In this document: positions 1 through 55,158 of the stretch, one piece after another
How positions within the stretch are numbered: position 1 is the first letter of the stretch
How the letters are laid out: each line of letters opens with the position of its first letter
Assembly (NCBI GenBank): GCA_028691615.1
Contig: JAQUYX010000002.1
Coordinates: forward strand, 1-55,158
From: Victivallaceae bacterium
Lineage (GTDB): Bacteria; Verrucomicrobiota; Lentisphaeria; Victivallales; Victivallaceae
DNA length: 55,158 nucleotides
Direction: 5' to 3'
Translations under genes and position numbers: made by a program
The notes under the pieces: generated by a model
The model's input: the letters and a program-made list of their open reading frames with translations, nothing else
Database searches by the model: none
Told to the model about the DNA's origin: nothing

Positions 1-90
1 CTGCCCTATGACATTGCGACGACCCAGCAAAAGATTCTTGCGGCCGGGCTGCCGGAGCGTCTGGCGCTGCGACTGGCCTCCGGCAACTGA
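1..90 (+). CDS. 3' end of an unidentified protein (partial)
   Basis: Frame 1 is open from the window edge to a TGA at 88-90 and encodes only the last 29 residues, rich in Leu and Ala (ending RLALRLASGN). The start lies outside the window. The piece is too short to assign to a family. It reads in the same direction as the secreted protein that starts 65 bases later, so the two could be cotranscribed. That these codons are real is inferred from the open frame and the good spacing to the next gene. Confidence 0.45.
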   Translation: MPYDIATTQQKILAAGLPERLALRLASGN

Positions 91-155
91 ATGAAAAACC
101 GGACGCGGGAAGTTTCTTCTGTGTCCGTTACAACGCGAAAAGGGGTGCTCCGATC

Positions 156-1052
156 ATGAAGAATTCTCTGTACGCACTGCTGTTTCTCCTTGTTCTGACC
201 GGCCCGCTGACGGCCTTCGGGCAGATTGCCATGAGTCTGAAAATGAATCAGCAGACCTACATGCTGTACGAGCACATCCATGCGCAGCTGGCCATGCGCA
301 ACGACAGCGGCCGTGCGATCGTCTTCGGGGAGGATCCGAAGTTGCGCGGGACGCTGGAGTTTCGGATTATGGACGTGCAGGGCCGGTTGATTGCGCTGTT
401 GCCGGGGCAGAAGCATTCGCTGACCGGAACGATTTTAAAGCCGGGGGAAACGAAGGTGATCTATTTCCCGCTGGATGCGATGTACCAGTTGAATCATACG
501 GGGCGTTTCCGGGCGACGGCGCGGGTCACGCATCCGCTCTTCAAGGGAGGTTTTGTTTCGGGGGAGCGGCCGTTTGAGATTGTCACGGGAATTGACGATT
601 GGAGCAGGACGGCGGGGGTTCCGGATTTTCTCATGCGCAATCCCGGCGGCAAAGTGGAGCATCGGACCTATCGGATCAAGACGATGACCGATCATGTTTA
701 CCGTTATTATTATATGGTATTGGATGATCCGCGCAAAGTGTACAGCACGCGGCGGCTGGGCAAAGTGTTCGGCAATGAGAAAGTGCGTGCGGATGTGGAT
801 TTATTTTCGAAGCTGCATGCGGTTGTGCCGATCGCGTCCAAGCTGGTGCGGTATATGGTGTTTGACATCAACGGGAAACTTGAGAGCAGCAAATACCTGC
901 GGGCGGGAAAGACCGTTCCGGTGTTGACGCGCGACCAGAAGACGGGTCGGGTTTTTGTGGTCGGTGGGGAGCCGGCGGTTCCGGGAGTGGATTATGAACT
1001 TCCACGTTCTCCGTCAAAAAGTTTTGAAGCCGAAGCGGACAAGATGCGTTGA
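156..1052 (+). CDS. secreted protein of unknown function, 298 aa
   Basis: The N-terminus is a clear signal peptide: Lys at position 3, a hydrophobic run at about 6-20 (LYALLFLLVLTG), and a likely cut near AFG-Q at 22-23. The exported part has alternating beta-type sequence with the phrases 'YEHIHAQLAMRNDSGRAIVF' and 'ILKPGETKVIYFPL', which resemble an immunoglobulin-like beta sandwich of the kind found in periplasmic or surface proteins. I recognise no catalytic motif. The ATG at 156 is chosen because the signal peptide begins there; the Shine-Dalgarno match (GGGG about 12 bases upstream) is weak. Function is unknown. Confidence 0.75.
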   Translation: MKNSLYALLFLLVLTGPLTAFGQIAMSLKMNQQTYMLYEHIHAQLAMRNDSGRAIVFGEDPKLRGTLEFRIMDVQGRLIALLPGQKHSLTGTILKPGETKVIYFPLDAMYQLNHTGRFRATARVTHPLFKGGFVSGERPFEIVTGIDDWSRTAGVPDFLMRNPGGKVEHRTYRIKTMTDHVYRYYYMVLDDPRKVYSTRRLGKVFGNEKVRADVDLFSKLHAVVPIASKLVRYMVFDINGKLESSKYLRAGKTVPVLTRDQKTGRVFVVGGEPAVPGVDYELPRSPSKSFEAEADKMR

Positions 1053-1206
1053 ATCCATTTACAACGGGCGGAATTTTTTCCCGGTCCGGAGTTTGATTCC
1101 GACGCAAAAACGCACTCAAAATCAACTATAATGTTTCAAAATGGATGGATTTTTTTAATTTTCGAAAAAAAATTGAAAAAAAGTCGGAAAAAAGAGGAAA
1201 TGGCTA

Positions 1207-1235
1207 TTGCATATTTCCGATACCCCTGCTAAAAT
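1207..1235 (+). promoter_or_regulatory. sigma70-type promoter of the pseudopilin gene
   Basis: A -35 box TTGCAT (1207-1212) and a -10 box TAAAAT (1230-1235) are separated by exactly 17 bases, and the -10 is preceded by TGC, an extended -10. The region just upstream (1140-1200) is very A/T rich with runs of A and T, like an UP element. Transcription would start near 1242 and leave a leader of about 80 bases before the ATG at 1321. Nothing else is visible in the 268-base gap 1053-1320. Confidence 0.7.
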
Positions 1236-1320
1236 ATACGTTAAGCACTGCGGAACTGTTGCCTGGAGTCATGAACACGACGGATTTCGCAGGTCAAAAT
1301 CAACCAAGGAGAAGTACAAA

Positions 1321-2088
1321 ATGAAAAAACGCGAGTTCACTCTTATTGAACTCCTCGTCGTGATCGCCATTATCGCGATTCTCGCCGGCATGCTGTTGCC
1401 CGCCCTGAACCAGGCTCGCGCCAAGGCCCGCGCCGTCAACTGCGTGTCCAACCAGAAGGGCAGCACCCTTCAGGCTCTGATCTACGCCGACGACTTCAAC
1501 GGCATGCTTCCGCTGGTTTCCAAGGGGTACACCCACAAGGACGGTCACAAAGTGAAGTCCTGGGCTGACTTCCTGATTTCCACGGGCAATATGGATGGTC
1601 AGGCCAAGACGACCGGATGCCCCTCCATGAACGCGAAACGCCGTGCGTCTTCTGATGAAGCCGATGAAGTGACTTTCACCTTCGGTACTTGGGGTGAAGC
1701 TGCAACTGTCAATGGTACTTACGGCACTCCCGCCGTCGACACCAAACCGTATGCCGCCAGCGTCATCGTCGAAGTCGCCTCCGGCAACAGCCGTTTCCTC
1801 AATACCGGCGCAGCCAAGTCCTCCGACAGCCTGGTCTATCTTCAGGACTCCATCAGCGGCGCCACTTCGGGAGCCGATCAGAGCTATTTCATCGATGGAA
1901 CTGCGCTGCAGAGCTATCGCCACAGCGCCCGTTGCAACACTGCGTTTGCCGACGGTCACGTGGATGCCCTCTCTCCGGAAGAGCTTGCCGGTCGTTTGAA
2001 GAGCAACTCCGACTACGGCGCCAGCTCCAACCTCGCCTCGTTCAAGTATGGCGACAAGAACAACGTCGAGAAGACTCAGACGATCTAA
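1321..2088 (+). CDS. type II pseudopilin-like protein with H-X9-DG motif, 255 aa
   Basis: The protein starts [20 protein letters not shown], the prepilin N-terminal methylation segment with the conserved Glu at mature position 5, followed by a long helix ending [16 protein letters not shown]. Near the C-terminus, [12 protein letters not shown] matches the H-X9-DG motif of the large planctomycete/Lentisphaera pseudopilin-like family. The residue before the predicted cut is Glu rather than the usual Gly. An AAGGAG at 1306-1311 sits nine bases before the ATG at 1321, which settles the start against an upstream in-frame TTG at 1207 that lies inside the promoter. The gene has its own promoter and terminator, which suggests strong monocistronic expression. 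The precise role of these numerous proteins is unknown. Confidence 0.9.
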
Positions 2089-2146
2089 TCGGGATTCCCG
2101 ATGCTGCTGCGCCGGACTCCCGGCGGAGCAAGTCTGAGATAAATAA

Positions 2147-2186
2147 AACCATGGGATCTGTTTTCAGATCACCATGGTTTTTTTTG
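2147..2186 (+). terminator. Rho-independent terminator after the pseudopilin gene
   Basis: Stem AAACCATGG-GATCTG (2147-2160) pairs across a TTTT loop with CAGATC-A-CCATGGTTT (2165-2180), with a single unpaired A, and runs into a T tract ending at 2185. It lies about 60 bases after the stop codon. This is a textbook intrinsic terminator. Confidence 0.9.
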
Positions 2187-2261
2187 CCTCTGCATAGACC
2201 GCACGGCGGGAGATTCTGTCATGGGCATTCGCCCTGTTCTTGTATCCCTTTTGCAAGTTCG

Positions 2262-2295
2262 CATGGATCCAGTTGGCTTGCCAACTGGATCCATG
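2262..2295. repeat. perfect 16-base inverted repeat
   Basis: CATGGATCCAGTTGGC (2262-2277) and its exact complement (2280-2295) are separated only by TT. The flanks extend the symmetry imperfectly (CCCTTTTGCAAGT to the left, ACTTCAAAAAGG to the right), giving a potential hairpin of about 30 pairs. No T tract follows on either strand. It lies in the convergent gap between the pseudopilin terminator and the aldolase gene. It may be a dispersed palindrome or a cruciform site; function unknown. Confidence 0.7.
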
Positions 2296-2326
2296 TCACT
2301 TCAAAAAGGTTTGGAAAAGGAAGAGC

Positions 2327-2371
2327 GCGAGAAGGAAAAAACCGATCCAGCAAAAGGTTTTTCCGTCTCGC
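2327..2371. repeat. hairpin with GGAAAAAACC / GGTTTTTCC arms
   Basis: GCGAGAAGGAAAAAACC (2327-2343) can pair with GGTTTTTCC-G-TCTCGC (2356-2371) around a 12-base loop, with one bulge and one mismatch. On the minus strand it lies 26 bases beyond the stop of the aldolase gene, so it may end that transcript. The core resembles the GGGAAAAACC arms of the repeats flanking secY. Confidence 0.5.
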
Positions 2372-2396
2372 ATCGTGTGATGAATTCCCGACGAAT

Positions 2397-3314
2397 CTAT
2401 CGGATCGCAAGCGGGCAAATCTCCCGGTAATGCCGGATGAATTGCGTAATTTCATCATGATCCTCCATCGCGCGAGCGGGACGGGTCATGGCTGTACCGC
2501 AGAATCCGAGCAGGCTCAGTGCTTTTTTCAGTCCGGCGGCGACTCCGCAGCAAATGTTCTCACGGAATTGGTAGATGCTCTGGAGCGCCTCGATCTCGCG
2601 CTGCCACTTCGCGGCTTCCTCAGAATTTCCGGCGAGAATCGCTTTGCGCAGATTGACATAAAATTCCGGCGCGACGTTCGACCCGGAGTTCACCCCGCCG
2701 CAAGCGCCGGCGGCCACCGCTTTGCCCAGCAAGGTGTCCGGCCCCATCAGAACGGAAAAATCCTTGCGGTTTTTCAGCACGGAGACCACCTTTTCAAACG
2801 CGGCAAAATTCCCTGCGCTGTCCTTGTACCCGATCACGCCGGGCAGTTCGGCGATCTTCAGCAGCAATTCCGGAGCCATATCGATTTTGGTCATCGCGGG
2901 CATATTGTAAATGAAAATCGGCAAGGGCTGTTCCCGGCTCAGAATCCGAAAATATTCCAGCAGTTCCGCATCGTCCCCGGGAAGATAGCACAACGGCGCC
3001 GAAACGATCGCATCGGCTCCGTGGTTCGCGGCGAAGCGCGCCAGTTCCAGCGAATCCTCAAGCCCCGCCGATGACACGCCCACCAGAAGCGGAACCCGCC
3101 CGTTCACCGCACAGCGGGATGTTTCGATCATATCCTTGCGCACAAAATCCGGCAGCGCAGGCCCCTCGCCGGTAGTCCCGAGCACAAAGATTCCAGCGAT
3201 TCCGCGATCGATGAGAAAATTCTGGTGACGGATCACCCCGTCGCGATCCAGTTGCCCGTTGTCCTGCAGCATCGTGACCACCGGGGTTACGATTCCTTCC
3301 AAACGCTCTTTCAT
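2397..3314 (-). CDS. DapA/NanA-family aldolase (dihydrodipicolinate synthase family)
   Basis: A 305-residue (beta/alpha)8 class I aldolase or lyase. GTTGEG is at 46-51, the Tyr of IYNMPA is near 136 and the Schiff-base Lys of GYKDSAG is near 164. These spacings match N-acetylneuraminate lyase and dihydrodipicolinate synthase about equally. The family condenses or splits pyruvate with an aldehyde. A divergent LacI-type regulator shares its upstream region, which favours a catabolic sugar-acid or sialic-acid aldolase over lysine synthesis; that is inference. AAAGGATGAC precedes the ATG. The substrate cannot be read from the sequence. Confidence 0.85.
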   Translation of the reverse strand: MKERLEGIVTPVVTMLQDNGQLDRDGVIRHQNFLIDRGIAGIFVLGTTGEGPALPDFVRKDMIETSRCAVNGRVPLLVGVSSAGLEDSLELARFAANHGADAIVSAPLCYLPGDDAELLEYFRILSREQPLPIFIYNMPAMTKIDMAPELLLKIAELPGVIGYKDSAGNFAAFEKVVSVLKNRKDFSVLMGPDTLLGKAVAAGACGGVNSGSNVAPEFYVNLRKAILAGNSEEAAKWQREIEALQSIYQFRENICCGVAAGLKKALSLLGFCGTAMTRPARAMEDHDEITQFIRHYREICPLAIR

Positions 3315-3369
3315 TGCAATGTCATCCTTTCATCAAAATTTTGTTGCTGTCTCGATTGCCTCTGATATC

Positions 3370-3398
3370 ATTATGCCTCGATAAAATAAAAATGTCAA
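3370..3398 (-). promoter_or_regulatory. promoter of the aldolase gene
   Basis: Read on the minus strand, TTGACA (3393-3398) and CATAAT (3370-3375) are separated by 17 bases. That is a full consensus -35 and a five-of-six -10. Transcription would start about 50 bases before the aldolase ATG at 3314. Confidence 0.8.
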
Positions 3399-3428
3399 TA
3401 TTTTTCCGAAATTTTCATGCAACTTTTA

Positions 3429-3457
3429 TTGAAATGTTTCCGAAACGTTTCTATATT
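3429..3457 (+). promoter_or_regulatory. promoter of the LacI-type regulator gene with tandem operators
   Basis: On the plus strand, TTGAAA (3429-3434) and TATATT (3452-3457) are 17 bases apart. The spacer holds GAAATGTTTC (3431-3440) and the perfect palindrome GAAACGTTTC (3442-3451), whose centres are 11 bases, one helical turn, apart. GAAACGTTTC has the central CpG typical of LacI/GalR operators. Binding here would block the regulator's own promoter and lies about 35 bases behind the -35 of the divergent aldolase promoter. Confidence 0.75.
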
Positions 3458-3572
3458 ATGACAAAAATTCAGGCTTTTTTTGAGACAAAGGAAGGTGCGA
3501 CGCGAGTTTCCGGCAGTGTCGTCAGAAATACGGCACGATCATGCCCCGTGCCATCCACAACGAGAGGTCGTC

Positions 3573-4556
3573 ATGAAACTTACCGTTCGGCAGATCGCCA
3601 AAGAGACCGGCGTTTCCCCCGCCACCATTTCCCGCGTATTGAACGGACAGGAGGGCATCGGAGAGGCGACCCGGAACCGCATTTATGAGTTTTTGGAACA
3701 AAATCCGGGAGCCGTCCGGTCAAAAAAAACCAAGAGCAGGCGAAACATCGCCTTGCTCATGCCGCGCAATGTGCTCAATTCCAGAGTGTTCTTTGATAAA
3801 CTCAACAGCTTCCTCGCCCTTTTCAACCGTCGCTGGAATCTGCTGCTGCTCCCGCCGGACACCACCGCAGAAGAACTCGAACTGGCCCGAATCCGCAACG
3901 AGATTGCCGGACTGATCCTCTTCGGATTCCGCTGCCCGGAGCCTTCGCTGGCCGCCGTGATCGAACGTATTGCGCATGTCTGGGTCAACAGCCACAACAC
4001 CCCCGGTCAGGCGCCCTGCGTCCTGATGGGCAATGAACAGGCCGGCCGACTGGCCGCCCGCTATTTACTCGCCCGGAAATGCCGCCGCTGCGCCGCACTG
4101 GAAATCCCCGGGGAACATCCCGGATTCCCGGTCCGAATCGACGGTTTCCGGTACGAATTTTTTTCACAGAAGAAAGAGTGCACCATCCTGTCGCTCCAAA
4201 CTCCCATGCTCGAAACGCTCTCACTGCCGCAGCTCGACGAGATTTTTTCCTCTGCCGTACAGGATGGCAAATTCAACGGCTTCGACGGCATCTTCCTGCC
4301 TGAATCCTATCTGGCGCCGGGATTGCATCTGGCAATCCGGCGCTTTCGAACGGGCGAAAAGTTTCCAGAGTTGATCTCCTGCTCGGATTCGCCGGAACTG
4401 CTGGCCGGACTCTGGCCGCGCCCGGCGATCATCGGTCTCGGGGAAGAGCTGCTGGCCGAATATGCCTGCCGCGAACTCTTCCGCCGCATCGACGGCAACT
4501 TTGAACAGGATAAGCGAGCCTCCGTCTTCATCACGCCCCAGCTGCAGGAAGCGTGA
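3573..4556 (+). CDS. LacI/GalR-family transcriptional regulator
   Basis: A 327-residue protein. Residues 2-50 hold the LacI helix-turn-helix (LTVRQIAKETGVSPATISR) and the hinge (RVLNGQ), followed by a periplasmic-binding-like sensor domain of slightly reduced length and poor conservation. The start at 3573 places Met just before the helix-turn-helix and follows GAGAGG; the open frame continues upstream to 3480 but that part has no domain. It is divergent from the aldolase gene and has LacI-type palindromes in its own promoter, so autoregulation and control of the aldolase are likely. The inducer is unknown, perhaps the aldolase substrate. Confidence 0.88.
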   Translation: MKLTVRQIAKETGVSPATISRVLNGQEGIGEATRNRIYEFLEQNPGAVRSKKTKSRRNIALLMPRNVLNSRVFFDKLNSFLALFNRRWNLLLLPPDTTAEELELARIRNEIAGLILFGFRCPEPSLAAVIERIAHVWVNSHNTPGQAPCVLMGNEQAGRLAARYLLARKCRRCAALEIPGEHPGFPVRIDGFRYEFFSQKKECTILSLQTPMLETLSLPQLDEIFSSAVQDGKFNGFDGIFLPESYLAPGLHLAIRRFRTGEKFPELISCSDSPELLAGLWPRPAIIGLGEELLAEYACRELFRRIDGNFEQDKRASVFITPQLQEA

Positions 4557-4588
4557 AGTTTTTTCTGAGGGAAGCTCTGCCGCCCGCG

Positions 4589-5917
4589 TCAGCGGTGCTT
4601 GGCGATCCGTTCCGCGACGGATTTCTCGTAGGCGTCGAGGTCGTCAATCTGGATGGAGGCAACGGAGCTGAGCATCGCAGCTTCGGCAACCTTCCGCGCC
4701 ACATGCGGCACCACCCGCGGATCGAACGGCTTGGGAATCACATAGTCTTTGCCCAGCGGATTCGCCCGCGCAAACATGCCGGACGCCTCGTCCGCCGGAT
4801 ATGCTTTGGCCAGAACACTGCGGATTTCCGCCGGAATCGGGGAATCCGCCAGCTCCGCCAGCGCATGCGCCGCCGCGAGTTTCATCGCCTCATTGATGTC
4901 TTTGGCACGCACATCCAGCGCGCCGCGGAAAATCCCAGGGAAGCCCAGCACATTGTTGATCTGATTGGGGAAGTCCGTCCGCCCGGTTCCAACGACCGCC
5001 GCGCCCGCCGCAAGCGCTTCGTCCGGGAAAATCTCCGGAGTCGGATTGGCCATCGCAAAAATAATCGGGTCCTTCGCCATCGTGCGCACCATGTCGGCAG
5101 TCAGGCAGCCGGGTTTGGACAATCCCAGAAAAACATCCGCGCCGCGAACCGCCTCCGCCAGCGTCCGGCACTGCGTTTTCGCCGCAAAATTGCGTTTTTC
5201 AGCACTCAAGTCGGTGCGCCCTTCGTGAATCACGCCTTTGGAGTCGCACATCAGGAAGTTTTCCCGACGGGCGCCGCCGGTGATATAAAACTCGCTGCAG
5301 GAGATCCCCGCCGCGCCCGCGCCGTTCACCACAAAACGGCAATCTTCGATCTTTTTGCCCAGAATCCGAAGCGCATTGATGATCGCCGCCAGCGAAATGA
5401 TCGCCGTCCCGTGCTGGTCATCGTGGAAAACCGGAATCGACATGCGTTTCTTCAGCTCCTGTTCCACCCGGAAACAGGCGGGCGACCCGATGTCTTCCAG
5501 ATTGATGCCACCGAAGCACGGACCGAGCGTTTCGACCGCCGCAATCAATTTGTCCGCGTCCGTCCGCTGCTTGGCGTCAAAGACCTTCTCCAGACAAAGC
5601 GGCATCGCGTCGATGTCGGCAAAATGTTTGAAAAGCACGCATTTCCCTTCCATCACCGGAATGCCAGCGGCCGGGCCGATGTTGCCCAGCCCCAGCACCG
5701 CCGTACCGTCGCTGACCACCGCAACCATGTTGCCCTTGGCCGTGTACTGCCAGACCGTCTCGGGCTTCTCGGCAATCTCCAGACAGGGTTTTGCCACGCC
5801 CGGAGTGTAGGCCAGCGCCAACTCCTCCGCCGTCGCACAGCTCTTGGTCACTTCCAACGCGATTTTTCCCGGTATCGGCTCCGCATGATAGCGCAGCGCA
5901 CTTTCTTTCAGATCCAT
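4589..5917 (-). CDS. malic enzyme, short bacterial form
   Basis: The 442-residue protein decarboxylates malate to pyruvate with reduction of NAD or NADP. Recognised landmarks in order: YTPGVA, SDGTAVLGLGNIGP, FGGINLEDI, FHDDQHGTAI (metal and substrate site), VNGAGAAGI (Rossmann loop) and ANPTPE. It lacks the phosphotransacetylase-like C-terminal half of MaeB and so is the short type. The start at 5917 is preceded by GGAAGGAGT; an ATG nine bases upstream is in another frame. It is convergent with the regulator gene, with 32 bases between the stops. Cofactor choice cannot be told with confidence. Confidence 0.95.
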   Translation of the reverse strand: MDLKESALRYHAEPIPGKIALEVTKSCATAEELALAYTPGVAKPCLEIAEKPETVWQYTAKGNMVAVVSDGTAVLGLGNIGPAAGIPVMEGKCVLFKHFADIDAMPLCLEKVFDAKQRTDADKLIAAVETLGPCFGGINLEDIGSPACFRVEQELKKRMSIPVFHDDQHGTAIISLAAIINALRILGKKIEDCRFVVNGAGAAGISCSEFYITGGARRENFLMCDSKGVIHEGRTDLSAEKRNFAAKTQCRTLAEAVRGADVFLGLSKPGCLTADMVRTMAKDPIIFAMANPTPEIFPDEALAAGAAVVGTGRTDFPNQINNVLGFPGIFRGALDVRAKDINEAMKLAAAHALAELADSPIPAEIRSVLAKAYPADEASGMFARANPLGKDYVIPKPFDPRVVPHVARKVAEAAMLSSVASIQIDDLDAYEKSVAERIAKHR

Positions 5918-5962
5918 TTTCCATGACTCCTTCCTCTATGAGTTTCTTCATGACACGTTTAT

Positions 5963-5991
5963 AATATAAACGCTCGAATGATGTTTTGCAA
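5963..5991 (-). promoter_or_regulatory. promoter of the malic enzyme gene
   Basis: On the minus strand, TTGCAA (5986-5991) and TATATT (5963-5968) are 17 bases apart, about 45 bases upstream of the ATG. It is the exact recurring promoter form of this window. Confidence 0.75.
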
Positions 5992-6045
5992 TGTGTTTAC
6001 ATATAATAAATACATGAGAGAACATGCATTTTTCCACTCTTCCAC

Positions 6046-6073
6046 TTGCAAAGCACCGGAAGTTGAGTATATT
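6046..6073 (+). promoter_or_regulatory. promoter of the amidohydrolase gene
   Basis: TTGCAA (6046-6051) and TATATT (6068-6073) with a 16-base spacer. Transcription would start about 100 bases upstream of the ATG at 6177. A TATAAT at 6002-6007 has no good -35 partner. Confidence 0.6.
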
Positions 6074-6176
6074 CCAATCGCCGGGACGCGAGAAATCGAT
6101 CTTGACGCAAGGAAAGCAAAAAATTTGCAGCAAGGAATGCGGAACCCGACGGAAGTTTTTTTTGAGGGCGAAGAAA

Positions 6177-7640
6177 ATGAAACGACTCTTCTACAACTGC
6201 ACCATCGTCGACGGCACCGGAAAAAATCCTCCGTACCGGGGGGAACTTCTCGCCGATGATCTCAAGATCCTCTCCGTCGGGATGGAAAATTCTTTTGCAC
6301 ACGAGAATGCCCGGCGCATCGACTGCGGCGGACAGCTGCTCGCGCCCGCTTTCATCGACGCCCACGGCCATTCCGATCTCTCCGCGCTGGCCGCCCCGGA
6401 GTGTTTTGCCCGGCGTTCGCAGGGATTCGCCACGGAAATCTGCGGCAACTGCGGGCTTTCCGCCTTCCCGGTGACCTCGCGCAACCGGGAGCATCTGCAA
6501 GAATTATACGCCGCCTACGGTGTCGAAATCAACTGGAGCGAATGCGCCGAATACCGCAAACTCCTCCAGCAATGCGCCATTGAGCTGATTCCGCTCTCCG
6601 GGTACAACACGCTGCGCGCGGCGGTTCTCGGCTACGGCGACGTTCCCGCAACTGCGGCGGACGCGAGACTCGAAGCGACCTTACTCTCGGCGGCATTCGA
6701 CCACGGTTCGCCGGGACTGTCGCTCGGACTGCTCTACGTGCCGGGGTGTTTTGCCAAACGCGAAGAGCTGCTGCCGGTTCTGCGCACCGTCGCCAAATAC
6801 GACCGCGTGCTGACCTGCCATCTGCGCAGCGAAGGCGATCGGATTCTCGAAGCGCTGGACGAATTTTTCGCTCTGGCGCTCGACGCGGGGATTGAAAAAG
6901 TTCATATCAGCCATCTCAAGCTGGCCGGAAAGCGCAACTGGGACAAGGCGGAAGCCCTTCTGGCAAAGATCGCCGATGCCCAAACCCGCCTCCGCGTCAC
7001 CGCCGACGCCTATCCCTACACGGAATCGATGACCGATCTGGGCGTGATTGTCCCGGAGGCGTTCGGCGTATTCGACAACGCCACGCTCGGAACCCTTCTC
7101 CAGTCGCAGGAGAACCGGGAAAAACTTGCCGCCATGCTGCAAAGCAGCCGGGGCGAAGACGCCTCGCCCATCCGCCTTCTGGATGGGGAATTCTCTGGAG
7201 AGATGCTGACCGACGCGGCCGCGCGGAACCACCGCGACCCATGGATTTTCGCCGCGGAACTTCTTGCGCAAGCGCCCAATTCCCGCGCCTCTTTCGCCGG
7301 GATCAGCGAAGAACGCATGGAGGAATTTCTGGCGCTCGATTACGTGTGCGTCGGGACGGACGAATCCAGCCGCCCTGCGGACGGCACTCTGGGGTGGAGC
7401 CATCCGCGCAACTATGGAACCGCACCGGAGTTTTTCCGGCGGCTCGCAGCGCAAAAACTCCCCATCGAGCAGATCATCTGGAAAATGACCGGCCTTCCGG
7501 CACAGATCTTCGGACTTTCCGATCGCGGCGTACTCGCCCCGGGAAAGAAGGCTGACGTGGTGCGGATCGACCCATCCGGTTTCCATTCGGAGGCGACCTG
7601 GACCAATCCGCATCGCCCCGCAAAGGGCGTCACGCTTTAG
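6177..7640 (+). CDS. N-acyl-D-amino-acid deacylase-type amidohydrolase
   Basis: A 487-residue member of the amidohydrolase superfamily. The N-terminal small beta domain is followed by AFIDAHGHSDL (metal-binding HxH near 63-65), ICGNCGLS (the Cys metal ligand typical of D-aminoacylases), CHLRSEG, HISHLK, and near the C-terminus GTDESSRPADG and HPRNYGT, all at the order known for D-aminoacylase. It would release D-amino acids, or act on related D-configured dipeptides, in the cytoplasm; there is no signal peptide. The ATG at 6177 is chosen because homology starts there and GAGGGCG precedes it; the frame is open further upstream through the promoter region. Its last four bases overlap the convergent gene. 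Confidence 0.85.
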   Translation: MKRLFYNCTIVDGTGKNPPYRGELLADDLKILSVGMENSFAHENARRIDCGGQLLAPAFIDAHGHSDLSALAAPECFARRSQGFATEICGNCGLSAFPVTSRNREHLQELYAAYGVEINWSECAEYRKLLQQCAIELIPLSGYNTLRAAVLGYGDVPATAADARLEATLLSAAFDHGSPGLSLGLLYVPGCFAKREELLPVLRTVAKYDRVLTCHLRSEGDRILEALDEFFALALDAGIEKVHISHLKLAGKRNWDKAEALLAKIADAQTRLRVTADAYPYTESMTDLGVIVPEAFGVFDNATLGTLLQSQENREKLAAMLQSSRGEDASPIRLLDGEFSGEMLTDAAARNHRDPWIFAAELLAQAPNSRASFAGISEERMEEFLALDYVCVGTDESSRPADGTLGWSHPRNYGTAPEFFRRLAAQKLPIEQIIWKMTGLPAQIFGLSDRGVLAPGKKADVVRIDPSGFHSEATWTNPHRPAKGVTL

Positions 7641-8017
7641 TTCGCGGAAGAGGAGTCGTTATCCCCTCCTGCGGGGGAGGACGGATTTCTGCGTGCGGCT
7701 TTCAGAGGAAAGCTCAGAAACTGCGCAATCAGCATCAGTACGCCAAGCAGAACCACAAGAATCGGCACTTCCCAACTGACGGAGAGTTTGCCCGTCTGCC
7801 GGAAGATCGAAAGGATGGTTCCCAGCATCAGAAACATGCCGCTGACAAAGGCGAACCGCCCCGGCTTCGTCCCCAGCAGGATCGACGCCCCCGCCAGAAA
7901 GAAAACACTCGTCCACACCCAATCGACACCGGGAATGAAATTGCCCTGATTCAAGAGCCACGCGGTTCCGATCAGAATGATCAGAAGCGGAGCCAGAAGG
8001 TTTTTTCTTTTTTGCAT
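7637..8017 (-). CDS. small four-helix membrane protein, 126 aa
   Basis: Four hydrophobic helices at roughly 8-24, 33-48, 53-70 and 83-105 are separated by short loops, and the tail is polar with acidic and Ser residues. The layout resembles the LiaI/LiaF-type transmembrane domain found in small envelope-stress proteins, but I see no certain signature. It begins 46 bases after metY, with AGGATTTTCC on the minus strand before the ATG, so it is probably cotranscribed with metY. Function unknown. Confidence 0.7.
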   Translation of the reverse strand: MQKRKNLLAPLLIILIGTAWLLNQGNFIPGVDWVWTSVFFLAGASILLGTKPGRFAFVSGMFLMLGTILSIFRQTGKLSVSWEVPILVVLLGVLMLIAQFLSFPLKAARRNPSSPAGGDNDSSSAN

Positions 8018-8063
8018 GAGAGGAAAATCCTTTCCGGTGCGGAGATGCTTTATTCAGAATCGG

Positions 8064-9338
8064 TCAGACGCGGGAAAGCGCCTGCTCGAAATCAGCGATG
8101 ATGTCGACAATGTCTTCCAAACCGACCGAAACCCGGATCAGGTCCGGCGCGACGCCGGCCGCGGTCAACTCCGCGTCGGAGAGCTGCCGGTGGGTGGTCG
8201 AAGCCGGATGCAATGCGCAGGTGCGCAGATCCGCCACATGCACGGCAATCGCCGCAAGTTTCAACGAATTGAGCACGGTTTTGCCCGCCTCCTTGCCGCC
8301 CTTGACGCCGAAGGAGAGCACGCCGGAACCGCCCCGCAGATATTTTTTGGCCAGTTCGTATTGGCTGTCGCCGGGCAGGAACGGATATTTGACGTAGCCG
8401 ACCTTGGGATGTTTTGCGAGGTATTCGGCCAGCGCGAGCGCGTTCTGACAATGCCGGGGCATCCGCAGATGCAACGTCTCCACGCCCATCTGGGTCAAAA
8501 ACGCATTAAAGGGCGACATCGGCACTCCGAGATCGCGAATCCATTGGGCGCGCATCTTCGCGGAGAAGGGCGACGCGGCAAAATTTTTCGTATAAATCAA
8601 CCCGTGATAGCTCTCGTCCGGCTCGGTAAATTCCGGGAATTTGCCCGAACTCCAGTCGAAATCCCCCTTCTCGACAACCACTCCGCCGACACTTGTGGCA
8701 TGCCCGTCCAGATACTTTGTGCTGGAATGCGTCACGATCGCCGCGCCGAATTCAAACGGATTGCAGAGAAACGGCGACGGGAAGGTGTTGTCGACAATCA
8801 GCGGCACGCGAATCTGGTTGGCGGCGGCGGCGAACTCTTCCAGATCGGCGACCACGAGGGCCGGATTGGAGAGTGTTTCGGTAAAGATGGCCCGGGTGTT
8901 GTCCCGGCAGGCGGCCAAGACAGTTTCCCGCTTTGCCGCAGGAGGCACGAAGGAGACTTCGACGCCCATCTTTTTGAGCGTATTGCCGAAGAGCGCGGTC
9001 GTGCCGCCGTAAAGTCCGGCCGAAGCGACCACATGCCCGCCGCAAGTACAGACATTCAGAATGGCCAGCGCGCTGGCGGTCTGACCGGAGCTGACCGCCA
9101 CGGCGGCCACGCCGCCTTCGAGTGCGGCAATCTTCTTTTCGAGCACCTCGACAGTGGGGTTGGCGAGGCGGGAATAGAAGAATCCGGGGGTCTTCAGATC
9201 GAAAAGATCGGCGACGCTCTGCGCGTCGTCGTATTTAAACGTGGTGCTCTGAACGATCGGAGTAATACGGGGAGCGCCGTTGCCGGGAGTGTATCCGGTC
9301 TGCACGGCGCGGGTTGCGAACTGCCATTTTTCATCCAT
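8064..9338 (-). CDS. metY: O-acetylhomoserine (thiol)-lyase, Cys/Met PLP enzyme
   Basis: About 424 residues, the usual size for O-acetylhomoserine sulfhydrylase, with the long inserts that separate it from MetB/MetC. It makes homocysteine from O-acetylhomoserine and sulfide using pyridoxal phosphate. The PLP lysine lies in THSSTKYLDGH; SSGQTASALA and VDNTFPSPFLCNPFEFGA are also family hallmarks. Upstream AAGGAG lies 11 bases before the ATG at 9338; an in-frame TTG at 9344, five bases after AAGGAG, is an equally possible start. Divergent from the hydG leader. I see no SAM riboswitch of a known class in the leader of about 70 bases. Confidence 0.93.
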   Translation of the reverse strand: MDEKWQFATRAVQTGYTPGNGAPRITPIVQSTTFKYDDAQSVADLFDLKTPGFFYSRLANPTVEVLEKKIAALEGGVAAVAVSSGQTASALAILNVCTCGGHVVASAGLYGGTTALFGNTLKKMGVEVSFVPPAAKRETVLAACRDNTRAIFTETLSNPALVVADLEEFAAAANQIRVPLIVDNTFPSPFLCNPFEFGAAIVTHSSTKYLDGHATSVGGVVVEKGDFDWSSGKFPEFTEPDESYHGLIYTKNFAASPFSAKMRAQWIRDLGVPMSPFNAFLTQMGVETLHLRMPRHCQNALALAEYLAKHPKVGYVKYPFLPGDSQYELAKKYLRGGSGVLSFGVKGGKEAGKTVLNSLKLAAIAVHVADLRTCALHPASTTHRQLSDAELTAAGVAPDLIRVSVGLEDIVDIIADFEQALSRV

Positions 9339-9415
9339 GATCAATCAAACTCCTTAAAGATTACAGTGATCCCGAACGCCATTGGTTCCGGCGCGATAGT
9401 CAGGTTTCAAAACTT

Positions 9416-9443
9416 AATATATCCCAGACGTTAATATTTTCAA
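9416..9443 (-). promoter_or_regulatory. promoter of metY
   Basis: On the minus strand TTGAAA (9438-9443) and TATATT (9416-9421) have a 16-base spacer. The -35 lies only 10 bases from the -35 of the divergent plus-strand promoter, so the two could compete for polymerase. Confidence 0.6.
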
Positions 9444-9453
9444 GTGCAACGGC

Positions 9454-9482
9454 TTGACTTTGCGCGGCAATGCGTTTATATT
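9454..9482 (+). promoter_or_regulatory. promoter of the leader RNA and the TM1266-hydG pair
   Basis: TTGACT (9454-9459) and TATATT (9477-9482) are 17 bases apart. Transcription should start near 9489, about 228 bases before the first gene, leaving room for the structured leader. Confidence 0.75.
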
Positions 9483-9488
9483 ATTACA

Positions 9489-9669
9489 ATGACTTTGGTA
9501 CTGAGTACGAGGGGCTGCGAGTGTTTTTATGCGCGGCGCCCGAGGGCGAAGGCCGGACGAAAGATGGAAAAGAAGAAGTGTCCCGACAGGCCGGATGGCC
9601 GAACGGGGAACTTTTGGGAAGAAATCGTCTTTTGATTCGCATGCCCCAGCTTCGGGCATGCTTTTTTTT
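9489..9669 (+). ncRNA. structured leader RNA with terminator, candidate attenuator or riboswitch
   Basis: Between the promoter and the TM1266-type gene lies about 180 bases ending in an intrinsic terminator. Visible helices include GTAC-TGA-GTAC (near 9498-9508), CGCCC-GA-GGGCG (near 9536-9547), and GGCC-GGAC with GTCC-CGACA-GGCC (about 9551-9594). The 5' segment GGGGCTGCGA (9511-9520) can pair with TTCGCATGCCCC (9636-9647), which is the 5' arm of the terminator, so the two pairings exclude each other. It matches no riboswitch class I know. A frame from ATG 9489 to TGA 9635 could encode a 48-residue basic peptide but would be leaderless; I prefer a non-coding reading. Confidence 0.6.
9639..9669 (+). 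terminator. intrinsic terminator in the leader upstream of hydG pair
   Basis: GCATGCCC (9639-9646) and GGGCATGC (9654-9661) form a perfect eight-pair stem with a seven-base loop, followed by eight T (9662-9669). It stands between promoter and first gene, so it must be conditional or leaky for the downstream genes to be expressed. Confidence 0.85.
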
Positions 9670-9716
9670 GCCGCGATTGGAATTTTCGCACTCCTTCAGA
9701 ATGAAAGAAGGGAAAA

Positions 9717-9965
9717 ATGCCGGAAAACCGAATTGCGCTTCTTGGAATCATCGTTGAAGATCCCTCGTCCGCTGAGGCGATCAACAAATTTCTGCACGAA
9801 GCCGGCGAATACATCGTCGGCCGCATGGGAATTCCGTATCGTTCTCGCAAGCTCGGAATCATCAGCGTCGTGCTCGATGCGCCGCAGGATTTTGTCAGCG
9901 CGCTCTCCGGCAAGCTGGGAATGCTTCCCGGCGTCAGCGTTAAAGCCGTTTATTCGAAACAATAA
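9717..9965 (+). CDS. TM1266-type iron-only hydrogenase system regulator, ACT-like
   Basis: An 82-residue protein with a single ACT/ferredoxin-like fold: RIALLGIIVED, VGRMGIPY, GIISVVLDAP and LPGVSVKAVYSK are the conserved segments of the small TM1266 family, which sits beside the hydE/hydG maturation genes in many anaerobes. Family members resemble NikR's ligand domain but lack a DNA-binding part, so how they regulate is unknown. GAAGGGAAAA precedes the ATG. It is 19 bases upstream of hydG and clearly cotranscribed with it. Confidence 0.85.
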   Translation: MPENRIALLGIIVEDPSSAEAINKFLHEAGEYIVGRMGIPYRSRKLGIISVVLDAPQDFVSALSGKLGMLPGVSVKAVYSKQ

Positions 9966-9984
9966 CCGAAAGGATTTTTTTGAT

Positions 9985-11400
9985 ATGTACAACGTAATGT
10001 CCCCTCATGCCGATGACTTCATCGACGACGGCGAAATCCGTCAGACCCTCCAATTCGCCGAAGAACACAAGTGCGACCGCGAACTCATCCGCTCGATTCT
10101 CGACAAGGCCGAGAATTGCAAGGGCGTTTCGCACCGCGAAGCGCTGGTTCTGCTCGACTGCGAACTGCCGGAGGAAAACCAGCGGATGTTCGAGCTTGCC
10201 CGCCGCATTAAACAGCGTTTTTACGGCAACCGGATCGTCATGTTCGCGCCGCTCTATTTGTCGAATTACTGCATCAACGGCTGCGTTTACTGCCCCTATC
10301 ACGCCAAGAACAAGACCATTCCGCGCAAAAAACTGACGCAGGAAGAGATCGTCAAAGAGGTGATCGCCCTGCAGGACATGGGCCACAAACGCCTTGCTTT
10401 GGAAACCGGCGAACACCCGACCATCAATCCGATCGAATATATTCTCGAAAGCATCCGCACGATTTATTCGATCAAGCACAAAAACGGCGCCATCCGGCGG
10501 GTCAACGTCAACATTGCCGCGACCACGGTCGAAAATTACCGCAAACTCAAGGACGCCGGCATCGGCACCTACATTCTTTTTCAGGAGACCTACAACCGCA
10601 AGAATTACGAAGCGCTCCATCCGACCGGCCCGAAGCATGATTACGCGTGGCACACTGAAGCGATGGACCGCGCCATGGAAGGCGGCATCGATGATGTCGG
10701 CTGCGGCGTTCTCTACGGATTGAGCACCTACCGCTACGATTTTGTCGGTCAGCTCATGCATGCCGAGCATCTGGAAGCGTACAAAGGCGTCGGCCCGCAT
10801 ACGATCAGCGTGCCGCGAATCCGTCCGGCGGACGACATCGACGCCTCGACCTTCCCCGATGCGATTTCCGACGATATGTTTGAAAAACTGGTGGCGGTGC
10901 TGCGCATTTCCGTGCCGTACACGGGCATCATCATTTCGACGCGCGAAAGTCAGAAGGCGCGGGAGCGGGTGTTGTCCGTCGGAGTCTCGCAGATCAGCGG
11001 CGGATCGCGCACCAGCGTCGGCGGGTACACCTCGCCGGAGCGTCACGACGAAACCGCGCAGTTCGATGTGAACGACACGCGTTCGCTCGATGAAGTCATC
11101 AACTGGCTGCTTTCGCTGGGCTATATTCCGAGTTTCTGCACCGCGTGCTACCGCGAAGGGCGCACCGGCGACCGCTTCATGCATCTGGTCAAATCCGGTC
11201 AGATCGCGAATTGCTGCCAGCCGAATGCGCTTATGACGCTGGAAGAGTATCTCTCGGATTACGCCTCGGAAGACACCCGCGCGAAGGGGGAGAAGGTGAT
11301 CGCCGCCGAGTTGGAACGCGTTCCCAACGAAAAAGTGCGCACCCTGGCCGGAGAGCACCTTGCCGAGATCCGGCAGGGAAAACGCGATTTCCGTTTCTAA
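9985..11400 (+). CDS. hydG: [FeFe] hydrogenase H-cluster radical SAM maturase HydG
   Basis: HydG splits tyrosine to p-cresol and dehydroglycine and delivers CO and cyanide for the diiron centre of [FeFe] hydrogenase. The 471-residue length is standard. The radical SAM cluster is bound by C-X3-C-X2-C in CINGCVYCPY, and the auxiliary cluster by CTAC plus a third Cys about 22 residues later (IANCCQ), which distinguishes HydG from the thiamine enzyme ThiH. ATG at 9985 follows GAAAGGA. The frame is open far upstream through the leader but that part has no homology. No hydE, hydF or hydrogenase gene is present in the window. Confidence 0.96.
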   Translation: MYNVMSPHADDFIDDGEIRQTLQFAEEHKCDRELIRSILDKAENCKGVSHREALVLLDCELPEENQRMFELARRIKQRFYGNRIVMFAPLYLSNYCINGCVYCPYHAKNKTIPRKKLTQEEIVKEVIALQDMGHKRLALETGEHPTINPIEYILESIRTIYSIKHKNGAIRRVNVNIAATTVENYRKLKDAGIGTYILFQETYNRKNYEALHPTGPKHDYAWHTEAMDRAMEGGIDDVGCGVLYGLSTYRYDFVGQLMHAEHLEAYKGVGPHTISVPRIRPADDIDASTFPDAISDDMFEKLVAVLRISVPYTGIIISTRESQKARERVLSVGVSQISGGSRTSVGGYTSPERHDETAQFDVNDTRSLDEVINWLLSLGYIPSFCTACYREGRTGDRFMHLVKSGQIANCCQPNALMTLEEYLSDYASEDTRAKGEKVIAAELERVPNEKVRTLAGEHLAEIRQGKRDFRF

Positions 11401-11419
11401 AAAAGTTCAAACGACGGCG

Positions 11420-11490
11420 CTCCGTCAAAACTCCGTCATATTCAAAAGTCTGACGGAATTATGACGGAGTTTTGGCGGATAAGTGACGGA
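11420..11490. repeat. 11-base-period CCGTC repeats and nested inverted repeat
   Basis: CCGTC occurs at 11422 and 11433 on the plus strand; its complement GACGG/GGCGG occurs at 11452, 11463, 11474 and 11485, always 11 bases apart. The two orientations form a perfect 14-base inverted repeat, CAAAACTCCGTCAT (11426-11439) against 11461-11474, with an outer GCTCCGTCA/TGACGGAGC pair. It lies between convergent hydG and folK and overlaps the last codons and stop of folK. It could serve as a two-way terminator, though T tracts are short. A similar array is at 55017-55071. Confidence 0.75.
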
Positions 11491-11911
11491 GCTGCCGGAC
11501 ATAACGCTCGCCCAGCTCCGTCAAAGGCCGCATGACAAAATCGCGCTCCAGCGCTCGCGGGTGCGGAATCGTGAGCCGTTCGGAGACGAAACGCCTTTTG
11601 CCATAGAGAAGAATGTCCAGATCCAGCGTCCGGGATTCGTGAACCCCGTGTTCCGCCGGGCGGCCGCACTTGCGTTCAATCCTTTGCAGCGCGTCGAGCA
11701 GCGCCTCCGGTTCCAGAGCGGTCTGCACAACGGCGGCGGCATTGAAAAAATCCGGCGTCCCCTCCGGGCAATCCAACGGTGCGCTTCGCAGAATCGACGA
11801 GATCGCGCAAAGATCAATGCCCTCCTCCGCCAGCAGCGCCGGAAGTTTCCGGAAAAGCTCCGGCGTCTCCGGGAAATTCCCCCCCAGCGACAGAACCGCC
11901 TCGATCCTCAT
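11459..11911 (-). CDS. folK: 6-hydroxymethyl-7,8-dihydropterin pyrophosphokinase
   Basis: A 150-residue protein, close to the usual 160. It transfers pyrophosphate from ATP to hydroxymethyldihydropterin in folate synthesis. Motifs: LSLGGNF at the N-terminus, SAPLDCPEGTPDFFNAAA, then RTLDLDILLYG (Mg/ATP site) and IPHPRALERDFVMRPL. The start overlaps the argH stop by four bases. The last seven or so codons lie in the 11-base repeat, so the C-terminus is partly repeat-encoded. Linked to thyX in the same operon, which also draws on folate. Confidence 0.92.
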   Translation of the reverse strand: MRIEAVLSLGGNFPETPELFRKLPALLAEEGIDLCAISSILRSAPLDCPEGTPDFFNAAAVVQTALEPEALLDALQRIERKCGRPAEHGVHESRTLDLDILLYGKRRFVSERLTIPHPRALERDFVMRPLTELGERYVRQLRHLSAKTPS

Positions 11912-13278
11912 GCAAGGCGTTCCTTCCAGTACGCGATCTGCCGCTCCACGGAGCGGAACCCGGTTCCGCCTTCGCTCTCGCGCTTGGCCACGCTCGCCTC
12001 GGGATCGAAGAGGTTGAGAAACGCCTCCGTCGCCTCCGGGATGCTCTCACGCATCTGAGCAAGCGTAAGTTTCTCGGGGGAAGTATTGTTTTCCCGGCAA
12101 TACTTAACCAGCGAACCGACCCGGCTGTGCGCCGTGCGGAACGGAACGCCGAGCCGGACAAGCTCCTCGGCCATGTCCGTTGCCATCAAATAAGGATCGG
12201 CGGCGCGGGCACGCATGTGATCGGCTTTGATCTTCATTTTCGCAATCATGCCGGGGTAAACCGTAAGAATCGCCGTGGCCGTGTCCAATGCGTCGAAAAT
12301 CGCCAGCTTGTCTTCCTGAAGATCGCGGTTGTAAGTCAGCGGCAACCCTTTGCACATGGTCAGCAGCGTCATCAGATCGCCGGTCAGCCGCGCACTTTTG
12401 CCGCGCGAGAGTTCCGCCACGTCGGGATTCTTTTTCTGCGGCATCAGGCTCGACCCGGTGCAGTAGTCGTCGGAAAGCTCGACAAAATCAAATTCCTGCG
12501 AACTCCAAAGAATGATATCCTCGCTCAAACGGGAGATGTGGATTCCGAAAATCGCCAGATCGGACAGAAGTTCCAGCGCAAAATCGCGGTCCGCCACCGA
12601 ATCCATGCTGTTGCGCGTGACCTCCGCAAAATGCAGCTCCTCGGCGACCGAAGCGCGATCGATCGGCAGCGTGCTTCCGGCGATCGCCCCCGCGCCCAGC
12701 GGCATGCGGTTCAGCCGCACACGACAATCCCGCAGACGTTCGGCGTCGCGGCCGAACATTTCGACGTAAGCCAGCAGATGATGGGCGAAAAGCACCACCT
12801 GCGCATGTTGCAAATGGGTGAATCCAGGCATGATCGCGCGCTTGTCGGTCTCGGCGCGTTCGACCAGAATCTTCTGAAAAAATTCCACCTTCTCCAGCAG
12901 CAGATCGATCTGATCGCGCAGGTAGAGCCGCACATCCACCGCGACCTGATCGTTGCGGCTGCGCGCCGAATGAACTCTGGCGCCCTCCGCACCGAGCACC
13001 CCGATCAAGGCAGACTCGATGTGCATATGAATGTCTTCAAGCTCGATGGAATATTCAAAATCGCCCTTTTCCATCCGGTCGCGGATCTTCAAAAGCTCCC
13101 GTTCGATCGCCTCCGAGGTCGCCTGCGGAATGATATTCTGCCGGGCAAGCATGTGCACATGCGCAATGCTTCCGGCGATGTCATGCCGAAACAACCTCCG
13201 GTCAAAGGAGATCGACTCCGTATATTTGGCCACTTCCCGATTGGTTTCCTCTTCGAACCGTCCGCCCCACAATGCCAT
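11908..13278 (-). CDS. argH: argininosuccinate lyase
   Basis: A 456-residue enzyme of the fumarase/aspartase superfamily, releasing arginine and fumarate from argininosuccinate in the cytoplasm. It starts MALWGGRF, typical for ArgH, contains RSRNDQVAVD and TFTHLQ-like FTHLQHAQ, and has the catalytic-loop signature GSSLMPQKKNPD. GGAAGGAGTGATGG precedes the ATG. It lies 43 bases after the parvulin gene and overlaps folK by four bases, so it is in the thyX-pdxA operon. Confidence 0.97.
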   Translation of the reverse strand: MALWGGRFEEETNREVAKYTESISFDRRLFRHDIAGSIAHVHMLARQNIIPQATSEAIERELLKIRDRMEKGDFEYSIELEDIHMHIESALIGVLGAEGARVHSARSRNDQVAVDVRLYLRDQIDLLLEKVEFFQKILVERAETDKRAIMPGFTHLQHAQVVLFAHHLLAYVEMFGRDAERLRDCRVRLNRMPLGAGAIAGSTLPIDRASVAEELHFAEVTRNSMDSVADRDFALELLSDLAIFGIHISRLSEDIILWSSQEFDFVELSDDYCTGSSLMPQKKNPDVAELSRGKSARLTGDLMTLLTMCKGLPLTYNRDLQEDKLAIFDALDTATAILTVYPGMIAKMKIKADHMRARAADPYLMATDMAEELVRLGVPFRTAHSRVGSLVKYCRENNTSPEKLTLAQMRESIPEATEAFLNLFDPEASVAKRESEGGTGFRSVERQIAYWKERLA

Positions 13279-13321
13279 GATCCATCACTCCTTCCACTCG
13301 CCGTATCGTATCGTAATTTGA

Positions 13322-14371
13322 TCAGAAAAAATACCTTATGACTGCATTTTCCCGCAGCTCTTTCCGATAAAGTTCCAGTGCCGCCTTCCGCTTCTGCTCG
13401 TTGAGTTTGGTCTGAATCGCCTCCCGGTGCGCCGCGAAATCCGCCTTGCGCCCCGGACGCACAAACGTGATTTGCACATAATAAACGCCCTCGGGAAGTT
13501 TGAACGGGCCGACCACCTTGCCCGCCACGGGCTTGTCCAACAGCGCTTCGCGGAACTCTTTGCGCAAATTGTTGTATTCAATGAAGCCGATGTCGCCGTA
13601 TTGATCGCGGTTCGCCGCGTCGGAGTAGGTCAGAACCAATTCGCCGAACTTGCCCGGATCGATTGCCAGCGCGCGGTCAATCGCTTCGAGTGCCTGCTTG
13701 TACTGCGCATTTTTGACCGAGAGAAACAGCAAGGAAAGTTTCAACGCGCTCTCCTCCTGAAATTCCTGGCCGTGCTCCACAAAATATTCATGGATCTCCC
13801 GGGGAGAGGCCTTGCCCGCCAAATCGACATGGTGCGTCATCAATGTGCGTACAATGAGGATTTCGCGGATCGATTGGGCCAATTCGTCCAGACTGGAATG
13901 GTTCTCCCGCAGTTTTTTGGCAAACTCCAGCCGGGTGCGGCAGCCGTAGGAGAGCGCCATCTCGTTCAGGGCGGCATCCACATATTTTTCCGGGATGGCA
14001 AAAGGTTTCGCCTTGTAAGCAGCAAGAATCAGTTTCCGGTCGATGAGCTCGTCGACCACCTCGCGCCGGTTTTCCTTTACCGCCTTGTACGCCTCGTCCC
14101 CGCCGAACGAATGCGTAATGCGCCACTCCGCCTGACGGGTTTCGGAAAGCACGTCGGAGAGGGTGATCGCTTCGCCGTTGACCGAAGCGAGAATCGACTC
14201 GACTTCAATTTCCGGCGCTGAGACGTCTTTCGCTTTCGCCCCGGAAACGGACGACTTCGCCTCGATCTTGGGCGCGAGCACAATCGCCCCCGTTTCGAGC
14301 TTGGGCGCGGACACTTTCGTCCCCGTTTCCGCCCCACCGAGCAGAAGCACCAGCACCAACACGCCAATCAT
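13322..14371 (-). CDS. exported SurA/PpiD-like parvulin peptidyl-prolyl isomerase
   Basis: 349 residues. A short hydrophobic N-terminus (MIGVLVLVLLLGGAETG) serves as signal peptide or anchor, followed by a low-complexity Ala/Pro/Lys stretch, a SurA-type N-terminal chaperone region (about 60-190: SILASVNGEAITLSDV, ELIDRKLILAAY) and a parvulin domain (about 205-320) with DQYGDIGFIE. It would help fold outer-membrane proteins in the periplasm. The ATG at 14371 overlaps the pdxA stop as ATGA; the open frame upstream of it lies inside pdxA. The pdxA-surA pairing is also known from Proteobacteria. Confidence 0.85.
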   Translation of the reverse strand: MIGVLVLVLLLGGAETGTKVSAPKLETGAIVLAPKIEAKSSVSGAKAKDVSAPEIEVESILASVNGEAITLSDVLSETRQAEWRITHSFGGDEAYKAVKENRREVVDELIDRKLILAAYKAKPFAIPEKYVDAALNEMALSYGCRTRLEFAKKLRENHSSLDELAQSIREILIVRTLMTHHVDLAGKASPREIHEYFVEHGQEFQEESALKLSLLFLSVKNAQYKQALEAIDRALAIDPGKFGELVLTYSDAANRDQYGDIGFIEYNNLRKEFREALLDKPVAGKVVGPFKLPEGVYYVQITFVRPGRKADFAAHREAIQTKLNEQKRKAALELYRKELRENAVIRYFF

Positions 14372-15312
14372 TTCGATCTTCTCCCCTCGGCGCGCCGGAT
14401 CGCCAGCTCCGCCGCCGCGAACATGCTGCCGGGATCGACCCGCCCCGTCCACGCCGCGTCAAAAGCCGTCCCGTGATCGGGACTGGTTCGGATGATCGGC
14501 AATCCGATAGTCGAATTGACCCCCGTGTCAAACGCCAGCATCTTGAACGGGATATGCCCCTGATCGTGATACATGGAAAGAATCCCGCCGAACTGTTCGT
14601 AATGCCCGGGCACAAAAAGCGTGTCCGGCGGCAAGGGATCGGTCACATCCCACCCCTCCGCGCGCAAACAGGCCACCGCGGGCTTGACGACCATCTCATC
14701 CTCCCGGCCCATGCAGCCGTTCTCGCCGGCATGAGGATTGATCGCCATGACCGCGATCTTCCGGGACAGTGCATGTTCGAGCGCCATCACCTCGCCCAGC
14801 AGACGGCCGACTTCGACGATCCGCTCAAACGTCGCCATCCGCGGAACCTCCCCCAAGGCAATGTGCGTGGTGACAAAGGCCACACGCAATTCCCCCGACG
14901 ACTGCATCATGGCAAAGCGCTTGCAGTTGCAAAGTTCGGCGATCATTTCCGTATGCCCGGAAAATGCGATCCCCGCCAGATTGACCGCGTACTTGTTGAC
15001 CGGCGCAGTGACAATCGCGTCGGCGTGTCCGGCGATCACACTCTCGGTGGCCGACCGGACACTGCGCCAGGCGGCCAGACCGCATTGGGCGGAAACACAT
15101 TTCTTCTGATAAGAATAAAGTGCGCCGACATCCGCGATCTCGAATTGCGCCTGCGGTGCAAATTTCACGCGCGCCTCTTCAATCACGTCAGCCGGGCCGT
15201 GGAGAATGAAACGAACGTGTTTTCCGTCGGAAAATTTTTCCGCGGTGCGCACGGCCAGTTCCGGTCCAACTCCGGCGGCGTCTCCGATGGATATGGCGAT
15301 TTGCAAGGACAT
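14368..15312 (-). CDS. pdxA: 4-hydroxythreonine-4-phosphate dehydrogenase
   Basis: A 314-residue enzyme of pyridoxal phosphate synthesis (DXP-dependent route), oxidising 4-phosphohydroxy-L-threonine. Conserved parts: ISIGDAAGVGPE at the N-terminus, TAPVNKYAV, and the three metal-binding His in GHTEM, YHDQGHIPFK and TSPDHGTAFD. It starts six bases after the thyX stop and overlaps the parvulin gene by four bases. Confidence 0.95.
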   Translation of the reverse strand: MSLQIAISIGDAAGVGPELAVRTAEKFSDGKHVRFILHGPADVIEEARVKFAPQAQFEIADVGALYSYQKKCVSAQCGLAAWRSVRSATESVIAGHADAIVTAPVNKYAVNLAGIAFSGHTEMIAELCNCKRFAMMQSSGELRVAFVTTHIALGEVPRMATFERIVEVGRLLGEVMALEHALSRKIAVMAINPHAGENGCMGREDEMVVKPAVACLRAEGWDVTDPLPPDTLFVPGHYEQFGGILSMYHDQGHIPFKMLAFDTGVNSTIGLPIIRTSPDHGTAFDAAWTGRVDPGSMFAAAELAIRRAEGRRSK

Positions 15313-15317
15313 ATCGC

Positions 15318-16013
15318 TTACCAGATTTGTCCCTGTTTCTCAAAATACGCGGCGACATGCGGGATGTACGGTTTGATCAGCTTTTTGATCGCGCAGGCGT
15401 ATTCGCGAATTTCCCATTGGGCGTGTTCGCTGTCCCGCAGTTCCAGAAAATGCAGCAAATTCGAGAGATCCACCGTCCCCCAGAACGTGACCATCATGTT
15501 CTGCGGCAACACTCCGCGCGCCTGTTCCCGGCAGACGCCGGCCTCAAGCAGTTCATTGTACAAGGCAAAACTGGTCTGGTTGTGAGCCGCGATTTTTTCG
15601 CGCAGCCCCCGATCGTCGAAATCAGCATCGGCCACAGACGCCTGACGGTTGTTTTCGGCCTGACGGCGCAACGCCGGGGGCGTATAAAATTCGAGATCAA
15701 TTTCGGTGTATCTGCGGGAGATCTCGTTGTAGCTCCAAGTGCGGTGCCGATGCCATTGGCCGCGCACGAAGAGCGGACAGTGAATGCTGAAAGTGAATAC
15801 CAGATGTTCGAGCGGACTGGTGTGTTTGTTGGCAATCAGGTATTCCAGCAGCCCCACATCGCGATCGTCCATCTCTTTTTTCAATTTTCCGAAGGAAACG
15901 CGCGCGGCGTTGACGATGGTCGTCTCGTTGCCGAGGTGGTCGATCAGTCCGACCCAACCCTGATTGTCAAGAACCATCACATGGTTGTCCGGCGGGACGT
16001 TGAGGTGTTCCAT
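15318..16013 (-). CDS. thyX: FAD-dependent thymidylate synthase
   Basis: 231 residues. ThyX methylates dUMP using methylene-tetrahydrofolate, NADPH and FAD. The ThyX signature RHR-X7-S is present as RHRTWSYNEIS, followed by RRY, and the C-terminus has the usual helical segment. The ATG at 16013 follows AAAGGA at nine bases; a 13-residue upstream extension of the frame has no support. It is the first gene of the thyX-pdxA-parvulin-argH-folK operon. Confidence 0.95.
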   Translation of the reverse strand: MEHLNVPPDNHVMVLDNQGWVGLIDHLGNETTIVNAARVSFGKLKKEMDDRDVGLLEYLIANKHTSPLEHLVFTFSIHCPLFVRGQWHRHRTWSYNEISRRYTEIDLEFYTPPALRRQAENNRQASVADADFDDRGLREKIAAHNQTSFALYNELLEAGVCREQARGVLPQNMMVTFWGTVDLSNLLHFLELRDSEHAQWEIREYACAIKKLIKPYIPHVAAYFEKQGQIW

Positions 16014-16052
16014 TCTGCAAAATCCTTTCAAAAAAATCGTTTTTTTGGGCAA

Positions 16053-16081
16053 ATCATATCGCTTGATTGTTTTCTACTCAA
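16053..16081 (-). promoter_or_regulatory. promoter of the thyX operon
   Basis: On the minus strand TTGAGT (16076-16081) and TATGAT (16053-16058) are 17 bases apart, about 40 bases upstream of the thyX ATG. The -35 overlaps the stop codon of the lipoprotein gene. Confidence 0.6.
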
Positions 16082-16587
16082 AGACCGGCCAGCACCTGAG
16101 CGAGCGCCGCGACACAGCGGGTCATCGCCTCCGCGCGCAACCCGGCGGACGCATACTTTTCGCGGAACACGCGACTGCCGGAAATCTTCTCGCCCTTGCG
16201 GTAATTGACGCCGAGAACCGCCTCGGAGGTTTTCGCGTCAAAGGCGAAGACAGTCAGCTGCAAAAAGACCTTCTCCCGGGAGGGGCCGCCCGCAGGAAAA
16301 CGTTCGGCCAGGGCATTGGAAAGCATCTGTTCGGGCAGCTGAACCCAGCGGCTCCGAATATCGAAGGAGACTTGCGAATTTTCCTCGAGAATCATGAAGT
16401 TGAGCTTGGCCCCGGAGGTATTTGCGACCGATCCGAGGGCGGTTGCTGCGGTTGTAGCGGGCGCCGAAGCGGAAACGCGGGGAAGGGAAACTTCATAATA
16501 ATGCACCCGGATCGGCGGATAGGCCGAGAAACATCCGGCGATGCAAATGAACGCCGCGCTCAAGATGGACCATCTGAAAATTCGCAT
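16078..16587 (-). CDS. lipoprotein, possibly an ABC-type transport auxiliary component
   Basis: 169 residues with a signal peptide ending in the lipobox CIAGC (Cys at 19). The rest resembles small periplasmic lipoproteins that accompany Mla/Pqi-type lipid transporters: YYEVSLPRV near the N-terminus, and VQLPEQMLSNALAERF followed by FLQLTVFAFD. The match is by pattern only. There is no transporter gene next to it. It has its own promoter and is followed by the thyX promoter. Confidence 0.65.
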   Translation of the reverse strand: MRIFRWSILSAAFICIAGCFSAYPPIRVHYYEVSLPRVSASAPATTAATALGSVANTSGAKLNFMILEENSQVSFDIRSRWVQLPEQMLSNALAERFPAGGPSREKVFLQLTVFAFDAKTSEAVLGVNYRKGEKISGSRVFREKYASAGLRAEAMTRCVAALAQVLAGL

Positions 16588-16673
16588 AACACCCCCGTCT
16601 CCCCTGTTCCTGCCTGTTGATCCCGATTCGGCGGCTTTTCGCGCGTCGCCGGGAAGCGCTTTCTATAAGGGAT

Positions 16674-16702
16674 AATATAGCAGGAGTGGCGGGCGCTTGC
16701 AA
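16674..16702 (-). promoter_or_regulatory. promoter of the lipoprotein gene
   Basis: On the minus strand TTGCAA (16697-16702) and TATATT (16674-16679) are 17 bases apart, about 85 bases upstream of the ATG. The rest of the 377-base gap between the two divergent genes (16588-16964) shows only a second promoter and G/C-rich sequence without a clear gene. Confidence 0.75.
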
Positions 16703-16863
16703 TCACGCGGGACGGGGATTTTCTCTTTTTTTCTGGCACGGCAGACGAGGCGCGGTTTTTGGCGGGAGTGCCGCCGCAGCCCGAAGTCCGGCGGACAAGT
16801 CATACCGGTCGAACGGATCGAACCTGTCACCGGAAAAATCATCCGCTTTCGCGCCCCGGTCAC

Positions 16864-16892
16864 TTGCAAAAAAACAGGAGTACTGTTATATT
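16864..16892 (+). promoter_or_regulatory. promoter of the secreted coiled protein and TerB-like gene
   Basis: TTGCAA (16864-16869) and TATATT (16887-16892) are 17 bases apart; the same promoter form as at znuA and pfk. Transcription would start about 65 bases before the ATG at 16965. Confidence 0.75.
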
Positions 16893-16964
16893 CCTTTCCA
16901 GGAAAAACGAAAAACACAACGCGATTTTTAGAAGTACGATCAAAAAAAGGATCTCTTGATTCCG

Positions 16965-17474
16965 ATGAAAAAAATTCAATTCTTCTGTTTTGTCTTGGCC
17001 GCCAGCATGCTACTGTGCGTCGGTACGCTCTGCGCAAAGGATAAAAATACCGCCGCATTCAATCCTCCGGCAGAGAAAAACACCCCCACTGTCACCGGGA
17101 ATCCCCGAATGGAGATGGCCGAATTTCGCAAATTATGCATGCTTTATCGCGCCAAGAACGATGACGACTCGTTGCGCGAAGTCGTCGCAAAAGCCAATCG
17201 GATGCTGGACTTGGAAGAGAGCGATCTGATGCGCGAGATCAACGAACTGAAAGTCAGAAGTTCCTCCAAGAAGTTCGCCAAAAAACGCAAAAGCGACATG
17301 AAAAAAGCGGAAAACCGCCTTGCTATCTACAAGAAAAACCGGCAGCAGCGCTTCAATTCGCTTATGACCCGGGAACTGGGATCCTTCTGGCAGCGCGCTT
17401 ATCAGAAGATGCAGCACGATGAGGCGACACCTGCTCCCGCACCCGCTGCGAAAAAACAAAAAGCAACCAAGTAA
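16965..17474 (+). CDS. secreted Lys-rich coiled protein of unknown function
   Basis: 169 residues. A signal peptide (KKIQFFCFVLAASMLLCVGT, then LCA) is followed by a mostly charged helical domain with many Lys, Glu and Arg (DLMREINELKVR, KFAKKRKSDMKKAEN) and a Pro/Ala/Lys tail. No family recognised. An in-frame TTG at 16956 is better spaced from AAAGGA, but the ATG at 16965 begins the signal peptide cleanly. The TerB-like gene follows after four bases, so they are cotranscribed. Confidence 0.7.
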   Translation: MKKIQFFCFVLAASMLLCVGTLCAKDKNTAAFNPPAEKNTPTVTGNPRMEMAEFRKLCMLYRAKNDDDSLREVVAKANRMLDLEESDLMREINELKVRSSSKKFAKKRKSDMKKAENRLAIYKKNRQQRFNSLMTRELGSFWQRAYQKMQHDEATPAPAPAAKKQKATK

Positions 17475-17478
17475 TCCG

Positions 17479-18240
17479 ATGGAAACACAGTATTTGGTCA
17501 TCTCTCTGGCACGAGCTTTGGAAAACGCGGGGCTCACCGCGCGTCCTGAGGTCGCCGTCCGTTTGACCGGATCTTTTTCGACCGGCGAAGGCGAAGGGTA
17601 TCTCTTCGCCTTCCCGCAAGTGCTCTGCATGGCGGAACGCCCTTTGGGAGAGGCCGCCTATTTATGCCGGGTCGTTCCCGTCGAACAGGTCGCAATTCTG
17701 AACGCCCGGGAAGGGGAACTGCTCCTTTCGGTCGACGGCGCGGAACTGCTCTGCCGCTGCAATTGGCCGGAAAATGCCGATCTGGAGGCAATCGCGGCAC
17801 GCTTTCCGCTGGCAGCACCAATTCAGGAGCCAGACGCCCCGGAAGCACAATCATCCGGGGAGAAAATTCCCACCGCCGTTCTCTTTGCCGCCGCGCTCTT
17901 CTTCGCGGCGGGAGCGGATGGCTCTCTCGAACCGATGGAGGAGCAGTTCCTGCATTCCATTCTGCCGGAGGAGATTTTCCAGCTGGGATTGCATTATTAT
18001 CAGCGTTGCGATTACAAAGATTTTCAGCGGCAGCTGGCCGCACGGCTCAATCGCGAACAGAAGCTGTGTTTGCTGACCAACCTCTTCGACCTGCTGCTCG
18101 CAGACGGAGTGCTGGCCTCCGAAGAACGGAATTTTGTCCGGGAACTGGCTGCCGGGATGGATTTTTCGCTTATCGAGCTGGATTCGATCGAGACGCTGAT
18201 GATCGCCCATCGCGATCTGGCGTCCCTGCTGAACAGCTAA
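17479..18240 (+). CDS. protein with C-terminal TerB-like domain
   Basis: 253 residues. The N-terminal half (about 1-110) is a beta-rich region of unknown type. The C-terminal half (about 130-250) is a helical TerB-like domain with two repeats of the pattern FAAGADGSLEPMEEQFL and LLADGVLASEERNFVREL, each holding the acidic pair found in TerB. Such domains are tied to membrane stress or metal sensing in tellurite-resistance and other systems; no other ter gene is here. No signal peptide. Its end overlaps the convergent gene by four bases. Confidence 0.7.
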   Translation: METQYLVISLARALENAGLTARPEVAVRLTGSFSTGEGEGYLFAFPQVLCMAERPLGEAAYLCRVVPVEQVAILNAREGELLLSVDGAELLCRCNWPENADLEAIAARFPLAAPIQEPDAPEAQSSGEKIPTAVLFAAALFFAAGADGSLEPMEEQFLHSILPEEIFQLGLHYYQRCDYKDFQRQLAARLNREQKLCLLTNLFDLLLADGVLASEERNFVRELAAGMDFSLIELDSIETLMIAHRDLASLLNS

Positions 18241-18782
18241 TTCGCATCCTGCGCAACCGGCATTCGCGGCGTTTCCCCCGGGACGGGGCATCCGACAACT
18301 TGCGCGGCAAATAATTTTTCCAGATATTGCCCCGCCTCCGCATCCCTTCCGGATAGAGTCCAAAGTCGGACTATCTCGGCGGCCAATGCGCTTTGAGCGA
18401 CCTCATTCATCCGCACGGATGCCATTTCGAATCCCTTCCCGGACTGCCAGATTGCATTGGCGTAGGGATATTCCGGCGATCGGTCAACGTGGGCACTGTC
18501 AAACCGGACGCAATCGCGCCAGCGCGGCTGCGGCATCCGCGTCCGGTCGGGAAAGAGCAGACGCGTAAACTGGCGGTCTTCAGAGATCCGTTGCGCCAAA
18601 GGAAAAAACCAATAATATTTGGTATGCCGTACCCGCCCGGAATAAAGGTCGATTTCGACGCTCAGACAATTCATTCTGCTCCACGGAAAAAGGTACGGCG
18701 CCATCTCCGGAAGCCCGACCGCCAGCAGAATCGCCCCCAGCACCGACACGCCGACCAACCGTTTCACTTTGGAAATTCTCAT
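18237..18782 (-). CDS. single-pass membrane protein of unknown function
   Basis: 181 residues with a basic start (MRISKVKRLVG) and one hydrophobic segment at about 11-30, then a soluble domain rich in Arg, Tyr and Trp (YSGRVRHTKYYWFFPLAQR). ATGA overlap with the MATE gene fixes the start at 18782. It is the last gene of the 23708-18237 operon. No family recognised. Confidence 0.65.
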   Translation of the reverse strand: MRISKVKRLVGVSVLGAILLAVGLPEMAPYLFPWSRMNCLSVEIDLYSGRVRHTKYYWFFPLAQRISEDRQFTRLLFPDRTRMPQPRWRDCVRFDSAHVDRSPEYPYANAIWQSGKGFEMASVRMNEVAQSALAAEIVRLWTLSGRDAEAGQYLEKLFAAQVVGCPVPGETPRMPVAQDAN

Positions 18783-20200
18783 TTTATTGAATTCCTTCCC
18801 CCGATCAAATTGATTTTTCGCCAACAGCCGGCATGGAACCGCCAGAAGACAATCGACGCCTCCACCAGCGCATAACAGGCCAGAAAGATCCACACCTGAA
18901 CCACCGAGGCGTGCAATTTAAAAATCAAAAAGAGCGTTCCGGGCATCATCACCAGCCAGGCCCCGCCCGAAGTGATCAGCAACACCGCCAACGTATCTCC
19001 CGCTCCGCGCAACGCTCCGGCAAATGTGAATTTGGTCGCGTCGCAGAAATTAAAGAAGACCGCCGTCAAAAGAATCTGTTTGGTCACCTCGACGACCTTT
19101 GCAAAATTCACCGCCCCGCCCTGCTGCGCCGGCGCAAAAATCATAATCAACACTTCCGGCAAAAAGACATACAGCAACGCTCCGCCGATCATATAAACCA
19201 TCGCCGATTTCCATGCCCGCACCGCCGCCTTCTCCGCAATCGACGGTTCCCCGCGTCCGATGTATTGTCCGACGACGATTCCGCAACCGTCGGCCAGTCC
19301 CATCAGCGGCATGAAAAAAATATTGTTGATCGCCAGCGTCAGCACGCTGGCCGTCAACGCCTCCGTTCCAATTTTGCCGAAGGAGAACGTCACCACCGCA
19401 AACGCCGCGCAGTCCAGAAAAATTTGACTTCCCGCCGGAGTTCCATACCGGAGAATCTTCCGGCACATCGCCCATTGAATCCCCACCAGACGCCGGGTCG
19501 GATACTGTCGCTGATTGGTCAGCAGGAACGCCCCGAGCATCATCAGAAATGTAACGCCCGTACAAATCGACGTGGCCCATCCGGCCCCCGCAATTCCCAT
19601 TGCCGGGATTCCAAGTCTGGGCGCCCCGAAAATCATCCAATAATCCAGCGGCACATTGAGCAGACATCCAAAAATACTGATCGCGGCGACCAGCTTGGTT
19701 TTCCCGCGCCCCGAGAAAAAACCGCAGAACGGCGCCCACAAGCAGGAGAATACACCGCTGGGAATGAGTGCGTCAAAATACGTCAGTTCCAGTTTCGCCA
19801 GCACCGGGTCGTCCACCATCGCCCGGATGACGCCGTGTCCGATCCACGGATTGAGAAAAACCACCAGCAGCGAGGCCGCCGCCATGAGAAATCCCGCCGA
19901 CCATACTGCGAAGACACAACTCCCTCTTTTGCCCGCGCCGAAAAACTGCGCCACCAGCGCCGAGGTATATCCGCCGGTCGCCATATAAAAACAGAACAGG
20001 CAGAAAAAGAGAAATCCCGCCGGAAATGCGGCGGTGACATCCAGCGTCGAATTACGGGCCAAAAAAGTCCGGTCGCAAAATTGCATGAGCATATGCGACG
20101 CGCTCATCAGCACCAATGGGTAGGAAATCCGCAGAATTTCCCGGAATCCGCCGGGACGCGGAGGCGCGGAAAGCCCCCGGAACAGAATTTTATCTCGCAT
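18779..20200 (-). CDS. MATE-family multidrug/cation antiporter
   Basis: 473 residues with about 12 hydrophobic helices, two-fold pseudo-repeat as in MATE transporters. Typical segments: ISYPLVLMSASHMLMQFCDRTF in the first helix pair (here shown only in part) and MGLADGCGIVVGQYIGRGE at the start of the second half. It exports cationic compounds in exchange for Na+ or H+. ATG at 20200 follows GGAGG. It lies 62 bases after the zinc permease gene, in the same operon. Confidence 0.88.
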   Translation of the reverse strand: MRDKILFRGLSAPPRPGGFREILRISYPLVLMSASHMLMQFCDRTFLARNSTLDVTAAFPAGFLFFCLFCFYMATGGYTSALVAQFFGAGKRGSCVFAVWSAGFLMAAASLLVVFLNPWIGHGVIRAMVDDPVLAKLELTYFDALIPSGVFSCLWAPFCGFFSGRGKTKLVAAISIFGCLLNVPLDYWMIFGAPRLGIPAMGIAGAGWATSICTGVTFLMMLGAFLLTNQRQYPTRRLVGIQWAMCRKILRYGTPAGSQIFLDCAAFAVVTFSFGKIGTEALTASVLTLAINNIFFMPLMGLADGCGIVVGQYIGRGEPSIAEKAAVRAWKSAMVYMIGGALLYVFLPEVLIMIFAPAQQGGAVNFAKVVEVTKQILLTAVFFNFCDATKFTFAGALRGAGDTLAVLLITSGGAWLVMMPGTLFLIFKLHASVVQVWIFLACYALVEASIVFWRFHAGCWRKINLIGGRNSIK

Positions 20201-20262
20201 AAGGCCTGCCCTCCCGGGGCAGCGCAAAAAAGTCGTTATTCCTGAAAAAGTCGGCACACCTC

Positions 20263-21102
20263 TCACCGGCGGATGTGCCGGTAGAGCAGCGAAAAAAGAT
20301 AAACCGCGCCGGCCAGCAGCACCACCATCGCGCCGCTGGGCAGATCCGTCAGATAGCTCGCCGCCATGCCGGTACTGGTGAAAAGCATTCCCAGCAGCGT
20401 GGCCAGAATCATCATCGACCACACATTTTTAGCGAACAACCCGGCGGTGGCAGCAGGCAGCGTCAGCAGTGCGATCACCAGAATGATGCCCGCCACGTTG
20501 ACCATCACGACGATCGTGAGCGCGGTCATGACCAGCACCATGAAGTAAATCAGTTTGACGCGCGCCCCGCGCAGTTCCGCGTAGGTATCGTCGAAAACCA
20601 CCGCGAGAATGCCGTTGTAGAAGAGCACCAGCGGCACCAGTACCGCCAGATCCAGGAGGATGGTCGCGTAAACCTCCCGCTCGGAAACCAGCAGAATATT
20701 ACCGAAAAGATACCCCTGCAAATCCACATACCCCGGCGTTCTGGCCAGAAAGACCAACCCGATGGCCATGCCGAACGCCCAAACCACGCCGATCACCGTG
20801 TCCTCCCGTTCCCGGGCGCACAAACTGACCGTCCCGATAATCAGCGCCGCCAGAACCGCCGCAATCATCGCTCCGGTCATCGGCGTCAACCACGACACAT
20901 GCCAGACCCTCTGGAAATACAAAGCCGCGCCGACCCCGCCCAGCACCGCGTGCGCGATCGCCCCGGCCAGAGAAGTAATCCGTCGGATGATGACCAAAGT
21001 CCCCATAGCGCCGAATGCGACGCTTCCGAGCACCCCCACCAGAAGCGACGCCCGCAAAAACCCCATGGAGGGGTCCATCAGATCCACCAGAAATTTCGTC
21101 AT
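20263..21102 (-). CDS. znuB: zinc/manganese-type ABC transporter permease
   Basis: 279 residues, about eight helices, ABC-3 family. MGTLVIIRRITSLAGAIAHA and GIILVIALLTLPAATA are the hallmark loops that bind the ATPase. ATG at 21102 overlaps the ATPase stop as ATGA; the frame upstream lies within the ATPase gene. With the ATPase and the ZnuA-type binding protein coded at 45384-46337 it would form a high-affinity zinc importer; the assignment of metal rests mainly on that His-rich binding protein. Confidence 0.85.
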   Translation of the reverse strand: MTKFLVDLMDPSMGFLRASLLVGVLGSVAFGAMGTLVIIRRITSLAGAIAHAVLGGVGAALYFQRVWHVSWLTPMTGAMIAAVLAALIIGTVSLCAREREDTVIGVVWAFGMAIGLVFLARTPGYVDLQGYLFGNILLVSEREVYATILLDLAVLVPLVLFYNGILAVVFDDTYAELRGARVKLIYFMVLVMTALTIVVMVNVAGIILVIALLTLPAATAGLFAKNVWSMMILATLLGMLFTSTGMAASYLTDLPSGAMVVLLAGAVYLFSLLYRHIRR

Positions 21103-21857
21103 GATTGCCTCTCTTCCTCGCGTCCGCCGCAACATTTGCAGTGATGCACCGGCGCCACCGCATGGTGATAGAGGCTGTCCATCTCATGTTCGGAGAGCGC
21201 CACCGGATCGTGAATTGTGAGACTCCGGTTGACGCAGATAACCATGTCCACATTCTTGTCGACGAATCCGAGGTCGTGGGAGATGGTCACCAGAGTCATA
21301 CGCTTGCGAAGCTGGGCGAGGGTGCGATAAAATTGTTCCCCGGCGCCGGGGTCGATGTTGGCCGTCGGTTCGTCCAAAAGCAGAAGTTCGGGATCTCCGC
21401 ACAGCGCCCGAGCAATCAAGACCCGCTGCCGCTGTCCGCCCGAGAGTTCTGCGAAGGAGCGTTTTTCCAAATCGGCCACGCCGACTTCGGCGAGCGCGGC
21501 GCGAGCCTTTTCGCGATCCTCGCGGCGGTAAAAACCAAACGGACGCAGACGCCCCATGATGACCACATCGCGTACCGAGATCGGGAAATCGCTGTCCAGC
21601 TTGTGATATTGGGGCATGTACCCGACCTTCGGCCGTGCGGAAACCGGATCGGTTCCAAAGACATGCACGCATCCCTTCTGCGGCTTTAAAAGTCCGAGAA
21701 TCAGCTTGAGCAAAGTGCTCTTTCCTCCCCCGTTGGGACCGATCACGCAGGCGTTTGCGCCCACGGGAATGTTCAGATTAATCCGGCTGAGCACAGGCGC
21801 GCTTTTGGCGAGGTAAGAAAAGTCCAGATCATGAATTTCGACGGCGTTTTCGTTCAT
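21099..21857 (-). CDS. znuC: zinc-type ABC transporter ATPase with Cys/His tail
   Basis: 252 residues: Walker A GPNGGGKST, signature LSGGQRQRV, Walker B LLLLDEPTANID, and switch His in TISHDLG. After the normal fold the C-terminus continues HHAVAPVHHCKCCGGREE, a Cys/His cluster that could bind zinc, perhaps sensing it. Overlaps the lipoprotein gene and the permease gene by four bases each. Other metals such as manganese cannot be excluded. Confidence 0.88.
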   Translation of the reverse strand: MNENAVEIHDLDFSYLAKSAPVLSRINLNIPVGANACVIGPNGGGKSTLLKLILGLLKPQKGCVHVFGTDPVSARPKVGYMPQYHKLDSDFPISVRDVVIMGRLRPFGFYRREDREKARAALAEVGVADLEKRSFAELSGGQRQRVLIARALCGDPELLLLDEPTANIDPGAGEQFYRTLAQLRKRMTLVTISHDLGFVDKNVDMVICVNRSLTIHDPVALSEHEMDSLYHHAVAPVHHCKCCGGREEERQS

Positions 21858-22465
21858 TTTTTGCTTTCGACAGGTTTTGCAATCAATGCTTCCGCACTGG
21901 GATTTTCTTTTCGACTCTCCACAGTGTCCCGGCGATCCGCCGCGGTGCGAACCATCTCCGCGTCAAAAACGGTCGTACGCACATAGAAGAGCGCCTTGGC
22001 GCGAATGACAAAGAGGTTTGTTTTCCTCGAAGAGATATTTTCGACGGTTCCGGCTGCGGTAATCCGAATCGGAGCGCCGCCGGCAGTTGTACCGAGCGAA
22101 TCGGTAACGTCGTTGATCCGGTTGGAGCCTGCCCCCGGCGGAGTGAATTCTCCGACCTTGACCCGGCGCACATATTCAATGGCAACAAGCGTCGCTCCGA
22201 CTTCACGAGCCTTCTCCTGAAAGTGTTCGCGGATCTCATAAATGTCGATTCCGTCTCCGGCTTCCATTGTGGCATACCCGATCAAAGTGTATCCCGGAGG
22301 CACTGCTTTGACCGAATTGACCAGCTCAACCGTCTCGCTCTCGGGCACAGGTGCAAACGTCTGTCCGTTATAATCAAGCTGCACGCAGCCGGAAAGTCCT
22401 GCCGCCGTGATCGCCAGCGCCAGCAAACGCCCGGCCGACTCAATCAGTAGTGATCTTCTTTTCAT
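21854..22465 (-). CDS. lipoprotein of unknown function
   Basis: 203 residues with a lipoprotein signal ending LSGC (Cys at about 27). The mature part contains PPGYTLIGYATMEAGDGIDIYEI and EKAREVGATLVAIEYV (shown in part), which look like the oligomeric small-lipoprotein folds that describe 'is this gene in the envelope' only in broad terms; I recognise no family. It overlaps the CNNM gene by 26 bases and znuC by four, so it belongs to the same transcript. Confidence 0.65.
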   Translation of the reverse strand: MKRRSLLIESAGRLLALAITAAGLSGCVQLDYNGQTFAPVPESETVELVNSVKAVPPGYTLIGYATMEAGDGIDIYEIREHFQEKAREVGATLVAIEYVRRVKVGEFTPPGAGSNRINDVTDSLGTTAGGAPIRITAAGTVENISSRKTNLFVIRAKALFYVRTTVFDAEMVRTAADRRDTVESRKENPSAEALIAKPVESKK

Positions 22466-23708
22466 ATTTCCCGCCTCCCGCCGGATCGATCTTTCTCACA
22501 TTAAATTCCAGCACGCTTCCACGTCGAAGTTTCCGCACGCAAAATTCTGCATTTCCGACGCGGTAAGAGTCCCCGCCGCGGGGCACGCGTCCGAGCATCC
22601 GAATGAACCATTTGCTGACCGGTTCGGCGCGACGCGGCAGTTCCAGATTGGTTTCGCGTCCAAGTTGCGCCAGCGAAATTCCTCCGCCAACCACCCACAG
22701 GTGTTCCGAAGGCGAATAGAAGGTGCGCGGCAACGGATCGAATTCATCGTCGAGGTCGCCCATAAGCTCTTCAACGATATCTTCCATCGTGACCAGTCCC
22801 AGCGATTTCTGGTCGGCGCCGCGCACGATGGCCATATGACAGCGTTGTGTGGCAAAGCGTTCCAAAAGTTCCGCCACGCACTCATCCGGCTCGGAAAAAC
22901 CGATCGGGCGCACCAGATCGCCGAGCCGGGCGGTCTCCGGCGCCGCGCGGTAAACGGCCACAAGTTCCTTGAAATTGACATATCCGAGCACATCGTTGCG
23001 GTCGTTCCCCCGGCATACCGGATACCGGGTGTGAAAATCGACGCCGACTTTGCTGATGGCGTCGCTCAAACTCTGATCGGTGGAGATGAAAGAGACATTG
23101 TCGATCGGCAGCATCACCTGTCGGGCCGTTGTCGCGGAGAGCTGCGGGACGGCGCGAATGATCCGTTCCTGACGGGAGCTGATCTGCTGCCGGTTGCGTG
23201 CGACTGCGGCGAGGGCGGAAATTTCATCCGCCGTGGAAGGCTCCTTGCCTTTGCGGCGGAACTCGAACGGCCGGTTGAGCAGTCCGACCATGGCAATCAG
23301 AGGTGCAAAGAACATCGTCATGAAGTTCAACGGGCGTGCCGCGCGCGCCATAATGGAGGTATTGAATCGCACGCCAATGGTTTTGGGCAGAATTTCGGTG
23401 TATTGCACCATCACGAGGGTAAACGCAAGCGTAAAAACCCAAAGCCAATGATTGCCGTAAAGACGCCCGAATTCCGCGCCTGCGACTGCGGCGCCGATGG
23501 TGTGTGCGGCGGTGTTGACGATCAAGATCACGGCGATCGATCGGTCAATATTCTGCTTCATCTGGCGGCAGAGGAATCCGGTCTTCGGATTGCGCCGGTC
23601 GATTGTTGCGAGCTGGCTGGGCGTCAAGCTCAGAAGCGCCGCCTCCAGAAGCGAACACAAATGCGAAATCACCAAAGCAAAAACAACGCTGAATATCAAT
23701 AATGTCAT
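22440..23708 (-). CDS. CNNM/HlyC-CorC-type membrane protein with CBS domains
   Basis: 422 residues. An N-terminal DUF21/CNNM membrane domain (three to four helices in about 1-140, with LEAALLSLTPSQLA and the small-residue turn IVNTAAHTIGAA) is followed by a pair of CBS domains (about 185-310: MLPIDNVSFISTDQSL, GLVTMEDIVEELMG) and a C-terminal CorC/HlyC domain. Such proteins are linked to magnesium or sodium transport and cobalt resistance. It is the first gene of the zinc transporter operon. GGAAGGAGTGG precedes the ATG. The 172 bases upstream (23709-23880) show no clear promoter or gene. Confidence 0.88.
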   Translation of the reverse strand: MTLLIFSVVFALVISHLCSLLEAALLSLTPSQLATIDRRNPKTGFLCRQMKQNIDRSIAVILIVNTAAHTIGAAVAGAEFGRLYGNHWLWVFTLAFTLVMVQYTEILPKTIGVRFNTSIMARAARPLNFMTMFFAPLIAMVGLLNRPFEFRRKGKEPSTADEISALAAVARNRQQISSRQERIIRAVPQLSATTARQVMLPIDNVSFISTDQSLSDAISKVGVDFHTRYPVCRGNDRNDVLGYVNFKELVAVYRAAPETARLGDLVRPIGFSEPDECVAELLERFATQRCHMAIVRGADQKSLGLVTMEDIVEELMGDLDDEFDPLPRTFYSPSEHLWVVGGGISLAQLGRETNLELPRRAEPVSKWFIRMLGRVPRGGDSYRVGNAEFCVRKLRRGSVLEFNVRKIDPAGGGKYEKKITTD

Positions 23709-23880
23709 AGTACTAAGAAAACCACTCCTTCCGGAAAAAAATAATCCTGTTTCTCATCGCGGTCCCTTGCTGAAACAAACCGCATCCCATCTTTGACCAC
23801 TGCCCGCGTGCCAAAGCGCGGCGTGTCAATTCAAATTCGTCTAATGCGGCGAGGCGGATTGGAAAATTCCGTTCATGAAG

Positions 23881-25455
23881 TTACTTTTTGTTTTCCTCCG
23901 CTTCGGACACGGCGCGCGCCTTGAGCGCGGCGGCCATCTCCGGTGGGAAATTTGCAATCGCATTGCGATAAATTGTCTGCTTCATCTCGTTGTAAGGAGG
24001 AAGGCCGCGGCTCTCCTGCACATCGGAGTTCTCCTTTTGATACCGGTTGTAAATATAGCGGGCCATCCGGTCGTTGGCGGCGGAGGCGTCCATATCGCCA
24101 TAGGCGGCGTAGTACATGCTGCGCAGCAGCATTCCGGAGATCAACTGCAGCGCCTGCTTGACTCCGCCGTCGCGAATGTCCTCGCCCCACCCCTCCATGG
24201 CGAAATCCTCCAAACTCGGACGCCGCTGGGTGCTGTCGATTTTTTTGAGTTCCTCATAGTATTCGGCGGCTTTCCGAAATTTTCCGTAGGTGAAAAGCGT
24301 AACGATCGCGTCCTTCATAAAATTGACCTTGGCGCTGAAGAAGGAGGAGACGTCTGGATTTTCCTTTATCGTCTTGTCGAAGGTGTCCTTGACGGCATCA
24401 AGCACGTCGAAATTGGGGACCATGATCACATTCTTGCGGCTTTTCGGATCAAAGAAAAGCAGTCGTCCACTCTTGAACGATTCATACAAGGCTTGCGTGA
24501 CCATGCGTTCGCAATCCAGATTGCGGTGTCCGATGGTTTTCTTCAATCCCATTGTGGCCCAATAAAGCGCCTGCGATTCCGGCATGCGCCAGTCGAGCCG
24601 TCCGTATTTCGCATCCAGCTCGGCAAGCAGTGCGGCATCGAGTTTGAACCGTTCCCGCAAATAAGTGCGGCGGAAATAATTCTCCAACTTTTTCGCCATT
24701 TCGGGATCATCGAGCGTCCCGATGAATTTCTCCGGCAACTGAGCCTTGTTCGCCTTGAATGCTTCATAAAGCTCGTCGAAGGTCGAATATCCAGCCTCCT
24801 TCCTTTTCGCAGACAAAAGCGCATTGTCCGCATAAAGAGCGTCGAATTCCTTGGCGGAGGCGGGCGCGGCGGCCATTCCGGGGATATCGGGATTCACCCC
24901 CAGCACCTCGAGCATCTCCAGAGCGATCGCATTCTTGTAAAACAAGTTTGCATCATCCATGATATTCCCGATTTTATGCTGGAAAATCCATCCCAGTTCC
25001 TTATAAAGCTTGGGATCCTCAGGGTTGTACGCCAGCGCGCGGTCGCGCAAAAGTTTGATTCCTTCGTTGACCCATTTCCAGCGGTCTTCAAATGAGGACC
25101 GAGTGACGGAGATATTGTAGGCCATGTTCCACGCCAGATAGGCCGCTCCACCGGAGAACGTCGGCTGAAGGTCGGTGATCCATTTGGCCAGCTGCACCAT
25201 TTCAAAGTAGTTGCCCTTGTCCTGCAACCCCATGGCGCGGAACCACAGCAGATCCGCGATGATCCCGCGGAAACTACCCAGCGCGGCGGTGGTGAACGTC
25301 ACCAACGGAGACGCGTTTGCGATCTCGCCGGTAAAGCGCAGATTGTTCTCCTTGATCTCGCGGTCAAGCCGTCCGGAGACGACGGAAATTCCGCCCAGCA
25401 GAACCAGCGACGCCGCCAGCGCCGCGAAATAGATGCAAATCGTTCGAAATCTCAT
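23881..25455 (-). CDS. membrane-anchored TPR-like protein of the SPFH-ABC operon
   Basis: 524 residues with one N-terminal transmembrane segment (about 6-25: ICIYFAALAASLVLLGGI) and a long helical exported or cytosolic part carrying TPR-like repeats, e.g. WKWVNEGIKLLRDRALAYNP, DPKLYKELGWIF and YGKFRKAAEYYEELKKID. It overlaps the ABC permease gene by four bases and is the last gene of the operon. Probably an assembly or scaffold partner of the ABC-2 exporter. I know of no characterised homologue. Confidence 0.75.
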   Translation of the reverse strand: MRFRTICIYFAALAASLVLLGGISVVSGRLDREIKENNLRFTGEIANASPLVTFTTAALGSFRGIIADLLWFRAMGLQDKGNYFEMVQLAKWITDLQPTFSGGAAYLAWNMAYNISVTRSSFEDRWKWVNEGIKLLRDRALAYNPEDPKLYKELGWIFQHKIGNIMDDANLFYKNAIALEMLEVLGVNPDIPGMAAAPASAKEFDALYADNALLSAKRKEAGYSTFDELYEAFKANKAQLPEKFIGTLDDPEMAKKLENYFRRTYLRERFKLDAALLAELDAKYGRLDWRMPESQALYWATMGLKKTIGHRNLDCERMVTQALYESFKSGRLLFFDPKSRKNVIMVPNFDVLDAVKDTFDKTIKENPDVSSFFSAKVNFMKDAIVTLFTYGKFRKAAEYYEELKKIDSTQRRPSLEDFAMEGWGEDIRDGGVKQALQLISGMLLRSMYYAAYGDMDASAANDRMARYIYNRYQKENSDVQESRGLPPYNEMKQTIYRNAIANFPPEMAAALKARAVSEAEENKK

Positions 25456-26876
25456 TTGCGTATCACCAGTGCCAGTTCGCGTTTACAGTACAAAATGACC
25501 CCCAGCGCAAACAGCGGCAGCGCCCGGATCACCAAATAGTCGAAAAAGAGTGTTCCGATGTAGGAAAACTCCACCAGTTCCCCTTTGGCGATCAGATCGG
25601 TCACGTCGAAGCCCTGCATCGGAATCACAATTGCCAGCAGCAGTTTCCCGAAATAATACGAGAACCCGATCTGCGCTTCAATCGTGGTGGAAACCACATA
25701 ATCCGCGAGACTTCCAAAGAGGAGATAGGAGAGCGAGAAGAACACCGCCACCGGCATGGAAAGGAACCCCGCCGCGGCGCATCCGAGGCCAGACATAATC
25801 AGCAGCTGCAGCGCAAGCACTAAAATCCCCCGGAAAAAATTCCCGAAGAATCCGGTCACGCGCACCAGAAGAAACGGTCCGTCCTCGAGCTGAAAGAACT
25901 GCGCTTCCTGCTTGGGGTCGAGATTGATGTAATCCAAATAGAGCTTGTGATCCGGCGTGACAATGCCCCATTGCGGATAGAGTTTTTTCTCGTAAAATTC
26001 ATTGCCGCGGAACTGTTCGGGCGCACCGGAAAACGCATAATAATCGACCTTGTACGGCTCCTTGGTCACATCGCGGATCTCCTCCTTGGGCTTTTCAAAG
26101 CGGGGAATCCCGACCAGCCACAGTCCAGAAGTCATACGCTGCTGATTCTTCTCCTGAATTTTTCCGGCATAAGTACGGCTGCGCAAATAAAGCACCGAGC
26201 CGGGCTGGTCGGGCAGATCTTTGAACACCCAGCTTTTTCGGCCTTTGGCTTTGAGTTCCGTATATTGCGCGGCGGCCTGCCGGGTCATGTCGGAGAGAAC
26301 CTGCTTCTCCCCGCCCATCTTGGCAAAATCTGGTTGTTTCCCCTCGACAGCCAGCGCGGCGATGCGTTTGCGCAACGCCTCTTCGCCCATCTTGCGGAAA
26401 TCGGGCTGCTCCGGTGCGAATTTGCGTCGCCCGGACAAAATTTCACTCTCCGCATCGCGCCGTTCGGACGCTTTGAAGTCCTGACGGGAAAATTCATAGC
26501 GAACGATTCCGTAGATCACCGTCCCGGCGATCAAGAGCAGCACGAAATGCAGCGCGAACACGCCCGCCCATTTTGCCAGGAAGATGCTCCAGCGCGGCAC
26601 TGGCTTAGTCACCACCATGTGCAGCTGATAGCTGTCCAAATCCTGCGTCATGGTAAAACACCCCATCCAAAGGCTGGAAAGCGACAGCAGCGTTGCCACG
26701 GAAGACAGGCTGTACAGCAAGGATACCTGAATATACCCCGACGCAGTTCCGTCGCCGGTCACGGTCGACGGAATCAGCACAACGGCCAGCAGCAGCAGCA
26801 CCAGCAGGAACTGAAAAATATGCGAGCGCAGCGCGTTGCGGCAGGTCAGAAAAAAGACTGCCAGAAATGCTCTCAT
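25452..26876 (-). CDS. ABC-2 type transporter permease
   Basis: 474 residues. Helices at about 15-35, 48-75 and 105-130 are followed by a large soluble insert (about 140-330, with repeats of 'QPDF.KMG' at about 168 and 195) and then four or more C-terminal helices (about 345-470). ELVEFSYIGTLFFDYLVI lies in the last part. This split layout with a big extracytoplasmic domain is typical of ABC-2 permeases of the gliding or NatB sort. The substrate is unknown. Overlaps its ATPase and the TPR gene by four bases each. Confidence 0.8.
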   Translation of the reverse strand: MRAFLAVFFLTCRNALRSHIFQFLLVLLLLAVVLIPSTVTGDGTASGYIQVSLLYSLSSVATLLSLSSLWMGCFTMTQDLDSYQLHMVVTKPVPRWSIFLAKWAGVFALHFVLLLIAGTVIYGIVRYEFSRQDFKASERRDAESEILSGRRKFAPEQPDFRKMGEEALRKRIAALAVEGKQPDFAKMGGEKQVLSDMTRQAAAQYTELKAKGRKSWVFKDLPDQPGSVLYLRSRTYAGKIQEKNQQRMTSGLWLVGIPRFEKPKEEIRDVTKEPYKVDYYAFSGAPEQFRGNEFYEKKLYPQWGIVTPDHKLYLDYINLDPKQEAQFFQLEDGPFLLVRVTGFFGNFFRGILVLALQLLIMSGLGCAAAGFLSMPVAVFFSLSYLLFGSLADYVVSTTIEAQIGFSYYFGKLLLAIVIPMQGFDVTDLIAKGELVEFSYIGTLFFDYLVIRALPLFALGVILYCKRELALVIRK

Positions 26877-28093
26877 TCGCCTTTGTCCTGTGTTTGGTCC
26901 GCACCGCCGCCAAGCAGGCTTCCCAGTTTTTCGTTGGCTTTGGCCAGCGACTCGGCATCCATTGCCGACTGCGGCGCCGACTGTGGAACAACTTCCACAC
27001 GTTTCTCGCTCATAAGATCGGAAAGTTTCTCTTCCACCTTCGCGGCCTCCGCCTCCGGCTCGACCGTGGGAGCCGCCACCGGTGCGGGGGCTGCCGCCGC
27101 CGGTGTAACCGGGCGGGCCTCCTCAATCAGCGCGGCAAGCACCGCATCCTTCGGGGCGTTTTCGCCCTTGAGGTAGTTTGCGACCTCTCCGCCGCCGACC
27201 ACGCCGGCGGTCTCGACGCTCTCCTGTTTCGCCCGGTTGACCACGTCGAGGAAGAAATCCTCCAAAGTGCGGCGCGGATGCGAAACGGCAAAATTCCCGT
27301 CGCCAAATTCCTTGCGCAAAATCTCCAAAAATTTCGCCGTCTGCTCCACATTGAGCGTCGGCGCGGTCACTGTGGTGCTGTCCTCGACGGTCAGAAGTTC
27401 GCGGATGGAACCTTCCGCGCGGATCTTGCCGCCGTAAAGAATGATGACCCGGTCGCACACATCTTCGACATCGCTGAGCAGGTGACTGGTCATCAGCACG
27501 GTTTTGCCGCGTTTTTTCAGCGTCAGAATCAGATCCTTGACCTCTTTGCTGCCGAGCGGATCCAAGCCGGAAGTCGGTTCGTCGAGAATCAGAAAAGAGG
27601 GATCGTTGATCATCGCCTGCGCCAGTCCGATGCGCCGCTGCATTCCCTTGGAAAATTCCCCGACGCGACGGTGTCTGGCATGCGCCATGCCGACCATGTC
27701 CAGAAGCTGATCGATGCGGCTTTTGCGTTCTCCGGCGGAGAGATTGAACAACGACCCGAAAAAGTCCAGTGTCTCCTCTGCCGTCAGATACTTATAAAGA
27801 TACGATTCCTCCGGCAGATAGCCGATTTCCCGTTTGGTCTCCACCGCGCGCGGACTTTTGCCGAGCACCGAGAGCTGTCCGCCGGTCGGATAGAGAAGCC
27901 CCAGAATCATCTTGACCGTCGTCGATTTCCCGGAACCGTTGGGTCCCAAGAGACCGACAATTTCGCCTTCCTTGATCTCGAAGTCGATGTCGTTGACGGC
28001 CTTGGCCTTGGGACGGCCCCAGAAGTCACGAAAGACTTTGGTCAATCCCACCGCTTTGACCAGGGCCTGTTTGTTGTTCTCCATATCCGGCAT
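26873..28093 (-). CDS. ABC transporter ATPase with long acidic/Ala-Pro tail
   Basis: 406 residues. The first 240 are a standard ABC-2 ATPase: Walker A GPNGSGKST, signature EFSKGMQRR, Walker B FLILDEPTSGLD, switch His MTSHLL. Beyond about 290 it has an extra tail of some 115 residues, rich in Ala, Pro, Val and Glu, unusual for the family. GAGG six bases before the ATG at 28093 favours this start over the in-frame TTG at 28105. Pairs with the downstream permease. Confidence 0.88.
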   Translation of the reverse strand: MPDMENNKQALVKAVGLTKVFRDFWGRPKAKAVNDIDFEIKEGEIVGLLGPNGSGKSTTVKMILGLLYPTGGQLSVLGKSPRAVETKREIGYLPEESYLYKYLTAEETLDFFGSLFNLSAGERKSRIDQLLDMVGMAHARHRRVGEFSKGMQRRIGLAQAMINDPSFLILDEPTSGLDPLGSKEVKDLILTLKKRGKTVLMTSHLLSDVEDVCDRVIILYGGKIRAEGSIRELLTVEDSTTVTAPTLNVEQTAKFLEILRKEFGDGNFAVSHPRRTLEDFFLDVVNRAKQESVETAGVVGGGEVANYLKGENAPKDAVLAALIEEARPVTPAAAAPAPVAAPTVEPEAEAAKVEEKLSDLMSEKRVEVVPQSAPQSAMDAESLAKANEKLGSLLGGGADQTQDKGE

Positions 28094-28108
28094 AGTTTCC
28101 CTCAAGTG

Positions 28109-30106
28109 TTAGTCGCGATTTTCTTCGAGCGTCAGGTCTTCCCCGGTGCGAACCAGCCGCGCGCTGTTGAAAATAATCAGCAGCGTCGAACAGGTGTGCA
28201 GCACCGCTGCCCAGATCGGCGTCATCCAGCCGAACACGGACAAAATCATGCCGCCAAAAACCATCAGCATACCGAATACCAAATTCTGATTGATGATCCC
28301 GCGGGATTTGCGGGAGAGATACACCAGCATTGGAATGCGCCGCAGATCATTGGTCATCAAAGCGATCGACGCACTGTTGATCGCCACATCGCTGCCGATG
28401 GCTCCCATGGCGATTCCCAGATCGCCCGCAGTCAGCGCCGGCGCGTCATTGACACCGTCGCCCACCACCGCCACGCGGTAACGCTTCTTGCTCTCTTCGA
28501 CGTATTCCACCTTCCCCTCCGGCAGACATTCGCTGCGGTGATCGTCCAGCGCCAGCGCCGCGGAGACGCTCTCCGCCACCGATTCACGGTCGCCGGTCAC
28601 CATCGAACAGCGACGGATTCCCAATTTCCGCAGATCTTCGATCATCCGCGGCGACTCGCTGCGAATCTTGTCCCGGAATCCAATCCAGCCGAGCACAACA
28701 TTGTCCCGCACGACGTAAACCACACTCATGCCTTCCGACGCCGCCTCGTCTCCGGCGATTTCGATCTTCATTGAGCGGAGCCACGCGGCACGGCCGACCA
28801 TGCAGTGCGCGCCGTCGAATTCTGTAATCACGCCCTTGCCGGGAACTTCCTGAAACTCTCCAGTCTCGCGCAGCGTGATTCCGGCCTCGGAGGCGAGCTG
28901 AAGCAGCGCCTTCGCCGTCGGGTGGTTGCTGTGCCGGTCAGCGGAAGCCGCCGTAAGCAACAGTTCCGCGGAGGTGATTTTCCCGAACGGGGTCAACTTG
29001 ACCACCGAGAGCATTCCATCGGTGAGCGTTCCGGTCTTGTCGAAGACAAAAGCTGTGATTCGTCCGGCCAGCTCAAGATGGCTGACATTCTTAATTAAGA
29101 TACCGAGTCGGGCGGCTGCGGCGACCGCGGCGACCACCGCCGTCGGCGTGGCCAGCACAATCGCGCAGGGGCAGGCAATCACCATCAGCGTGATGACCCG
29201 CTGCATATCCTTCTCCACAAACCACGTTAGCCCGGCCAGCATCAGCACGGTCGGAGTGTAATACGCCGCATAGCGGTCGATGATCCGAACCATCGGCGTC
29301 CGGCTGCTTTCCGCCGCGAGAATCATGGACTTGACCCGCCCCAGCGTGGTATCCTCGCCCAGCTTGGTCACTTTCATGTCGATCTGTCCGGTCAGGTTCT
29401 GTGTTCCGGCGAACACGTCGTCCCCGACCGCCTTTTCAACCGGCATGGATTCTCCGGTGATCGACGCCTGGTTGACGGTACTTTCGCCGGAGATGATCTC
29501 GCCGTCCACCGGGAAGTTTTCCCCGGGCCGAATCCGGATCGTCTCGCCCAGCACCAGTTCGGTCACTTCGCATTCGATCTCCTGACCGTTGACAATCTTG
29601 CGCGTCCGGTTCGGCGTCAGCTTGATCAGCTCTTCGATCGAGCGCTGGGCGCCGCTTGCCGTCCGGCTCTCAATGATGATCGACACCAGCAGGAAAAACG
29701 CGATAATGCCCGCTGTCTGAAAATCGCCGCCAGCCAACGCCGCGAGGATGGCCAGCGCCACCAGCTCGTTCATGTAGACTTTGCCGTTGACCAGATCGCG
29801 GATCGCCGTGAAGATAATCGGCAATGCCAGAATGAATGCGCCGAGAATCGCGCTGAACATCGATGCGAAGGTCTGCCGGGGCAGCAGCGCGTCCAGCAGG
29901 AAAGAGTTTGCCGTAAGCAATCCGCCGAGCAGCGCGAAGGAGATCTTCCCCATCGTGCGGTCGTGCCCAACTCCGCCGACCGCGTCATGTCCGCACGGAC
30001 ATGCCGGGCGGCCTTCCTCCTGATCGTGGGAGTGATTGTGATGATGCCCGCAGGCGCAGTGTTCGTCGTGAATATGCCCCGTGGCCATTTCAAGTGCGTC
30101 AGCCAT
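28109..30106 (-). CDS. P1B-type heavy-metal transporting ATPase
   Basis: 665 residues. The N-terminus (about 11-50) is His/Cys rich (HIHDEHCACGHHHNHSHDQ), lacking the classic ferredoxin-like metal domain. Core motifs: TGESMPVEK, metal-channel CPC in IACPCAIVLATPTA (near 313), phosphorylation DKTGTLT (near 352), nucleotide-domain HP in SNHPTAKA, and hinge GDGVNDAPALTA. The last helix has VLHTCSTLLIIFNSARLV, with His where zinc/cadmium pumps have Asp, so the metal is uncertain. It starts two bases after the HflK-like gene, so it is part of the SPFH operon. Confidence 0.93.
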   Translation of the reverse strand: MADALEMATGHIHDEHCACGHHHNHSHDQEEGRPACPCGHDAVGGVGHDRTMGKISFALLGGLLTANSFLLDALLPRQTFASMFSAILGAFILALPIIFTAIRDLVNGKVYMNELVALAILAALAGGDFQTAGIIAFFLLVSIIIESRTASGAQRSIEELIKLTPNRTRKIVNGQEIECEVTELVLGETIRIRPGENFPVDGEIISGESTVNQASITGESMPVEKAVGDDVFAGTQNLTGQIDMKVTKLGEDTTLGRVKSMILAAESSRTPMVRIIDRYAAYYTPTVLMLAGLTWFVEKDMQRVITLMVIACPCAIVLATPTAVVAAVAAAARLGILIKNVSHLELAGRITAFVFDKTGTLTDGMLSVVKLTPFGKITSAELLLTAASADRHSNHPTAKALLQLASEAGITLRETGEFQEVPGKGVITEFDGAHCMVGRAAWLRSMKIEIAGDEAASEGMSVVYVVRDNVVLGWIGFRDKIRSESPRMIEDLRKLGIRRCSMVTGDRESVAESVSAALALDDHRSECLPEGKVEYVEESKKRYRVAVVGDGVNDAPALTAGDLGIAMGAIGSDVAINSASIALMTNDLRRIPMLVYLSRKSRGIINQNLVFGMLMVFGGMILSVFGWMTPIWAAVLHTCSTLLIIFNSARLVRTGEDLTLEENRD

Positions 30107-30108
30107 TT

Positions 30109-31224
30109 TTATTTTCCCTCCGCATTCTTCGCCGCGGGCCGGGTGGGCTCGGGATTGAGTTTGATACGGATCTGTTTATTCGCCTTGCCGGCGGTCCCGA
30201 TGATATATTTGCCGTCCTGTTCGGTCAGAACGTCCGAAAGCGTCTGATTGTAAAGCGCCATGAGCACGGTGTCGGGGCTCTTGAGGAACTCCCGCTGAAT
30301 GCTCTGGAAGTAGATGGTCTCCGCTTTGACCTCGGAAACAATCTGCTTGCGGTAGGTGTCCGCCGCGGCCAGAACCTCCGCCTTCTGAGATTGCGCTCTG
30401 CCGGATTGCGTCACACTGTATTCCCGCGCCTGATCGATCAGCGTCGACTGGGTGCTGGTGGCCGCGGCCACCTCGTCAAACGCCGCTTTGGTCTTGAGCG
30501 GCGGATAAATCCGGTCCAGCGTGACACGGCTGACTTCCAGCCCGACGTCGCAGCCCGCAACCGCCTTCGAGAAGACCCGTTCAACCTCCTCGCGGTAGTC
30601 CCCCTGCTTGGTGTAAAGGATCTCATCCACATTCCGGTTGGCCGTCACAGTGATGACCGCCTGCTGGAAGAGGTTGGTCAGCAATGTCTGCGGTCCGCGA
30701 CGCCCCATCGCTTTGCCATCCGGCGCGGCGATCACATCGTCGTCCTGCAGCGGATCGACCGGCGTCAACAACGTTTCATAATATTTCTTCGGATCGATCA
30801 CCCGGTACGACAAACTCCAATTGCAATGAATGATATTGGCGTCTCCGGTCAGCAAATAACCGTCCCGTCCGGGTTCCAGCTGTGCATTCTCCTGCCCGCC
30901 GACTCCCGAAGCCGGACGGAAATCCACCTTTAGAAACTGCGGATTGGTGCGGATGCGCACGAAGCTGTTGATCGGATAAGGCATGAACCAATGCCAGTCC
31001 TTGTCATAAGTCGCCTGATATTTCCCGAAGCGAAACACAACCACCGCCTCCTGCGGCTTGACGACAAAATAGCCGCCGAGACTGAAGAAGTAGATGAGCA
31101 TTCCCACAATCAATACGATCAGCAGCACAAAGGCAATCCGCAGCGTTCGCGTGACGGACTGTATCCCGGAGTCATATTGACCGCCGGGCAACTGATAACC
31201 GAGGTCTTCTTTTTTCTGTTCCAT
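30109..31224 (-). CDS. SPFH/Band 7 protein, HflK-like
   Basis: 371 residues with a transmembrane helix at about 29-52 and an SPFH domain (about 55-290): EAVVVFRFGKYQ, WHWFMPYPINSFVRI, then DRIYPPLKTKAAFDEV and a long charged coiled-coil. The similarity to HflK is clear; HflK with HflC forms a large cage around FtsH in E. coli. No ftsH is seen here. It lies between the HflC-like gene (21 bases) and the P1B ATPase (two bases). Confidence 0.88.
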   Translation of the reverse strand: MEQKKEDLGYQLPGGQYDSGIQSVTRTLRIAFVLLIVLIVGMLIYFFSLGGYFVVKPQEAVVVFRFGKYQATYDKDWHWFMPYPINSFVRIRTNPQFLKVDFRPASGVGGQENAQLEPGRDGYLLTGDANIIHCNWSLSYRVIDPKKYYETLLTPVDPLQDDDVIAAPDGKAMGRRGPQTLLTNLFQQAVITVTANRNVDEILYTKQGDYREEVERVFSKAVAGCDVGLEVSRVTLDRIYPPLKTKAAFDEVAAATSTQSTLIDQAREYSVTQSGRAQSQKAEVLAAADTYRKQIVSEVKAETIYFQSIQREFLKSPDTVLMALYNQTLSDVLTEQDGKYIIGTAGKANKQIRIKLNPEPTRPAAKNAEGK

Positions 31225-31245
31225 AACAATGAATTCCCTTCGCGC

Positions 31246-32172
31246 TTATTTCCGGACGGGGCCTTTAACCATCGTGTCCGCACCCGGTTTGAGCAAATCA
31301 AAGGGAGCGGCGTTGGTGTCGAGCACCAGCGTGGTCCGCGACTTCATGATCTTGCGCAGCGAATCAAGCCGCCGCAGGAATCCGGCCAATTCCGGATTCT
31401 CCTTGAACACCGCATAATACCGGGCGGCTTCGGCGTCGCCAAGCGCGCGAACTTCCTTGGCCGCGGCCTCCGCGTCGGCAAGCACGACTTCTTTTTCACG
31501 ATCGGCTTTGATGCGGATTTCCTCGGCCAGAGTGTTGCCCTGCGCCAGATACCCCTCCGCCACAACCTTGCGTTCGCGGATCATCCGGTCGAACACCTTC
31601 TCGCTGATCGAGCTGGGCACGTTGATCGAACTGATCCCGACATAGGAGATCGAGATGCCGTACCCGGAGGTGCTCTTCTCCAATTCCTTGCGGATGCCGG
31701 ATTGAATTTCGGCCAACTTCATCTTCTTGGGGTCGGTATTGATGATCTGATTGAAACGATAACGCCCGAATGTGGAACTCTTGGCGCTGCGCATCCAGAT
31801 ATTGAGCTGCTTTTCCGCCTCGTCAATGCGCTCGAGCTGCGTGAAGAACATTTTCGGATCGCTGATCCGGTAATCAACGAAGATTCCCACGAGAATATTC
31901 TGCCCGTCGCTGGTCATCATCTCTTCGAGTTTCCCCTCGGCCCCGGAGAAACAGCGAATCCGATTGTCAAAACGGTAGATTTTCTGAATCGGATAGGGCC
32001 AGCGGAAATGAAATCCCGGAGTCGGGTTTCCTTTGTTGATGCTGCCCATGGTGGTAACCACCGCGCTCTCCGTTTCCGCAAGCTGGTACGAAAAAACCAC
32101 CAGCAGCAGCACCGCCGCGACGATCACGCCCAGAAGCACCGTCGGCCAATGACGGAAGATATTGTCGTTCAT
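31246..32172 (-). CDS. SPFH/Band 7 protein, HflC-like
   Basis: 308 residues with an N-terminal helix (about 10-30: WPTVLLGVIVAAVLLLVVF) and SPFH domain with ESAVVTTMGSINK, GFHFRWPYPIQKIYRFDNR, and the HflC-type RMIRERKVVAEGYLAQGNTLAEEI coiled segment (in part). ATG at 32172 follows GAGAGGGACAAGAGAAA; the 31-residue extension of the frame has no homology. Second gene of the operon. Confidence 0.88.
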   Translation of the reverse strand: MNDNIFRHWPTVLLGVIVAAVLLLVVFSYQLAETESAVVTTMGSINKGNPTPGFHFRWPYPIQKIYRFDNRIRCFSGAEGKLEEMMTSDGQNILVGIFVDYRISDPKMFFTQLERIDEAEKQLNIWMRSAKSSTFGRYRFNQIINTDPKKMKLAEIQSGIRKELEKSTSGYGISISYVGISSINVPSSISEKVFDRMIRERKVVAEGYLAQGNTLAEEIRIKADREKEVVLADAEAAAKEVRALGDAEAARYYAVFKENPELAGFLRRLDSLRKIMKSRTTLVLDTNAAPFDLLKPGADTMVKGPVRK

Positions 32173-32230
32173 TTTCTCTTGTCCCTCTCTATGTTTTCTT
32201 TTGAATGATAAATGTTGCTCTGCCGGCTGG

Positions 32231-34174
32231 TTACTTCTTTTCCACAAGAGTGTCAAGCGATGCATCGACCAGATCCATCCTCGGCTTCTCTTCGAAGTTC
32301 AGCTCGTAAATTTCATTGTCCAACGTGGAACTGATGATGAATTTGCGCATGTCCGCACAATCTTTTTCCAGAAAGTCCAGATAAGAGCGCAGCCGGAACA
32401 TCGACGGCATGGTCAGATAGCTGGCCAGCTGCGTGCTGAACCGCCCGCTTTCCGCCTTTGCCACGCGGGTAATCATGTACTGGTACGATCCGGCTTCGGC
32501 GACAATGCGCATCGCCTTGGATTTGCTCTCCGGAAGAACCTTTTCACTGTACGCCTTGGCCTCGAGAATCTTCGACTCCTTCTCCTCCATCGCGCCGATC
32601 ACGTCCTGATAAGCCTGCGCAACCTTGTCGACCGGAGGATGCACGTCAAGCAGATTGACCGCCACAAGCTGAATTCCCAGATGCTGCTGATCCGCCAGAA
32701 GCTGAATCTGATCGAACATCGCCTTTTCGGCCTCATGCCGGCCGGTGGCGATCAATTTGTTCATCGAGCAGCTCGCCAGATAGCGCGTGGCGACCGCTTC
32801 GCCGATCCGCGTAAGAATCTTTTCCGAATCCCGGTTGCGATAGGCGTAATTGAACACCCCGTCGCGCCGGATGTGGTACTGAATCGGCATAGTCATGCCG
32901 ACAAAGGAAATATAACTGGCGACATTTTCATCGCTCTTTTTATTGCCGTGTTCCGGCTCGACCGCCACAAGAAAGTTATTTTCCGTCAATTTCGTATGCT
33001 GTTTGGTCCAAAGAATCACGTCAAGCGCATTCTCCTTGGCGGCATCGGGCGACTCCTGAATCGACCCGACCGTCACGCTGTGAATCTGCGAGCAACTGTA
33101 CGTGGCAATCCTTCCGAACGGCCAGGGCAACGTGAAATAAATTCCCGAATCCAACAGTTGATATTCCACCACGCGGCCGAAGCGCTCCCGCACCCCGACC
33201 TCGCTCGGCCCGACCTCGTGAATACAGGTGAAAGACCAGAGAATCGCCGCCCAGAGCAGCAGCAACGGAAAGAGCGACCGCTCCACAAATCCGAAAATCC
33301 ACGTCCCGGACACCTTGAATCCGAACTGATAGTCGAGCATATCGGCAATATTGCGCATCACCCCGCCCGGCTCGGTAAAGAGCGCCAGGAAGCGGCTCTC
33401 AAAGATCGGCCGCACTTCCCCGAGCGTCCGGGGCCGGTAAAATTCGACCACGAAATTGAAGATGAACTCCACTCCGAGAACGCCAAATACGATCAGGATC
33501 ACCCGCGAAGCCGGCCGATCCACCCCCGTCACCCCGAACCGGTAAAACGATTGCACGATCATCGCCACGAACATCACGGCGAATCCCGCAATCAGCCAAG
33601 CACCCAGCGGGCGCAGCCACCGAAACGAAGAACGCCGGGCTTGTCCCACATAGAAGGCTCCGACGAAAATACTAGCAAACATAATGATTGCGGAGACCAG
33701 CGCCGCCTGCATCGGTTCCGGCGGAAGCGCCGGAGTCGCCACCCGCGCGCCCCATCCGCGGTAGAACCCGAACACGATCGCGCCGGTGATCAGCGCGGCC
33801 AGAATGGTCAGCACATAAGGAGCATATTTCTGAAAATTGGCAAAACTGCGTCCTGCGGTAAACCGGACGTCCTCCTCCACGGAAAGCATTGTGCTCTCCT
33901 TGCGTTTTGCCAGCAGCAGCTTCTCCTCTTCTTCGATCAGCGCGGCTTTCTGCAGAATTGCAAAGAGAATCGCCGCCAGTGAAAAGAGAAACGCCAAGGT
34001 ATATGGCAAAATACCGATCGCAAAAACATCACTTCCGGCAAATGTCGTTTTGACTGTGCCCAGCAGCAGCACCGGCAGTGCCAACACCGCCGAAACGATC
34101 GCTCCGACCACGCCGAGACGCAGCAGCATTGCCGCGTCGTCGATCGCCGAACCGATCTGGTTAGGTTTGTTCAT
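32231..34174 (-). CDS. SPFH-domain protein fused to a multi-helix membrane domain
   Basis: 647 residues. The first 270 or so carry about six hydrophobic helices (near 17-40, 48-72, 112-134, 150-172, 186-206, 218-240), followed by another (about 290) and a Band 7/SPFH domain (about 305-570) with CIHEVGPSEVGVRERFGRVV, YFTLPWPFGRIATYS and a long coiled region DKVAQAYQDVIGAMEEKES. GGAGG six bases upstream supports the ATG at 34174. It is the first gene of the SPFH-P1B-ABC operon. The membrane domain makes it different from HflK or HflC. Confidence 0.85.
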   Translation of the reverse strand: MNKPNQIGSAIDDAAMLLRLGVVGAIVSAVLALPVLLLGTVKTTFAGSDVFAIGILPYTLAFLFSLAAILFAILQKAALIEEEEKLLLAKRKESTMLSVEEDVRFTAGRSFANFQKYAPYVLTILAALITGAIVFGFYRGWGARVATPALPPEPMQAALVSAIIMFASIFVGAFYVGQARRSSFRWLRPLGAWLIAGFAVMFVAMIVQSFYRFGVTGVDRPASRVILIVFGVLGVEFIFNFVVEFYRPRTLGEVRPIFESRFLALFTEPGGVMRNIADMLDYQFGFKVSGTWIFGFVERSLFPLLLLWAAILWSFTCIHEVGPSEVGVRERFGRVVEYQLLDSGIYFTLPWPFGRIATYSCSQIHSVTVGSIQESPDAAKENALDVILWTKQHTKLTENNFLVAVEPEHGNKKSDENVASYISFVGMTMPIQYHIRRDGVFNYAYRNRDSEKILTRIGEAVATRYLASCSMNKLIATGRHEAEKAMFDQIQLLADQQHLGIQLVAVNLLDVHPPVDKVAQAYQDVIGAMEEKESKILEAKAYSEKVLPESKSKAMRIVAEAGSYQYMITRVAKAESGRFSTQLASYLTMPSMFRLRSYLDFLEKDCADMRKFIISSTLDNEIYELNFEEKPRMDLVDASLDTLVEKK

Positions 34175-34362
34175 CCGTTTCCTCCCGATAGAGCTTGGCG
34201 GACGGAATTTCAACAATTCCATCCTTTTTTGTTATAAAACACAGGAAAATCGTATCTCCGGGCACAAAAGCCCGGACAACTGGAAAATAATACACCGATT
34301 TCTGCAAAAAAGCAAGCACCCGGCATAAGATTTCCTCCGGTTTCTTTCGCCGCTCTTTTGTG

Positions 34363-34436
34363 CATGGAAGCGATTCTCCCGCGCAATTTCTTCATGAAGA
34401 GGTGGTTGCCAATCGTGCAAGCGCATCGCTTCCATG
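34363..34436. repeat. 74-base inverted-repeat-bounded element
   Basis: CATGGAAGCGAT (34363-34374) is repeated as its complement at 34425-34436. The 50-base inside contains the palindrome CTTCATGAAG and GCGC at both ends. The gap 34175-34438 between the SPFH operon and the PP-loop gene otherwise shows a short CGGGC/GCCCG hairpin (34259-34274) and no clear promoter. Could be a non-autonomous palindromic element or a terminator for the PP-loop gene. Confidence 0.55.
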
Positions 34437-34438
34437 TT

Positions 34439-35689
34439 CTATTTGCGCCCCCCAAGCCTCTTGACCGTTGCAAGCAGATTGACTTTTTTTAGAATCGTAT
34501 AGACAATCGAACTATGCAGAATCGCGCACAGGATATCCAGCCGGGTCGTCCGGGCCCGCAGATCGATTCCGTGCGCCGCCGCGTATGCATAGCTGAGACG
34601 GGAAAACTGATCCCCCGCCGTCGGGTGCATCAGCATGGCAAAATCCCGCTTCCGGCATTCCTTGCGGTAATACTCCACGTCAAACGACTCGTGGAAATCA
34701 TCCAGTTTTTCCAGAATCTCCAGATCGGTCATTGTCCGGCGGCATTTGAGGCAATGCGAGCAGTTCCGTTCGACCGTCGCCGTGCTGTTGCAGACATTGA
34801 GGAACTTCTGCGCGGCGGGAAAATCCGAGATGAAATCAATCTTGGCAATCCGCCCCAACGCGGTTCCGTCGGCAATCAACTTCACCTCGGAAGTGGACAG
34901 TAGCGGGGTCAGAATCGGATCGATCAGCGACATATCGATATGCGTCGATGCGTTGCTCTTCTGATAATAGTCGAAGAGACGGTCATAAGTGAATCCGGCC
35001 GACGCCATGAAATAGCGATGAATCCGACCGCTCACAAAATAGATGGAGGCCGCATTCATCAGCGTGATCTCCGCCAGAATATTGTCCGGCAGGAAACTTG
35101 GCATGTTCCCGTCGATCGGGATGTACGGCAGATTCAACATCTGCGGCGCAGGCGCAAACGCGGCAAAACGCGCCCGGAATTTCGTCCGTGTCTGACGCAA
35201 TTCCTCCTCCGTGCGCCCCTGCCCGTGGGTTCCCACGTCAAAGAAAAACAACGTGTCCAAAGGTTCTTCGTCGCTCAGATGCTTCTTGACCGAATAAAAA
35301 GAATCGACTCCGCCGGAAAATCCAGTTCCGACGTTTTTTCCGATCGGGAAATGCCGTTTGGTCTCGGCGGTGACCCGGATCGGCTGCAATTTATCCCGGT
35401 ATGCGACCAGAAGCGGAATCACATCCGAATTGATCTGTTCCAGAAGCGTCTTGTTGACCGCGCCCTCCAGATGCAGATCTTCGCCACGGCGCATCGCAAA
35501 ATAAAGCAGTGCAAGCATAAAACAGTCGCTGGATTCCGAAGCCGCATAATCCGCATACGCTTCCGGAATGGAAAAATGCAAATTCCCGTGAATCGCGTCC
35601 AGCGGGATTTTGCCGCTACAAGAGATCCGGGCATTGTAAATGAAGCGCCCGTTTGAAATCTTTCCCTGTGGTACCCCGACAATCAACAT
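34439..35689 (-). CDS. PP-loop ATP-pyrophosphatase-like protein of unknown function
   Basis: 416 residues with the PP-loop GFSGGVDSFYSV (about 122-133) of adenylating enzymes and, near the C-terminus, NCSHCLKCRRTM, a Cys cluster that may bind metal. Similar proteins occur in polysaccharide and sugar-modification loci and are uncharacterised. It starts four bases after the polyol dehydrogenase-like gene, and the two are likely cotranscribed. The start follows GGGGAG some 12 bases upstream. Confidence 0.7.
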   Translation of the reverse strand: MLIVGVPQGKISNGRFIYNARISCSGKIPLDAIHGNLHFSIPEAYADYAASESSDCFMLALLYFAMRRGEDLHLEGAVNKTLLEQINSDVIPLLVAYRDKLQPIRVTAETKRHFPIGKNVGTGFSGGVDSFYSVKKHLSDEEPLDTLFFFDVGTHGQGRTEEELRQTRTKFRARFAAFAPAPQMLNLPYIPIDGNMPSFLPDNILAEITLMNAASIYFVSGRIHRYFMASAGFTYDRLFDYYQKSNASTHIDMSLIDPILTPLLSTSEVKLIADGTALGRIAKIDFISDFPAAQKFLNVCNSTATVERNCSHCLKCRRTMTDLEILEKLDDFHESFDVEYYRKECRKRDFAMLMHPTAGDQFSRLSYAYAAAHGIDLRARTTRLDILCAILHSSIVYTILKKVNLLATVKRLGGRK

Positions 35690-35693
35690 AAGT

Positions 35694-36824
35694 TCAGCAT
35701 GCTCCCCGCTCTGACGACAAAATCTGTTCCATTACCGTATTCTTGAGAGAAGCGTCCCCTTCCTCCGGCCATGCGGCGGAGGCCACGGTCACGCCGTACC
35801 GTTTGGCGGCAAGCGCGGCGCCCCGGGCCAGAATCGTCGGCTCCACCTTCATCTCCAGGCAAAGCCGGATCGCACCGATCACCCGGTCGTTCCAGGCAAG
35901 CTTCCGATCAAGATCGCGGATGACGCGATCCACGCTGTCGGCGAGAAAATCGGAAGTCATGCGTTCCAAAAGTTCCCCCGCCCATTCCAGATAATTTTTC
36001 TGTTCAAAATAGGGATCGACCCCGGCGAATTTCCGGCAAAGCGCCGGAGCGCACTCTTCGCGCAGCGCGCGACGGGTCAGTTCAATCACCTCGGGATACT
36101 TCTTGGCCTCCGACATGTACCGGCATCCTTTTTCAGCGGCCAGGATCCCCAACAGGAAGTGGCTTGCATTGTGCCCGTAAAGTTTGGCCTCTTCAAATGG
36201 ATAAATATCCTTCTTGGCGAAAAGATTGACGATTCCGACCTTCTCGATGCCGGGCGCGTCGGTGGTGTAGATTGTGGAAAAAGCCTCCACCAGATGCCCC
36301 TTGGCATATCCCGGAGCCAGCACGGGCAAGTCGGACTCGCCCGAGGCGAAAACCTTGCTCATCTTGCCGATCACCGTGTCAAGGAAATACGTATTCGGAT
36401 AGTTGCCGATGAGCTTCTGCAGCTCGGAGGCGGCCACCGTGCAATTTTCCGACGTGTAAACATAACGCAGCCCGGTCGGATTGCGGTCGAAACCAGCCTT
36501 GAGCCACGGGGCGGAGAAGCGATAAAAGGAAACCGCCGGCAAAGCGGTATTAATTGCAATCGCCTCCGATGCGGCCTGCGTAAGCTTCTCCAGATCCTCG
36601 GGCACGCTGGGATTGTAAATTTCGATCTTCCCATAGGTGTCGCTGACGATGGCGTCGCGACCTGCGGTATTGACCGTGATTGAACCGGAGGAACGGATTG
36701 CCTTGACCAGCGCGGTGTCCACATCCGCCAGTACGATCCGGTCGAAATGCCCCTGTGCGGCGCCCGCCACATAAATGCCCGTCTGAATCGGCCCGCAGCC
36801 GATCCCGAGAAATGTCTTGCCCAT
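35694..36824 (-). CDS. mannitol-1-phosphate 5-dehydrogenase-like polyol dehydrogenase
   Basis: 376 residues. It has an N-terminal Rossmann loop (GIGCGPIQTGI) with an Asp after the second strand (VLADVD), a TENC-like SENCTVAAS, and the long-chain polyol dehydrogenase segment EEAKLYGHNASHFLLG that resembles KLFTLNTGH of mannitol-1-phosphate dehydrogenase. It would oxidise a sugar alcohol phosphate or similar with NAD. The substrate is not sure, because the sequence diverges from MtlD. AAGGAG is eight bases from the ATG. Confidence 0.7.
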   Translation of the reverse strand: MGKTFLGIGCGPIQTGIYVAGAAQGHFDRIVLADVDTALVKAIRSSGSITVNTAGRDAIVSDTYGKIEIYNPSVPEDLEKLTQAASEAIAINTALPAVSFYRFSAPWLKAGFDRNPTGLRYVYTSENCTVAASELQKLIGNYPNTYFLDTVIGKMSKVFASGESDLPVLAPGYAKGHLVEAFSTIYTTDAPGIEKVGIVNLFAKKDIYPFEEAKLYGHNASHFLLGILAAEKGCRYMSEAKKYPEVIELTRRALREECAPALCRKFAGVDPYFEQKNYLEWAGELLERMTSDFLADSVDRVIRDLDRKLAWNDRVIGAIRLCLEMKVEPTILARGAALAAKRYGVTVASAAWPEEGDASLKNTVMEQILSSERGAC

Positions 36825-36972
36825 GTCCCTGACTCCTTACCGCTTCATCGCTTTTTAAAAAAAGTCCTGTCCGACGACTTTGACAACTCTTCCCCGAGAG
36901 ACCGTATCAAATTTGCTCCGTATGATCCTCCGGCTGCTTTCTTCGTTTCCACGCCCCCCTGAAAACAAGATC

Positions 36973-37045
36973 GGGAAAAACCTCTTCTCCGCGTACAGCA
37001 CAAAACCCTGTCGCGCCCCGTGCTGTATGAAAAAAAGTTCTTCCC
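36973..37045. repeat. dispersed hairpin element, copy downstream of secY
   Basis: The left arm GGGAAAAACCTC-TTCTCCGCG starts at 36973; an inner TACAGCAC/GTGCTGTA stem follows, and the right arm GTTCTTCCC ends at 37045. The left arm is nearly the same as the one at 38500-38520. It lies in the 275-base gap between the secY stop and the polyol dehydrogenase start; small frames here look like translations of the repeat, not genes. Confidence 0.6.
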
Positions 37046-37099
37046 ATTCGCCTTCATCCGGCTCGGCCTCAACCACGCCGAAAATTGTTCTTCCGCGCG

Positions 37100-38449
37100 T
37101 CAGTTCCGGCCCTTGAGGCGTCCGCTCTTGAGGAATCCGTCATAATGCCGCATGGTCAGGTGGGATTCCAGCTGGGTCATGGTATCCAGCACCACGCCGA
37201 CCATAATGAGCAAACTGGTGCCGCCGAAGAACTGCGCGACCATGAACGGGATCTTGAAACTTCCGTAAAGGAACATCGGGAAAAGTGCCAGCGCCACCAA
37301 AAAGACTGCGCCGCCGAAGGTGATCCGGGTCATCGTGGTGTCCAGATAATCCGCCGTCGGATTCCCGGGGCTGATTCCGGGGATGTACGCGCCTTCCTTT
37401 TTGAGATTATCGGCGATCTGAACCGGCTTGAACTGCGTGCCGACCCAGAAATAGGTGAATGCAAAGACCAGGAGGCCATAGGTAATCATGTATCCGGTTC
37501 CCATGTACTGGAAAGCCGCGGCCAGCGTTGTAAGGTTGAAATAACGGCAGACCCATTCCGGAATCACCATCAGCGCACCGGCGAAGATGATCGGCATGAC
37601 GCCGGCGAAGTTGACCTTGAGCGGCATGTGGGTGGCGCCGCCGGTCAGTTTGCTGCCGACCGCCTTGCGCACCATCTGGATCGGAATGCGCCGGTATCCC
37701 TGAGAAAGCATGATCGTCGCCGCCGTCACCGCCACAAACACGATCAGCAGCAGCAAGAGATGCACGACCCGGAAATCACCGGAACCGCTGTCCTGATTGA
37801 GGGTCATCTCCACCAGCTGGAAGACCGCTGCGGGCAGACGGGCGATAATGTTGATGGTAATAATCAGCGATACGCCGTTGCCGATTCCCCGGTCGGTGAT
37901 CTGCTCACCGAGCCACATAAAAATCATCGTCGTGCAGGTCAGCACAACCACCGTCATCGCCACGAAGAGCTGCTGATTTCCGACGAAAAGCGCGCCGGAC
38001 GGAGCAGGCAGCCCCAAACGGCTCGGATTGACCATTGCCATTGCGACGGTCACGCCCTGAATCAGACAGACCACAATGGTCAGGTAACGGGTGTACTGGT
38101 TAATTTTCTGACGACCGGACTCGCCCTCGCGGGCGATTTTTTCCAGAGAAGGCAGCACCGGCATCAGCAGCTGCAGAATGATCGACGCGGTGATGTAAGG
38201 CATGATCCCCAACGCGCCCAGTGCAAAGTTCTCCAGTGCGCCGCCGCTGAAAAGATCGAGCATGTCGATGATTCCGCCCGAACCGGCATGTTCGCGCAGT
38301 TTGGTTGTATATTCCAGAAGGGCCGAGGAGTTCACTCCGGGGCATGGGATGTTGCTGGCGAAACGCACCAGCACGATAATCAGGGCCGTGAACAGGAGCC
38401 GGACGCGGATCTCCTTGACCTTAAGCGTATTCCAGAAGGCGGAAAGCAT
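37100..38449 (-). CDS. secY: preprotein translocase subunit SecY
   Basis: 449 residues with ten transmembrane helices, the pore subunit of the Sec channel. Characteristic segments: RLLFTALIIVLVRFASNIPCPG, GGALENFALGALGIMPYI with the plug region (in part), GQWITD-like GEQITDRGIGNG, and the cytoplasmic loop GYRRIPIQMVRK. AGGA lies 11 bases before the ATG. Follows rplO after a 230-base structured gap. No adk, map or infA follows it. Confidence 0.96.
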   Translation of the reverse strand: MLSAFWNTLKVKEIRVRLLFTALIIVLVRFASNIPCPGVNSSALLEYTTKLREHAGSGGIIDMLDLFSGGALENFALGALGIMPYITASIILQLLMPVLPSLEKIAREGESGRQKINQYTRYLTIVVCLIQGVTVAMAMVNPSRLGLPAPSGALFVGNQQLFVAMTVVVLTCTTMIFMWLGEQITDRGIGNGVSLIITINIIARLPAAVFQLVEMTLNQDSGSGDFRVVHLLLLLIVFVAVTAATIMLSQGYRRIPIQMVRKAVGSKLTGGATHMPLKVNFAGVMPIIFAGALMVIPEWVCRYFNLTTLAAAFQYMGTGYMITYGLLVFAFTYFWVGTQFKPVQIADNLKKEGAYIPGISPGNPTADYLDTTMTRITFGGAVFLVALALFPMFLYGSFKIPFMVAQFFGGTSLLIMVGVVLDTMTQLESHLTMRHYDGFLKSGRLKGRN

Positions 38450-38497
38450 CTTTTTTTGATTCCTGTATTATTGATGTGATTTGGTTCCGAGAAAGAC

Positions 38498-38544
38498 AAG
38501 GGAAAACCTCCTTCTCCGCGATCCGGAGAAGAAAACTTTCCCTT
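38498..38544. repeat. dispersed hairpin element, copy upstream of secY
   Basis: AAGGGAAAA (38498-38506) pairs with TTTCCCTT (38537-38544), and CTTCTCCG (38511-38518) with CGGAGAAG (38524-38531), around a four- to five-base loop. It is in the secY leader, transcribed with the minus strand, and shares a 21-base arm with the copy at 36973. Confidence 0.65.
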
Positions 38545-38633
38545 GGCCCTGTCGAAGGCCACGGGAAAGAGCGTCACAACGTTCGGCATTGCCGTCCGGC
38601 TCGCGAACACTCTTTCTCGTTGACAAACAGCGT

Positions 38634-38671
38634 CCGATGCGACGCATTCTCGAAGGAGTGCATCGCATCGG
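38634..38671. repeat. hairpin just after rplO
   Basis: CCGATGCGACGCA (38634-38646) pairs with TGCATCGCATCGG (38659-38671) with one G-T pair, around a 12-base loop. It sits nine bases beyond the rplO stop and starts the 230-base rplO-secY gap. It may attenuate or process the transcript between L15 and SecY. Confidence 0.6.
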
Positions 38672-38679
38672 GGGTTTCG

Positions 38680-39174
38680 TTATTTCGTTTCCGCCTGTCC
38701 GTCACTGCATTCTTCGCAGTGACAGCAGCATTCCACAACGACGGCCTTGCCGCCGGCCTGCTCGATCTTCGCTGCGGCCGCCGCCGAAAACTTGTCGGCT
38801 TTGACCGTAACCGCCTTGGTCAACTCGCCGTTGGCGAGCACCTTGAGCAAAAGATTAGACTTGTTGAGCAGCTTCTTCGCACGCAGCGACTCCAGATCAA
38901 CCACATCTCCGGCATTGAAATGCTCTTCGATCAAATTCAGGTTGATCAGCTGGTAGTTCACCGGAGCGAGGCTCTTGAAGCCGCGCTTGGGCAGACGCCG
39001 GAACAGCGGGATCTGACCGCCTTCAAAGAAGGGACGGATCGTCGAACCGGTACGGGACTTCTGTCCTTTTTCGCCGCGGCCCGCGGTCTTGCCCCAGCCG
39101 GAGCTGTCGCCGCGGCCAACCCGCTTGCGACGATGCGTCGAACCGGGATTCGGGGAGAGTTCATGCAATTTCAT
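38680..39174 (-). CDS. rplO: 50S ribosomal protein L15 with unusual Cys-rich tail
   Basis: 164 residues. MKLHELSPNPGSTHRRKRVGRG and GKGQKSRTG-type region (EKGQKSRTG) identify L15. After the normal end (GGKAVVVE) the chain continues CCCHCEECSDGQAETK, which is not part of L15. The palindrome at 38701-38723 encodes this tail. The ATG at 39174 is where homology begins; an upstream extension of 12 codons has none. rpmD (L30), usual between rpsE and rplO, is absent. Confidence 0.95.
   Translation of the reverse strand: MKLHELSPNPGSTHRRKRVGRGDSSGWGKTAGRGEKGQKSRTGSTIRPFFEGGQIPLFRRLPKRGFKSLAPVNYQLINLNLIEEHFNAGDVVDLESLRAKKLLNKSNLLLKVLANGELTKAVTVKADKFSAAAAAKIEQAGGKAVVVECCCHCEECSDGQAETK
38701..38723. 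repeat. palindrome inside the rplO 3' end
   Basis: GTCACTGC (38701-38708) and GCAGTGAC (38716-38723) are exact complements with a seven-base loop. In frame on the minus strand it encodes the CHCEECSD part of the L15 tail. It resembles the widely scattered palindromes whose translation reads CHCEERSDEAI. Confidence 0.6.
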
Positions 39175-39190
39175 TTCGTGCGTCTCCTTG

Positions 39191-39748
39191 TTACTTCGCT
39201 TCGGCTGCAACGGCTTCCGCCGCAGGAGCCGTCACGGTCAGACCGCGCTTGCTCATAATCTCTTCGCGACTGCGCAGAGAAGAAAGCGCCTTGAACGTGG
39301 CTTTCGCCACATTCGCCTGGTTATTCGCACCCAGCGACTTCGCCAGCACGTCCTTAATGCCCGCAAGTTCGAGAATTGCGCGCATCGCGCCGCCGGCAAT
39401 CAAACCGGTACCGGGACTGGCAGGACGAATCAGCACCCGCGCACCACCGAATTTGACTTCGATCTGATGCGGGATGGTCGGTCCGACCAGCGGAACGGTC
39501 ATCATATTACGACGAGCCGAATCGTTTCCTTTGCGAATCGCATCGGAAACTTCATTGGCTTTGCCATAACCGTACCCGACATTGCCTTCGCGATTGCCGA
39601 CAACCACAAACGCGCCGAAACTGAAGTTCTTGCCGCCCTTCACGACTTTGGCGCTGCGGTTGATGCAAATTACGCTCTCTTCAAGCTCCGGCATCCCCGC
39701 TTGCGCGTTGTTGTCCGGTTTCTCCATTCTAGATTCACGCTTAGCCAT
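39191..39748 (-). CDS. rpsE: 30S ribosomal protein S5
   Basis: 185 residues with the S5 segments GGKNFSFGAFVVVGN, GYGYGKANEVSDAI and APAAPG-like RPASPGTGLIAGG. AGGAG lies five bases before the ATG at 39748; an in-frame GTG six bases upstream is less likely. A C-terminal Ala/Glu-rich tail is present. It starts eight bases after rplR. Confidence 0.96.
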   Translation of the reverse strand: MAKRESRMEKPDNNAQAGMPELEESVICINRSAKVVKGGKNFSFGAFVVVGNREGNVGYGYGKANEVSDAIRKGNDSARRNMMTVPLVGPTIPHQIEVKFGGARVLIRPASPGTGLIAGGAMRAILELAGIKDVLAKSLGANNQANVAKATFKALSSLRSREEIMSKRGLTVTAPAAEAVAAEAK

Positions 39749-39756
39749 TTGCACTC

Positions 39757-40119
39757 CTAAAACTTGAGTCCGTTTTCACGCGCGGTGTCGGCGATCGCCT
39801 TGACCCGACCGTGGAATTTGAATCCCGAACGATCGAAGACAACCTCCGAAATCCCCTTGGCCACCGCACGTTCCGCAGCCATTTTGCCCAGCATGACGGC
39901 ACCTGCCATATTCGGCAGCGCCTTCTCCGCCTTGAACGCGGCGTCCAGGGAGGAAACCGACGCCAGAGTCCGTCCCGCCACATCGTCGATGAACTGGCAA
40001 TAAATATTATTCGCGGTAATGCTCACGCAGAAGCGCGGACGCTCGGCAGTTCCGGAAATCTTCTTCCGAATCCGCATGTGCCGCTTGGTGCGCTGCTCTT
40101 TGGTATCAATAACAGCCAT
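39757..40119 (-). CDS. rplR: 50S ribosomal protein L18
   Basis: 120 residues: [55 protein letters not shown] (in part) are standard L18. It binds 5S rRNA. Twelve bases after rplF. Confidence 0.97.
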
Positions 40120-40131
40120 GATTCAGCTCCT

Positions 40132-40662
40132 TTAGCCAACCGTTTTGCCTTCCTTGAGCGTGATATGCTCGTCAACATAACGAATTCCCTTGCCCTTGTA
40201 AGGTTCGGGAGCGCGGAAAGAACGAATCGTAGCGGCAGCCTGGCCCACGGCCTGCTTGTCTGCGCCCTCGATCAGAATCTTGTCCTCTTTGACGGTCACT
40301 TTCACGCCCTGCGGCACGACATACTCCACCGGATGCGAGAAACCGAGGCTCAACACCAGCTTGCTTCCCTGCATCTGCGCGCGGTAACCCACGCCCACGA
40401 TGGCCAGCTCTTTTTTGAACCCTTCGGAAACTCCGACGACCATATTGTGCACAAGACTGCGCGCAAGACCGTGCATTGCACTGGCTTCCTGCGTGTCATT
40501 GTCGCACTTGACGATCACTTCGTTGCCGACGACTTCCGCACTTACCAGCGCGGGAAGGGTCATCTCCAACTTCGCCTTGCCTTCCACGGTAACCACAGTG
40601 CCATTGACGGCCACTTTGACTCCCGCCGGAATCGCCACAGGCTTTTTTCCTATCCGTGACAT
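40132..40662 (-). CDS. rplF: 50S ribosomal protein L6
   Basis: 176 residues with MSRIGKKPVAIPAGV at the start and EPYKGKGIRYVDE near the end, the L6 signature. Normal size. 30 bases after rpsH. Confidence 0.97.
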   Translation of the reverse strand: MSRIGKKPVAIPAGVKVAVNGTVVTVEGKAKLEMTLPALVSAEVVGNEVIVKCDNDTQEASAMHGLARSLVHNMVVGVSEGFKKELAIVGVGYRAQMQGSKLVLSLGFSHPVEYVVPQGVKVTVKEDKILIEGADKQAVGQAAATIRSFRAPEPYKGKGIRYVDEHITLKEGKTVG

Positions 40663-40692
40663 CTTGTATTTTCCCTCACACTGAAAGTTGCG

Positions 40693-41088
40693 TTACCAAA
40701 CGTAACAGAGGATCTCTCCCCCGACGTTCTTCTTGGCGGCAACCCGGCCGGAAAGAATCCCGTCCGGCGTTGACAGCACCACCGTGCCCAGCCCGTTGCG
40801 AACCTTCGGAATCTGCGTGCTCTGGCAATAAATCCGGCACGAGGGCTTGCTCACCCGCTCGATTCCCTCGATCACTGGCTTCTTGTCGTAATACTTCAAA
40901 TCGATCGACAGCACCTTCTTGACACCGTCTTCGACCACCTGAAATCCGGCGATATACCCTTCGGACTGAAGAACTTGCGCAATGGCAGCCTTCATCTTGC
41001 TCCCCGGCATCGAAACCGTGACAAGACCGGCGGACCCCGCATTGCGGATCCGGGTAAGCATATCGGCGACAGGATCTTGCATACTCAT
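40693..41088 (-). CDS. rpsH: 30S ribosomal protein S8
   Basis: 131 residues: MQDPVADMLTRIRNA and the C-terminal STPDGILSGRVAAKKNVGGEILCYVW match S8 (GxLSDxxAR region slightly changed). Start follows GGGGAG. Confidence 0.97.
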   Translation of the reverse strand: MSMQDPVADMLTRIRNAGSAGLVTVSMPGSKMKAAIAQVLQSEGYIAGFQVVEDGVKKVLSIDLKYYDKKPVIEGIERVSKPSCRIYCQSTQIPKVRNGLGTVVLSTPDGILSGRVAAKKNVGGEILCYVW

Positions 41089-41112
41089 AATGATGTTTCT
41101 CCCCTTCTGGAA

Positions 41113-41298
41113 TTACCAGCTCGCCTTCGTCACACCCGGAATCTGCCCCTTCGAGGCCAGCTCGCGGAAACAGATACGGCACAACTGGAACTTACGGATA
41201 TACGCCCGCGCACGGCCGCAATTGCGGCAGCGTGTATAGTTGCGCACGGCAAACTTATGCGGACGGATCGATTTGATAATCAAACTGGTTTTGGCCAT
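41113..41298 (-). CDS. rpsN: 30S ribosomal protein S14, zinc type
   Basis: 61 residues, the short zinc-binding form: [21 protein letters not shown] has two CxxC pairs. The zinc-free long form is absent in this cluster. Between rplE and rpsH as usual. Confidence 0.96.
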
Positions 41299-41312
41299 GT
41301 TTTCGTCACTCC

Positions 41313-41861
41313 TTACGCTTGCTTGCCCGTGGTGAACGGGATTTCCATCATCTTCAGAAGCTCACGCGCCGCTTCGTCAGTCTTGGCGGTCGTGACAATC
41401 GTGATGTTGATCCCGAGCGGGTACTTGAGCTTGTCGGTGTCGATTTCCGTGAAAACCGAAACATCCGGCACGCCGACATTGTAATTGCCGCGCCCGTCAA
41501 ACCCTTTGTCCGAAATTCCCCGGAAGTCGCGCACACGCGGCATCGCATTGTGCACAAAACGATCGAGAAATTCATACATCCGGGTTCCGCGAAGCGTAAC
41601 CATCACACCATTGGACATTCCGACGCGCAGCTTGAAATTCGCCACGTTCTTGCGAGCCTTGGTGATTACCGGCTGCTGACCGGCCAGAGCCGCGATCTGC
41701 TTCTTCGCCTCGGTGAAAGCATCGCGCTCCGCGCTGCTCTTTACACCGGTGCTGATGACAATCTTCGTCAGCTTCGGAATTTCCATAACGTTGCTCAGCC
41801 CCAGTGAGGCCTGCAGCGCCGGACGAACTTCGTCCTTGTATTTTTTCATCATATCGGGCAT
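41313..41861 (-). CDS. rplE: 50S ribosomal protein L5
   Basis: 182 residues with [34 protein letters not shown] and [19 protein letters not shown], all L5. Six bases after rplX. Binds 5S rRNA with L18. Confidence 0.97.
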
Positions 41862-41867
41862 TTTACA

Positions 41868-42125
41868 TTACTCCGTCTTTTTTTCCTCGGCGACCTTCGC
41901 CACGTTGGAAACATGCACCGACACCGTGCGCTCAACCATCCCGCCGCGCGGGTTGGCCTGGCTCTTCTTGATCGTGCGTTTGCCGATCTTACGGTCTTTC
42001 TGCTCGGTGAACTCAAGGACCACACGGTCGTTCTTGGTCAGAACCGCCTTGATGACCGCGCCTTCCCCCTTGTGGGTGCCGGAAATCACAACGACTTTAT
42101 CGGCCTTCTTGACATGGTAACTCAT
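41868..42125 (-). CDS. rplX: 50S ribosomal protein L24
   Basis: 85 residues, a short L24 with the KOW motif VKKADKVVVISGTHKGEGAV near the N-terminus. The usual length is about 100, so the C-terminus is trimmed. Its start overlaps the rplN stop by one base (TAATG). Confidence 0.95.
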   Translation of the reverse strand: MSYHVKKADKVVVISGTHKGEGAVIKAVLTKNDRVVLEFTEQKDRKIGKRTIKKSQANPRGGMVERTVSVHVSNVAKVAEEKKTE

Positions 42126-42490
42126 TACAGCACCTCCGGCGCAAGCGAGACGATCTTCATGAAGTTCTTCTCGCGCAGTTCACGCGCCACGGGCCCGAAA
42201 ATACGGGTTCCGATCGGATTGTTTTCCTTGTCGATCAGCACCGCGGCGTTGCTGTCAAAGCTCAAATACGAGCCGTCGGCACGGCGAATGTGACGCTTCG
42301 TGCGCACGATCACCGCTCGGACGACCTGTCCCTTTTTCACCGAACCGTCCGGAATCGCTTCCTCGACGGCGGCGGTTACGACATCGCCGATCCGGGCAAC
42401 ACTGCGGGCCTGACCAATAATGGTCACCGTCAGCAGTTTTTTCGCTCCGGAATTGTCGGCCACGTCCAAAATTGTCTGCATTTGAATCAT
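42125..42490 (-). CDS. rplN: 50S ribosomal protein L14
   Basis: 121 residues: [19 protein letters not shown] and the ending [20 protein letters not shown] are standard L14. Overlaps rplX by one base. Confidence 0.97.
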
Positions 42491-42508
42491 GATGACTTAC
42501 TCCGGCTC

Positions 42509-42784
42509 TTACGCTTCCGCCGCGCGGCTGAGAATCTCAAGCAGCCGCCAACGTTTGTTGCGGCTGAGAGGACGAGTTTCGATGATCCGGACGGTATCGC
42601 CGGTCTTCGCTTCGTTCTTCTCGTCATGCGCGGTGAATTTTTTTCTGATTTTCACAACCTTCTTGTACAGCGGATGCGCCGTACGACGGTCCACGTTCAC
42701 CACAATGGTCTTGTCCTGGCAGTCGCTCACCACGACGCCAACCATTTCCTTGCGGTTTCCACGTTTGTTTTCAACTTCACTCAT
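42509..42784 (-). CDS. rpsQ: 30S ribosomal protein S17
   Basis: 91 residues: [27 protein letters not shown] and [20 protein letters not shown] are S17 segments. In normal order between rpmC and rplN. Confidence 0.96.
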
Positions 42785-42804
42785 AGCTTACACCTGGTGT
42801 TTCG

Positions 42805-43011
42805 TCATTCGGCCTTCGCCGCATTGACCGCGCGAACAGCCTGCTCAGTCAGCAGACGCGCGATGTCACGACGGACGTTCCGGACCTGTGCTGTCTTTTC
42901 CAGCTGCCCGGTACGGCTCTGAATCTTCAGATTGAGCTTCTCGCGGCGCAGGGCTTCCACCTTCCCGGAAAGCTCCGCATCCGTCAACTCACGAATATCT
43001 TTGTTCGTCAT
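42805..43011 (-). CDS. rpmC: 50S ribosomal protein L29
   Basis: 68 residues, two helices: DIRELTDAELSGKVEALRRE then QVRNVRRDIARLLTE. Typical L29 size and position. Confidence 0.94.
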   Translation of the reverse strand: MTNKDIRELTDAELSGKVEALRREKLNLKIQSRTGQLEKTAQVRNVRRDIARLLTEQAVRAVNAAKAE

Positions 43012-43026
43012 CTTTGGTCTCTCCCG

Positions 43027-43440
43027 TTACTCGCCGCGCGAAATAAATTTGCAGCGCAGACAAAGCTTGTTTGCAGCGCGGCTCATCGCCTCGCGGGCCG
43101 TCGTCTCACTGCAACCGGAAACCTCAAAGAGGACCCGGCCCGGCTTCACCGGAGCGACCCAGCCTTCCACCGCGCCTTTTCCTTTGCCCATACGGACTTC
43201 CAACGGCTTCTTGGTGAACGACTTGAAAGGGAACACCCGAATCCACACCTTGCCGGTACGCTTGAGATGCCGGTTGATGGCCACACGGGCTGCTTCAATC
43301 TGATTGTTGGTAAGGTACCCGCGGCTCAAAGCCTGCAGCGCGAAATCTCCGAAATCAATCTTGTTGTTGGTAGTAGCAAGACCGGAGTTATCGCCGCGCT
43401 GAATTTTTCTGTACTTTACCCTTTTTGGCATTAACGGCAT
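43027..43440 (-). CDS. rplP: 50S ribosomal protein L16
   Basis: 137 residues: [30 protein letters not shown]-like [10 protein letters not shown], and [19 protein letters not shown] (in part) identify L16. GGAGG nine bases before the ATG at 43440 favours this start, which overlaps the rpsC end by 53 bases; ATG at 43431 would be the shorter choice. Confidence 0.96.
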
Positions 43441-44080
43441 ATTCCTGATCCTCCGTTGCTTCTTTGTGGCAAATCCAAACCTTTACACCGATTTTTCCGG
43501 CGGTCGTCTCCGCCTCGCTGAAACCATAATCGATGTTCGCTTTCAGCGTATGCAGCGGCACACGCCCTTCCTTGTACTGCTCAAAACGGGCAAGTTCCGC
43601 TCCGCCCAGACGGCCGGAACAGCTGATCTTGATCCCTTCCGCACCCATCTCCATCGCCTGCTGAATCGCACGCTTCATCGCACGGCGGAAGCCGATACGA
43701 CGCTCGAGCTGCATGGCAATATTCTCGGAAACAAGCTGGGCGTTCACTTCCGCGCGGCGGATCTCCGCCACTTCGGTGAAAACCTCTTTGCCCTGCGCCA
43801 GCTTCGCAATCTCCTGACGGAGCTGCTCCTGCTCGGCACCCTTCTTCCCGATCAAAAGACCCGGACGGGCGGTAAAGATCGTCACACGCACGCGATTGGC
43901 AAACCGCTCAAGACGCACCTTCGCAATCGAAGCGGCCTTGAACTTCGTCTTGATGTATTCCCGGATCTTGAGATCCTCATGGAGCCACTCACCGAAGAGA
44001 GCCTTGCCGGCGAACCAGCGGGAATCCCAGTCTTTGGTCAGTGCGATTCTCAATCCGATCGGATTAACTTTTTGTCCCAC
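43388..44080 (-). CDS. rpsC: 30S ribosomal protein S3
   Basis: 230 residues with [12 protein letters not shown] at the start, KH domain [18 protein letters not shown], and [10 protein letters not shown], all S3. The end runs into rplP. Fourteen bases after rplV. Confidence 0.97.
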
Positions 44081-44094
44081 GATTCATTCCTTTC

Positions 44095-44427
44095 TCAGAT
44101 GTCCGTCAGAACGACTTCCATGTGGCTCGTCCGCTTACGGATGCGCCCGGCGGAACCACGGGCCTTCGGCCGGAAGCGCTTCATGATCGGCCCGGGGCCG
44201 ACCATAACGGACTTCACAACCAGATTTCCGCGTTCCAAAGAAAAATTGTTTTCGGCATTGGCCAACGCGGAACGCAAGGTGTCGCCCAGAAGCCGGGCCG
44301 CTTTCCGCGGACTCAGCTCACAGACGGCAAGAGCGTCCGTCACAGACTTATTCGGCAGAAGCCGGGCAACCTGCCGCGCCTTCTCCGGAGAAATCCGTGC
44401 ATTCTTTGTCAAAGCTCTCACTTCCAT
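44095..44427 (-). CDS. rplV: 50S ribosomal protein L22
   Basis: 110 residues: MEVRALTKNARISPEKARQV, ENNFSLERGNLVV, and RPKARGSAGRIRKRTSH with the tunnel loop. It is the first ribosomal gene in the cluster; rpsS (S19), normally directly upstream, is missing here, and a lipoprotein gene lies 26 bases upstream instead. Confidence 0.96.
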   Translation of the reverse strand: MEVRALTKNARISPEKARQVARLLPNKSVTDALAVCELSPRKAARLLGDTLRSALANAENNFSLERGNLVVKSVMVGPGPIMKRFRPKARGSAGRIRKRTSHMEVVLTDI

Positions 44428-44453
44428 GATTCAATTTTCTCTGTAGTTTTCGG

Positions 44454-45248
44454 TTATTGTTCCAAATTTGTCACAGCCTCCATCCCCGGAGTCAGGTCTT
44501 CGATGTTCCCCGCGACAACCACAGCTGCTGTGACCAGCGGCCGCAAAGCGACCACTCTCAGCTGTGTCCTGCCACCATTGGCATAGTAGATCAACCCATG
44601 AAACGCACCATGAGTCGTACCTACGGAGAGCACCACGCCGGACAATTCCCTGCTTACCGCCAGAATCCGGCACTTTTGCAGCGCCGCCTCCGGTTTGACC
44701 GGGCTTGTCAGAGCGTTGAACCGGCGGGCTTTCCGGCGCAGATCTTCGATCCGCACCCTCAGTCTGGCCTGCTCCACCTTCCCCGTGACAGCAACACTCA
44801 GACTTCTTTCCACCAGTTCGGAGAATGAAACAGCCTCCAGCGCCAAGGCGCCTCCCTGGGTTTCCAATTCCCTCAACTGCCGCAGCAACAACGCTTCCCT
44901 TTCTCCGAAATTTCGCACTTTACCCTCATCGAGGGCTCCGGAGAGCATCGTCCTGAGGCCGAGATTGGCCGCATTCTCCTGGTTGTATTGATCGATTGTT
45001 TTCAACAGCTCGCGCTGCAGCATATCCCGTTCCGCTTTGAGCATATCCCGCTCTCGCGCAAGCTGCCTCGCCTTTTCCTTCTCCGACGCCAACTGCAATT
45101 CCAGCGACTCCCCGCCCGATCGGGAAAGAGCATCATTCCCGCGCGGATCGCCGCCGGACACACCGGCATCCCCGCCCAAAGCATGCGATAAGCATCCCGC
45201 ATACACGGACAAGACCAGCAATATACTCCACAGATGCACTTTTTTCAA
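44454..45248 (-). CDS. predicted lipoprotein with coiled coil, upstream of rplV
   Basis: About 264 residues. A lipoprotein signal KKVHLWSILLVLSVYAGC with the lipobox at YAGC is followed by a coiled-coil (about 55-95: LASEKEKARQLARERDMLK, AERDMLQRELL) and a beta-rich C-terminal domain (AVSRELSGVVLSVGTTHGA) that resembles the beta barrels of cell-shape protein MreC, though this is only a pattern match. The start is not sure: TTG at 45248 is taken because the signal begins there, but the frame is open to a TTG at 45359 after AGGA. It lies 26 bases before rplV on the same strand. Confidence 0.6.
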   Translation of the reverse strand: MKKVHLWSILLVLSVYAGCLSHALGGDAGVSGGDPRGNDALSRSGGESLELQLASEKEKARQLARERDMLKAERDMLQRELLKTIDQYNQENAANLGLRTMLSGALDEGKVRNFGEREALLLRQLRELETQGGALALEAVSFSELVERSLSVAVTGKVEQARLRVRIEDLRRKARRFNALTSPVKPEAALQKCRILAVSRELSGVVLSVGTTHGAFHGLIYYANGGRTQLRVVALRPLVTAAVVVAGNIEDLTPGMEAVTNLEQ

Positions 45249-45265
45249 TCTTCTTTTTAAATTTT

Positions 45266-45294
45266 CTGATACTTTTCCTGTTTTTCGCTTCCAA
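45266..45294 (-). promoter_or_regulatory. possible promoter of the lipoprotein-ribosomal operon
   Basis: On the minus strand TTGGAA (45289-45294) and TATCAG (45266-45271) are 17 bases apart. The match is moderate (-10 four of six). Expected start near 45259, just before the TTG at 45248. If right, it would transcribe the lipoprotein and the whole rplV-secY run. Confidence 0.4.
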
Positions 45295-45383
45295 AAGACG
45301 GTCCTCGACACAGACAAAAGTCCCGCCGGAAGACGCGGCACGACTTTTGTCAGTACCAAAGCATCCTGGCAAAAACACCGACG

Positions 45384-46337
45384 TCAGCGCGCCTCTTTGG
45401 ACAGCACATCCGTCAAATGCCCATACGTGTGAAAAACATCCCCGCCCAGCGGATCGACCGTCACCATCCGGCAGCGCCCGTTGTCCCCCAGCGTTCGCGC
45501 CGTCGCGGGATTCATCGACGGCTGCACCAGAATCGTTTCGACTTTTTCCGCACGCATCTGCCGCACCAGCTCCGCCAGATGACGCGGCGACGGATCCTTC
45601 CCGCCCAACTCCACCGCACACTGTTTGAGATTCTGCTCCTTGGCAAAATAGCCGAACGCGGGGTGATGCACATAGAAATTGCGGTTTTTCTTGCCGCCGA
45701 GCGCTTCGCGCCCTCCGTCGCGCAGCTGGTTCGCACGGCGTTCAAACGCGGCAAGACGCTCCTGATAATATGCCCGGTTCGCTGGATCGCGGGCAATCAG
45801 AACCTCGGCAATCTTCCCGGCGATCCGAATAAGATTGTCCATCCCGAGCCAGACATGCGGATCGCTCTGGTCCCCGCCATGTTCGTGTTCCTTGTCCTCG
45901 GCGTCCTTCGCTTCGTGATCGTGATCGTGATCGTGGTCGCACTCAAACTGCATGGGAATCTTCCGGCACACGTCCGCAAGCGCGACATCGGCGACACTCC
46001 CGCCCAGCACCCGGCTCACGCGCGACTCAAACGGCAGATCAAAATGAAAAAACACCGCACTTTTCTTCAGCGAGCGCACCTCGGCAATGCCCGGTTCGTA
46101 ATCATGCACATTCTTCCCGTCCGGCAGCAAACTGGTCACATCCACTTTGTCCCCGCCGATCTCGCGCACGATCCATGCGGCGGGGGCGATCCCGCAGCTG
46201 ACGGCAAGTTTCTCCGCTTGCGCGGGCGCAGACGGCGTCGGTTTGGAGGTGGAGGAGGGGTCTTCTCCGCAGCCGGAAATCATTCCAGCACATAAGACAA
46301 GGACAACGGCAAGAATCATGTTCGAGGGGTTTTTCAT
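45384..46337 (-). CDS. znuA: zinc ABC transporter substrate-binding lipoprotein
   Basis: 317 residues. Signal ending ISGC (Cys near 23) suggests a lipoprotein. The cluster A-I fold has the His/Asp metal ligands in NVHDYEPG, DPHVWLG (after the loop), YVHHPAFGYFAKE and the C-terminal Asp in VTVDPLGGD. A charged loop DHDHDHDHEAKDAEDKEHEH (about 150-170) is typical of zinc-binding ZnuA. ATG at 46337 follows AAAGGGA. Its permease and ATPase are at 20263-21857, far away. Confidence 0.92.
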   Translation of the reverse strand: MKNPSNMILAVVLVLCAGMISGCGEDPSSTSKPTPSAPAQAEKLAVSCGIAPAAWIVREIGGDKVDVTSLLPDGKNVHDYEPGIAEVRSLKKSAVFFHFDLPFESRVSRVLGGSVADVALADVCRKIPMQFECDHDHDHDHEAKDAEDKEHEHGGDQSDPHVWLGMDNLIRIAGKIAEVLIARDPANRAYYQERLAAFERRANQLRDGGREALGGKKNRNFYVHHPAFGYFAKEQNLKQCAVELGGKDPSPRHLAELVRQMRAEKVETILVQPSMNPATARTLGDNGRCRMVTVDPLGGDVFHTYGHLTDVLSKEAR

Positions 46338-46379
46338 CGTTTTTTTCCCTTTGAAATTGTTCAACGGATCTTTTTTGGT

Positions 46380-46408
46380 AATATATCCTGTCATAGAAAA
46401 TTTTGCAA
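46380..46408 (-). promoter_or_regulatory. promoter of znuA
   Basis: On the minus strand TTGCAA (46403-46408) and TATATT (46380-46385) are 17 bases apart, about 45 bases upstream of the ATG. No clear Zur-type palindrome was found by eye. A weaker plus-strand promoter for ftsB may be TGGAAA (46511-46516) with TATATT (46534-46539), 17 bases apart. Confidence 0.7.
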
Positions 46409-46585
46409 CCCGATGCGGCGGCAAAGCCATGACGGAACAACTCATCGGAAGAATCCGTCCCGTCGCCCCCCTGCAATCGGCCTTTTTCGATGGAAAAACA
46501 TCTCAAGGGGTGGAAAAAATCACTCCGGGTGATTATATTTGTGAAAGGCGGAATCCAACCCCTCCGCCATTTATAATAGATCATC

Positions 46586-46930
46586 ATGAATGTCAAAAAA
46601 AATGAAAATCCGATCGGCGGCACCCATTGGGTCGCCTATTTCATCGCAGTCCTTCTGATCGTCGCCGCCGCCGTGCTTCTCCTCCCGAAATACCGGGAAT
46701 ATCAGAAGAAGGCCGCCGAACGCAACGAATTGGCCGAAAAACTCAACGCCCGGGAAAGCGAGGCCGCCAGACTCAACAGCGAAGTCACCGCCCTTGCCGA
46801 CGACCCCGCGGCCGTCGAAAAGGTCGCCCGCGAGAAATACAAACTCTGCCGCGACGGGGAACGCGTCATGCGCTACACCCCGCCGAAAACCGGAACAGCC
46901 CAGCTCGATTCCGACAATCCAGGCAAATAA
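46586..46930 (+). CDS. ftsB: FtsB/DivIC-like septum-formation protein
   Basis: 114 residues with one transmembrane helix (about 16-35: VAYFIAVLLIVAAAVLLL) and a following coiled coil (KAAERNELAEKLNARESEAAR). The conserved tail VEKVAREKYKLCRDGERVMRY matches FtsB/DivIC, which joins FtsL and FtsQ in the division complex. There is no good Shine-Dalgarno. It begins the kds-lpt gene run; kdsB starts nine bases downstream. Confidence 0.85.
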   Translation: MNVKKNENPIGGTHWVAYFIAVLLIVAAAVLLLPKYREYQKKAAERNELAEKLNARESEAARLNSEVTALADDPAAVEKVAREKYKLCRDGERVMRYTPPKTGTAQLDSDNPGK

Positions 46931-46938
46931 GGACAAAT

Positions 46939-47685
46939 ATGACCGACATTCCTGTTTCCATCATGATTCCGGCGCGCTATCAAAGCTCGCGTTTCCCCGG
47001 CAAACCGCTGGCCATGCTCTGCGGGAAACCGATGATTCAACACGTCTACGAGAAAGCGGCCGCCTCATGCGCCGACGAAGTGATCGTGGCCACTGACGAC
47101 GCCCGCATCTTCGACGCCGTGACCGCGTTCGGCGGAAAAGCGGTCATGACCCGCGCCGACCACCCGTCCGGAACCGACCGCATCCGGGAGGCGGCAGCCT
47201 CATCGAAGGCGGAAATTTTCATCAACGTTCAAGGCGACGAACCGCTGATCCCGACCGAGGTGATCGACGAATTGATCGCCAAAATGAAGAACGATCCCTC
47301 CATCGGCATGGCCACCGTGGCCGTCCCCGCCAGTCGGGAGGAGTTGGCCAATCCGAATAAGGTAAAAGTGGTTTTCGGCGCCGACGGCAAGGCGCTCTAT
47401 TTCAGCCGGGCGCTGATTCCCTTCCTCCGGGCGGGCGGCGAAGATCCCGGCGTTTTCCTGCATTGGGGAATCTATGCTTACCGGCGCAAAGTGCTCGACC
47501 GCTTCGTCGCGCTTCCGCAGGGGCGTCTGGAACAGTGCGAAAAACTCGAACAGTTGCGCGCGCTGGAAAACGGGATTTCCATTGCGGTGATCGTCAGCAA
47601 TCTCGAAAGCGTCGGGGTGGACACTCCGGAGGATCTGGTGCGCGCCGAAGCGAAACTCTTGAAACAGCAAACCACCCACCGCTGA
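46939..47685 (+). CDS. kdsB: 3-deoxy-manno-octulosonate cytidylyltransferase
   Basis: 248 residues. It activates KDO with CTP for LPS core synthesis. IPARYQSSRFPGKPL (substrate-binding N-terminal), VATDD, INVQGDEPLIP and HWGIYAYRR, all KdsB. ATG at 46939 follows AAGGAC. With kdsA and kdsC it makes CMP-KDO. Confidence 0.97.
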   Translation: MTDIPVSIMIPARYQSSRFPGKPLAMLCGKPMIQHVYEKAAASCADEVIVATDDARIFDAVTAFGGKAVMTRADHPSGTDRIREAAASSKAEIFINVQGDEPLIPTEVIDELIAKMKNDPSIGMATVAVPASREELANPNKVKVVFGADGKALYFSRALIPFLRAGGEDPGVFLHWGIYAYRRKVLDRFVALPQGRLEQCEKLEQLRALENGISIAVIVSNLESVGVDTPEDLVRAEAKLLKQQTTHR

Positions 47686-47703
47686 GGAAGGAATTTTTTG
47701 AAA

Positions 47704-48525
47704 ATGCAAACCGTTTCCATCGGAAATCTCGTCATCGGCGGCGGCAAACTGACTGTGCTGGCCGGTCCCTGCACGGCGGAGAGTCTGGAACTTTGCTGCG
47801 AAGTGGCCGAGTATATGCAGAAACTCTGTCTTGAGCTGGACGTCAACTATATCTTCAAGGCCTCCTTCGACAAGGCCAACCGCACCAGCGGCAGTTCCGT
47901 ACGGGGCCCCGGCATGGAAAAGGGGTTGGAATACCTTGCGGAAGTCCGGAGACGTTATCAGGTTCCGGTGGTGACGGACATTCACGAACCCTACGAGGCC
48001 GAAATTGCCGCCGAAGTGGTCGATCTGCTTCAGATTCCGGCGTTTCTCTGCCGGCAGACCGATCTCCTGCAGGCGGCGGCGCGCACGGGCAAAGCCGTCA
48101 ACATCAAGAAGGGGCAGTTCATGGCCCCGGAAGATATGAAGGGCGCGGTCGAAAAAATCCGGCTCGCCGGCGGCAACGCGGTCATGCTCACCGAACGCGG
48201 AAGCTCTTTCGGATACCACAATCTGGTCGTCGATATGCGCTCGTTCGACATCATGCGGCGCAACGGCGTGCCGGTGATCTTCGACGCGACCCATTCGGTT
48301 CAGCTCCCCGGCGGACTCGGCGGAGCCTCCGGCGGTCAGCGCGAATTTATCGCGCCGCTGGCGCGGGCGGCGGCCGCGGCGGGAATCGACGGACTCTTCA
48401 CCGAGGTGCATCCGCGCCCGGAGAAGGCGTTTTCGGACGGCCCGAATTCTCTGGATTTCGCGGGCATCCGCACGGTTTTGACCCAAGTCAAGGAGATTCA
48501 TGAAACAGTTCAAAAATATTTCTGA
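47704..48525 (+). CDS. kdsA: 3-deoxy-8-phosphooctulonate synthase
   Basis: 273 residues of the DAHP synthase-type barrel; joins phosphoenolpyruvate and arabinose-5-phosphate to KDO-8-phosphate. LAGPCTAES, SFDKANRTSGSSVRGPG, TDIHEPYEAE and LTERGSSFGYHNLVVDMRS are the conserved segments. An in-frame TTG at 47698 may be the start instead, since it is better spaced to AGGAA. Overlaps kdsC by 26 bases. Confidence 0.96.
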   Translation: MQTVSIGNLVIGGGKLTVLAGPCTAESLELCCEVAEYMQKLCLELDVNYIFKASFDKANRTSGSSVRGPGMEKGLEYLAEVRRRYQVPVVTDIHEPYEAEIAAEVVDLLQIPAFLCRQTDLLQAAARTGKAVNIKKGQFMAPEDMKGAVEKIRLAGGNAVMLTERGSSFGYHNLVVDMRSFDIMRRNGVPVIFDATHSVQLPGGLGGASGGQREFIAPLARAAAAAGIDGLFTEVHPRPEKAFSDGPNSLDFAGIRTVLTQVKEIHETVQKYF

Positions 48526-49027
48526 TCTGCAAATCCGTCTGATCGCGCTTGATGTGGACGGGGTTCTGACCGACGGGACGCTCGGTTACGACTCGACCGG
48601 CAACGAGATCAAATTTTTTCACGCGCGCGACGGACACTGGCTCAAAATCGCGCAGCGCGCGGGATGGAAGGTCGGGATCATTTCGGGGCGGGAAGCGCAG
48701 GCGAACCGGAGACGGGCAGCCGAACTGAATTTTGATTTTCTGGAAGAGCGCTGCCACGACAAACTGGCGACGTTCGAAGAGGTCTGTACGCGTTATGCCG
48801 TTGCGCCCGAACAGTGTATGTATATGGGCGACGATGTGGTCGACATGCCCGTGCTGCGGCGCGCGGGGCTGGCGGTGGTGCCGAACGACGCGCTGTCGCT
48901 GTTGGACGAAGTGGCGGACCTGCGCACGGATTTGCCCGGCGGACACGGCGCGGTGGCCGAGGCGGTGATCTGGCTGCTGGAAAAGATGAATCTCCTTGAC
49001 GGACTCATGGAAAGGTATCGGAAATGA
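48500..49027 (+). CDS. kdsC: 3-deoxy-manno-octulosonate-8-phosphatase
   Basis: 175 residues of the HAD type: nucleophile ALDVDGVLTDG, SGREAQANRRRA, MGDDVVDMPVL. It removes phosphate from KDO-8-phosphate. Starts inside kdsA and overlaps the lptCA gene by four bases (ATGA). Confidence 0.95.
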   Translation: MKQFKNISDLQIRLIALDVDGVLTDGTLGYDSTGNEIKFFHARDGHWLKIAQRAGWKVGIISGREAQANRRRAAELNFDFLEERCHDKLATFEEVCTRYAVAPEQCMYMGDDVVDMPVLRRAGLAVVPNDALSLLDEVADLRTDLPGGHGAVAEAVIWLLEKMNLLDGLMERYRK

Positions 49028-50916
49028 AACATATTCTCAGCATCATGCTGATTGCGGCGGCACTCGGAGGAGGCGGATTGGCGTGCGCCGATTCTCTGGA
49101 CAACCTTCAGGGTCTTCGCGCCTCGGAGACGGTGCTGCCGCTTTTCAACGGGCGGGAGCTGCAATGTCTGATTTTCGGCAAATCTCTGGTGCGCGACAAC
49201 GCATGGGTGGCGGCCACCGGCCCGATCATCGATCTGGTTGTGCGCAATGTGAACATTGACACGGTGAAAACCGATCGGTTCGATCTGGGCCCTTATCCGT
49301 TTGGGAAACCGGCATTAAAGTGGCTCTATGAATTTTGGAAGGGGCGGCCGTGGAGCGAGGGGTTGATTTTTTCGTCGACGGGGCGAATCAATCAGCAGAC
49401 AAGAACCGCGTTCGGGGAGGACAAAGTTTATTTCCGTTCCCCGTCGCTGGACATCGATGGAGTCGGGTTCGAGGCGGATCTGAATCTGCGGACGGTGTGG
49501 GTCAAGCACAAAGTGAAAATTCTTCTGCGCACCGGCAAGGCGGATGTGCGCAAGGCCTTGATGGACAAGACACAGCCCGCCGGAGACGAACATATTGCGG
49601 CGACCAGCGACGAGTTGCGCATGGATTTCCGGCGCAACGAGATTGTCCTGATCGGCAAAGTTGAGGTCGACGAGAAGGAGAACCGCCTGTTCTGTGACCG
49701 GATGGTGTTGTATCTGGACAGCGTTCCCGCCGCGGAGGGAAACAACTCGTCCACGCCGGTAATGTTCTCCAGCGGCAAGGGCGGATCGGGAATTTCCCGG
49801 ATCGTCTGCACGGGCAACGTCAAAGTACAGCCGAAGAAGGAAGCGGACAACGCTCCCAAACCGACGGAGCATGAGCAAAAATTGCGGAAGCTCAACCGCC
49901 TGTATTACGGCAATTCGCCCCGCCCGGTTGTCTTCTGTTCGCAGGTCAAGCCGAAGGAACAGACCAAGCCGAAAGGACAGGCCAAGCCCTCCTCGACCGG
50001 ACTTCCGCCCAGCACGATTCTCGCCGACCGCAGCGAATTTGATTTCAAGCACAACCGTCTGACCTTCACGGGCAATGTCGATGTGGACGACGCGCAGTTG
50101 AAACTGCGTTGCCGCCGGATTGTGGTGTTTTTCGCAGGCAAGGACCAAAAGGGGCGGAAAAACGGAGGGGCGCTCCTGGGCGGCGGTTCCGGTACGCAGC
50201 TTGAACGCATTGTCTGCACCGGCAAGGTCCGCGCGAAGAATCAGGGAAACGCTCTGGAATCGGAGGATTTGATTTTGACGTTCCGCCCGCAGGCGAAGCC
50301 GGGGCCGGGGATGTTCGGATTTTCCGGCGTGGAGCTTACGAAAATCCATTCGACCACCCCGATGAAAATTATCCGCAAGGGGCGGCTTGACGACAAGGGC
50401 AAGCCGATGAAGGACAATACCCTTGCTGCGAAAAAAGGGGAGTTAAATTTTCTGACCGGCGTCGGCTTCTTCGATGGAAACGTGCAAGTTCGGGATACGG
50501 AATACAATCTGGACAGCGAGAAACTCTGGTTTTATACCACCCCGGACGCGAAGAAGGAGGCGGTCCGTTCCTATGCGAAGAGCAAGAAAGAAGATGTCGC
50601 GCCCGAACGGATTCCGTTCGGCGACAACCGGGAGCTGACCAAGCTGGTGGCGCGGGAGAAAGTGCTGATTACGCGAATCACCCCGAATGGGGAGCATCAG
50701 ACGGCGGAGGGGGAAGAGGCAGTGTATGAAGTGGCCAAGCGGCTGATTACGCTGTACGGAACAAATTTACATCCGCCGAAACTCACCGCCGCGATGGGCA
50801 TCATGCAGGGCAAGGCGGGCAGCCGGGTGGAACTGCATTTGGACGATGAACGTGCGGAAGTGATTGACGGGGCAATGTTTCAGGTCAACCGTCAGGCGGA
50901 AGAACCCAAGCGCTAG
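49024..50916 (+). CDS. large LptC/LptA-like LPS-export protein
   Basis: 630 residues with a signal peptide (about 1-22, KHILSIMLIAAALGGGG). An N-terminal LptC-like beta region (to about 180: FRSPSLDIDGVGFEADL) is followed by several LptA/OstA beta-jellyroll units: about 190-245 (SDELRMDFRRNEIVLIGKVE), 330-380 (RSEFDFKHNRLTFTGNVDV), 463-510 (GELNFLTGVGFFDGNVQV) and about 537-590. Typical LptC and LptA are each under 210 residues, so this is a fusion and expansion. It would carry LPS across the periplasm. It directly follows the kds genes. Confidence 0.8.
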   Translation: MKHILSIMLIAAALGGGGLACADSLDNLQGLRASETVLPLFNGRELQCLIFGKSLVRDNAWVAATGPIIDLVVRNVNIDTVKTDRFDLGPYPFGKPALKWLYEFWKGRPWSEGLIFSSTGRINQQTRTAFGEDKVYFRSPSLDIDGVGFEADLNLRTVWVKHKVKILLRTGKADVRKALMDKTQPAGDEHIAATSDELRMDFRRNEIVLIGKVEVDEKENRLFCDRMVLYLDSVPAAEGNNSSTPVMFSSGKGGSGISRIVCTGNVKVQPKKEADNAPKPTEHEQKLRKLNRLYYGNSPRPVVFCSQVKPKEQTKPKGQAKPSSTGLPPSTILADRSEFDFKHNRLTFTGNVDVDDAQLKLRCRRIVVFFAGKDQKGRKNGGALLGGGSGTQLERIVCTGKVRAKNQGNALESEDLILTFRPQAKPGPGMFGFSGVELTKIHSTTPMKIIRKGRLDDKGKPMKDNTLAAKKGELNFLTGVGFFDGNVQVRDTEYNLDSEKLWFYTTPDAKKEAVRSYAKSKKEDVAPERIPFGDNRELTKLVAREKVLITRITPNGEHQTAEGEEAVYEVAKRLITLYGTNLHPPKLTAAMGIMQGKAGSRVELHLDDERAEVIDGAMFQVNRQAEEPKR

Positions 50917-50937
50917 ACGAAAACCAAGGAGATTTTT

Positions 50938-52464
50938 ATGGCAAAAGCGTCATTGATTCCGGAGCCGGTAAAGACGAGTTTTCATCCGGGGGTGTTTGCG
51001 TTGGACGAGTTCAGCAGAATCGTCGCGGCCAGCGACGGGGCGATCGCGGCGGCCGGATTGCTGGGGGAATATCTGCGTCCGGCCACCGGATATATGTTTC
51101 CGGTGGTGGGCGATGTCGAGGGCGCGGTCGGGGATATTGTGCTGCGGGAGAAGGGGTTGACGCAGGAGGATGAATTCGGATTCGTTTCCGAACGCTACAC
51201 GATCGAAGTCGAAGAGGACGGCGTGACGCTGGAGGCGGACAACCCCACCGGTCTCTTGCGGGCGATCCAGACGTTCCGGCAGCTGCTGCCTGCGGAAATT
51301 TATTCAGCAAAGGTGCGCAAGGCCGCATGGGAGGCGCCGTGCGTGACATTGGAGGACGCTCCGAAATATCGTTGGCGGGGGATGCATCTGGATGTCTCGC
51401 GGCATGTTTTTTCCACCGGGGAAGTCTGCCGGTACGTGGAACTGCTCGCGCAGCACAAATTCAATCTGTTCCATTGGCACCTGACAGACGATCAGGGCTG
51501 GCGCATTGAAATTGCGAAATATCCGAAGCTGACCGAGGTGGGCGCGTTCCGCGACGGGACGCTGATCGGCTCGCAGCTCCAGAAACCGTATCGCTGCGAT
51601 CACAAGCGTTACGGCGGATTTTATACCGCCAAGGACGTGAAGACGGTCGTCGCTTTCGCCGCGCGGCGGGGCATCACCGTGGTCCCGGAGATCGATATGC
51701 CCGGACACATGCAGGCGGCGGTGGCGGCTTACCCGGAATTGGGCAACAATCCGTCGGCTCAGCTTTCGGTGCGCTGGCTCTGGGGAATCAGCCAGAACAT
51801 TCTCAATCCCGGACCGGAGGCGTTGAAGTTCTGCCGCAACGTGCTTACGGAAGTGCTGAAACTCTTCCCGTCGAAATTCATTCATGTCGGCGGAGACGAG
51901 GCGGCGAAGTACGAATGGGAAAATTCGGTTTATGCCAACGAACTGATGCTGCGCTGTCATCTGCCGGACGCCGACGCGCTGCAGGGGCGCTTCATGGGAG
52001 AGATCGGGAAATTCCTGCGCAAGAAGAATCGGATTCTGATCGGCTGGGACGAAATTCTGGAGTGCGGCCTCTCGGAAGGCGCGGCGGTGATGAGCTGGCG
52101 CGGGGATGAGGCGGTCAAAGAGTCGGCTCGAATCGGGCATTACGCAGTCAACAGCAACAAGAAGTACACGTACTTTGATTATCCGGATCTGACGCTGGAA
52201 AAGGTCTATGAATTTACGCCGGCCCCGAAGGGAATGAACGACGAAGAGACGCGTTTTGTGCTGGGCGGTCAGGGACAGGTTTGGACGGAGTACATGCCAA
52301 ATTTCCGCAAAGTGGAATTCATGGCGTTTCCGCGCGCGGCAGCTTTGGCCGAACGGCTGTGGTCTCCGGCGGGCAAATGCACATTTGCGGATTTCACAAA
52401 ACGGATGGACACGCACGCGCGCCGACTGGCCGCGGAGAAAGTCAACGCGAAGCCGCTGCGGTAG
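50938..52464 (+). CDS. GH20 beta-N-acetylhexosaminidase
   Basis: 508 residues. An N-terminal GH20b-like alpha/beta domain (to about 130) precedes the (beta/alpha)8 catalytic barrel with YRWRGMHLDVSRH, FHWHLTDDQGWR, VPEIDMPGHM and the catalytic Asp-Glu in HVGGDEA (near 320). The last Trp-rich segment QGQVWTEY is also conserved. It splits terminal GlcNAc or GalNAc from glycans. No signal peptide, so it may act in the cytoplasm or be exported by another route. CAAGGAG precedes the ATG. Confidence 0.92.
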   Translation: MAKASLIPEPVKTSFHPGVFALDEFSRIVAASDGAIAAAGLLGEYLRPATGYMFPVVGDVEGAVGDIVLREKGLTQEDEFGFVSERYTIEVEEDGVTLEADNPTGLLRAIQTFRQLLPAEIYSAKVRKAAWEAPCVTLEDAPKYRWRGMHLDVSRHVFSTGEVCRYVELLAQHKFNLFHWHLTDDQGWRIEIAKYPKLTEVGAFRDGTLIGSQLQKPYRCDHKRYGGFYTAKDVKTVVAFAARRGITVVPEIDMPGHMQAAVAAYPELGNNPSAQLSVRWLWGISQNILNPGPEALKFCRNVLTEVLKLFPSKFIHVGGDEAAKYEWENSVYANELMLRCHLPDADALQGRFMGEIGKFLRKKNRILIGWDEILECGLSEGAAVMSWRGDEAVKESARIGHYAVNSNKKYTYFDYPDLTLEKVYEFTPAPKGMNDEETRFVLGGQGQVWTEYMPNFRKVEFMAFPRAAALAERLWSPAGKCTFADFTKRMDTHARRLAAEKVNAKPLR

Positions 52465-52503
52465 CCGCCGGGGGTTTTTAACCATCCGCGCGCCGCGAAA
52501 CGC

Positions 52504-52532
52504 TTGCAAAAAAAGGTCCGGCAGAGTATATT
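52504..52532 (+). promoter_or_regulatory. promoter of the 6-phosphofructokinase gene
   Basis: TTGCAA (52504-52509) and TATATT (52527-52532) are 17 bases apart. Transcription would start near 52539, about 80 bases before the ATG at 52621. Confidence 0.75.
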
Positions 52533-52620
52533 ATGTTCCTGGATGGTTCTCCCGATTCTGTATGGCAGGATCGGGATGACTCCGGGACGAAAACCATTTA
52601 CGGATCAGAAGGCGACCCCC

Positions 52621-53931
52621 ATGGACATCTTAGCCGAAAATTTCCGGGTGACGAAGCTTGGCGAGGCCAAGCTGCCCACGTTGATTCTGCATACGAACTT
52701 CATCGACGATGACGCTCGGGTCAGCTATTACACCAATGTGGCGGACATCGCAAGTTATGTGAAAAGCGGGAAGACCTTGCCGTCCTTCGAGGAAGCCGGA
52801 CCGCGCCGGAAGATTTTCCATGATCCGCGCTGGAGCCGCGCGGCGATTCTGACCGCGGGAGGACTGTGCCCGGGGCTGAACGACGTGATTAAATTTCTGA
52901 CGCGCACGTTGATCGGGCAGTATCATGTGCCGATGGTTTACGGCATCCGGTACGGGTATCGCGGATTGATTCCGTCCTTCGGGCACGAACCGTTGCTGCT
53001 GAATATGGAAAATGTGGACGACCTGCACGAATCCGGCGGCTCGCTTCTGGGATCGTCGCGGGGTCGTCAGGATGAGAACGAGATGGTGGACACGCTTGTA
53101 CGCATGAACATCAACATGCTCTTCTGCATCGGCGGGGACGGCACGCTGCGCTGCGCGCACGACGTGGCGCGGGTGATCTCCAAGCGAAAGCTCGGAATCA
53201 GCGTGATCGGCATTCCCAAAACCATCGACAACGACATCAGTTTCATCGACAAATCCTTCGGCTTCGAGACTGCGGTATACATGACCGGCCCCTTCGTGAC
53301 GGCGGCGCACAACGAAGCCAAGGGCGCGTACAACGGCATCGGACTGGTGAAAGTCATGGGCCGGGACAGCGGCTTCATCGCCGCTTACGCGACGCTGGGC
53401 AACAGCTACATCAACTTCTGCCTGATTCCGGAGAAACCCTTCACCTTGGAAGGCAAGATCGACTCTTTCCTGCCGATGCTGGAGCGGCGGATCAAGAGCA
53501 AACACCACGCGGTCATCATCGCCGCGGAGGGCGCTGGGCAGGATCTCTTCGACGCGAGCGCGGTTCGGCGCGACGCCTCCGGCAATGTGCTGCACAACGA
53601 CATCGGGCTGTTCCTGAAAGAAAAGATCGACGCCTATTTCAAGGCGCGCGACATCGAAGTGAATTTGAAATATTTCGATCCGTCATATACGATTCGGAGC
53701 ATGGCCGCGCAGGGCACGGACGCAGTGTTCTGTTCAATTCTGGCACAGAACGCGGTTCACGCGGCAATGGCCGGCTGCACGGATATTGTACTCGGGCACT
53801 GGCATGAAAGATTTACGCATGTGCCGATCGCACTGGCGGTATCGGAGCGGCGGAAGATCGACACGGCCGGTCAGTTGTGGAGCAGTGTCTCCTCGACAAC
53901 TTGGAGCGATCTGGAAACGGTAGCGCCGTGA
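52621..53931 (+). CDS. 6-phosphofructokinase, plant/spirochaete-like ATP type
   Basis: 436 residues, longer than the E. coli enzyme of 320. Motifs: GGLCPGLNDVIK, IGGDGTLRCAH (Gly after GGD suggests ATP, not pyrophosphate), GIPKTIDNDISFIDKSFGF, VMGRDSGF and AAEGAGQDLF. It makes fructose-1,6-bisphosphate. The Lys of PKTIDND is common to the long type and PPi types, so the phosphate donor should be confirmed. ATG at 52621 follows AGAAGG; the frame is open to 52504 but lies in the promoter. The stop overlaps the next start as GTGA. Confidence 0.9.
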   Translation: MDILAENFRVTKLGEAKLPTLILHTNFIDDDARVSYYTNVADIASYVKSGKTLPSFEEAGPRRKIFHDPRWSRAAILTAGGLCPGLNDVIKFLTRTLIGQYHVPMVYGIRYGYRGLIPSFGHEPLLLNMENVDDLHESGGSLLGSSRGRQDENEMVDTLVRMNINMLFCIGGDGTLRCAHDVARVISKRKLGISVIGIPKTIDNDISFIDKSFGFETAVYMTGPFVTAAHNEAKGAYNGIGLVKVMGRDSGFIAAYATLGNSYINFCLIPEKPFTLEGKIDSFLPMLERRIKSKHHAVIIAAEGAGQDLFDASAVRRDASGNVLHNDIGLFLKEKIDAYFKARDIEVNLKYFDPSYTIRSMAAQGTDAVFCSILAQNAVHAAMAGCTDIVLGHWHERFTHVPIALAVSERRKIDTAGQLWSSVSSTTWSDLETVAP

Positions 53932-55007
53932 AGAGCGCGCCGGAACTCTTTGCCGCGGTCGCGGAGGCGGTGGAGCATCTGGCGGCCACCGATGAATTTC
54001 CGTCGCACGTGCGGCCGGAATTTCTCGGTCGGGCGATGCGCGACTACCCGCTGCGCGGCGGCAAACGGCTGCGTCCGATCCTCTTCACCCTCTTTCGCGA
54101 GGCGTGCCGTCCGGGATGCGCGATGATTGCGGAGGTGGCCACGGCTCTGGAGATCTGGCACAACTGGACGCTCGTGCACGACGACATCATCGACGAAGAT
54201 ACCTTGCGACGCGGGAAAAAAGTCTGCCATCTGCTGCTGGAAGAGGAGGCAATCGCGCATGAGGCCACGGGCGATGCGGCAAAAAAATTCGGTCGTGATT
54301 TTGCGATTCTCTGCGGAGATCTTCAGCAGAGCTGGGCTTTTTCCTTGCTGGCGCGATCGCCGCTCCCGGGCGAAATGCGCGCGGCATTGACCAACCGTTT
54401 TGCCGTTGGCGGCGGAGCGGGGGTGATTTCCGGGGAGGCGCTGGATATTCTTTATTCCTGCGAAGGAGGGAATTTCGCACGCGCCCGGGAGAGTGGGACG
54501 GTTTCGCCCGAGGATGTGCTGCATATGTATGAGCGCAAAACCGGAGAATTGTTTGCGCTCAGTGCGGAGTGCGCGGTGGCCACCATTCTGGACGACCCCC
54601 AATTTGCGTCGCCGTTGGTAAAGGATGCGCGGGAATTTTCACTGAATGCAGGCGTGGCGTTTCAGCTGGCCGACGATCTCCTGGGCATTTACGGCGACGC
54701 GCAATTCGGCAAAGACCTCGGATCGGACTTCCGCGAAGGCAAGTTGACCTATCCTCTGACCGCGGCGCTCTCCGATGCGGCGACCGCTCCGGAGCTCCGC
54801 ACATTCCTGCATCGCGACCATTACGATGCGAAAACGCTCGAACGGATTCGCTTTCTGATGGAGTCGTCCGGCGCGAAATCGAAGAGCGAACAAGTCGCAC
54901 AGGATTGTCAGATGCGCGCTCGCGAAGCGCTGTCGCACTTCCCGGAAAACACGGCGCGAACCGCTTTGGAAACGCTTCTGACGGGGATGACCGATCGCCG
55001 CAAATAA
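53928..55007 (+). CDS. trans-polyprenyl (isoprenoid) diphosphate synthase
   Basis: 359 residues of all-helical fold. Both Asp-rich motifs are present: DDIIDED (first, near 90) and LADDLLGIYGD (second, near 250), with GGKRLRPIL before and KTGELFALSAE between. It chains isopentenyl diphosphate onto an allylic diphosphate for quinones or cell-wall carriers. The start is taken as GTG at 53928, which overlaps the pfk stop by four bases and follows GGAAACGG weakly. Chain length cannot be read here. Confidence 0.9.
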   Translation: MKSAPELFAAVAEAVEHLAATDEFPSHVRPEFLGRAMRDYPLRGGKRLRPILFTLFREACRPGCAMIAEVATALEIWHNWTLVHDDIIDEDTLRRGKKVCHLLLEEEAIAHEATGDAAKKFGRDFAILCGDLQQSWAFSLLARSPLPGEMRAALTNRFAVGGGAGVISGEALDILYSCEGGNFARARESGTVSPEDVLHMYERKTGELFALSAECAVATILDDPQFASPLVKDAREFSLNAGVAFQLADDLLGIYGDAQFGKDLGSDFREGKLTYPLTAALSDAATAPELRTFLHRDHYDAKTLERIRFLMESSGAKSKSEQVAQDCQMRAREALSHFPENTARTALETLLTGMTDRRK

Positions 55008-55016
55008 CGCGCGTCG

Positions 55017-55071
55017 CCCGTCGTTTCCCCGTCACTCATCCGTCATCTCCCCGTCATTCGTCCGTTATTTC
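55017..55071. repeat. five tandem 11-base CCGTC repeats
   Basis: CCCGTCGTTTC, CCCGTCACTCA, TCCGTCATCTC, CCCGTCATTCG and TCCGTTATTTC follow one another without gaps at 55017, 55028, 55039, 55050 and 55061. It lies just after the polyprenyl synthase gene; the 87 bases from there to the window edge hold no gene I can support. It shares its core and period with the repeat at 11420-11490. Confidence 0.75.
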
Positions 55072-55158
55072 GAGGCAGTGGAAGGGAGGATTTGAGTGTC
55101 GCTACTCGGAGAGTAACGACCGAAAAGCCACCATTTCAGGCATTTTTCGAGGCAACGG

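Follow-up and report, generated by a model that had tools for sequence, protein, structure and literature searches.

Leader RNAs that decide between termination and read-through are known in several settings. In pyr operon attenuation, PyrR-binding leaders place a small hairpin with conserved loop bases upstream of a small regulator gene and its pathway, where it competes with an antiterminator ahead of an intrinsic terminator. Metabolite riboswitches such as the glycine and guanidine-II classes, which optionally occur in tandem, use a conserved aptamer core to make a similar terminator/antiterminator choice. A structured RNA before hydrogenase genes has also been described, namely the Moco RNA that precedes a hydrogenase cluster in Eubacterium limosum (PMC5651825). 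For the maturation of [FeFe]-hydrogenase, no published RNA-level control was found in the open-access literature searched.

The window analyzed here is a stretch of 55,158 nucleotides from a Victivallaceae bacterium (GCA_028691615.1, contig JAQUYX010000002.1). Relatives identified through HydG put this genome, by inference, within the Lentisphaeria and close to the Victivallis group. The window contains a TM1266-hydG gene pair preceded by the following elements:

9454 to 9482, + strand: near-consensus sigma-70-type promoter, TTGACT-N17-TATATT (10 of 12 positions in a consensus scan), which drives the leader
9489 to 9669, + strand: leader RNA, beginning at the inferred start site and including the whole T-run
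9557 to 9633, + strand: long intervening hairpin domain (predicted fold), not conserved in relatives
9639 to 9669, + strand: intrinsic terminator with a perfect 8-bp stem, a loop of 7 and T8
9717 to 9965, + strand: TM1266-family putative iron-only hydrogenase system regulator (PF21699, E 1e-30; TIGR03959; solved relative 2nzc)
9985 to 11400, + strand: hydG, the radical-SAM tyrosine lyase of H-cluster assembly (TIGR03955, 911.6 bits)

The promoter is the sole sigma-70-like site found on the + strand between 8500 and 13500, and the same scan predicted no second promoter between the terminator and hydG. The terminator reads GCATGCCC-CAGCTTC-GGGCATGC followed by T8 (hairpin at 9639 to 9661). In the 55-kb window a single perfect 8-bp stem runs into seven or more T, against zero in 20 shuffles (counting one strand in each), and the window holds no other terminator of such strength. 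The leader itself folds more stably than its shuffles (z −3.3). An attenuating leader is expected to have a promoter, a leader and an intrinsic terminator 5′ of the first gene, without a second predicted promoter, and all of this is met here. A preliminary description made from sequence alone had read the region as the layout of an attenuator or riboswitch, with a strong promoter at 9454 to 9482 and a perfect terminator at 9639 to 9669. Both elements held in the consensus scan and the sequence, the layout is supported, and the separate hydG promoter that would have undone this reading was not predicted. On the − strand, a second promoter-like site (9443 to 9416) drives a divergent gene for a PLP enzyme of Cys/Met metabolism (8064 to 9344, −), making the intergenic region two-way.

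TM1266, the first gene after the terminator, has 2nzc as its only clear solved relative, and no assigned function for it was found in the open-access literature searched. A weak match to the AsnC family (E 0.18) is compatible with an ACT/RAM-like ligand-binding fold, and proves nothing.

The comparison of the leader with Rfam 15 gave no match at gathering thresholds and none at E ≤ 10, which agrees with the preliminary description, whose author knew no class that it matched; an Rfam hit, which would have refuted that reading, is thus absent. Twenty further loci gave no match at the leader, and two members of the consensus described below (L096 and L062) gave only sub-threshold matches, those at permissive thresholds being chance. 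Leader RNAs of hydG, TM1266 or hydrogenase were also absent from the open-access literature searched, which did not cover supplements and non-open papers, and neither hydrogenase nor hydG appears in the main text of the 50-genome or the 26-genome ncRNA paper.

A BLASTn search for homologous leaders in 61 genomes (60 of them relatives) recovered only the leader itself, which indicates that any conservation is structural rather than of plain sequence. Upstream of TM1266 and hydG in Lentisphaeria and Firmicutes a recurring string was observed, with the consensus UCGUNCUGA-NNN-GAGGG-UUCGU-CCCGAGUGNGAAGGCG. A covariance model (R1) was built from 18 such leaders with the window copy excluded, and it recovered the window leader at 9493 to 9558 with 19.3 bits and an E-value of 0.011 (638 kb searched). 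This copy is also the top R1 match across the whole 3.1-Mb genome (E 0.055). These E-values are rough, given the short calibration, and weak on their own; what convinces, by inference, is the position of the match within the leader upstream of TM1266, the usual site of the family. A second model (R2, 35 sequences) scores the copy at 30.6 bits, which is not independent since the window was among its training sequences. The segment 9493 to 9558, unseen in the preliminary description and revealed only by comparison, is thus a divergent copy of a conserved RNA module of approximately 46 nucleotides. Its parts, as placed by R1, are:

9493 to 9558, + strand: conserved RNA module
9496 to 9498 with 9553 to 9555, + strand: stem P1
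9506 to 9508 with 9544 to 9546, + strand: outer part of stem P2, followed by a GA/GA internal loop
9511 to 9513 with 9539 to 9541, + strand: inner part of stem P2
9514 to 9538, + strand: enlarged hairpin loop

ACUGA and GAAGG are conserved around the junction between P1 and P2. The window copy has GG/CC in P1 where the consensus has CG/CG, a compensatory change, and carries one mismatch in P2 (A9507-G9545). Its loop enlargement is also seen in three other leaders (L003, L023 and L030). The free minimum-energy fold of the leader, computed without any model, includes the same module.

The pairing is supported by covariation across 58 aligned copies, in which standard pairs fill 90.5% of the pair cells and double changes occur in eight of the nine pairs. 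The covariation score is 0.415, compared with 0.159 for shuffled columns and no more than 0.100 for slid pairings. Since the covariance-model alignment was fitted to the structure, this score is favored by construction. A structure-blind ranking of all columns by mutual information nevertheless placed exactly the five variable stem pairs at the top (columns 20-63, 19-64, 6-71, 5-72 and 21-62). A conserved, covarying structured domain, as expected of a riboswitch, is therefore present, and the absence of covariation that would have refuted the earlier reading was not observed.

The distribution of the module was explored by running R2 on 640 whole genomes of the Lentisphaeria, the Clostridia and the Sporomusa class, rather than on hyd loci alone. 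Scans of more than 40 genomes used stricter filters, at which weak copies are lost, and an absence of the RNA is therefore not proof. Almost all strong matches lie directly upstream of TM1266. The RNA was found in 21 of 198 genomes of the Lentisphaeria class (directly upstream of TM1266 in 20 of the 21), in 31 of 291 Clostridia (29 of 30 examined matches) and in 20 of 151 genomes of the Sporomusa ovata class (19 of 22 matches). The three other matches in this last class are a weak one (L251), one beside a tRNA (L252) and one between TM1266 and hydG (L253, G547:C6). The latter is a weak copy of the motif that overlaps the hydG ribosome-binding site, and this overlap hints at possible translational control. 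Weak R1 matches within coding sequence (L148 to L156, L266 to L268, L207 and L251) were discarded as chance after reading.

The gene that follows TM1266 is hydG, hydE or hydF, and elsewhere an ABC transporter, a nitrogenase-like protein accompanied by HypF, or, in L260, a PocR histidine kinase. The RNA also precedes five hydE-hydG operons that contain no TM1266, and one genome (G118) has it both before hydE-hydG and before a TM1266-transporter operon. Some leaders contain tandem copies (L026, L030, G053 and G058). A looser pattern, drawn partly from the same sequences it was tested on, yields a probable second copy for 10 of the 56 leaders, compared with 0.3 in shuffles.

Several individual loci deserve mention. 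Two of them (L184 and L258) have the RNA and TM1266 at the start of an operon for an SsuA/NMT1-type ABC transporter, whose substrate may hint at the signal. At another (L259, G622:C4) they are followed by a protein that resembles a nitrogenase component, by HypF and, further on, by an open reading frame that looks like HypD, so that in this one genome the RNA is linked to maturation genes of the [NiFe] type. A second RNA copy in G108:C122 (L181/L220) precedes a truncated TM1266, of which only residues 4 to 37 were matched, apparently a decaying duplicate. Some Lentisphaeria (L007, L010, L013 and similar loci) have TM1266 without the RNA, with a promoter-like sequence apparently near the start codon and no terminator between; this suggests that the switch was gained or lost within the family.

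In 46 of 56 family leaders the module is followed by a hairpin with a T-run, and the module 3′ strand (AAGGCG and the bases after it) is complementary to the 5′ arm and loop of the terminator in the same leader. The duplex between a module and its own terminator has a mean of −15.8 kcal/mol, compared with −13.0 (standard deviation 0.42) when modules and terminators are re-dealt among leaders; none of 5000 permutations reached the mean of the true pairs. The module 5′ strand shows a smaller effect of this kind. Such pairings are visible by eye as AAGGCGGAA/UUCCGCCUU in one leader (L208) and as AAAGGCG/CGCCUUU in another (L203). Two strands of the window leader can act in this way:

9540 to 9567, + strand: antiterminator strand of the family type (module 3′ strand), pairing with 9625 to 9655 (duplex −25.7 kcal/mol)
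9507 to 9523, + strand: alternative antiterminator strand, pairing with 9634 to 9655 (duplex −22.8 kcal/mol), the predicted fold of a transcript ending at 9648

The alternative strand extends a pairing already given in the preliminary description, of GGGGCTGCGA (9511 to 9520) with TTCGCATGCCCC (9636 to 9647). These coordinates proved correct; the refinement is that the family antiterminator is mainly the module 3′ strand, alongside or instead of that segment. In transcripts of the window leader ending up to 9640 the module fold is predicted (−56.5), whereas at 9648 the antiterminator fold is preferred (−62.1). The full leader folds with module and terminator at −71.7, and at transcript end 9661 the antiterminator form reaches −71.1. 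These near-balanced folds indicate that the leader is poised and that stabilization of the module favors termination. The window by itself makes only a modest case, its complementarity exceeding shuffles with p 0.03 for a 15-nucleotide arm and 0.09 for the longer arm. The evidence for a mutually exclusive antiterminator, which is taken as found, thus rests on the family permutation test together with the window folds.

Sequence comparison shows that the module exists, that it covaries, that it is associated with particular genes and that it is complementary to the terminator. We are confident, whatever the effector, that these features define an attenuating leader of a new class, serving the maturation genes of [FeFe]-hydrogenase. 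That switching occurs in vivo, that the folded module is the OFF state and what the effector is are all inferred, no RNA or ligand experiment having been made. In the mechanism that we propose, the leader would be a transcription attenuator built on this module and controlling the maturase genes of the H-cluster. With the module (9493 to 9558) folded, the terminator would form and transcription would stop before TM1266; with the module unfolded, its strands would pair with the terminator 5′ arm and RNA polymerase would read into TM1266-hydG. TM1266, a small ACT/RAM-like protein perhaps with a ligand of its own, may bind the module and so feed back on maturase expression, by analogy with PyrR at pyr leaders.

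This statement as a whole, attenuator and TM1266 effector together, could as well be wrong as right, given that binding by TM1266 is inferred and no binding data exist. In its favor, TM1266 is the near-constant partner of the RNA while the maturase gene varies, and the regulator lies within the operon it would control, as in PyrR-type leaders, being the first gene after nearly all matches. The RNA is present in 23 of 61 hydG genomes that bear TM1266 and in 1 of 15 in which no TM1266 gene was found (Fisher p 0.03); in the other 14 the RNA was not found, and the weak matches there are intragenic. The single exception (G111) is a 2.5-Mb MAG, the other sampled genome of its genus measuring 6.8 Mb. 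The five TM1266-free hydE-hydG operons, which count against a TM1266 effector, belong to this genome and to four that encode TM1266 elsewhere. That genomes without TM1266 mostly lack the RNA leans toward binding, with no direct evidence of it. Also against it, many TM1266 genomes have no RNA, and the strongly conserved loop bases would be just as much in keeping with a ligand pocket. Lineage may account for the missing RNA where TM1266 is missing, shared regulation is also not excluded, and the first model seeds were taken upstream of TM1266.

The closest rival keeps the attenuator and makes it a true riboswitch whose direct ligand is a small molecule or a metal complex from H-cluster assembly, TM1266 being merely one of its targets. 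Candidate ligands include tyrosine, SAM, cysteine, iron and the Fe-CO-CN product of HydG. The unpaired conserved bases (CUGA, GAAGG and GA/GA) that flank short covarying stems, the optional tandem copies, the hydE-hydG leaders without TM1266, the genome with the RNA before both operon types and the transporter among the targets all speak for it. The near-constant TM1266 association, the failure to find the RNA in the 14 hydG genomes without this gene and the small size of the module for an aptamer speak against it. With no ligand-binding data we hold this reading a little short of an even chance and slightly favor TM1266, the metabolite riboswitch being nearly as likely and the choice undecided. 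A bolder version has a somewhat lower but still appreciable chance, in which a new metabolite riboswitch class is dedicated to H-cluster assembly and senses a maturation substrate or the Fe-CO-CN intermediate made by HydG. The signals first suggested for this leader (Fe-S state, tyrosine, SAM or hydrogen) likewise remain guesses without ligand data, and the TM1266 protein may be the effector instead.

Two further explanations leave the attenuator aside. The promoter-to-terminator unit of approximately 180 nucleotides could be a stand-alone small RNA, for example a 6S-like one, with its own terminator before TM1266 and separately promoted genes. We regard this as most improbable, given the lack of a predicted promoter between terminator and hydG, the lack of a match to 6S or other Rfam families, the tie of the module to TM1266 and hyd genes across classes, and the mutual adaptation of module and terminator. 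The 6S-like candidate was dropped; the 6S covariance model gave no match at the leader. Attenuation by a leader peptide or T-box can draw on an open reading frame that passes through the leader, and HydG uses tyrosine. It is less probable still, given the lack of a T-box match and a conserved signal made of RNA stems with variable-length loops, not codons.

The attenuator preferred here probably decides between an early stop and read-through into the genes that build the iron cofactor of the hydrogen-making enzyme. It extends over at least the Lentisphaeria, the Clostridia and the Sporomusa group, with anaerobes of the gut and acetogens among its carriers, and would thus matter for the tuning of hydrogen metabolism in these bacteria. 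RNA control and TM1266 function can both be assayed directly, with a short RNA whose termination is clearly read out and a protein that is small and can be purified. Should an H-cluster precursor turn out to be the ligand, the leader would serve an organometallic pathway as its RNA sensor.

Compared with known systems, the glnA/glutamine and NiCo (czcD) riboswitches superficially share strings with the module (AUCGUUC..., CUGA...AGG), but neither was matched in the Rfam scans of the window and the consensus members. The Eubacterium limosum RNA also precedes hydrogenase genes, but is a Moco-RNA motif, for which the present leaders have no match. With glycine and guanidine-II riboswitches these leaders share an aptamer-like conserved core, the terminator/antiterminator choice and some tandem arrangements, and differ in having no known ligand, no Rfam riboswitch match and a module of only ~46 nucleotides. 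The PyrR-binding leaders are alike in the small hairpin, its conserved loop bases, the place upstream of a small regulator gene and a pathway, and the competition with an antiterminator; they differ in sequence, fold and pathway, without an Rfam PyrR match at the gathering threshold, and protein binding is here only proposed. An unnamed listing elsewhere remains possible; novelty appears to lie in the RNA class and in its regulon, and the attenuation logic that they use is known.
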